A stretch of DNA of 34,775 nt from Sulfurimonas sp. (GTDB taxonomy: Bacteria; Campylobacterota; Campylobacteria; Campylobacterales; Sulfurimonadaceae), in the NCBI RefSeq assembly GCF_016744025.1, contig NZ_JADGFC010000011.1, positions 1 to 34,775 on the forward strand. Direction: 5' to 3'. The notes beneath the pieces are model-generated. The model did no database searches and had not been told where the DNA came from. It saw nothing but the letters and a program-made list of their open reading frames with translations. Position numbers and translations under genes: made by a program. Shown here piece after piece: positions 1 to 34,775 of this stretch. Numbering within the stretch: the first letter of the stretch is position 1; the number at the start of each line of letters is the position of its first letter.

Positions 1-91
1 TTCTCTCATATGAAAAATATGATTAGTTTACATCTAGGTTTGAGTAAAAGCTTGAAGTTAAATTTAGTAGATTATTATTTGGTCAATTATC

Positions 92-124
92 AAAAAAAGC
101 GAGTTTTTAAACCCCCGTTTTTTT
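92..124. terminator. possible terminator hairpin upstream of fabG
   Basis: Seven A (92-98) face seven T (118-124), and an imperfect CGAG/CCCG core (100-103 with 114-117) could pair inside them. The T run follows directly, as in a rho-independent terminator for a plus-strand gene left of the window. Pairing is a little better read on the minus strand, where one mismatch becomes G-U. The core is short and imperfect. The rest of 1-275 shows no convincing coding sequence; it is AT-rich leader with the fabG promoter near 232. Confidence 0.35.
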
Positions 125-231
125 AATTAAGTCATAAAAATAAACTTTTATTTGTCTCAACATTATTATATTAGTTATGTTTATATATATTTAGGTAAAC
201 AAAACAAAGCTTTTGTTAAATGGATTTTTAG

Positions 232-241
232 TATTATTCGC
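232..241 (+). promoter_or_regulatory. probable fabG promoter, -10 box
   Basis: TATTAT at 232-237 is followed at once by TCGC (238-241). The same -10 plus CGC arrangement precedes acpP, rpmB, yajC and the DUF6394 gene in this window. Transcription would start near 244, giving a leader of about 30 nt. No clear -35 box is seen, as is usual for sigma-70 promoters in this phylum. The call rests on the motif shared with the other four sites. Confidence 0.45.
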
Positions 242-275
242 AGAGAATAAATAATTCATTTTAAAGGTATATGAT

Positions 276-1022
276 ATGAAGTTTAGTGGAAAAAATGTTT
301 TAGTTACCGGTTCGAGTCGTGGAATTGGTGCAGAAATTGCAAAAACTTTAGCTAGTTTTGGTTTAAAAGTTTGGATAAATTATAGAAGTGGTGCTGCTCA
401 AGCAGACGCGGTTAAAGAAATTATTGAAGCTGAGGGTGGAAATGCTGCTGTTATCGGTTTTGATGTATGTGACGAAGAAGCATTTAAAGATGCAATAAAA
501 ACTATTGTTGATAGTGATGGTGAACTTTCATATTTAGTTAATAATGCAGGTATCACTAACGATAAATTAGCTCTTCGTATGAAGACTGATGATTTTATGA
601 GTGTTATTAATGCTAATCTGACTTCATGTTTTATTGGATGTCGTGAATCTATGAAAGTTATGAGAAAGAAAAAATTTGGTTCAGTTGTAAATATTGCATC
701 TATTGTTGGTGAGACAGGAAATGCTGGTCAAACAAACTACGCTGCATCTAAGGGTGGAGTTATTGCAATGAGCAAAAGTTTCGCAATTGAAGCTGCAACA
801 AGTGGAATTCGTTTTAATACAGTTACTCCAGGTTTTATTGCAACAGAGATGACTGATGCACTAAGTGATGAGATTAAAGATAGTTTCACATCAAAAATCC
901 AAATGAAACGTTTTGGAAGCCCAAAAGAAGTTGCACAAGCAACAGCTTTTTTACTTTCAGACCACTCTAGTTATATTACTGGTGAAACATTAAAAGTTAA
1001 TGGCGGAATGAATATGGCATAA
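276..1022 (+). CDS. fabG: 3-oxoacyl-ACP reductase FabG
   Basis: NADPH-dependent reduction of 3-oxoacyl-ACP to 3-hydroxyacyl-ACP in type II fatty-acid elongation, in the cytoplasm. The protein is a full-length classical short-chain dehydrogenase of 248 residues. It has the cofactor motif TGSSRGIG (residues 11-18), NNAG (89-92), a structural Asn at 113, and the catalytic Ser142, Tyr155, Lys159 set in the usual SxnYxxxK layout. The C-terminal half carries the PGFIATEMT substrate loop. The ATG has an AAAGG ribosome binding site shortly upstream. It is followed by acpP, fabF and accA, which fixes the role as FabG rather than a generic SDR. A promoter in the 65-nt gap suggests acpP is also transcribed separately. 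Confidence 0.96.
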   Translation: MKFSGKNVLVTGSSRGIGAEIAKTLASFGLKVWINYRSGAAQADAVKEIIEAEGGNAAVIGFDVCDEEAFKDAIKTIVDSDGELSYLVNNAGITNDKLALRMKTDDFMSVINANLTSCFIGCRESMKVMRKKKFGSVVNIASIVGETGNAGQTNYAASKGGVIAMSKSFAIEAATSGIRFNTVTPGFIATEMTDALSDEIKDSFTSKIQMKRFGSPKEVAQATAFLLSDHSSYITGETLKVNGGMNMA

Positions 1023-1043
1023 ATAGTTTATTTAAGCTATATA

Positions 1044-1057
1044 TGTTATAATTTCGC
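1044..1057 (+). promoter_or_regulatory. acpP promoter, extended -10
   Basis: TGTTATAAT (1044-1052) is a perfect extended -10 (TGnTATAAT), followed by TTCGC. Transcription would begin near 1059, leaving a leader of about 29 nt before acpP. This extra start between fabG and acpP fits the high level of ACP that cells need. It is part of a set of -10 boxes in this window followed by CGC. Confidence 0.65.
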
Positions 1058-1087
1058 GATTTTATACTAAAAAACATAGGAGCTATG

Positions 1088-1315
1088 ATGGCACTTTTAG
1101 AAGATATTAAAGAAGTAGTAGTTGAGCAATTAAGCGTTAACCCGGATGAAGTTAAAGAAGATGCGAAGTTTGTTGAAGATTTAGGTGCTGATAGCCTTGA
1201 TGTAGTTGAATTAGTAATGGCTCTTGAAGAGAAGTTCGATATCGAAATTCCTGATGATGAAGCAGAAAAAATTCAAACTGTTAAAGATGTAGTAAACTAT
1301 ATCGAAAGCAAGTAA
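1088..1315 (+). CDS. acpP: acyl carrier protein AcpP
   Basis: Carries growing acyl chains on a 4'-phosphopantetheine arm for fatty-acid and lipid A synthesis. The product is 75 residues, acidic and helical, the normal size. The attachment Ser36 sits in the invariant DSL of [12 protein letters not shown]. Two ATG codons stand in tandem at 1085 and 1088. AGGAG at 1078-1082 is 2 nt from the first but 5 nt from the second, and family members begin MALL, so I place the start at 1088. The gene has its own promoter upstream and a strong hairpin terminator downstream, so much acpP mRNA may be a short monocistronic transcript. Confidence 0.97.
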
Positions 1316-1317
1316 TT

Positions 1318-1375
1318 AACACTTAAAGTGTTTTTTAAACTCAGTAATAGCCTTTAATAGGTTTTACTGAGTTTT
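1318..1375 (+). terminator. double hairpin terminator after acpP
   Basis: Two hairpins stand in a row. The first pairs AACACT (1318-1323) with AGTGTT (1327-1332) and runs into six T. The second pairs 1337-1347 with 1364-1374 in an 11-bp perfect stem, extends inward by five more pairs after a bulged T, and ends in TTTT. Together they form a strong intrinsic terminator in the acpP-fabF gap, which explains why fabF appears to have its own promoter right after it. Confidence 0.8.
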
Positions 1376-1386
1376 GTAAAGTATTT

Positions 1387-1392
1387 TATAAT
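1387..1392 (+). promoter_or_regulatory. probable fabF promoter, -10 box
   Basis: TATAAT with T-rich flanks lies just beyond the acpP terminator. A start near 1399 would leave only about 14 nt before the fabF ATG, just enough to hold the GGAG at 1401-1404. Without such a promoter fabF and accA would depend on readthrough of a strong terminator. Confidence 0.5.
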
Positions 1393-1412
1393 TTTATCAT
1401 GGAGATTTTTAA

Positions 1413-2630
1413 ATGAGAAGAATAGTAGTAACTGGAATGGGTATGATAAATGCCGTTGGTAATGATAAAGAAAGTGCATTTAAAGCGATTTGTGAAGGTG
1501 AATGTGGAATTGATGAAATTACACTATTTGATGCTTCAAATTACGCTGTTAAAATAGCTGGTGAAGTAAAAAACTTTGACCCAGCAACTGTTATGGCACC
1601 AAAAGAAGTTAAAAAGGCTGATAGATTTATTCATCTTGGTCTAAAAGCTGCTCAAGAAGCAATGGCAGATGCTAATCTTCCCCAAGATACAGATATGGAA
1701 AGATTTGGTATTAGTGCTGGATCTGGTATCGGTGGTCTTCCTGCAATTGAGAAAAACTCAATAATTATAGAAACTCGTGGTCCTCGTAGAATATCTCCAT
1801 TTTTTATTCCATCAGCACTTGTAAATATGCTTGGTGGTTTTGTTTCAATAGAACACGGAACAAAAGGTCCAAATCTTTCAAGTGTAACAGCTTGTGCTGC
1901 AGGTACTCACGCGATTAGTGAAGCTTGTAAAACTATTATGTGTAACGGTGCTGAGAAAATGCTTGTTGTTTCAGCAGAATGTGCAGTAACTGGTGCTGGT
2001 GTTGGTGGTTTTGCTGCAATGAAAGCACTATCAACTAATAATGAAAATCCTAAAAGTGCTTCACGTCCATTTGACGCTGAACGTGATGGTTTTGTTATGG
2101 GTGAAGGTGCTGCCGCTTTAGTTCTTGAAGAGTACGAAACTGCAGTAGCTCGTGGCGCTAATATATATGGAGAAATCATTGGTTTTGGTGAGAGTGGAGA
2201 TGCAAATCATATCACTACTCCAAGTCTTGATGGTCCAGCTCGTGCTATGAAAGCTGCATATAAAATGGCAGGTGAACCTAAACTTGACTATGTAAATGCA
2301 CATGGAACAAGTACACCTATCAATGATAAAAATGAAACAGCTGCAGTAAAAGATCTACTTGGTGGAAAAGAAAACTGTCCTCCAATGAGTTCAATCAAAG
2401 GTCAAATTGGCCATTGTCTTGGTGCTGCTGGTGGTATCGAAGCTGTTACATGTTTAATGGCTATGAGAGATGGAATTATCCCTCCAACTATCAATCATAC
2501 CACACCTGATGAAAACTGTGATTTAGACATCGTTCCTAATGCTTCTAGAAAAGCTGACTTAAATGTAGTTATGAGTAACTCATTTGGTTTTGGTGGAACA
2601 AATGGTGTACTGATTTTCAAAAAAATCTAA
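1413..2630 (+). CDS. fabF: 3-oxoacyl-ACP synthase II (FabF)
   Basis: Condenses malonyl-ACP with acyl-ACP in chain elongation (KAS II). The protein has 405 residues and the two-part thiolase fold of the family. The catalytic triad is visible: Cys161 in VTACAAG, His297 in NAHGTSTP, and His334 in [13 protein letters not shown]. The C-terminal SFGFGGTNG motif is present. The Cys-His-His set excludes KAS III, which uses Asn for one His. A GGAG site stands 8 nt before the ATG. The next gene, accA, starts 13 nt after the stop, so the two are likely co-transcribed and couple malonyl-CoA supply to elongation. Confidence 0.97.
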
Positions 2631-2643
2631 CGAAGGATCTAAT

Positions 2644-3579
2644 TTGGCTACATACTTAGACTTTGAATACAAAATTAAATTTATTCAAGAAGATATTATA
2701 TCTGCTCGCGTTCGTCAAAACGAAGGTGAAGTGGAAAAATTACAAATAAACTTAGATAAAGAAGTTTCAAAAACATTTAGTAATCTATCTCCATTCCAGC
2801 AACTACAACTTGCTAGACATATTGATAGACCATATGCTCTAGATTATATTAATTTAATCATGCGTGATAAATATGAGATTCATGGAGATAGACACTACCG
2901 TGATGACGCTGCTATTGTTTGTTACTTAGGTTATATTGGTGATGAAAAAGTAATTGTTATCGGTGAACAAAAAGGCCGTGGAACTAAAAATAAAATTAGA
3001 AGAAACTTTGGTATGCCTCATCCAGAAGGTTATAGAAAAGCTCTTCGTGCTGCTAAAATGGCTGAAAAATTTGGTATTCCTCTTTTAATGCTAGTAGATA
3101 CTCCGGGTGCTTATCCTGGTCTTGGTGCAGAAGAAAGAAATCAGAGTGAAGCAATTGCTAGAAATCTTTTAGAACTTGCTGAACTTGACACTCAAACTAT
3201 CTCTATTGTTATTGGAGAAGGTGGAAGTGGTGGTGCATTAGCAATTAGTGTAGCTGACAAACTTGCAATGATGCGTTACTCAGTATTTAGTGTTATTTCT
3301 CCAGAAGGTTGTTCTGCAATTTTATGGAATGATCCTAAAAAAGCAGAAGCTGCAACAAATGCTATGAAGATTACAAGTGGAGACTTAAAAGAGTTAAATC
3401 TTATTGATGATATTATTAATGAGCCTCTTATTGGTGCGCACAGAGATAAAGATGCAGCTGCTTTAGCAATTACTGATTACTTCTTAGAAAACTTAAAAAC
3501 TCTTAGAGAAATGACTAAAGAAGAACGTATGGAAGCTAGATACAACAAACTAACAGGTATTGGCGCTTACGCAGAGTAA
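2644..3579 (+). CDS. accA: acetyl-CoA carboxylase carboxyltransferase subunit alpha
   Basis: Alpha subunit of the carboxyltransferase half of acetyl-CoA carboxylase, which moves CO2 from biotin on AccB to acetyl-CoA to make malonyl-CoA. It works as an alpha2beta2 complex with AccD, which is not in this window. The 311-residue protein matches family length (E. coli 319). It has the conserved HGDRHYRDD region, the EQKGRG stretch, VDTPGAYPG, and the glycine-rich GEGGSGGA loop of the crotonase fold. The start is TTG at 2644, supported by GAAGGA at 2632-2637 and the typical MATYLDFE beginning; the next in-frame Met is far inside the fold. Only 3 nt separate its stop from that of the convergent exonuclease gene. 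Confidence 0.95.
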
Positions 3580-3582
3580 GGG

Positions 3583-4401
3583 CTAATTATCTTCTTTTTC
3601 TTCTTGACTCTCTATAAGAGGGTCAAACTTCGGTCTCTTAAACCTTTTTGCATCTTTTGAAAACTTTATAAGATCTTCTGCTGTTTTAACTTTTTTATCT
3701 ATATTTTTTAAGTTTTCTAATGATAGTTTAAATAACTCATATGTAGTTAATACATCGCTCATTGCTCTATGGTGCGTTGCATCTGGATGAAGGTTTAGTG
3801 ATTCATTTAAATAAGAAAGAGCGTAACGATAAGATTGTACAGTTCTCTCCGCAAGTGCTAGTGAGCAAAGCGAGCGGTTAAGTAGAGGTGCTAAACCAAT
3901 TTTTTGCATACTCAAAGATACAAATCTATAGTCAAACTGAACATCATGAGCGATAAAGATTGCATTTGCTAAAAATATCTTAAAATCGTAAAGTACAGTT
4001 TTTAAATTGGGTGCATCTTTTGTATCTTCTACTGATATTCCAGTAATCTCTGTTATATGCTTATTGATTTCATTACAAGATACTAAAGACTCGAACCTAT
4101 CTGTAATAACTCCATTTTTAACCTTTACAGCCGCCAATTCTATTATCTGATGTTTATCTATCTTTGAGCCATTTGTTTCTATATCAACAATACAAAACTC
4201 AGCATCTGCAATAGACATAAATCTTGTAGCAAAGTAGAAATAGCCACGTTCTTTAATTACTTCTAAACCTTGTGAATGCCAAAGTTCAAGAGAGAAGTCT
4301 AAGTCTTCGTTTAGTTGGGGTTTTAAATTGCCTACACATAAACCTTTTGAAGCGAGTTTATGTATACTTTTTGAGTCTAGTATAAAATCTTTAGTTAGCA
4401 T
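3583..4401 (-). CDS. DnaQ-like 3'-5' exonuclease (DEDDh)
   Basis: A DEDDh exonuclease of the DnaQ/RNase T superfamily. ExoI is VDIETNG with Asp73 and Glu75, ExoII is HDVQFDYRF with Asp157, and ExoIII is HRAMSDV with His211 and Asp216, so every metal ligand and the general base are present. About 65 residues precede the nuclease fold and match no domain I can name. At 272 residues it resembles the proofreading-like proteins often annotated as DNA polymerase III epsilon in this phylum, but no clamp-binding motif is evident. I cannot say whether it is the replicative proofreader or a repair or RNA nuclease. It overlaps trpF by 11 nt as the last gene of the minus-strand cluster. The start has no clear ribosome binding site, so translation may be coupled. 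Confidence 0.85.
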   Translation of the reverse strand: MLTKDFILDSKSIHKLASKGLCVGNLKPQLNEDLDFSLELWHSQGLEVIKERGYFYFATRFMSIADAEFCIVDIETNGSKIDKHQIIELAAVKVKNGVITDRFESLVSCNEINKHITEITGISVEDTKDAPNLKTVLYDFKIFLANAIFIAHDVQFDYRFVSLSMQKIGLAPLLNRSLCSLALAERTVQSYRYALSYLNESLNLHPDATHHRAMSDVLTTYELFKLSLENLKNIDKKVKTAEDLIKFSKDAKRFKRPKFDPLIESQEEKEDN

Positions 4402-4975
4402 TTTTTATAAAAGCCTTAACTTTTGAGACATCTTTTTTAGCGTGATATATCTCAACACCACTACTTACATCAACACCGTAAAAACCATACTCTTTTAGAG
4501 AAGAGACATTGCTTGCATCTAAGCCACCAGCAAGTATTATTTTAGAACAGTCTATGTCTTTAAACCACTCTATATTTAATCTTTTTCCAGCTCCACCGTA
4601 GGCTTCACAGTATGCGTCTATAAGTCTATATTCATTAGGATATTGCAAAACATCTTTTGCTTCTTTTGCTCTGATAACTTTTATATGAGGTACAAATAGT
4701 TGATCATAAAGCTCAGTAGAAGCTTCGAAATGGAGTTGAGCTAAAGTACATACAGATTCTTGAATATAAGAGTTGATAACCTGAGCATCTACATTTACAA
4801 ATAGACCAACTTTTTCTACAAATGGAGGAAGTAGAGAAATGATTGCTTTAGCATCTGATGGAGATATATATCTAGGAGATTTTTCATAAAATACAAAACC
4901 AAGTGCATCTGCACCTGCATCTATTGCATTCATAGCATCTTCATAAGAAGTTATTCCACAGATTTTAGTTCGCAT
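4391..4975 (-). CDS. trpF: phosphoribosylanthranilate isomerase
   Basis: Amadori rearrangement of phosphoribosylanthranilate to CdRP in tryptophan synthesis. The 194-residue single-domain TIM barrel begins with the signature RTKICGIT, whose Cys6 is the conserved general base. It continues with DALGFVF and SPRYIS, then LAGGLDASNV and the phosphate-binding end GVDVSSGVE. Asp115-118 region residues near RLIDAY probably supply the general acid, though I did not align this. No other trp gene is nearby; it sits between rpe and an exonuclease gene, sharing one base with the rpe stop (TAATG), which implies translational coupling. It is slightly shorter than many TrpF proteins (about 200) but has all expected strands. 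Confidence 0.93.
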   Translation of the reverse strand: MRTKICGITSYEDAMNAIDAGADALGFVFYEKSPRYISPSDAKAIISLLPPFVEKVGLFVNVDAQVINSYIQESVCTLAQLHFEASTELYDQLFVPHIKVIRAKEAKDVLQYPNEYRLIDAYCEAYGGAGKRLNIEWFKDIDCSKIILAGGLDASNVSSLKEYGFYGVDVSSGVEIYHAKKDVSKVKAFIKNAN

Positions 4976-5619
4976 TAGATTTGTAAACTTTTAATAGCTT
5001 CTTCTTTTGAAGCATGTTTAAACACATAACTTCCTGCAACAACAACATCTACACCAACATCTTTAAGGCTTTGAATATTATTGTCAGTAACTCCACCATC
5101 TACTTGTATAAGACAGTTTGGATTTATTTTGTTTCTCATTTCATTTAGTTTTGAAGCTTTAGGAATTACACTCTCTATAAAACTTTGTCCGCCAAAACCA
5201 GGGTTAACACTCATAAGTAGAACCATATCTAAGTCTTGAAGTAGATATTCTACTGATTCAGGTGGAGTATGAGGGTTTAAAACTATTGCTGGTTTAATGC
5301 CTAAAGATCTAATTTTTTGTATTAGTCTATGTGGGTGTTTTTCTTCTTCTATATGAAAAGATATATATTGGGGTTTTAAAGGTGCAAAAAGCTCAACAAA
5401 AAAAGTGTTATTCTCAACCATTAGGTGTATATCAAGAGGTTTAGTAGCACATGCAGCAATTGCAGAAACAACAACAGGCCCAATTGTAAGATTTGGTACA
5501 AAATGACCGTCCATAACATCTACGTGAACTAAATCACAACCAGCATTACAGATAGCTTCAACATCTCTTTGTAAATTGCCAAAATCAGCAGATAGAACAC
5601 TAGGGGCTACTTGAATCAT
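4975..5619 (-). CDS. rpe: ribulose-phosphate 3-epimerase
   Basis: Interconverts ribulose 5-phosphate and xylulose 5-phosphate in the pentose phosphate pathway. The product is 214 residues and starts APSVLSADFGNL, typical of the family. Metal ligands are His32 and Asp34 in HVDVMDGHFVPN, His65 in DIHLMV, and Asp174 in VDGGV; Asp34 and Asp174 are the acid/base pair. MSVNPGFGGQ at about 136-145 is the mobile loop. A TATAAT box lies 25-30 nt upstream inside a 7-bp inverted repeat, so rpe may be transcribed from its own start as well as from the signalling genes upstream. trpF follows with a one-base overlap. Confidence 0.95.
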   Translation of the reverse strand: MIQVAPSVLSADFGNLQRDVEAICNAGCDLVHVDVMDGHFVPNLTIGPVVVSAIAACATKPLDIHLMVENNTFFVELFAPLKPQYISFHIEEEKHPHRLIQKIRSLGIKPAIVLNPHTPPESVEYLLQDLDMVLLMSVNPGFGGQSFIESVIPKASKLNEMRNKINPNCLIQVDGGVTDNNIQSLKDVGVDVVVAGSYVFKHASKEEAIKSLQI

Positions 5620-5643
5620 AAAAGTCCTTTATTTCATTGTGGA

Positions 5644-5652
5644 ATTATACAA
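5644..5652 (-). promoter_or_regulatory. rpe promoter within an inverted repeat
   Basis: Read on the minus strand, TTGTATAAT gives a good -10 box (TATAAT at 5649-5644). A 7-bp inverted repeat (5634-5640 with 5649-5655, TCATTGT/ACAATGA, spacer 8) overlaps it, so the site could be an operator. A hairpin role is also possible, but no T run follows, which argues against a terminator for the upstream CheX-type gene. Confidence 0.5.
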
Positions 5653-5663
5653 TGAGCAGACTT

Positions 5664-7058
5664 TTATCTAGTTAAGAAAAATAAAAACTTATCATTATCA
5701 AAAGACAAGTCTACTTGGACGCCCTTTTTATTTTCTATGACTTCTAATAAACCATCAACATCTTGGTATGTTCTTGGAAGTGTGATATCAACACTAATTC
5801 TTTCATCTGAAAGAAGTGTTTTAATTTTACCACCTACAATATTTACTAATTCTGCTAGAGTATCAAGAATCATTTCAATATCATCAGTCTCTTCACCAAT
5901 AAGAAGTTCACAGGCTTTTTTAGCAATTTGTTTTGGAAAAACTAGTATTACCATCCCATCCATATCTCCATAATAACCAATAGAACTTGCAATCCTATCT
6001 GTTTTGTCATCTATTGAGATATTTTGAACCTTAGCAGATTGTTTGACCGCTTTAGAGTTTGTCATCATTTCTATTGTTGCTACGGTTGCATCTATAAATC
6101 TTGGAAGCTCAGTGACCGTTTTTTTATTTATTATTCTTTTACTTTTTACATTAGAAGCACTACTCGCACCTAACTCTTTTAAAAGATCTTTATCTTGAAG
6201 AATATCATCCATTTGTTCAAAAAACATAATTCCAGAATCTTCAAGGTTTTCTTTAAAAACTTCAGGAGTTTTCTCGAAAGTCATTCCTACAAAACAAATT
6301 GTTGCATTATATTCTGCTGCTGAAGTTGAAAGCCTTGAGAAAAAGTTTAAAGCATGAACATTCATACTAATAACTTTATATGCATCAAATATAAATAGTC
6401 TAAATCCAACATTCAGAGAATTATTATGATATTCGATGTTAAATTTATTTCCTATCTCTGCATCTAAAAAAGAAGAGATAGAGTAAATTATTGCATTACC
6501 AGTAACACGAGTAGCAATTTTTTGTCCCATTTGTCCTAAAAATGTAGCGTCTATTATCTCATCATAAGCATCTTCTTTTGAAGCTTTTTCTCTAAACTCT
6601 TCTTGGGTAAGTGTAATAACAGGGTTATGTCCATTATCATGTAACTCTATTGCCATTGCAGTACGTTGAGACTTATCTTCGCTATAAAGTAAAATATTTT
6701 TACTTTGGTTTTTAAAACTTGAAGAAAAGAGATAAGCAATATCTAAGGTTTTAAAAAGTGAAAAATTCATATCATCTTTGTAAAATACCATAATAGCGTT
6801 GTATTTTTTAGTGTCATAATCACAAAAGCCAACTGTTGCATGATTTGTTTGTCGAACTTTTACAAAAAGTTTTATAAAAGAATTTAGACCGTTTTTATTA
6901 AAAAATACTACCTTTTTTAATGACACTAAAATCATATCAACTTTAAGTGAAGAAGTGGCTGCCAAATCATCCATACTTAAAAATGAGTTACAACTATTTC
7001 CGTCTAAAAAACCTTGTGGATAAAAAACACCTATTCCATTTTTAACTATTGGTTTCAT
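5664..7058 (-). CDS. STAS / receiver-like / STAS / CheX-domain signalling protein
   Basis: A 464-residue soluble protein with no signal peptide or membrane segment. By pattern, residues 1-110 look like a STAS-type fold (VFYPQGFLDG, then VVFFNKNGLNSF). Residues 118-175 look like a degenerate receiver (NILLYSEDKSQR) without an obvious phospho-Asp site. Residues 185-285 form a second STAS-like unit ending GIMFFEQMDD. Residues 318-464 match CheX/CheC phosphatases, with FIDATV, SSIGYYGDMDG and the ExxN pair Glu403 and Asn406 in LAELVNIVGG. CheX dephosphorylates CheY-P, so this protein may act on a phosphorylated receiver; that is inference. Its ATG overlaps the stop of the HDOD gene by 4 nt (ATGA), so the two probably function together. 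The domain calls for the N-terminal half are the weakest part. Confidence 0.72.
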   Translation of the reverse strand: MKPIVKNGIGVFYPQGFLDGNSCNSFLSMDDLAATSSLKVDMILVSLKKVVFFNKNGLNSFIKLFVKVRQTNHATVGFCDYDTKKYNAIMVFYKDDMNFSLFKTLDIAYLFSSSFKNQSKNILLYSEDKSQRTAMAIELHDNGHNPVITLTQEEFREKASKEDAYDEIIDATFLGQMGQKIATRVTGNAIIYSISSFLDAEIGNKFNIEYHNNSLNVGFRLFIFDAYKVISMNVHALNFFSRLSTSAAEYNATICFVGMTFEKTPEVFKENLEDSGIMFFEQMDDILQDKDLLKELGASSASNVKSKRIINKKTVTELPRFIDATVATIEMMTNSKAVKQSAKVQNISIDDKTDRIASSIGYYGDMDGMVILVFPKQIAKKACELLIGEETDDIEMILDTLAELVNIVGGKIKTLLSDERISVDITLPRTYQDVDGLLEVIENKKGVQVDLSFDNDKFLFFLTR

Positions 7059-7852
7059 GATATTTCCATAAGTGTCGCAAATTCTTCGTAAATATCACCA
7101 ACATATTCTACTTGAAAATCTACAAAGTCATTTAGACCAACTTCTATAAAAATTGGTTGAGATAATTCATAAAAAAGTAATAGATGCATCCATTTTCCAA
7201 GAGAATTTATCTTTTCATCATCGGACGGTTTTAATCCAGAAGAAGCCTGAATGATTTGAGCTATCTCTTGTGGCATTTCCCATTTAACAGAGATTTGTTC
7301 ACATATATCAAAAAGCCCAATTCCACATAAACGAGTAAGAATAGTGTTATAGTCAAGATTTTTAGTACTTCGAAGAAGATTTACATCATCTATTTTTTTA
7401 CAAAAAAGTGCTTCAGAGATGATGATACTAGCAGGGAGAAGTGTAATAGAATTGGATATATTTTTATCTTCTATATTTAAATGATCTAAAATCTGTTCCC
7501 ATCTTTTTGATAATTTTGCTTGTAATTCATGAAATACTCTAGCATTTAATTTAAACAAAACCCATTTAGAAGGACTTAAAAGAGTTGTCATATAATTGTA
7601 TACAGTTTGCTGTGAACTTGAAACCCCTAAAATTGCAAATATTTGAGATACATCATGTACTTCATTTGTGAAGCCATATATAGGTTTATTTACAAGTTCT
7701 TTGAGGTATCTTGCAAGTGCTAAGTCCTCTTGTGCAATCTTTGCCGCCTTAGTTAATTCACCAGCATCAAGAAGTGCAATGGTTTCTTTTAGGACTTTAG
7801 GCGTAGGTGGGATTTTGTTAATATATTCATTAATTAAAGTTTTTGTTATCAT
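7055..7852 (-). CDS. HDOD-domain signalling protein
   Basis: HDOD domains are catalytically silent relatives of HD phosphohydrolases found in bacterial signalling proteins. Near the N-terminus, INKIPPTPKVLKETIALLDAG, an acidic LALARYLKELVNKPIYG stretch and an ISxxFAILG-like segment follow the HDOD pattern. The rest is helical with no HD metal pair. The frame opens with GTG at 7858, but ATG at 7852 is two codons in; neither has a strong ribosome binding site, and I chose ATG. It is the first gene of the minus-strand cluster, transcribed away from rpmB, and overlaps the CheX-domain gene by 4 nt. Its ligand and partner are unknown. Confidence 0.75.
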   Translation of the reverse strand: MITKTLINEYINKIPPTPKVLKETIALLDAGELTKAAKIAQEDLALARYLKELVNKPIYGFTNEVHDVSQIFAILGVSSSQQTVYNYMTTLLSPSKWVLFKLNARVFHELQAKLSKRWEQILDHLNIEDKNISNSITLLPASIIISEALFCKKIDDVNLLRSTKNLDYNTILTRLCGIGLFDICEQISVKWEMPQEIAQIIQASSGLKPSDDEKINSLGKWMHLLLFYELSQPIFIEVGLNDFVDFQVEYVGDIYEEFATLMEIS

Positions 7853-7977
7853 CTGCACTTCATGTCTTGTAATTTTATATACATTCTAGCTGTTTAATGT
7901 AAAACAAATATTAAATTGTGTGAAAAGAGATTTTCAACTAAAGAAATATGCCTTTAAGCTGTAGTTTTGCTTCATCT

Positions 7978-7989
7978 TGGTACAATTCG
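7978..7989 (+). promoter_or_regulatory. rpmB promoter, extended -10
   Basis: TGGTACAAT (7978-7986) is an extended -10 with one change from TATAAT, followed by TCGC. Transcription would begin near 7993, about 29 nt before rpmB. The same nine bases precede the second response regulator at 32229, and the CGC tail is shared with fabG, acpP, yajC and the DUF6394 gene. Confidence 0.6.
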
Positions 7990-8021
7990 CAACTTTAAAA
8001 ACCTAAACAAGGAAGCTAATT

Positions 8022-8210
8022 ATGGCAAGAAGATGTGCTATTAGTGGCAAAGGCCCTATGAGCGGGAACAATGTTTCTCATGCTAAAAACAGAACAAAGC
8101 GTCGTTTTTTATTAAACCTAAGAACAGTGCGTATCACGTTAGAAGATGGTACTACAAAGAAGATTAAAATCTCTGCAAGAGAATTACGCACACTTAAGAA
8201 AAATTCTTAA
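8022..8210 (+). CDS. rpmB: 50S ribosomal protein L28
   Basis: A 62-residue basic protein of the large ribosomal subunit. It starts [21 protein letters not shown], with the usual N-terminal signature and a later [13 protein letters not shown] segment. The start is supported by AAGGAA at 8009-8014. The bacterial form often carries a zinc-binding Cys set; here only Cys5 remains, the usual C-minus state. The K+ channel gene starts 17 nt downstream, so the two are likely co-transcribed. The same rpmB-channel pair is present in Helicobacter pylori, as I recall. Confidence 0.96.
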
Positions 8211-8226
8211 AGAGCAATAGGAAGAT

Positions 8227-9360
8227 ATGTTGAATCTTTTACTAAGGATTCGAATTTTCCTACATTGGGAGTCTTCTCCCAAACCTGACAAAAAACTTCT
8301 ACCTGAAATTTACCCGCATCTAAAAGCATTTCGTCTCCCTATAATTTTAACAGTTCTTACTATGCTAGTTGGAACAATCGGTTATATTTTAATTGATGGT
8401 TTTACTCTTATTGATGCTGTTTACCAAACTGGTATAACTTTTACTACTGTTGGGTTTGGAGAGATTTCTCCAGTTTCAAATGCTGGTAGGCTATTTACAA
8501 TAACCCTAATCATATCTGGATTTGCAGTATTTTCTAGTGCAATCGGTATCTTAGTAACGGAATTAAGTAAAGGGAATATACTTGCCATTTTAAAGGAGCG
8601 AAGAATGTTATACAAGATAGCAAGATTGAAAAAACATTTTGTAGTCTGTTATCACAATGATTATACTCTTGAAGTAACAAAACAACTAAGGGCTAATCAT
8701 ATTCCTTTTGTTGTTGTTGATCCTAGAGAAGAAATTCATGAGTGGGCAAAAGAGCATAATTACCTAACATATTTAAAAGCTGAGCCACATGCTGAACTTT
8801 CTATGTTAAAAGCGCACCTTGCATCTGCTAAAGGACTTATCACCTTATCTGATTCAATAGCAGATAATATTGCCCTTATAGCTTCTGTTAGACTATTTGA
8901 GAAGGAACACTTCTTACCTAGACCTTACTATGTAATCTCTACTGCTGAGACTATGAGTGATGTAGAAAAGCTTAAAAAACTAGGAGCTGATACAGTTGTA
9001 TCTCCAACAAAACTAACAGCTCAAAGAGTTAGTGCAATGGCCGCTCGTCCTGATATGGAAAACCTTTTAGAAGAGTTTCTTTATAAAAGTGATAATCCTT
9101 TAGATATGGAAGAGGTTGAAGTTCCTAAATATAGTTGGACAGTATTGAAAAAGTTAAAAGAAACGCATATGCGTCAAATAACTAATACTTCTGTTATCGG
9201 AATAACAAAAAAAGATGGTAAGTTTATATCGATGCCTAAGGGTGATGTACTGATTACAAGTGAGTGTAAACTTCTTATTATAGGTTTACAAACAGATATT
9301 AAAACAACTAAAGAACTTTTAAGAAAAAGAACTAAGCCAAAGGAGCTAAGATTTGTATAA
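8227..9360 (+). CDS. two-TM potassium channel with RCK (TrkA-N/C) domains
   Basis: A K+ channel of the MthK/HpKchA type, 377 residues. TM1 spans about 36-57. The pore helix is followed by the selectivity filter TTVGFGE at 73-79. TM2 spans about 86-112, and a cytoplasmic regulator-of-K+-conductance (RCK) region runs from about 137 with a TrkA-C-like part from about 300. The usual GxGxxG nucleotide motif at the start of the RCK fold is replaced by CYHNDYTLE (141-149), so NAD binding of the classical kind is doubtful. An internal Shine-Dalgarno site precedes Met127, suggesting a second, soluble RCK product. AGGAAG stands just before the ATG at 8227. The 3' end overlaps argJ by 8 nt. A regulatory gating ring built from free RCK subunits is known for MthK; for this gene it is inference. 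Confidence 0.93.
8593..8607 (+). promoter_or_regulatory. internal ribosome binding site and start at Met127
   Basis: AAGGAG at 8593-8598 is a full Shine-Dalgarno match, six nt from an in-frame ATG (8605-8607) that is codon 127 of the channel. It lies exactly between the end of TM2 and the start of the RCK fold. Translation from here would give a soluble RCK protein of 251 residues. MthK makes its free RCK subunits from an internal start (Met107) in the same place. Confidence 0.65.
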
Positions 9361-10528
9361 AATAATTCAAACTACAGGTGGAGTATGTGCATCTCAAGGC
9401 TTTTATGCTGATGGAATAAGTGCAGGACTTAAAAAAGATAATGCCTTAGATATGGCATTTATTTACTCTGAAAATGAGTGTGAGATCGCTTCTGTTTTTA
9501 CGACAAATAAAATGTACGCAGCACCTATCAAGCACTTTAGAGCAAAGGGTGATTTTAAAACAAATTTTGTTTTGATAAATTCAAAAAATGCAAATGCTAT
9601 GACAGGTCAAGCTGGACTTGAAGATATAGATGAGATCTTAAGTAACTGCTCAAATGTTACAAATCCTATCATGAGTTCGACTGGTGTAATTGGAGTTAGA
9701 CTTCCAAAAGAAAAACTTATTGATGGTATGAAAAAATTTGATTTTTCAAAAAGAGAGGCCTCTAAAGCTTCAAAAGCTATTATGACAACAGACTCATTCT
9801 CAAAAGAGATAGCTTTAAATATTAAACTTGATGATGGAAGTAGTTTCTCTATTGGTGCAATGGCAAAAGGTGCAGGAATGATTAATCCTGCTATGGCAAC
9901 TATGTTATGTTTTATAACTACAGATGCTAATGTCTCAAAGCAAGAGATGCAAGAGATATTAGATGAAGTAACAAAAACAACTTTTAATGCTATTAGTGTT
10001 GATGGAGATACTTCTACAAACGATACTGTTTTACTGCTTAGCAATTCTAAAAGTGGAGCATATGAGAGAGAATCATTTAAAGAAGCACTATTTAAAGTTA
10101 TGCATTTCTTAGCTCTTGAGATGGTTAGAGATGGTGAGGGTGCTACTAAACTTGTAACTTATAAGATTAGTGGTGCTAAAGATGATAGAGAAGCTGAAAT
10201 AGTTGCTAAAACATTATCAGATTCACTACTTGTAAAAACTGCACTTTATGGCGAAGATCCAAACTGGGGAAGAATAGCATCTACAGTTGGAGCAAGTGGA
10301 GTCGAAGCTTATGAAGAGAAGTTAAAAATTTCTTTTGATAACTATTGTGTTTATGATAGAGGTGTACTTAACTTTGATGAAGAGATGGAAAAAAAATGTG
10401 CCATTGTAATGGGACATAAAAAGTTTACTATCTCTTGTGATTTAGGTGTTGGAGAAGGCAGTTTTAAATCATATGGATGTGATTTAGGACATGAATACGT
10501 AAATATAAATGCAGATTATAGAACTTAA
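9353..10528 (+). CDS. argJ: glutamate N-acetyltransferase / amino-acid acetyltransferase
   Basis: ArgJ transfers acetyl from N-acetylornithine to glutamate, the recycling step of arginine synthesis; bifunctional forms also use acetyl-CoA. The 391-residue precursor has [14 protein letters not shown], where cleavage between Ala182 and Thr183 gives the alpha and beta chains and frees Thr183 as nucleophile. Other family marks are SSTGVIG (108-114), DSFSKEIA, and [10 protein letters not shown]. The start is TTG, with AGGAG at 9341-9345 seven nt upstream; it lies inside the end of the K+ channel gene. The stop shares TTAA with the stop of the convergent decayed GGDEF gene, within a 7-bp hairpin. 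I cannot tell mono- from bifunctional activity by eye. Confidence 0.95.
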
Positions 10529-10537
10529 AAAAGTTCT
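10520..10537. terminator. symmetric hairpin at convergent gene ends
   Basis: AGAACTT (10520-10526) pairs perfectly with AAGTTCT (10531-10537) around an AAAA loop. It covers the stop codons of argJ and of the convergent GGDEF remnant. Neither side has a clear T run, so it may act as a bidirectional 3'-end protector or a weak terminator rather than a classical one. Confidence 0.45.
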
Positions 10538-11250
10538 AATTCCTCATTTTGATGAACGTGAATTCTATTTCTGCCTTTTTCTTTCGCAGAATATAGTGCA
10601 TCATCTGCAATAGTATAAAATACATTTTCATCAATAAAATTTTCACAAAAGTCTACAACTAAGAGACCAAGAGAGATAGTTAGAAATTTAGATACAGTTG
10701 AAGCAGAATTAATTATTTCTAGATTTTCTATAGCTTTTCTAATCTTCTCTGCAAGCTCTAATGATTTACTTTCATCAGATCTAGAAAAAATAATTCCAAA
10801 TTCTTCTCCACCAAGTCTAAATGCAAAGTCACTACCTCTATTGAGTAGACCTTTTAATGCATTTGCAACAGCAATTAGTGCTTCATCTCCGGCTTTATGA
10901 CCATTTGCATCATTGTATTTTTTAAAAAAATCAACATCTAAAATTATAAATGATAAACGATTTTTCTCTCTACTAGCACGACCAATTTCTCTAGTTAGAA
11001 TATCATTGAAATGTCTTCTGTTGTAGAGTTTTGTCATATCGTACTACAACTTCACCAATCTCTACTCCGTCATCATTCAAAATAGGCATGATAGTATTTT
11101 GAAACCAAGATTCATTACCATCAATAGTAGTCTATTTGAGTTCGCCTTCTAGGGACTCTCTATTACTCATCGTATCTCTTACTTTTTTAACAAATTCAAG
11201 AGGAAATTTATGTTGTTTATTCATGGCAAAATAATGGCATGAAAATAATA
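10525..11250 (-). pseudogene. decayed PAS-GGDEF diguanylate cyclase gene
   Basis: The open part (11037-10525) codes for a whole GGDEF domain: TKLYNRR, DVDFFKKYND, GGEEF, and an RxxD inhibitory site (RGSD) nine residues before GGEEF. Directly upstream, the other minus-strand frame encodes a PAS-like segment (for example FPLEFVKKVRDT, then SWFQNTIMPIL and VVVRYD). It is broken by an in-frame TAG at 11132-11134 and does not stay in frame with the cyclase part: the frames change at about 11033-11046, and the linker that normally joins PAS to GGDEF is missing. A third frame break or loss is likely beyond about 11250, where PAS similarity fades. The GGDEF part alone could still be made from ATG 11037, but there is no visible ribosome binding site or sensor. 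Decay after a stop plus a small deletion is the simplest reading. Confidence 0.75.
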
Positions 11251-11306
11251 TATTTTTCCTGATAGGTGACAACTTTGCTAGTAAAAAGTTTTTTTTTGTT
11301 TAAGTG

Positions 11307-11918
11307 CTAACTCAACTTTGGTAAATGCCACTTTCTTTTAAAAGCGATAAGTCTAAGTATAATAGATAAAATAGCAACGGATATAATGGTAACTTCATTA
11401 AGATAATCTAACTCTTCTAGTCCTGCAAGAAGTAGGGCAACTATAACTGCTATAGAACCGTAAAAGTCACTTATGAGAACAGTTGGTACTTGATTTATCA
11501 AGATATCTCTTGTAACCCCTCCACCAACTGCTGTTGTAAAACTAAGTATTACAATTCCAAAAAAGTTAAACTCAGCATTTATGGCTAAAAGAGCACCTGT
11601 TATGCTAAAAGCAACTAAACCTATAGTATCACTTGCTACAAAAATCCATTTTTTGTCAATTGAATCTTTTTTATGTAGTTTAAATATATAAGCTATAAAA
11701 ATAGTAGAGATAAGAGTAAGGGCTGGATAAACAGATGTAAAAGCAAAAGGGGCTGAACTTAAAATAGAATCTCTAATAATTCCACCACCAAGAGCGGTAA
11801 GTGAAGATGCTATGAGAATTCCTAAAATATCTAAATCATTTTTTATAGCAATAAGAAAACCACTGATACTAAAAGCTATGATCCCAATAATATCTGCATA
11901 TAAGAAAAATTCTGGCAT
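11307..11918 (-). CDS. TRIC/UPF0126 family membrane protein
   Basis: A 203-residue integral membrane protein, probably with seven helices, built from two repeats. Each repeat has a DxIGxxAFSIxG helix (residues 9-20 and 97-108) followed by a GGGxxRD signature (44-50 and 132-138). This is the pattern of UPF0126, now linked to prokaryotic TRIC cation channels; some members such as E. coli YicG are reported to affect glycine uptake. The true substrate here is unknown. It lies 16 nt downstream of the carbonic-anhydrase-like gene on the same strand and may share its transcript. Confidence 0.9.
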   Translation of the reverse strand: MPEFFLYADIIGIIAFSISGFLIAIKNDLDILGILIASSLTALGGGIIRDSILSSAPFAFTSVYPALTLISTIFIAYIFKLHKKDSIDKKWIFVASDTIGLVAFSITGALLAINAEFNFFGIVILSFTTAVGGGVTRDILINQVPTVLISDFYGSIAVIVALLLAGLEELDYLNEVTIISVAILSIILRLIAFKRKWHLPKLS

Positions 11919-11934
11919 CTACTGAACTCTATCT

Positions 11935-12462
11935 CTACTCTTGGTATTCATTTTTAAACTCTACATATCTAGACGCAGATGCATAAAGCTCTTTAACCTC
12001 TGCATCATTTAACTCTCTAACTACTTTTGCAGGACTTCCCATAATAAGTGAGCGTGGAGGAAAAACCTTGTTTTTTGTAACTAATGCACTAGCTCCAACT
12101 ATACTTTCTTTTCCAATAACTGCGCCATCAAGTATAGTAGCACTCATGCCAATCAAACATGCGTCTTCTATAGTACAACCGTGAATCATTACTCTATGTC
12201 CTATAGTTACATCATTACCAATAATAGTTGGATTTCCATCACTTTTATCAGCTTTTTTATAGTGAGTAACATGAATCATGCTAAGGTCTTGGACACTAAC
12301 TCTATCACCTATAGTTATATAGTGAACATCACCTCTGATTACAGTTCCAAACCAGATAGAACAGTCGCTCCCAAAAGTTACATTTCCAACTACATCCGCA
12401 GATGGTGCAATCCAAGTGTTTTTTCCAAGTGTAGGTTCTACACCTTTAAAAGTATATGTCAT
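11935..12462 (-). CDS. gamma-carbonic anhydrase-like left-handed beta-helix protein
   Basis: A 175-residue trimeric hexapeptide-repeat protein of the YrdA/PaaY/CamH group. The three expected zinc ligands are present: His64 (or His67) in IHVTH, and His89 and His94 in IGHRVMIHG. Short repeats such as GSDCSIWFGTVIRGD and IGxxVxVQD make up the helix. The acidic loop of Cam with its proton-shuttle Glu is absent, as in most such proteins. Carbonic anhydrase activity is plausible but often undetectable in this subgroup. One base separates it from ppk1 upstream and 16 from the TRIC gene downstream, which suggests one transcript. Confidence 0.9.
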   Translation of the reverse strand: MTYTFKGVEPTLGKNTWIAPSADVVGNVTFGSDCSIWFGTVIRGDVHYITIGDRVSVQDLSMIHVTHYKKADKSDGNPTIIGNDVTIGHRVMIHGCTIEDACLIGMSATILDGAVIGKESIVGASALVTKNKVFPPRSLIMGSPAKVVRELNDAEVKELYASASRYVEFKNEYQE

Positions 12463-12463
12463 A

Positions 12464-14563
12464 TTAACTCTCCATAAAAAGACGAGAAGTGATTTGAGCT
12501 ACACTTCTTTGAGTCTCTTTTTTACTTGCTTTTGAAATTTTGTTTACATACTCTTCTAATAATTTATGATTATTTACGAGTTTTTCATTTTCTTGTGCTT
12601 TTACTTTTACGTAAGAACCATCACTTTGAAGTTCATGAGCTAGAACATTGTCAGAGCATTGAAGTTTTAATATTTGAATGATCCTTTTTCTAGATTCTTC
12701 ATCTTTTATAGCAGTTAAAAGTTCAATTCTTCTAACTAAATTCCTAGGCATCCAATCAGCAGAGGATATATAAACCTGAGCTGAATCATTTTTGAAGTAA
12801 AAAACTCTAGGATGTTCTAGATACTTACCTAAGACAGAAATAACTCTAATATTATCACTAACACCTTCAATTCCAGTTTTAAGACAACAGATGCCACGAA
12901 CAATTAAGTCTATTTTAACACCTGCTTGGCTTGCTTTATATAGTGCACGGATTACATCTTCATCAACTAAAGAGTTGACCTTAACTATGATTTGCCCATC
13001 ACTTGCTTTTCTTGTCTCATTGTGAATTAGAGAAAGAATCTTTGGCTTGATTTGAGCAGGGGACATATAAAGTTCATCCAACTTACCCTTTTTACTAAAT
13101 CCTGTTAGGAAGTGGAAAAATCTTGTTAAATCATTTGTAACTTCATCTTTTGAAGTCATATAACTAAAATCTGTATAGATTTTTGCAGTTGCTGGATTAT
13201 AGTTTCCTGTACCTACATGAGCGTACTGCTTTAACTTTCCATTTTTTCTTCTTGTAACTAGAGCTGCTTTGGCATGTACTTTAAAACCTCTAATTCCGTA
13301 AATAACATGCGCCCCAGCTTTTTCTAAGGCTTTTGCCCAAATAAGATTGTTCTCTTCATCAAATCTTGCTTTTAACTCAACCATAACAGTTACTTGCTTT
13401 CCACTCTCGGCCGCAGCCATTAGTGCTTGAACAATAGGAGAGTTTGTTCCAGAACGGTAAAGTGTCATTTTAATAGAAACAGTATCGGGATCTTTTGCAG
13501 CACTTTGTATTAGTTTTATTACTGGTTCAAAACTAGCATAAGGATGATACATAAGTACATCTTCTTTTTCTAAGGTTGCAAAAATATTTTCATTATGATC
13601 AAAAGGAGGTTGAGTTTTTGGTTTAAAAGGTTCTGATAAAAGGTGTGCAAAGTTTTTATTACTAACAATTTGCCATAAGCTTGATTGATTTAAAAATGTA
13701 TGAAATTTATAAATATCATCTTTGTAAACATTTGTATGACGGTTAAAAAAAGTAATAATTTCTTCATCAGTATCACTACCAACTTCTAGTCTAACCATTT
13801 CACCTTTACGACGAAGCTTTAGACCTTCTTCAAGAATTTCCATAAAGTCATCAGCTTCTTCTTCTTCAATCTCCATATCTGCATTTCTTGTAACTCTAAA
13901 TGATGCATATTTTAAAAGAGTATAACCTGGGAAAAGCTCTTCAACATGCTGAGCAACAAGAGATTCCACTGGAACATAAGTGCTCTTGTCAAGTTCTACA
14001 AATCTATTTACAACTCTAGGAACTCTAATAATTCCAAATCTTTCAATAGTCTCATCATCTGAATCTGATAGTTTTACAATTAGCCCAAAACTAAGATTGT
14101 TAAGATGTGGGAATGGATGCGTTGCATCTACGGCAATAGGAATAATTACAGGATAGATATTCTCTTTAAAGTATCTATTTAGTGTATGTTTTTCATGTTG
14201 GTTTACTTCATCATATAACTTTACACAAATACCTTCTGGCTCAAGTTTTTGAAAAATCCCAGCTATACAGTGCTCTAGAACTTGTTGTTCTTGGTGAAGA
14301 TATTTTCTTATCTCACGAAGCTGTTGCAGAGGCGTTAGTTTATCAGCTCCAGAGACAATGATTCCAGCAGCGAAAAGCTTTTTAAGCCCAGCAATCCTAA
14401 TCATATAAAATTCATCTAGATTAGTGCCATAAATTGCTAAAAATTTAAGACGTTCAAGTAGAGGAAGCGATTCATCTTGAGCTTGTTTTAAAACTCTTGT
14501 ATTAAATTGTAACCATGAGATTTCACGATTGTTATACAGGTCCGGATTTTTAAGATTTATCAT
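12464..14563 (-). CDS. ppk: polyphosphate kinase 1
   Basis: Reversibly moves the gamma-phosphate of ATP to polyphosphate. The 699-residue protein shows the four-domain PPK1 plan. The N-terminal region opens YNNREISWLQFN. The PLD-like domains carry the autophosphorylated His430 in GFKVHAKAAL and the second conserved His584 in KYLEHPRVFYF. MTLYRSG and HVGTGNYN are also typical. Length matches the family (about 690). A TATAAT box upstream on the minus strand, in the gap to lnt, suggests its own promoter; the gamma-CA and TRIC genes follow closely. In related pathogens PPK1 affects stress survival, which may or may not apply here. Confidence 0.97.
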   Translation of the reverse strand: MINLKNPDLYNNREISWLQFNTRVLKQAQDESLPLLERLKFLAIYGTNLDEFYMIRIAGLKKLFAAGIIVSGADKLTPLQQLREIRKYLHQEQQVLEHCIAGIFQKLEPEGICVKLYDEVNQHEKHTLNRYFKENIYPVIIPIAVDATHPFPHLNNLSFGLIVKLSDSDDETIERFGIIRVPRVVNRFVELDKSTYVPVESLVAQHVEELFPGYTLLKYASFRVTRNADMEIEEEEADDFMEILEEGLKLRRKGEMVRLEVGSDTDEEIITFFNRHTNVYKDDIYKFHTFLNQSSLWQIVSNKNFAHLLSEPFKPKTQPPFDHNENIFATLEKEDVLMYHPYASFEPVIKLIQSAAKDPDTVSIKMTLYRSGTNSPIVQALMAAAESGKQVTVMVELKARFDEENNLIWAKALEKAGAHVIYGIRGFKVHAKAALVTRRKNGKLKQYAHVGTGNYNPATAKIYTDFSYMTSKDEVTNDLTRFFHFLTGFSKKGKLDELYMSPAQIKPKILSLIHNETRKASDGQIIVKVNSLVDEDVIRALYKASQAGVKIDLIVRGICCLKTGIEGVSDNIRVISVLGKYLEHPRVFYFKNDSAQVYISSADWMPRNLVRRIELLTAIKDEESRKRIIQILKLQCSDNVLAHELQSDGSYVKVKAQENEKLVNNHKLLEEYVNKISKASKKETQRSVAQITSRLFMES

Positions 14564-14590
14564 GATAATAGCCTGAAAATATTTTTTCTT

Positions 14591-14596
14591 ATTATA
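14591..14596 (-). promoter_or_regulatory. probable ppk promoter, -10 box
   Basis: On the minus strand TATAAT lies about 28 nt before the ppk ATG, in the 44-nt gap after lnt. The leader would contain a CAGGC site near the start. It allows ppk to be expressed apart from lnt, which reads in the same direction. Confidence 0.45.
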
Positions 14597-14607
14597 TCTA
14601 AATGAGC

Positions 14608-15843
14608 TTACTTAATGATTCCAGTACCCTTATAATTTGTCGAATGATAGATAGTTGTTGCATTTTTACGCGCATAGTATCTCATAAGAAGCTTTTGTAT
14701 GGTTGGCTCTATCGAAGGAGCAAACCAAGCGTTGTTACTTGTAGCAATTACAAAACTGACATCACCTTCATAAATCTCAGCACATGTAGCTTCATAACAG
14801 ATGGCATTTCTAAATTTAACGCCTTTGATTATAAAATCAGTTGGTTTCTCCGCTGTAACAAAATCAGCTTGCCCTGCAAAAAACATATCGTTAATAATTT
14901 TTTGTGCAAACTTTGGAAGAGGAATATACTCTCCAAAAGGAACTAAGACTAATTTCTTAGCCATTTCATATTTGCCATCTTCAAACATATATGTAACATT
15001 GTAGTTATTCCCTTCATCTCTATAAAGAGAGCCTGCTATTATGCTAATGTCATTTGAATATTCTTCTAGTCTATTTATTATTTTTAAATTTTCATTCATG
15101 AAGAGTGGAAAAACTGATTCTGGAAAAACTATTATTTCATACTCTTCATCTATCGCTTTTCGAATTTCTTTAAAAATCATTAAAATAGTAGGTTTAAAAG
15201 CGTCTCTTGTCCATTTTTTATCTTGAGTAATTTCAGTTGTAATTAGTTTAATTTTTAAGGGAGCAAGTTTAGTTACAGTTGGATTAAAGTTAATTGCTAG
15301 AATAAGTATAAATATAGAAGCTTTTTTGTAACTGCCTTTGAGATAATTTGGTAGAGATAGTGCTAGTAAAACAATAAATAGCTGGTACTTTAAAACACCT
15401 ATATAACTATCAACAAATAGCAACTCAATCTGCAACCAGTTCCAATCAAATGGTTCAAAAAAACTAAGTCCAAATAATAATAGGGCTCTAATGTAGACTT
15501 TATTAGTTAGTGCTAAAACACCAAAAAATAGCATATATATAATTGCAAAAGAAAAAGTGATAACAGGAGTTAAATATCCAACGCCGTTATATTTAAAACT
15601 ATATCCAATCCAGTAAAACCATAATAAGCCTATTGTAAATCCGGCTACTAAAACAGCTCTTTTTGGGATGTATAAAAGCAAAGCTAAAGCAATTACTCCA
15701 AAGATAGTATTAACTAACTTTAGAGTAATTCCCCAATGCTCAAAATATATAAATGCACTAAATATAAGTGCAGTCAAAAGCCCAGTAAATATATCAAATA
15801 TTAGTTCTTGTTTATCTCTTAGTGATTCAATCTTTTTTATCAT
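14608..15843 (-). CDS. lnt: apolipoprotein N-acyltransferase
   Basis: Adds the third acyl chain to the N-terminal Cys of lipoproteins in the inner membrane. Several hydrophobic helices occupy the first half, followed by a periplasmic nitrilase-fold domain. The catalytic set is visible: Glu in VFPES, Lys in KKLVLVPFGEYIP, and Cys in the ICYEATCAE segment. About 411 residues is short compared with E. coli Lnt (512) but normal for this phylum as I recall. A TTG at 15849 could extend the frame by two codons, but a TATAAT box sits at 15849-15854. The first usable codon is therefore ATG 15843, and the mRNA may be leaderless. It is divergent from yajC. Confidence 0.9.
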   Translation of the reverse strand: MIKKIESLRDKQELIFDIFTGLLTALIFSAFIYFEHWGITLKLVNTIFGVIALALLLYIPKRAVLVAGFTIGLLWFYWIGYSFKYNGVGYLTPVITFSFAIIYMLFFGVLALTNKVYIRALLLFGLSFFEPFDWNWLQIELLFVDSYIGVLKYQLFIVLLALSLPNYLKGSYKKASIFILILAINFNPTVTKLAPLKIKLITTEITQDKKWTRDAFKPTILMIFKEIRKAIDEEYEIIVFPESVFPLFMNENLKIINRLEEYSNDISIIAGSLYRDEGNNYNVTYMFEDGKYEMAKKLVLVPFGEYIPLPKFAQKIINDMFFAGQADFVTAEKPTDFIIKGVKFRNAICYEATCAEIYEGDVSFVIATSNNAWFAPSIEPTIQKLLMRYYARKNATTIYHSTNYKGTGIIK

Positions 15844-15848
15844 ATGCA

Positions 15849-15854
15849 ATTATA
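15849..15854 (-). promoter_or_regulatory. probable lnt promoter, -10 box next to the start codon
   Basis: Minus-strand TATAAT ends 5 nt before the ATG at 15843, so transcription would begin at or beside that A. No ribosome binding site lies in between. It is the best -10 for lnt in the 76-nt gap shared with yajC. Confidence 0.45.
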
Positions 15855-15860
15855 CTCATT

Positions 15861-15896
15861 TTCAGTCATTTATTAAGAAATGTTTTGTATAATCGC
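15861..15896 (+). promoter_or_regulatory. yajC-secDF promoter (copy 1 of a duplicated module)
   Basis: TATAAT at 15888-15893 with a T-rich stretch before it and CGC after it. The 36-nt stretch matches 18803-18838 at 32 of 36 positions. Transcription would begin near 15900, giving a leader of about 26 nt with AAAGGA. Confidence 0.7.
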
Positions 15897-15925
15897 CAGA
15901 ATTTAAACAAAGGAAACCCACAACC

Positions 15926-16192
15926 ATGGAAATTTTAAGTCAATTACTACCGTTTGTATTTTTAATAGCAATCATGTATTTCGTGATTATTCGTCCTCAA
16001 CAAAAAGAGGCAAAGACAAAAAAAGAGATGATATTAGCTCTAGCAAAAGGTGACAAAGTTGTTACTAATGGTGGCTTTATCGTAGTTGTTCACAAAGTTG
16101 AAGATAAATTTTTAAGTGTAAAAATGAATGATGATGTAATTGTTAAAATTGCAAAAGACGCAATAACAAGAAAGTACGAGGATGAAGCTTAA
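15926..16192 (+). CDS. yajC: preprotein translocase subunit YajC
   Basis: Small accessory protein of the SecDF-YajC complex. The 88-residue product has one N-terminal membrane helix (about 5-22), then YFVIIRPQQKEAK, the hallmark of the family, and the cytoplasmic segment LAKGDKVVTNGGF. AAAGGA lies about 11 nt before the ATG. The secD start lies 11 nt inside its 3' end. The promoter is in the short divergent gap with lnt. Confidence 0.95.
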   Translation: MEILSQLLPFVFLIAIMYFVIIRPQQKEAKTKKEMILALAKGDKVVTNGGFIVVVHKVEDKFLSVKMNDDVIVKIAKDAITRKYEDEA

Positions 16193-17747
16193 TTATCGCA
16201 TAGTAATATTTGCTTTTGCAATAGTTTTTGGACTGTTTTTTTCAGCACCATCACTACTACAGATGCAAGACGGTAAAAAAGTAACCTTAGGACTTGATCT
16301 TCAAGGTGGTCTGCATATGCTTCTTGGTGTAAAAACTGAGGAAGCTACAAAGTCTCGTATAAAATCTATTGCTGCTAGTATTAAACACTTTAGCGATAGA
16401 CAAGATATTTTAATAGATGAATTAAAGTTTGATGAATCTTCTATATCTTTTTCACTACTTGACCCAGATGACACTAAATCAGTAGAAGAGTTTTTAAAAG
16501 AGATAGATGGTTCGAACATATCTGTTGCTGGTGAAAATTTTTCTTTAAGTTTAACTCCAGAAGAGATTTTAAAAACAGAGAAGCAAGCTATTGATCAAGC
16601 TATTGAGACTATTCGAAATAGACTTGACCAGTTTGGTTTAGCTGAACCTGTAGTTGCACGTCAGGGTGAGGAAAAGATCCTTGTTCAGTTAGCTGGAATT
16701 AAAACTCAAGAAGAAGAGCAAAGAGCAAGAGAACTTATTTCTCGTGCAGCTAAGCTTGAGCTAATGGCAGTTGATGAAGATAGAAATGCTCGTGTTGATA
16801 ATATGAGTGATTCAGATGCAGCAGCTTATGGAGATATTATATTATCGGATGTTAAAAATCCTCAGATAAAGTATCTTGTTCGTGAGATTCCTATTCTTGA
16901 TGGTGGGATGCTAACAGATGCTTCTATGGGATTTGACCAAAGTAACAGACCTCTAATTAACTTCAAGTTAAATGCAGAGGGTGCTGAGATATTTGGTGAC
17001 TTTACTGGTAAAAGTGTTGGTAAGAGACTAGCTGTTGTTTTAGATGGTAAGGTTTATTCTGCTCCAAATATTAACGAGCGTATTGGTGGTGGTGCTGGAC
17101 AAATTTCTGGTAACTATACTGTTGAAGAAGCAAAAGATTTAGCTATTGCTCTTCGCTCAGGTGCACTTTTAGCCCCTATTTATTTGATGGAAAAACGTTC
17201 TGTTGGACCAAGTCTTGGTGCTGATAGTATTAAAGCAAGTATGATTGCCCTTATGGGTGGTTTTGTACTTGTAATCATATTTATGATGATTTATTATAGA
17301 GCTGCTGGTGTAATTGCAAATATTGCACTTATTGCCAACTTGTTTATCATACTAGCTGTTATGAGTCTCTTTGGTGCGACACTAACACTTCCTGGTATGG
17401 CAGGTATAGTTCTGACCGTAGGTATGGCTGTAGATGCCAATGTTATTATCTCTGAGAGAATTCGTGAGTTAATATATGAAGGAAAATCTATGCATAAAGC
17501 TATCGAAGATGGTTATTCAAATGCAATGCGCGCTATTTTAGATGCAAACATTACAACTCTAATTGCAGCAGTTGTTCTTTATGCATATGGAACTGGTGCA
17601 ATAAAAGGTTTTGCTATAACTATCAGTATTGGTATTTTAGCTTCTATGTTAACTGCGATACTTGGTACTCATGGTATATATGAGATGCTAGAGAGTAGAA
17701 TACAAAAAAGTAAAAACAACCGTTTCTGGTTTGGGATTAAGGGTTAA
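16182..17747 (+). CDS. secD: protein translocase subunit SecD
   Basis: Uses the proton gradient to help pull proteins through SecYEG on the periplasmic side. The 521-residue protein has a first membrane helix at about 7-25 and LGLDLQGGLHMLLGV (D1). A large periplasmic domain contains the DLAIALRSGALLAP region, and a C-terminal group of five membrane helices begins near residue 352 (VGPSLGADSI precedes it). VGMAVDANVIISERIRE marks the conserved fourth helix. It overlaps yajC by 11 nt and ends 2 nt before secF. No separated ribosome binding site is visible, so coupling to yajC is likely. Confidence 0.97.
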   Translation: MKLNYRIVIFAFAIVFGLFFSAPSLLQMQDGKKVTLGLDLQGGLHMLLGVKTEEATKSRIKSIAASIKHFSDRQDILIDELKFDESSISFSLLDPDDTKSVEEFLKEIDGSNISVAGENFSLSLTPEEILKTEKQAIDQAIETIRNRLDQFGLAEPVVARQGEEKILVQLAGIKTQEEEQRARELISRAAKLELMAVDEDRNARVDNMSDSDAAAYGDIILSDVKNPQIKYLVREIPILDGGMLTDASMGFDQSNRPLINFKLNAEGAEIFGDFTGKSVGKRLAVVLDGKVYSAPNINERIGGGAGQISGNYTVEEAKDLAIALRSGALLAPIYLMEKRSVGPSLGADSIKASMIALMGGFVLVIIFMMIYYRAAGVIANIALIANLFIILAVMSLFGATLTLPGMAGIVLTVGMAVDANVIISERIRELIYEGKSMHKAIEDGYSNAMRAILDANITTLIAAVVLYAYGTGAIKGFAITISIGILASMLTAILGTHGIYEMLESRIQKSKNNRFWFGIKG

Positions 17748-17749
17748 TT

Positions 17750-18721
17750 ATGGAATTTTTCAGATATACAAGAACCTTTAATTTTATGGGTAAGTCTAAG
17801 GCTGCTATGATTTTTTCAATCATACTGGTATTAGCATCTTATGCAATGCTTATGACAAAAGGTCTAAATTATGGTGTTGACTTTGCTGGTGGTACTATAG
17901 TTCAAGTTAAGTATGACACAGCAGCTCCAATTGATGATATGAGAAAAAGTTTAAAAAGCAATGAGCTTTTTAACGGTGCTTCTATTACAGAATTTGGTTC
18001 AGTTGATGAAGTAGTTATCCGAATGAAAAGTACTACAGGTAGTGTTACTGTGGATATTGGCGATATTACTCGCGCGGCATTAAAAGACACTGGTAATTTT
18101 GAGATTCGACGTGTTGATATTGTAGGACCAAAAGTTGGTAGTGAGTTAAAAGAAAAAGGGATAATGTCTCTTCTTTTAGCAATTATAGGTATATTGATAT
18201 ATGTAGCGTTTAGATTTGAGTGGCGTTTTGCTGTTGCATCTATTGTTGCTCTTGTTCATGATATTTCAATTGCTTTAGGTGCTATAGCACTTGTTGGTTT
18301 AGATGTTAACTTAGATGTTTTAGCAGCACTTCTTACAATACTTGGTTATTCTCTTAATGATACAATTATTGTCTTTGACCGTATTCGTGAAGGTGTAACT
18401 AACTCTAAAAATAATGACCTAGAAGATATTATTAATGAGTCTGTCACTAGAACATTAGCAAGAACAACACTTACGTCATTAACGACGTTTTTTGTTGTAT
18501 TTACGCTATTTATGCTTGGTGGTGAGATTATCCATTCATTTGCATTTACTCTACTTGTTGGTGTAATTGTAGGTACATACTCATCTATATTTGTTGCTTC
18601 ACCGATTCTTTTATGGTTTGGTTTTGATGTTAAGGGTTACCATGTTAAACTGGCATCTAAAGCACAAAGAGAAGTTGAAAAACAAAGAATGCGTGACCAG
18701 TACGAATCTGGAGTTATGTAA
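17750..18721 (+). CDS. secF: protein translocase subunit SecF
   Basis: Partner of SecD in the SecDF proton-driven export motor. The 323-residue product has an N-terminal helix at about 18-36, then GLNYGVDFAGGT. It has VDIVGPKVGSELK before the second helix and the conserved ILGYSLNDTIIVFDRIRE in the membrane part. Six helices are expected. It begins 2 nt after secD. A hairpin terminator follows the stop within 45 nt, closing the operon. Confidence 0.97.
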   Translation: MEFFRYTRTFNFMGKSKAAMIFSIILVLASYAMLMTKGLNYGVDFAGGTIVQVKYDTAAPIDDMRKSLKSNELFNGASITEFGSVDEVVIRMKSTTGSVTVDIGDITRAALKDTGNFEIRRVDIVGPKVGSELKEKGIMSLLLAIIGILIYVAFRFEWRFAVASIVALVHDISIALGAIALVGLDVNLDVLAALLTILGYSLNDTIIVFDRIREGVTNSKNNDLEDIINESVTRTLARTTLTSLTTFFVVFTLFMLGGEIIHSFAFTLLVGVIVGTYSSIFVASPILLWFGFDVKGYHVKLASKAQREVEKQRMRDQYESGVM

Positions 18722-18738
18722 AAATTACTTTGCACATT

Positions 18739-18772
18739 TTATCCATGCTTATGCATGGGTAAACTACTTTTA
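18739..18772 (+). terminator. terminator after secF
   Basis: A 10-bp stem (18739-18748 with 18753-18762, one T-G wobble) with a TTAT loop, followed by ACTAC and TTTTAAT. The core CCATGC/GCATGG is GC-rich for this genome. It ends the yajC-secD-secF transcript before the next promoter. Confidence 0.65.
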
Positions 18773-18802
18773 ATAAATAAATCTATTTTCTTTTTATTCC
18801 TA

Positions 18803-18838
18803 TTCAGTCACTCATTAAGATATTTTTTGTATAATCGC
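18803..18838 (+). promoter_or_regulatory. DUF6394-leuS operon promoter (copy 2 of a duplicated module)
   Basis: TATAAT at 18830-18835 followed by CGC, in a 36-nt stretch that differs from 15861-15896 at only four positions. Transcription would begin near 18842, 22 nt before the DUF6394 gene. It probably drives the long unit running to the bactofilin gene. Confidence 0.7.
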
Positions 18839-18863
18839 TTTAATTAATTAATAAGGTAGTGCT

Positions 18864-19202
18864 ATGGATTGGGGTAAAGTAATATATGTATTTTTCTCGT
18901 TGATGAGTTTAACATCAATAGCGGGGTTTTTGTATGAGCATAGTGCAGTTGCACTTTTTGTTGCTGCGAGTTTAAACTTAGTTTCAACAGTTCTCAAAAT
19001 AGGGGTTAGAAACCTACTCTCTGCTGAACTTTTAGCTTCTTCTTTAGTAGCTGATTTACACCTAATTCCGGCATTTATTTATTTAGAAGTTGTTGGAAAC
19101 TTAGAATGGGCAATCGCACTTACTATCGGTGCTCTTATTGCTAACCTTTTCTCTGTTGGCCTTGTCTACATAGAAAGCTTAAAAACACACGACGACTACT
19201 AA
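18864..19202 (+). CDS. small membrane protein, DUF6394 family
   Basis: A 112-residue hydrophobic protein with about four membrane segments (roughly 4-23, 27-45, 55-77 and 81-104) and short charged ends. From memory it fits DUF6394, a family of unknown function mostly seen in Campylobacterota. Acidic and basic residues inside the helices (for example Glu54 and the SLVADLHLIP stretch) hint at a transport or assembly role but prove nothing. It opens the unit that continues with leuS and lptE, with a hairpin in the 52-nt gap before leuS. Confidence 0.75.
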   Translation: MDWGKVIYVFFSLMSLTSIAGFLYEHSAVALFVAASLNLVSTVLKIGVRNLLSAELLASSLVADLHLIPAFIYLEVVGNLEWAIALTIGALIANLFSVGLVYIESLKTHDDY

Positions 19203-19210
19203 TAAACAAA

Positions 19211-19226
19211 GACTCCACCTGGAGTC
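19211..19226. promoter_or_regulatory. hairpin in the leuS leader
   Basis: GACTCC (19211-19216) and GGAGTC (19221-19226) form a perfect 6-bp stem with an ACCT loop, 29 nt before the leuS start. No T run follows on the plus strand, so it is not a simple terminator; on the minus strand TTTGTTT follows it. It might be a processing or attenuation element between the DUF6394 gene and leuS. Confidence 0.4.
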
Positions 19227-19254
19227 ACAATAACTTTAACAACTTGGAGATTCC

Positions 19255-21705
19255 TTGGAATACAACTCTACAACTATAGAAAAAAAATGGCAAGAACACT
19301 GGGCAAAAAATGCAAGCTTTGAACCTACAGAAGATTTTAGCAAAGAAAAAAAATATATTTTAAGTATGTTTCCATTTCCAAGTGGAAGACTGCATATGGG
19401 TCATGTTAGAAATTATTCTATAAGTGATGCATTCGCACGTTACTATCGCCAACAAGATTTTAATGTACTTCATCCCATAGGTTTTGATAGTTTTGGAATG
19501 CCTGCTGAAAATGCAGCAATTAAAAATAATGCTAACCCTAAAACATGGACTTATGACAACATAGATTATATGAAAAAAGAGTTTGCATCTTTGGGTTTTT
19601 CTTTTTCAAAAGAACGTGAGCTAGCAACCTCAGATGAGCTTTATACAAAGTTTGAACAAGGCTTTATCATTGATATGTTTGAAAAAGGACTTCTTTACCG
19701 TGAAAAAGGATTGCTTAACTGGTGTCCAAATGATCAGACTGTTCTTGCCAATGAGCAAGTTGTTGATGGATGCTGTTGGAGATGTGATACTCCAATAGTT
19801 AAAAAAGATATGAATCAATACTATTTTAAAATTACTAAGTATGCAGATGAGTTATTAGATGATTTGAAAAAACTTGAAGGTGGTTGGCCAAAACAAGTTC
19901 TTACTATGCAAGAAAACTGGATAGGTAAGTCAAACGGTTTAGCTTTTGACCTGTTTTTTGACTCTGCATCTAAAGAGAAGTTAGCTAATAACTTTGAATC
20001 GTTTGATGTGTTTACAACTCGTTCTGATACTATTTATGGTGTTAGTTACACTGCTCTTGCTCCTGAGCATTCTATTGTTACGTATATGATTGAAAATAAT
20101 CTTTTAAGTGCTGAAGTTATCTCTCAAATCAAAGATATGAAAAGTACTTCTTCTATAGATAGACAAAAAGAAAAATCAGGTATATCTCTTGGTCTTGATG
20201 TTTTACACCCTATGACAGGTAAAAAAGTGCCAGTTTGGATAGCTAACTTTGTTCTTATGGATTATGGAAGTGGAGCTGTAATGGCCGTTCCTGCTCATGA
20301 TGAAAGAGACTTTGATTTTGCTAAAAAATATGACCTAGCAATAAATGCAGTTATAAAACCTTTTGAGGGTGAACTTAGTTCAGATTGTGCTTACACAGAA
20401 GTTGGTGAGTTATTTAACTCAGGAGAATTTGACGGACTTAACTCTAAAAAATCTCAATACAATATTATTAAGTACTTTGAAGAAAAAAAGATAGGAAAAA
20501 AGACAACTAACTATAAATTAAAAGATTGGGGTGTTTCTCGTCAGAGATATTGGGGTGCTCCAATTCCTTTTGTTCATTGTGATGATTGTGGTTTAGTTAT
20601 GGAGAAAAAAGAGAATCTTCCTATTGCCATTCCAGAGGACATAGAGATTACAGGTGAGGGTAATCCACTTGATAATCATCCTACTTGGAAGCATTGTCCT
20701 TGTCCAACTTGTGGTAAAGATGCAGTGCGTGAAACAGATACTATGGATACTTTTGTTGAGTCGTCTTGGTACTTTTTACGTTTTTGTGCATCTAAGCAAA
20801 ACTGGGAAAAAGAGGCTTTTTCAAAAGAGCAAATTAAGTATTGGATGGGTGTTGATCAATATATTGGTGGAATAGAACACGCTATTTTACATCTTTTATA
20901 TGCAAGATTTTTTACAAAAGTTTTTCGTGATTTAGGTTATATAGATTTTGATGAACCTTTTGATAATCTTCTAACTCAAGGAATGGTGCTTAAAGATGGT
21001 GCTAAAATGTCAAAATCTAAGGGTAATACTGTTGATCCTGACGCAATTATTGAAAAATATGGTGCAGATACAGCAAGACTGTTTATCCTTTTTGCAGCTC
21101 CTCCAACTCAAGAATTAGAGTGGAATGATAATGCTGTTGAAGGTGCTTACAAATTTATCAAAAGATTTTTTGATAGAAGTTCAAACATTGTAAAAACTCA
21201 GAGCATTCCATTAATAGATCATTCAATTCTATCAAAAGATGAAAAGTACGCAAGAAAGAAAGTTTATGAAGCACTAGTTCGTGCAAATGATGTCTATAAT
21301 GAAAAATATACATTCAATACTCTAATTGCAGGTACAATGGAAGCAATAAACGCGCTAAACGTACAGAGTAACTCTGATGTATGGAGTGAAGGTTTTTGGA
21401 TTCTGAGTTCTATAATGGAACCTGTTATTCCTCATGTTTGCTGGGATATAAGTAGTGAGTACTTCTCACTTAAAAACTTAACTCCTCAAGTAGTTGTCCA
21501 AGAAGTGTTTGTAGAAGATTCTATCACACTTGGTGTATCTATTAATGGTAAGAGAAGAACAGAGATTGAAGTCTCACCAGAAACTCAAAAAGAAGATATT
21601 ATACAGAGTGCTAAAGAGGCTGCAAGTAAGTGGCTAGAAGGCAAAGAAATTTTAAAAGAGATACTTGTACCTAAAAAATTAGTTAATATAGTGATTAAGG
21701 GTTAA
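19255..21705 (+). CDS. leuS: leucine-tRNA ligase
   Basis: Class I synthetase charging tRNA-Leu. The 816-residue protein has the HIGH-type motif HMGH at 47-50 and KMSKS at 584-588. The CP1 editing domain has TRSDTIYG near 252-259. Two Cys clusters are visible (WCPNDQ with CCWRCD, and CDDCG with CPCPTCG), which may bind zinc. The start is TTG at 19255 with GGAG at 19246-19249; the next Met codons lie well inside the fold. It is followed 2 nt later by lptE, a pairing also found in E. coli. Confidence 0.97.
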
Positions 21706-21707
21706 TC

Positions 21708-22217
21708 TTGAAAGTTATTTTATCGCTTCTTATAGTTTTAGGTTTTGCCTCTTGTGGTTATAAACCAAGTCCAAAATTTGCTCGTGATATTATGGGTGAA
21801 AAAATAAGTACAAATATTATCATATCTGCAGAAGATCCTGAAAATACGGTTATAATTAAAGATGCAGTAGATGAAGCGGTAATAACAGTTTTTCATGCTT
21901 CACTGCGTGATAAGGCAAGTTCTGATACACATCTTGAGATAAGTATTAAAAGTACATCATATTCTGCCAATGTATATGATAAAGATGGTTATGTTACAGG
22001 TTATAAGATGACTGTAAATTTAGGAATAACTAGATCTCATAACGGTATTTCTAAGAATTATTCTGTTTCAGGTACATATGACTTTACAGTAGATGCAGAT
22101 GCTGCTGTAACAGATCAGCAAAGATTTGATGCTATACGTTATGGTTCAGCAAAGGCTATTAAATCATTTGTAGCAAAAGTTTCTGCTGAGGGTGCAAGAG
22201 CTAAGAAAAAGGAATAA
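21708..22217 (+). CDS. lptE: LPS-assembly lipoprotein LptE
   Basis: Outer-membrane lipoprotein that plugs LptD during LPS insertion. The 169-residue precursor has a short signal with the lipobox FASC, placing the modified Cys at 16, followed by GYKP, a typical LptE beginning. Gly at +2 favours the outer membrane. The mature part has an alternating strand pattern and a lysine-rich end. Sequence conservation of LptE is low, so the call leans on the lipobox, GYKP, size and its place after leuS. The start is TTG, only 2 nt after the leuS stop. Confidence 0.83.
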   Translation: MKVILSLLIVLGFASCGYKPSPKFARDIMGEKISTNIIISAEDPENTVIIKDAVDEAVITVFHASLRDKASSDTHLEISIKSTSYSANVYDKDGYVTGYKMTVNLGITRSHNGISKNYSVSGTYDFTVDADAAVTDQQRFDAIRYGSAKAIKSFVAKVSAEGARAKKKE

Positions 22218-22219
22218 TT

Positions 22220-23773
22220 ATGACTATACAGAGTATTATAAAAAAAGCTGTAAAAAGACTTGAATTAGAAGGTAAACTTTTAACACCAGATTATTATGCT
22301 GAAGCCTTTTGTAAGGAAGCCCAAAAAGCTGGTATGCAGTCTGAAGACTGTGGTCATGTAGATAAATTTTGCAAAACTCTTAATAAAGATATCCAAAAAG
22401 AATTAAGTCAATATAGAATAAAAACAATGGGTGAACTAGCCCGTTTTTTAATCTCAAAACTCAATAGATTAAAACCTACTATTTGTTCTGAACTGCTTGA
22501 TGCACAGACTACTTTTACAAAAAGAATTTTACAAGTTGTGGAAGTCCTTCATAATGCTGAAGCTTCTCAACTAGCTAGGCAAAGTATAAAACTATTAAAC
22601 TCAAGTCCAAATACATTAGAACTAGAACAATATAGACAATATTGGGTTAATTTTATTACAACATACGATGATAGCTTTTTAAATGAACTAAGCTCATTAG
22701 GTGATGTAGATAGTACTAACTTAAGTAAAACTGTTAAAAGTTTTAAAGCTTTAGCATCTTTAGATACAGCAAAATTTGATAATAATGAACTTCAAAGAGT
22801 AGCATCTATGCTTGTCTCTTCTTTTGTCCCTTCTATAGCATCTAGTGTAAATGATAAGATTGCAAATCTTAGTCAAAAAATAAAAAATAATCCTACCCTT
22901 TTAGATAGTTCAAGCATTGAGAGTGAGATAAAATCTGTTATTTTATTAAGAATTGCTCTTGATAAAAAGAGCGTTAAAGAGATGGTTGAATCTCTTGACG
23001 GAGTTCTTGATAAACTATCTTTTAGACTTATTGAAATGATAGAACGCTCAGACGACTCAACATTAGAGATTCAAAAAATCAAATCAGAGTTAGAATCTTA
23101 TAATGATGATTCAAGTTCTAATTTTAAAACAGCACATAAAAAACTATTTGTAATAGCAACAGCTTTAGAAGAAAATACTCAGCTTCTAAGTAAAGATTTA
23201 AAAACACATAGTGCTGAAGTGACAGTTTTAAGTAAAAAAATTCGTAAACTTGAAAAAGAATTAGAAAAGGCAAAAACTGCTTCAAAAGAAGATTTTCTCA
23301 CTAAGCTTTATAATAAACGAGCCCTTGATGAGTTTATGAATGTAAAAGAAGGGGAATATGAAAGATATGGACATAATTTTTCTGTAATTATGTTTGATCT
23401 AGACCACTTTAAAGATGTAAATGACAATTATGGTCATGACGCTGGAGATGCTGTTCTTTGTGCCTTTGCAAAAATACTTAAAAAAGAAGCTAGAAGTGTA
23501 GATATTGTTGGTAGATTTGGTGGTGAAGAATTTATGGCCCTTTTAAGTGAGACAGATTCTAAAGGTGGAGCAATATTCGCAGAAAAAGTGCGAAAGCATG
23601 TTCAAAAAGCACGCTTTATGTATAAGGGCGAGAGAATAGAAGTAACTGTTAGTTGTGGTGTTAGTGAGAGAAAACTGCATGCATCTCTAAGTAGTGTGAT
23701 CAATTCTGCTGATGAGTATCTATATAAAGCTAAAAAAGATGGACGTAATCAAGTAGCGTACAAGAAAAAATAG
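22220..23773 (+). CDS. GGDEF diguanylate cyclase with unassigned N-terminal region
   Basis: Makes c-di-GMP from two GTP. The 517-residue protein has a complete GGDEF domain at about 357-515: FLTKLYNKRALD, MFDLDHFKDVNDNYGHDAGD and GGEEF at 434-438. An intact RxxD product-inhibition site (RSVD, 425-428) lies nine residues before it. Residues 1 to about 310 are helical and match no sensor domain I know; a coiled coil (about 315-355) joins it to the catalytic part. No membrane segment or signal peptide is seen. It starts 2 nt after lptE with AAAGGA upstream, and its TAG stop shares G with the GTG start of folC, so it is fixed within the leuS-lptE-folC unit. Confidence 0.88.
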   Translation: MTIQSIIKKAVKRLELEGKLLTPDYYAEAFCKEAQKAGMQSEDCGHVDKFCKTLNKDIQKELSQYRIKTMGELARFLISKLNRLKPTICSELLDAQTTFTKRILQVVEVLHNAEASQLARQSIKLLNSSPNTLELEQYRQYWVNFITTYDDSFLNELSSLGDVDSTNLSKTVKSFKALASLDTAKFDNNELQRVASMLVSSFVPSIASSVNDKIANLSQKIKNNPTLLDSSSIESEIKSVILLRIALDKKSVKEMVESLDGVLDKLSFRLIEMIERSDDSTLEIQKIKSELESYNDDSSSNFKTAHKKLFVIATALEENTQLLSKDLKTHSAEVTVLSKKIRKLEKELEKAKTASKEDFLTKLYNKRALDEFMNVKEGEYERYGHNFSVIMFDLDHFKDVNDNYGHDAGDAVLCAFAKILKKEARSVDIVGRFGGEEFMALLSETDSKGGAIFAEKVRKHVQKARFMYKGERIEVTVSCGVSERKLHASLSSVINSADEYLYKAKKDGRNQVAYKKK

Positions 23774-24939
23774 TGCTACAAGATTTTTTAAACGCAAAAC
23801 CACTCTACTATGATGAAATAGATTATTCTCGTATGCCTCGCATCTATGAGAAGATAAAACCTTTTCTTCCTAGTCCAAAAATTATTCATATTATTGGTAC
23901 TAATGGAAAAGGAACAACAGGGCGTTTTTTGGCAACTGCTCTATATTCTCTTGGTTTTAATACTGGACATTATACTTCCCCTCATATTTTAGAGTTTAAT
24001 GAAAGAGTTTGGAAAAATGGTAAAGATATTGATGATGAGTGTTTGCAAAAAAATCATCTAGAACTTCAAAATATTTTATCAGATGATGACTCAAATGCTC
24101 TTAGTTATTTTGAATATACAACACTACTCTCTCTGTTGGTATATAAAGATTGTGAGTATATTGTTATGGAAGCTGGCTTGGGTGGAAAACATGATGCTAC
24201 AGCGGTCTTTGATAAGGTTTTGACATTGGTTACTCCGATCTCTAATGACCATGAAGCTTTTTTAGGAAACACTGTAAAAGAAATAGCAACCACTAAGTTA
24301 AATGCAATTCAAAAATTTGCTATTTTAGCAAGACAAAAAGAGACAGAAGTTTATAATATAGTAGATTCTATATCTCGGAAGAAATCTTTAAATATAAAAA
24401 AAATATCTCATTTTTTAGATGCTCATGATGAAGATAAAATAGCAAAAATAGCAAAAAACTTGAAACTAGAAAACTATTTAACGCAAAATCTTTCACTAGC
24501 AATTTCAGCCTTAAAGTTTTTAAATATACAATACACTCAAAGTGATTTTATTGGTTCTAGACTTTTTGGAAGACTTAGCTCTATAGGTGAAAATATTATA
24601 GTTGATGTTGGACATAACCCCCTTGCAGCCCAAGCTATAAGAGAAGCATTAGATAAAGAAAAATATACTTTAGTTTACAATAGTTATCAAGACAAAGAGT
24701 ATAAAAAGATACTTGAAATATTAAAACCAATAGTGAATAAAGTAGAAATTATTGCAGTGAATGACAAAAGAATTGAAACAAATGAGCTACTTCAAAGAAC
24801 TTTAAATGATTTAAAGATAGAATATACTACATTTAAAGGTGTAAGACCTAACATTAAGTACCTCGTTTTTGGATCTTTTAGTGTTGTCGAAGCTTTTTTA
24901 AAAAGTCAAAATAAGAGTGGAATTTTAGAATATGAATGA
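23773..24939 (+). CDS. folC: folylpolyglutamate synthase / dihydrofolate synthase
   Basis: ATP-dependent addition of glutamate to folates; in bacteria usually also makes dihydrofolate from dihydropteroate. The 388-residue Mur-ligase-type protein has the P-loop GTNGKGTTG at 42-50, TSPHILEFNER, the MEAGLGGKHDAT segment, and VDVGHNPLA in the C-terminal domain. The start is GTG sharing one base with the preceding stop. It overlaps the M23 gene by 8 nt. It is shorter than E. coli FolC (422), as expected for this phylum. Confidence 0.94.
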   Translation: MLQDFLNAKPLYYDEIDYSRMPRIYEKIKPFLPSPKIIHIIGTNGKGTTGRFLATALYSLGFNTGHYTSPHILEFNERVWKNGKDIDDECLQKNHLELQNILSDDDSNALSYFEYTTLLSLLVYKDCEYIVMEAGLGGKHDATAVFDKVLTLVTPISNDHEAFLGNTVKEIATTKLNAIQKFAILARQKETEVYNIVDSISRKKSLNIKKISHFLDAHDEDKIAKIAKNLKLENYLTQNLSLAISALKFLNIQYTQSDFIGSRLFGRLSSIGENIIVDVGHNPLAAQAIREALDKEKYTLVYNSYQDKEYKKILEILKPIVNKVEIIAVNDKRIETNELLQRTLNDLKIEYTTFKGVRPNIKYLVFGSFSVVEAFLKSQNKSGILEYE

Positions 24940-25888
24940 TCATTTTACTATTACTATTAATGATGATCATGGCGTAAAGCAATTTAATCTTCATCAAATT
25001 GTTAAAAAAGGGATTAGATATGCAGCTCTTTTTTTAGGTTTTGTAGGTTTAATTGCAGTAGGTACTATTTTATATCTTGACTACGCAGTTGACCAAATAG
25101 AAATAAAACGTGAAAATACACAACTCGCTTATAATACTCTCAAAGAAAAAAATGCTCAACTTGATCAAAGTATGAGAGATACTCAAATGGCTCTATTGGT
25201 TAAGAAAAAAGAGTTAAATGAAGTATCAGATTCTCTTTCAGAAATTGAAACACTAATAGGTTTAGCACCAGTTCAAGAGATGACTCTACAAGAAAGAGTA
25301 AGTATCACTAAACTAAACTCTGAACATATGGCAACTTTATTACAGTTTATCCCAAGCGGTTCTCCTATTGAATACAAAGGTGTTACTAGTAAGTTTGGCT
25401 ATAGAGTGCACCCTACACTAAAGAGAAAAGAATTTCATCGTGGCCTTGATATGAAAGCAAGAATGAAAACACCTGTTTATGCAACTGCAGATGGGATTGT
25501 TGAATATGCTGGTCTTCACAAGAAAAGTGGCTTTGGAAGACTTGTTATACTTCAACATAACTATGGTTTTAGAACATATTTTGGTCATTTAAACAAGATT
25601 GTGATAAAATCGGGCAGGTTTGTAAGGAAGGGTGATCTCATAGCTTATACAGGTAACTCCGGTATGAGCAGTGGCCCACATTTACACTACGAACTTAGAT
25701 TTATTCAACGTGCAGTAAACCCATTTTATTTTGTAAAGTGGAATATACAAAACTATAAAGACATATTTGAAAAGGAAAAGAAAATACCATGGCAATCTTT
25801 AATAACGGCGACAGCACACATCAAAGTACCAAACCCGACACAAACACTACCATCATCACAATTGGCTCTACGCTCAAAGGTGAAATGA
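24932..25888 (+). CDS. M23-family peptidoglycan endopeptidase, membrane anchored
   Basis: A LytM-type zinc peptidase of 318 residues with a cytoplasmic tail, one membrane helix (about 31-50), a coiled coil (about 52-110) and a periplasmic catalytic domain (about 145-260). Zinc and catalytic residues are His169 and Asp173 in HRGLD, and His250 and His252 in GPHLHYE. Architecture and the following bactofilin gene match the Helicobacter pylori cell-shape protein Csd1, which trims peptide crosslinks with Csd2; a Csd2 partner is not visible here. Its last 32 or so residues are read from the same DNA as the start of the bactofilin gene, in another frame. The ATG lies 8 nt inside the end of folC. Confidence 0.92.
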   Translation: MNDHFTITINDDHGVKQFNLHQIVKKGIRYAALFLGFVGLIAVGTILYLDYAVDQIEIKRENTQLAYNTLKEKNAQLDQSMRDTQMALLVKKKELNEVSDSLSEIETLIGLAPVQEMTLQERVSITKLNSEHMATLLQFIPSGSPIEYKGVTSKFGYRVHPTLKRKEFHRGLDMKARMKTPVYATADGIVEYAGLHKKSGFGRLVILQHNYGFRTYFGHLNKIVIKSGRFVRKGDLIAYTGNSGMSSGPHLHYELRFIQRAVNPFYFVKWNIQNYKDIFEKEKKIPWQSLITATAHIKVPNPTQTLPSSQLALRSKVK

Positions 25889-26205
25889 ATCTCTCATGTA
25901 ATTTATATGTAGACGGTGAATTTGAAGGCGTAATACACTCTAAAAAAGAAGTTAATATCGGTAAGAACGGTCACATAAAAGGTGATGTTACTACTCAAAG
26001 ACTTGTTGTTCAAGGTTACATAGAAGGTACTGTTAGTGCTCAAAGAGTTGAGATAAAAGCTGCTGGTCGTGTTAATGGAACTATAGAATCTGGAGAGCTT
26101 ATTATCGAAGCTAAAGGTATTTTTGAAGGTAATAGCGTTGTAAAAGATGTATCACCTGTTCCAACTCCTGAAACACTTGATAAACCTTCAATTAAAAAAG
26201 TATAA
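25789..26205 (+). CDS. bactofilin (CcmA-like)
   Basis: Bactofilins polymerise into filaments and scaffold cell-wall enzymes. The 138-residue protein has a short disordered N-terminal tail (MAIFNNGDST), a beta-helical core of about 100 residues with repeats such as GSTLKGEMNL, VDGEFEGVI and GHIKGDV, and a short disordered tail. The start with MAIF matches the H. pylori protein CcmA as I recall, which supports ATG 25789 despite its position 100 nt inside the M23 gene. AAGGA lies 12 nt upstream. It is the last gene of its unit; its stop codon is inside a long terminator hairpin. H. pylori CcmA is needed for helical shape with Csd1. Confidence 0.92.
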   Translation: MAIFNNGDSTHQSTKPDTNTTIITIGSTLKGEMNLSCNLYVDGEFEGVIHSKKEVNIGKNGHIKGDVTTQRLVVQGYIEGTVSAQRVEIKAAGRVNGTIESGELIIEAKGIFEGNSVVKDVSPVPTPETLDKPSIKKV

Positions 26206-26242
26206 AGTAAAAGATTCTTTCTTTTACTTTATAATCATTTTT
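26201..26242 (+). terminator. long hairpin terminator after the bactofilin gene
   Basis: A perfect 13-bp stem (26201-26213 with 26221-26233) that can extend by one more A-T pair to leave a TTCTT loop. The bactofilin stop codon TAA is within the left arm. A T-rich tail follows after a few bases. It separates the envelope unit from mfd. Confidence 0.75.
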
Positions 26243-26290
26243 AGTCTCTCTTAGATAAACTTTCATAAATACAACTCTCTTAGGAAAATA

Positions 26291-29281
26291 ATGTCACAAA
26301 GTGCACTATACCAATATTTTAAAACACAGCCGAATCAAGATTTAGAAGTTTTGATATGTGAAGATTCTAAAGAAGCTTTAGTCCTAGAGAGTGTTGCAAA
26401 GTTTTTTAATCGTGAAGTAGTAGTCTTCCCTGATTTTCGTGCTAGTTATGGAGATGACCTTCGCGTATATAAAGAAGAATTACATCAGCTATTTTGGGCC
26501 TTAAAAATATACTATACTCAGAAAAAGAAACCTTTAGTTATCTCTCCTTTGAAGACTCTACTTTTTCATCTACCTCAAGCTTCACTTTTAGAATTTAGAA
26601 TTATTGAATTTGGCTCAAATATTAATCTTAGTGCATTTAAAGAACAGATGCTATTTTGGGGATATAATTTTGTTGATATGGTTCAAGTTGAAGGTGAGAT
26701 ATCTTTTCGTGGAGATATAATAGACATTTACGCTCCATGTGCAAAGATGCCGATTCGTATCTCTCTTTTTGATGATGAGATAGAACAGATAAAATATTTT
26801 GAGTTAGAATCCCAAAGAACAAAGAGTGAAGAGCTTGATAGTGTAGAAATAGCACCAGCTTTTTACTCTTTAGATGAAGAACATTTTAATAAGCTAAGTG
26901 AGACAGTGCAAAAGAGTGAGTTTGATTCTTTAGTAAAAGATGTTGCATCTCTAGGATTTTGGTATTTAGAAGATAAAGCAAGTAACTTTATGGATGGCAA
27001 AAATGTAAAACTTGCAACTTCGCTTGATACTCTTTTAATAGACTCGTATGCTTTAAATAATCCAAGTATATCTAGAGAAGATTTTAATTTAAAAATACTG
27101 CCAGAGAGTGATGACTTTAGAGAAGTTATAGTAGCTGACTTACAAACTCTACTAAGAGTTCACAAAGATAAAAAAATAACTATTATTGCTGCTAATGAAG
27201 CTTTGGTGAAACAAGCTGGTCTTTTTAACCTTACAAATATTAAAGAGGTATATGCTCCATATATTTTAAACATAGTTTCAAAAGATGAACTAGTTATATC
27301 CCTAAACAAACCTGATAAGACAAGACGTAGAAGAAAAAGTTCTATTTTACTAGATGATTTAAAAGCTGGTGATTATGTAGTTCATGAAGATTATGGTGTA
27401 GGTATATTTGAAAAGATTGAACAGACAGAGATTTTAGGTGGTATAAAAGACTTTATTGTTATCAAGTATGTTGGTGATGATAAAATTCTTCTTCCAGTTG
27501 AAAACTTAGACTGTATTGACCGTTACATTGCATCTGGTGGCTCTACTCCTGTTCTTGATAAACTGGGTAAGGGAAGTTTTGGTAAGTTAAAAGATAAGGT
27601 TAAAAAACGTCTTATGGAGATTGCAGGACAGATTGTAAATACTGCTGCTGCTCGTGAACTAATAAAAGCTCCAAAATTTAAGATTGCCAAAAAAGAACTT
27701 CAAGATTTTCAAAAAACATCTGGGTTTGATTATACTGGGGATCAAACTCAATCAGTTGATGAGATAATTACACAAATGAGTTCTGGTCATATCATGGATA
27801 GACTTCTTAGTGGTGATGTTGGTTTTGGAAAAACAGAAGTAGCTTTAAATACAATATTTGCAGCATACAAATCAGGTTTTCAATCCGCTTTTATTGTTCC
27901 AACAACTCTTCTCTCTGCTCAGCATTTTCGTTCACTAACAGAGCGTTTTGAAGATTTAGGAATCAAGTATGCAAAACTAGATAGATTTGTAAGCACTAAA
28001 GATAAAACAAATATCATCAAAGGACTTGCATCTGGAGAGATAGATGCAGTGGTAGGAACTCACTCTCTTTTTGGCTTAGCATTTAAAAACTTAGGTGTTG
28101 TAATCATAGATGAAGAGCATAAGTTTGGAGTTAAACAAAAAGAGAGAATTAAAGAGCTTTATCATAATGTGCATCTATTATCTATGAGTGCTACACCAAT
28201 TCCTCGTTCACTAAATCAAGCACTTAGTTCTATAAAAACAATGTCACAACTTCTTACTCCACCAAGTGAGAGACAGGGTGTTAGAACATTTCTAAAAGAG
28301 TATAGTGAAAAGCTTATAAAAGAAGTTATTTTACGTGAGCTTCGTCGTGGTGGACAAGTTTTTTATGTACATAATTCGATTGATCATATGCCTATAAAAC
28401 TAGGAGAACTAAAAGCTATACTTCCAGACCTACGCATGGTAATGCTTCACTCAAAAATCTCTGCTGTGCAAACAGAAAAAGAACTTCTTAAATTTGAAGC
28501 AGGGGAGTATGACCTGATGATAGCAACTTCCATCATCGAGTCTGGTATTCATATGCCAAATGTAAATACTATGATAGTCGATGGAGCAGATAGATTTGGT
28601 ATAGCAGATCTTCATCAACTTCGTGGTCGTGTTGGACGTGGTAGCTCTGAAGGTTTTGCATACTTTATAGTACAAAATAAAGAAAATCTGACAGATGAGG
28701 CAAAGAAGCGTCTTTTAGCATTAGAGTCTAACTCATTTTTGGGAAGTGGTTCAGTTTTAGCATATCATGATTTAGAGATACGCGGTGGTGGAAATCTTGT
28801 TGGAGATGCTCAAAGCGGACATATAAAAAATATTGGTTACTCGCTATACCTTAGAATGCTCGAGGACGCAATAAAACTACTAAGTAATACTATGGAGAAG
28901 GAGAGAGCTAAGGTTGATATAAAACTAACTATATCAGCATACATATCTGATGAAGTTGTAAAAGAAGACAGACTTCGCCTAGATATTTATAGAAGACTCT
29001 CTCAGTGTGAAGAGCCTATAGAAATATATGAAATAGAAGAAGAGATTATAGATAGATTTGGAGAGTTGGATAACCCAACAAAACAGTTTTTTGAACTGAT
29101 GGTAATCAAACTTCTAAGTCTAGAGAAAAAGATAAGAAGCATTATGAACTATGGACAGAATATTACTGTTTCATATTTTAATGATTCAAAAGAGACTATC
29201 AAGTCTGCATCTAAGGATGATGATGACATTATCAAAGCAGTACTTTTTTATCTTAGAAATAATAAACCAAAGGTATTATAA
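26291..29281 (+). CDS. mfd: transcription-repair coupling factor Mfd
   Basis: Removes stalled RNA polymerase and recruits UvrA. The 996-residue protein has a UvrB-like N-terminal part, and an RNA-polymerase-interaction domain of CarD type at about 352-410 (GDYVVHEDYGVG). A RecG-like translocase carries Walker A GDVGFGKTE at about 508-516 and DEEH near 607. A QLRGRVGRG motif VI and a C-terminal TRCF domain are also present. It is shorter than E. coli Mfd (1148), which is normal for Campylobacterota as I recall. AGGAAA lies just before the ATG. The YmdB-like gene follows without a gap. Confidence 0.96.
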   Translation: MSQSALYQYFKTQPNQDLEVLICEDSKEALVLESVAKFFNREVVVFPDFRASYGDDLRVYKEELHQLFWALKIYYTQKKKPLVISPLKTLLFHLPQASLLEFRIIEFGSNINLSAFKEQMLFWGYNFVDMVQVEGEISFRGDIIDIYAPCAKMPIRISLFDDEIEQIKYFELESQRTKSEELDSVEIAPAFYSLDEEHFNKLSETVQKSEFDSLVKDVASLGFWYLEDKASNFMDGKNVKLATSLDTLLIDSYALNNPSISREDFNLKILPESDDFREVIVADLQTLLRVHKDKKITIIAANEALVKQAGLFNLTNIKEVYAPYILNIVSKDELVISLNKPDKTRRRRKSSILLDDLKAGDYVVHEDYGVGIFEKIEQTEILGGIKDFIVIKYVGDDKILLPVENLDCIDRYIASGGSTPVLDKLGKGSFGKLKDKVKKRLMEIAGQIVNTAAARELIKAPKFKIAKKELQDFQKTSGFDYTGDQTQSVDEIITQMSSGHIMDRLLSGDVGFGKTEVALNTIFAAYKSGFQSAFIVPTTLLSAQHFRSLTERFEDLGIKYAKLDRFVSTKDKTNIIKGLASGEIDAVVGTHSLFGLAFKNLGVVIIDEEHKFGVKQKERIKELYHNVHLLSMSATPIPRSLNQALSSIKTMSQLLTPPSERQGVRTFLKEYSEKLIKEVILRELRRGGQVFYVHNSIDHMPIKLGELKAILPDLRMVMLHSKISAVQTEKELLKFEAGEYDLMIATSIIESGIHMPNVNTMIVDGADRFGIADLHQLRGRVGRGSSEGFAYFIVQNKENLTDEAKKRLLALESNSFLGSGSVLAYHDLEIRGGGNLVGDAQSGHIKNIGYSLYLRMLEDAIKLLSNTMEKERAKVDIKLTISAYISDEVVKEDRLRLDIYRRLSQCEEPIEIYEIEEEIIDRFGELDNPTKQFFELMVIKLLSLEKKIRSIMNYGQNITVSYFNDSKETIKSASKDDDDIIKAVLFYLRNNKPKVL

Positions 29282-30094
29282 TTGAGAATAGCATTTATAG
29301 GTGATATTGTAGGTCGTCCAGGTCGTGAGATGTTAAAAGAATATCTCAAAAAAATAAGAGAAGAATATAAAATTGACTTTATTATAGCTAATTATGAAAA
29401 TGCATCTCATGGTTTTGGTGTTACTGCTAAAAATGCAAATGAGTTAGTATCTTATGGAATTGATTGTATGACAGGGGGAAATCATACTTGGGATAAAAAA
29501 GATGTTGAAGCACTCTTTGATACTCATGAAATACTTCGTCCTCATAACTATCCTGATGAAGTAAATGGAACTGGATGTAAGGTTTATGAAGTCGCTGGTG
29601 AAAAGCTTGGAGTTTTAAATCTTATGGGTTACTACGCTATGCCTATGGCTGATAATGGTTTTAGAAAAGCAAAACAAACAGTACAACAACTAAAAGAGCA
29701 GGGTGTTGAGAATATATTTGTAGATTTTCATGCAGAGGCTACAAGTGAGAAGCGTGGAATGATGATGCTACTTCAAGGTGAAGTAAGTGGAATTATTGGA
29801 ACGCATACCCATGTCTCAACAGATGATTTTCAAATAGCAAATGGTACAGCTTATTTAACGGATATCGGTTTAACGGGTTGTAGAGATAATGTTATAGGAA
29901 TGGATTCAAAAGTACCAGTAAAACAGTTTCTTACAGGAATGAAAGGGCACTTTGATGTACCTAAAAAATGTAAAAAAATTCTTCAATTAGCTATTATGGA
30001 CTTTAGTAATGGTAAATGTTCTAATGCTTTTAAGTTAAAGTATTTTTGTAATGGCAAAGTTATAAAAACTGAGGCTTGGATAGAAGAAGACTAG
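29282..30094 (+). CDS. TIGR00282/YmdB family metallophosphoesterase
   Basis: A 270-residue calcineurin-fold phosphoesterase. Metal ligands follow the YmdB pattern: Asp8 in IGDIVGRPG, Glu39 and Asn40 in NYENASHG, Asn67 in GGNHTWD, and His149, His174 and His176 in DFHAEAT and GTHTHV. B. subtilis YmdB hydrolyses 2',3'-cyclic nucleotides and affects biofilm formation; the substrate here is not known. The start is TTG directly after the mfd stop, so the two genes are translationally linked. Its stop shares CTAG with that of the convergent hypothetical gene. Confidence 0.92.
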   Translation: MRIAFIGDIVGRPGREMLKEYLKKIREEYKIDFIIANYENASHGFGVTAKNANELVSYGIDCMTGGNHTWDKKDVEALFDTHEILRPHNYPDEVNGTGCKVYEVAGEKLGVLNLMGYYAMPMADNGFRKAKQTVQQLKEQGVENIFVDFHAEATSEKRGMMMLLQGEVSGIIGTHTHVSTDDFQIANGTAYLTDIGLTGCRDNVIGMDSKVPVKQFLTGMKGHFDVPKKCKKILQLAIMDFSNGKCSNAFKLKYFCNGKVIKTEAWIEED

Positions 30095-30546
30095 GCTGTT
30101 ATCTGATAGTACTTGTCATTAGCTAGGTAAGTATTTACCATATTGTGACGAATTTGTTTTTCTTGTGCTTCTTGAAGATTCATCGGGAGTTCTCTGTCAA
30201 TCTGTAGTATTTGACTTTGAGTTGTTTTTGGTTTTGAGAGTAAGGGAAACATTACAGAGTTATCTGCATAGGCTTCTTTGGCATTTTTTATATCATTTAT
30301 TTTATTGAACTTTATTCCATCTTTATTTTCGAGTTGCTCTTGTAACTTTTGTTTATTGTTAAATGATTTGTAGTTTGAGATATAAGTAATTGGTAGATTT
30401 TGAGTATCTTTTGATTCTATTACACTGTTTTGAGCTAGTTTTGACTCAAATAAAGTAGAAGAATTTTTTGCTTTGTCTACTTTGTGGTTTGCATTTCTAT
30501 CTGAGTTATTTGTGTTGACATAAGTATTGTATGAAGATACAAACAT
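30091..30546 (-). CDS. hypothetical Asn/Lys/Ser-rich protein
   Basis: I do not recognise this 151-residue protein. The first 60 or so residues are rich in Asn, Ser and Lys and probably disordered. The C-terminal part (about 95-151) looks more ordered and ends IRHNMVNTYLANDKYYQITA, which may be the conserved piece. There is no signal peptide, membrane helix or Cys. The start is supported by AGGAG 6 nt upstream and a TATAAT box at 30568-30573, so it is very likely expressed. It is a single gene facing the mfd-YmdB unit and divergent from a histidine kinase. A flagellar or secreted-structure role has been in my mind because of the repetitive polar N-terminus, but nothing seen proves it. Confidence 0.75.
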   Translation of the reverse strand: MFVSSYNTYVNTNNSDRNANHKVDKAKNSSTLFESKLAQNSVIESKDTQNLPITYISNYKSFNNKQKLQEQLENKDGIKFNKINDIKNAKEAYADNSVMFPLLSKPKTTQSQILQIDRELPMNLQEAQEKQIRHNMVNTYLANDKYYQITA

Positions 30547-30567
30547 GTTACTCTCCTAGATAGCTAC

Positions 30568-30573
30568 ATTATA
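30568..30573 (-). promoter_or_regulatory. promoter of the hypothetical gene, -10 box
   Basis: Minus-strand TATAAT preceded by CTTA, 21 nt before the ATG at 30546, with AGGAG in the leader. It lies in a 69-nt gap shared with the divergent kinase gene, whose own start has no visible ribosome binding site. Confidence 0.5.
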
Positions 30574-30615
30574 AGTCAATGAAGCTTATTAGTTTCTTTT
30601 GGCTAAAATAATATA

Positions 30616-31494
30616 ATGAAACTTTTTGATTACTTTATCTTTGAGCAGTATCTGTTCCACGAATTACTTATAATCTTTTTAATTACAATAATACTAATAC
30701 TTATCTACAAAAGCCTTAGAGTAAAAAAATTAAATCAAGAGAAGCGTCACAAGAATGATTCTGAATTAAAGAAAATTAGCGATGAAGAAAATGTTCTTTT
30801 TCATCAAAATAAACTTGCTGCAATGGGTGAGATGCTTGAGAATATTGCTCATCAGTGGAGACAACCTCTCTCTCAAATAAACTCATCTGTACTTCTTATA
30901 GATGATATTCTTCATGAAAAAAACTTTAGAAATATAGATGTAGAAGAGAGACTATTAGAAATAGAATCTTTAACTAAATATCTCTCAAATACTATTAATG
31001 ATTTTAAAGACTTTTTTACTCATGATAAAATGAAAAATAGTTTTTTACTTAGAGAAATGATCGAAAAATCAATATATATAGTAAAAGGTTCTCTTAAAAA
31101 AAACAATATAGAAGTTGTTGTGGATATAAAAAAAGAGTATAAATATTATGCTTATGAGAGTGAATTACAACAAGTGGTATTGGTGTTACTTAATAATGCT
31201 AAAGAAGCATTAGTCAATAGAAATATAAAATCACCAATCATAAATATATATATTGAGAAAGAAGGTGAGTTTTTTATAATAAAAATCTGCGATAATGCTG
31301 GTGGAATTACTAAGAATATTAGAGATAAAGTTTTTGAACCATACTTTACAACAAAACATAAATCTAAAGGAACAGGCTTAGGACTTTATATGTCTAAAAA
31401 AATAATTGAAGAGAGTTTAGATGGAACACTAATTGTTCGCAATTGTAACAAGGGTGTGTGTTTTGAAATAAAACTAAGGGCAGATGATGAGTAA
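30616..31494 (+). CDS. membrane histidine kinase with minimal sensor
   Basis: A 292-residue kinase with one N-terminal membrane helix (about 16-31) and almost no periplasmic part. The phospho-acceptor is His79 in NIAHQWRQPLSQ, a motif very common in Campylobacterota kinases. The ATP-binding domain has LLNNAKEAL (N box), DNAGGI (G1) and KGTGLGLYMSKK (G2). No PAS, GAF or HAMP domain is present, so the signal is probably sensed in the membrane or by a partner. No ribosome binding site precedes the ATG; TAAAAT at 30604-30609 may be a -10 box that would leave the mRNA leaderless. It overlaps the next response regulator gene. Confidence 0.92.
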   Translation: MKLFDYFIFEQYLFHELLIIFLITIILILIYKSLRVKKLNQEKRHKNDSELKKISDEENVLFHQNKLAAMGEMLENIAHQWRQPLSQINSSVLLIDDILHEKNFRNIDVEERLLEIESLTKYLSNTINDFKDFFTHDKMKNSFLLREMIEKSIYIVKGSLKKNNIEVVVDIKKEYKYYAYESELQQVVLVLLNNAKEALVNRNIKSPIINIYIEKEGEFFIIKICDNAGGITKNIRDKVFEPYFTTKHKSKGTGLGLYMSKKIIEESLDGTLIVRNCNKGVCFEIKLRADDE

Positions 31495-32179
31495 AAGAGA
31501 AGCATACTCAATCTTATATATTGAAGATGATAAAGACATCAGAGCCAACTATATCAACTATTTAAATAGACATTTTGATAAGGTTTTTGAAGCTGCTGAT
31601 GGTGAAGAAGGTTATGATAACTATATTAAAAACCGTCCTGATATTATGATAGTAGATATCAATTTACCAAAACTAAATGGGCTGGATTTGGTTGGAAAAA
31701 TACGTGAAAGTGATCACTCTATAAAAGTTATTATGCTTACTGCTCATTCTGAGACGAAGTACTTACTTGAAGCTACAGAACTTAAACTTACCAAGTATCT
31801 TGTAAAGCCAGTGAGTAGAAGTGAGTTAAAAGATGCTTTGAGCCTTGTTATCGATGAACTGTCAAATTTTGAGACAAAATCTAAAAAGAGGATTGTTTTA
31901 AAAGATGGTTTCTCTTGGGATATACAAAGAGTAGAGCTTCTTAAGAATAATTCATCTTCAGTTCTTACAAATAAAGAGAGATCTATCTTGACTCTTCTTT
32001 TTTCTTCAGTAAATACTACGTATACATATGATGAAATTATTATAGATGTTTGGTATGAGGATGACTATGACAGAGATAAACTAGATGCACTAAAGACAAT
32101 CATAAAAAATCTAAGAAAAAAATTACCAAAAGATACAATTAAAAATGTATTTGGAACAGGTTACAAAATAGAAATATAA
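31487..32179 (+). CDS. OmpR-type response regulator (partner of the 30616 kinase)
   Basis: A receiver domain (about 7-120) with acidic residues in IEDD, the phospho-acceptor in IMIVDINLP (Asp57 from this start) and the conserved Lys in YLVKPVS. A winged-helix DNA-binding domain follows (about 145-230), ending NVFGTGYKIEI. Two ATG codons stand in tandem at 31484 and 31487; AAGGG at 31476-31480 fits the second better. The gene overlaps the kinase by 8 nt, making the pair a clear two-component system. The target is unknown. Confidence 0.92.
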   Translation: MSKREAYSILYIEDDKDIRANYINYLNRHFDKVFEAADGEEGYDNYIKNRPDIMIVDINLPKLNGLDLVGKIRESDHSIKVIMLTAHSETKYLLEATELKLTKYLVKPVSRSELKDALSLVIDELSNFETKSKKRIVLKDGFSWDIQRVELLKNNSSSVLTNKERSILTLLFSSVNTTYTYDEIIIDVWYEDDYDRDKLDALKTIIKNLRKKLPKDTIKNVFGTGYKIEI

Positions 32180-32228
32180 TTATCTATCTTTGATGTAACC
32201 AGAGTGTAATAAAAGTAAAACAACATTT

Positions 32229-32237
32229 TGGTACAAT
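32229..32237 (+). promoter_or_regulatory. extended -10 promoter of the second two-component system
   Basis: TGGTACAAT (32229-32237), the same nine bases as the rpmB promoter, 29 nt before the ATG, with AAGGTG as ribosome binding site. It separates this pair from the preceding one. I saw no convincing Pho box in the gap. Confidence 0.55.
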
Positions 32238-32265
32238 AATAAAAATATAGACCACAAGGTGATTT

Positions 32266-32940
32266 ATGAGTGCTAAAATAGTTATTGTTGAAGATGAAGA
32301 AGATTTACTAGAACTCCTTGAATATACTCTTGAGAAAGAGGGCTTTGAAGTTATAGGCTTTTTAAACACTAAAACAGTAAGTCAAATACTAGAAGAAGAA
32401 GAGATAGATTTACTAATCATGGACAGAAATCTTCCAGGAGTCGAGGGTAGTGAATTTGTTGCAAGTCTTCGAGAAGAAGGAGTCTTAACTCCTGTTATTT
32501 ACTTGAGTGCTAAAAATAGAGACACTGATATAGAAGAGGGATTTTTAAGAGGTGGTGATGATTATTTAACAAAACCTTTTAATATGAAAGAACTTATTCT
32601 TCGTGTAAAATCTATCCTTAGAAGAACTACTAAAAAATACAATGAAGGACAGATTTCTTACAGAGATTTACTTTTAGATAAAAGCACAAGAGAGCTAAAA
32701 GTAGATGGAGAGTGTGTTGAGATAACAAAACTAGAATTTGATCTTTTATATGAGTTTATAATCAACAAAAATAGTGTCTTAGATCGTGATTATCTTCTTT
32801 CAAATGTATGGGGAGACGGTGAAGCGTATCAGTATAAAACTGTAAATGTTGCTATTAATCGACTAAAAGAAAAAATTGATCCGGACAAGACTAAAGATTA
32901 TATTCAAACTGTGCGTGGAGTTGGATACAGACTGTGCTAA
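32266..32940 (+). CDS. PhoB-like response regulator
   Basis: A 224-residue OmpR/PhoB regulator. Residues 4-115 form the receiver with acidic VEDEED, phospho-acceptor Asp53 in IMDRNLPG, Ser81 and Lys103 in LTKPF. Residues 125-224 are the winged-helix effector, with ITKLEFDLL and the recognition part ending TVRGVGYRLC. The next gene encodes a PhoR-like kinase and overlaps it by 7 nt. Phosphate control (like C. jejuni PhosR) is one reading; other OmpR-type signals are possible because no Pho box or pst/phoU gene is seen here. Confidence 0.92.
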   Translation: MSAKIVIVEDEEDLLELLEYTLEKEGFEVIGFLNTKTVSQILEEEEIDLLIMDRNLPGVEGSEFVASLREEGVLTPVIYLSAKNRDTDIEEGFLRGGDDYLTKPFNMKELILRVKSILRRTTKKYNEGQISYRDLLLDKSTRELKVDGECVEITKLEFDLLYEFIINKNSVLDRDYLLSNVWGDGEAYQYKTVNVAINRLKEKIDPDKTKDYIQTVRGVGYRLC

Positions 32941-34328
32941 AAATACATGAAATATTTATTATAAAGTTTTTACTACTTTTTGTAGGAACTTTACTTGTTA
33001 TATCACTAATAAGTTATGTGGCTCTTAAATCAATAATAATCAATCACAATCAACATAATCTAGAAAACGCCATAGTTCTTATGGGACTTGAATTAGAAAA
33101 TACTAAGGATATTGACTTATATGCTAAACGCGTATATGAGACTACAAATCTGCGTGTTACCGTGATAGATGATGATGGTGTTGTTATAGCAGAGTCTAGT
33201 GCAGATAAGTTAACTATGGATAATCATGGCAGTAGATATGAAATCATGCAGGCAAACACAGATGAGTTTTCTCATATTACTAGATACTCTAAAACACTAA
33301 AAGTAGACTTTTTATATGTGGCTAAAAAGATTTCTTATAATGGTGAGAAAATCTATATTAGGCTATCTACAAGTTTAGCTCAGGTAATGAAAGATTTTTA
33401 TTCTTTATGGTCGAAACTATTTCTTGTATTTTTAGTAGTTGTAGTAGTTGCATTTTACATTTCAAAAAGAATGAGTGAGAGAATTGTTTATGACATCGAG
33501 CAGATTACTGTTTTTCTAGATGAACTCTCAAATAAAAACTACAATGCCATCGTAAAAACAAAGTATTTTTATGAGTTTTTACAGATATCTCTTATGCTTA
33601 AAAATCTTGTGAAAAAGTTAAGCTCTAGAGATAAACAAAAGAGAAAATATACAGCTAAACTTAGGTTAATGAATAAACAGAGAAATGATATATTATCTGC
33701 TATATCTCATGAGTTTAAAAACCCCGTGGCATCTATAATTGGTTATGCTCAAACACTTCAAGAAGATGCAGAGATAAATCCAAAAATACGTGAAAAGTTT
33801 TTGAATAAGATAAGTTCAAACGGAGAAAAAATATCTCAGATGTTAGATCGTTTGGCTCTTTCAGTCAAACTTGAAAATGATGACTTAAAACTTGACACAA
33901 AATATTTTGATATGAAAATATTATGTGAAGAAGTAATCTCAAACCTATCTCTAAAGTATAGAAATAGAGAGATAACTCTAGAGGCTTCAAGTACTATGTT
34001 AGAAGCTGATAAAACGATGATAGAATTACTTATTATAAACCTAGTAGATAATGCGCTTAAATACTCTGAAATGGACGTAAAAATCGTTTTAAAAGATAAT
34101 GAGCTTTTTGTAATAGATAATGGAATTGGTATTGAAGAAGAGCACCTTGATAAGGTTACTTCTAAGTTTTACAGAGTAAAGAAAAATACTTGGGATAATT
34201 CAATGGGAATAGGGCTGGCTATGGTTAGTTATATTTTAAAGATGCATAAGTCAAAGATACAAATAAAGTCTGAGTTTGCAAAAGGTTCAATCTTTAGTTT
34301 CTCTATAAAAGAGATGTTAAAAAAATAG
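32934..34328 (+). CDS. PhoR-like sensor histidine kinase
   Basis: A 464-residue kinase with membrane helices at about 9-30 and 160-178. The periplasmic sensor between them contains RVTVIDDDGVVIAESS and DNHGSRYEI, the pattern seen in PhoR-type sensors. The cytoplasmic part has a linker, His259 in AISHEFKNPVASIIG, LVDNALKYS (N box), VIDNGIGI (G1) and SMGIGLAMV (G2). The start is GTG inside the end of the regulator gene. It probably phosphorylates the regulator at 32266; the stimulus is not shown by the sequence. Confidence 0.92.
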   Translation: MLKIHEIFIIKFLLLFVGTLLVISLISYVALKSIIINHNQHNLENAIVLMGLELENTKDIDLYAKRVYETTNLRVTVIDDDGVVIAESSADKLTMDNHGSRYEIMQANTDEFSHITRYSKTLKVDFLYVAKKISYNGEKIYIRLSTSLAQVMKDFYSLWSKLFLVFLVVVVVAFYISKRMSERIVYDIEQITVFLDELSNKNYNAIVKTKYFYEFLQISLMLKNLVKKLSSRDKQKRKYTAKLRLMNKQRNDILSAISHEFKNPVASIIGYAQTLQEDAEINPKIREKFLNKISSNGEKISQMLDRLALSVKLENDDLKLDTKYFDMKILCEEVISNLSLKYRNREITLEASSTMLEADKTMIELLIINLVDNALKYSEMDVKIVLKDNELFVIDNGIGIEEEHLDKVTSKFYRVKKNTWDNSMGIGLAMVSYILKMHKSKIQIKSEFAKGSIFSFSIKEMLKK

Positions 34329-34371
34329 CAAATTGCAATGTTTTTGTAAGTTTGATTTTTCTTAGGATATA

Positions 34372-34395
34372 TTTCTATTATTAAACTAATAGGAA
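34372..34395. promoter_or_regulatory. palindrome over the HTH gene's ribosome binding site
   Basis: CTATTA (34375-34380) and TAATAG (34387-34392) form an inverted repeat around a TTAAAC spacer; beyond one mismatch the outer TT/AA also match. It overlaps AGGAA (34391-34395), the ribosome binding site of the HTH gene, so it could be an operator for autoregulation or an RNA hairpin hiding that site. Confidence 0.4.
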
Positions 34396-34400
34396 TTACT

Positions 34401-34613
34401 ATGAGAGACTTTGAATCAATTATAAAAGAGTTAAAATCTCATCTGTCATCAGGCAAAAAGAAAAAAGTTTTAGACAAAGATGTAGCAGATGCACTGGAAA
34501 TATCACAGGCAAATTTTGCCACAATAAAGAGAAGAAACACAACTCCATATAAAAATATTTTGGAGTTTTGTTATAAAGAAGAACTTAGTTGTACAAAAGT
34601 CTTTTTCGAATAG
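34401..34613 (+). CDS. small CI-repressor-like HTH protein
   Basis: A 70-residue basic protein with a helix-turn-helix at about 27-46 (VADALEISQANFATIKRR) and a PYKNILEFC segment after it, as in the DNA-binding part of phage CI-type regulators common in Campylobacterota. There is no C-terminal peptidase or oligomerisation domain, so it is either a stand-alone DNA-binding protein or the remnant of a longer one. AGGAA lies 5 nt before the ATG within a palindrome. No phage genes are next to it within the window. Confidence 0.8.
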   Translation: MRDFESIIKELKSHLSSGKKKKVLDKDVADALEISQANFATIKRRNTTPYKNILEFCYKEELSCTKVFFE

Positions 34614-34775
34614 TTTGTATAGTTGAAATGTTAAAAAGAACACACTGACTAAGCAAGTAATTGGTACTATATCTTTAAAGAACGCCAATTCTAAAATCAA
34701 GTGCAATTTTTTGAAAGTAAGTTGAAAGATAGGATTAATCGATAATCTGCTAATCTTATTCGACCAAAAACAAAG
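34614..34775. other. AT-rich end of the window without a recognised gene
   Basis: I see no convincing gene in this stretch; a minus-strand open frame here runs back across the HTH gene and has no family resemblance. GATTA-ATCGA-TAATC at 34733-34747 is a 15-nt inverted repeat, followed by another TAATC at 34751-34755, which could be a binding site for a regulator of a gene to the right. Confidence 0.4.

Follow-up and report, generated by a model that had tools for sequence, protein, structure and literature searches.

A selected internal ribosome-binding site in a two-helix K+ channel gene of Sulfurimonas and its order points to production of a free RCK subunit

The K+ channel MthK of the archaeon Methanothermobacter makes a free RCK domain from an internal start at Met107, and its octameric gating ring is composed of tethered and free RCKs (PMC9440719). 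Channels with a single RCK are considered to complete the eight-RCK ring only when such an RCK, made from an internal start, is co-expressed (PMC3510474). GsuK is likewise an RCK-gated channel with two membrane helices (2-TM) and an eight-RCK ring (PMC3510474), but it carries RCK1 and RCK2 in tandem on one chain and needs no internal start. The in vivo importance of internal starts in single-RCK channels is disputed on the basis of E. coli Kch, in which removal of the putative internal start reportedly altered neither expression nor function; the in vivo role of the octamer has been called possibly irrelevant, and Kch linkers are described as invariably containing Met residues (PMC2920069). 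An internal start of this kind is thus already known, both as Met107 of MthK and in the single-RCK channel literature.

We analysed a stretch of 34,775 nucleotides from a Sulfurimonas sp. genome (hereafter the window), in which one ORF encodes a K+ channel of 377 aa (Table 1). Like MthK, the channel combines a 2-TM pore with one RCK, as Pfam finds one TrkA_N and one TrkA_C per subunit, both C-terminal. MthK is the best PDB match by sequence, although identity is about 24%, and the top fold match of the AlphaFold2 model of the channel (mean pLDDT 77.9). The initial annotation had placed AAGGAG six nucleotides before an in-frame ATG at the border between TM2 and the RCK, and the coordinates, Pfam and AlphaFold2 agree with this placement. 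The sequence to position 8607 reads TTAAAGGAGCGAAGAATG, with CGAAGA as the six-base spacer between the Shine-Dalgarno (SD) sequence and the ATG, which is in frame with the channel ORF as codon 127 of 377. Met127 sits in the TM2-RCK linker, between Ion_trans_2 (ends at residue 113) and TrkA_N (begins at residue 138); in the AlphaFold2 model the inner helix spans residues 85-115, a linker helix (residues 117-132) contains Met127 and the first RCK strand runs from residue 138. Initiation at Met127 would yield a 251-aa product with both lobes complete (TrkA_N, residues 12-134; TrkA_C, residues 168-239; Pfam), whose calculated mass of 28.8 kDa is close to the "about 28 kDa" originally proposed. The proposed equivalence with the internal start of MthK, whose use is documented (PMC9440719), also held: Met127 and Met107 each lie 10 residues before an aligned His (H137 and H117, first RCK strand), in an HMMER alignment with gaps that shift the two Met residues by one.

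Table 1. Features of the channel gene, its candidate internal start and the overlapping downstream gene (window coordinates).
Feature	Position	Strand	Evidence
Weak SD AGGA before the full-length start (8227)	8219..8222	+	Predicted pairing -4.2 kcal/mol
2-TM single-RCK K+ channel gene	8227..9360	+	ORF list; Pfam; best PDB match MthK (sequence and fold)
Pore domain Ion_trans_2, residues 41-113, filter TVGFGE	8347..8565	+	Pfam; filter read from sequence
Internal SD AAGGAG, codons 123-124 (Lys-Glu)	8593..8598	+	ARGGAR in 231/234 orthologues; predicted anti-SD pairing -8.0 kcal/mol
Candidate internal start codon ATG, Met127	8605..8607	+	234/234 orthologues; 6-nt spacing constant
Predicted free RCK subunit, 251 aa, 28.8 kDa	8605..9360	+	Calculated mass; both RCK lobes complete
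RCK N-lobe TrkA_N, residues 138-260	8638..9006	+	Pfam
RCK C-lobe TrkA_C, residues 294-365	9106..9321	+	Pfam
SD AAGGAG of the argJ-like gene, in the last channel codons (Lys372-Glu373)	9340..9345	+	Pairing -8.1 kcal/mol; codon bias

A full SD at a domain border had been judged unlikely to arise by chance, and the counts bear this out. The window's longer ORFs contain 225 internal Met codons in frame, and Met127 alone among them has AAGGAG 4-9 nt upstream; none of the 2140 other in-frame ATGs of the channel orthologues is preceded by AAGGAG. The arrangement of AAGGAG and Met127 is far beyond chance. Genome-wide, the pattern AAGGAGN4-9ATG occurs at 191 sites versus 82 for the reversed control. 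The mRNA at the internal start is not unusually unstructured (0.50 unpaired versus 0.48).

Conservation in relatives had been proposed as the check on the internal site, and both of its elements proved to be retained. We gathered orthologues at the level of genus, family and order. The codon alignment holds 234 distinct sequences, which represent about 20 families of this one order and show 42-100% identity; the Sulfurimonas sp. GH10 orthologue is 92% identical to the channel. The matches listed in a phylum-wide search all came from the order, and those in a scan of named genomes were near relatives only. ATG127 is present in 234/234 orthologues with zero indels between the SD and the ATG, and the hexamer is AAGGAG in 172, AAGGAA in 48 and AGGGAG in 11, followed by single cases of CGGGAG, AAGGTT and AAGGTG. 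The weakened sites AAGGTT and AAGGTG belong to two related orthologues (L212 and L213). No Met column other than Met127 is fully invariant in a 203-sequence set. Several near-complete genomes of the same genus (G021, G059, G062, G066 and G067, among others) lack the channel and keep only distant paralogues, and five orthologues of family f9 (L222, L224, L225, L241 and L245) have one TAA within the matched stretch.

The motif K/R-E-R-x-M is also conserved at the protein level, which by itself would fit a constraint on the protein or codon bias with no ribosome-binding site at all. The third base of a Lys codon is out of reach of such a constraint, however, and Lys123 is AAG in 222/222 cases of the 234-sequence set (~25% expected) and 197/197 of the 203-sequence set, in channel genes that use AAA for 76% and AAG for 24% of Lys codons. 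This is the strongest synonymous bias among the 316 columns tested. Parsimony on the protein tree assigns zero synonymous changes to Lys123, the lowest value among the two-fold columns counted, versus 3 to 56 in the other well conserved Lys columns (next lowest 3, most 15-55). The comparison of change counts takes account of relatedness, unlike the probability of about 1e-11 under codon usage for AAG at 17/17 Lys123 codons of representatives below 60% identity, in which residual relatedness is ignored. Orthologues with Arg in place of Lys123 encode it by AGG (n = 11) or CGG (n = 1), so that GGGAG is retained, while AGA is the commonest Arg codon here; taken alone, the use of AGG is weaker evidence because a single step separates AGG from AAG. 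The remaining conserved Lys columns in the channel gene vary freely, and the neighbouring argJ-like gene has no column of this kind (top AAG column 43% in 134 copies). The synonymous data rule out protein constraint or codon bias as the explanation for Lys123, and we give next to no credence to either as the source of the conserved site as a whole. Selection at the nucleotide level on a putative internal ribosome-binding site is well supported by these codon patterns. Strong codon bias is also seen at several columns elsewhere in the channel (Arg7 AGG, Pro18 CCC, Gly107 GGT, Ser244 and Ser345 AGT).

The end of the channel gene offers a comparison within the same alignment. The argJ-like gene starts at a TTG (9353) that overlaps the channel gene end, and its SD lies within channel codons, of which Lys372 is AAG in 90% of the orthologue alignment versus 25% expected, again one of the high values among the columns tested for synonymous bias. 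Judged from codon choice, the Lys372-Glu373 SD codons behave as a built-in positive control. The channel and argJ-like genes are probably translationally coupled (9340-9360).

The reading of the initial annotation, that a selected internal ribosome-binding site would make a free RCK subunit, is well supported by the sequence comparisons. We hold with high confidence that one channel mRNA carries two starts. The start at 8227 would give the full-length subunit, with the pore and one RCK, and the start at Met127, via its full and selected SD, would give the free 251-aa RCK domain for the ring. By analogy with MthK, the free RCK probably joins the tethered RCKs in an eight-RCK gating ring, and from one RCK per channel subunit we infer a ratio of 4 tethered to 4 free, as we do the usage of the start and the assembly. 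The mechanism is most likely that of MthK. Four features of an MthK-type channel are present: a 2-TM pore with a K+ filter, a single C-terminal RCK, a start codon in the linker and a selected ribosome-binding site.

In another reading, the free RCK is translated from a transcript that begins inside the gene, or its target in trans is some other K+ transport protein and not the channel's own ring. RCK proteins of the TrkA/Ktr type, to which similarity is seen here, work as separate subunits. A scan of the + strand upstream of 8593 for promoter-like sites found nothing above shuffles, a weak test, and the tethered homologous RCK is the obvious partner of a free one, with MthK as precedent; we consider a separate transcript or an action in trans improbable.

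The same genome encodes a second single-RCK channel, a 6-TM Kv-like protein of 523 aa, which provides a natural comparison inside the same cell. Nineteen copies of this paralogue within the genus (L002, L253-L268, L270 and L271) have neither an SD nor a conserved Met at the TM-RCK junction; L269 turned out to be a different channel. Directly after each 6-TM paralogue, where the locus extends far enough, lies a separate ORF of ~230 aa, and the channel stop and the ORF start overlap by a few bases (often ATGA) or abut. In the window's own genome this ORF encodes an RCK protein (TrkA_N and TrkA_C; best PDB match the MthK RCK), and the separate RCK gene is probably the supply of free RCK for the 6-TM channel. 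The two channel families appear to obtain extra RCK in the same cells either via an internal start or from a second gene. Pairs of 6-TM channel and RCK gene were seen in the window's genome (G000:C249; L002, L003) and at L253-L268 and L270-L272, and three genomes of another family (G350, G260 and G342) carry the same pair.

The paralogue also bears on whether the SD-like sequence acts as a translational pause, as has been proposed for such sequences, helping the second membrane helix to insert or the RCK to fold, with no initiation. In favour of this, the site lies about 8-10 codons beyond the end of the inner helix, but a pause leaves the invariant ATG and the invariant 6-nt spacing (234/234) unexplained, and the 6-TM paralogue has the same TM-RCK junction with neither element. 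We regard a pause in place of a start as very unlikely.

Returning to the two-start reading, the predicted strengths of the two sites differ. Pairing to the 16S tail has a predicted median of -8.0 kcal/mol at the internal site versus -4.2 kcal/mol at the best full-length start, and the predicted internal pairing is the stronger in 204 of the 234 orthologues. A pairing of -5 kcal/mol or lower is reached by 99.6% of the internal sites versus 7.3% of other internal Mets. If strength equals use, pairing energy by itself would suggest that the output of free RCK could equal or exceed that of the full-length channel. A bolder version, in which the internal start is dominant, the RCK is in excess with a role of its own and the second channel family uses a separate overlapping RCK gene, seems to us doubtful. 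Were it true, the RCK might, for example, set ring occupancy with K+ or nucleotide state, or act in trans, and this role would have been kept across the order.

E. coli Kch resembles the channel in having an internal Met (Met240) before the RCK with AAGGAA upstream, but it is a 6-TM protein and its AAGGAA lies 11 nt from the ATG, so the site is probably weaker. The synonymous freeze of the ribosome-binding site across the order is independent evidence that these cells need free RCK, and it bears on the dispute over single-RCK internal starts. Gene calls that assign one protein per gene miss the free RCK. A limited literature search returned no paper reporting a conserved ribosome-binding site or a synonymous freeze across the order, nor was the split-gene paralogue found reported; neither potassium nor RCK appears in the main text of a paper on C. 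jejuni Ribo-seq (PMC11955535). Evidence for selection at the nucleotide level across the order and the split-gene paralogue both appear to be new.

Orthologues from one genus, probably Helicobacter, are single-copy and full-length, at ~50% identity to the channel, and carry AAGGAG or AGGGAG together with the ATG. They may be orthologous to HP0490 of Helicobacter pylori. HpKchA of H. pylori, a 2-TM RCK K+ channel of the same order, is about 50% identical to the channel. Stingl et al. (2007, EMBO J 26:232) reportedly mutated the internal RCK start codon of HpKchA and obtained an intermediate K+-dependent growth defect.
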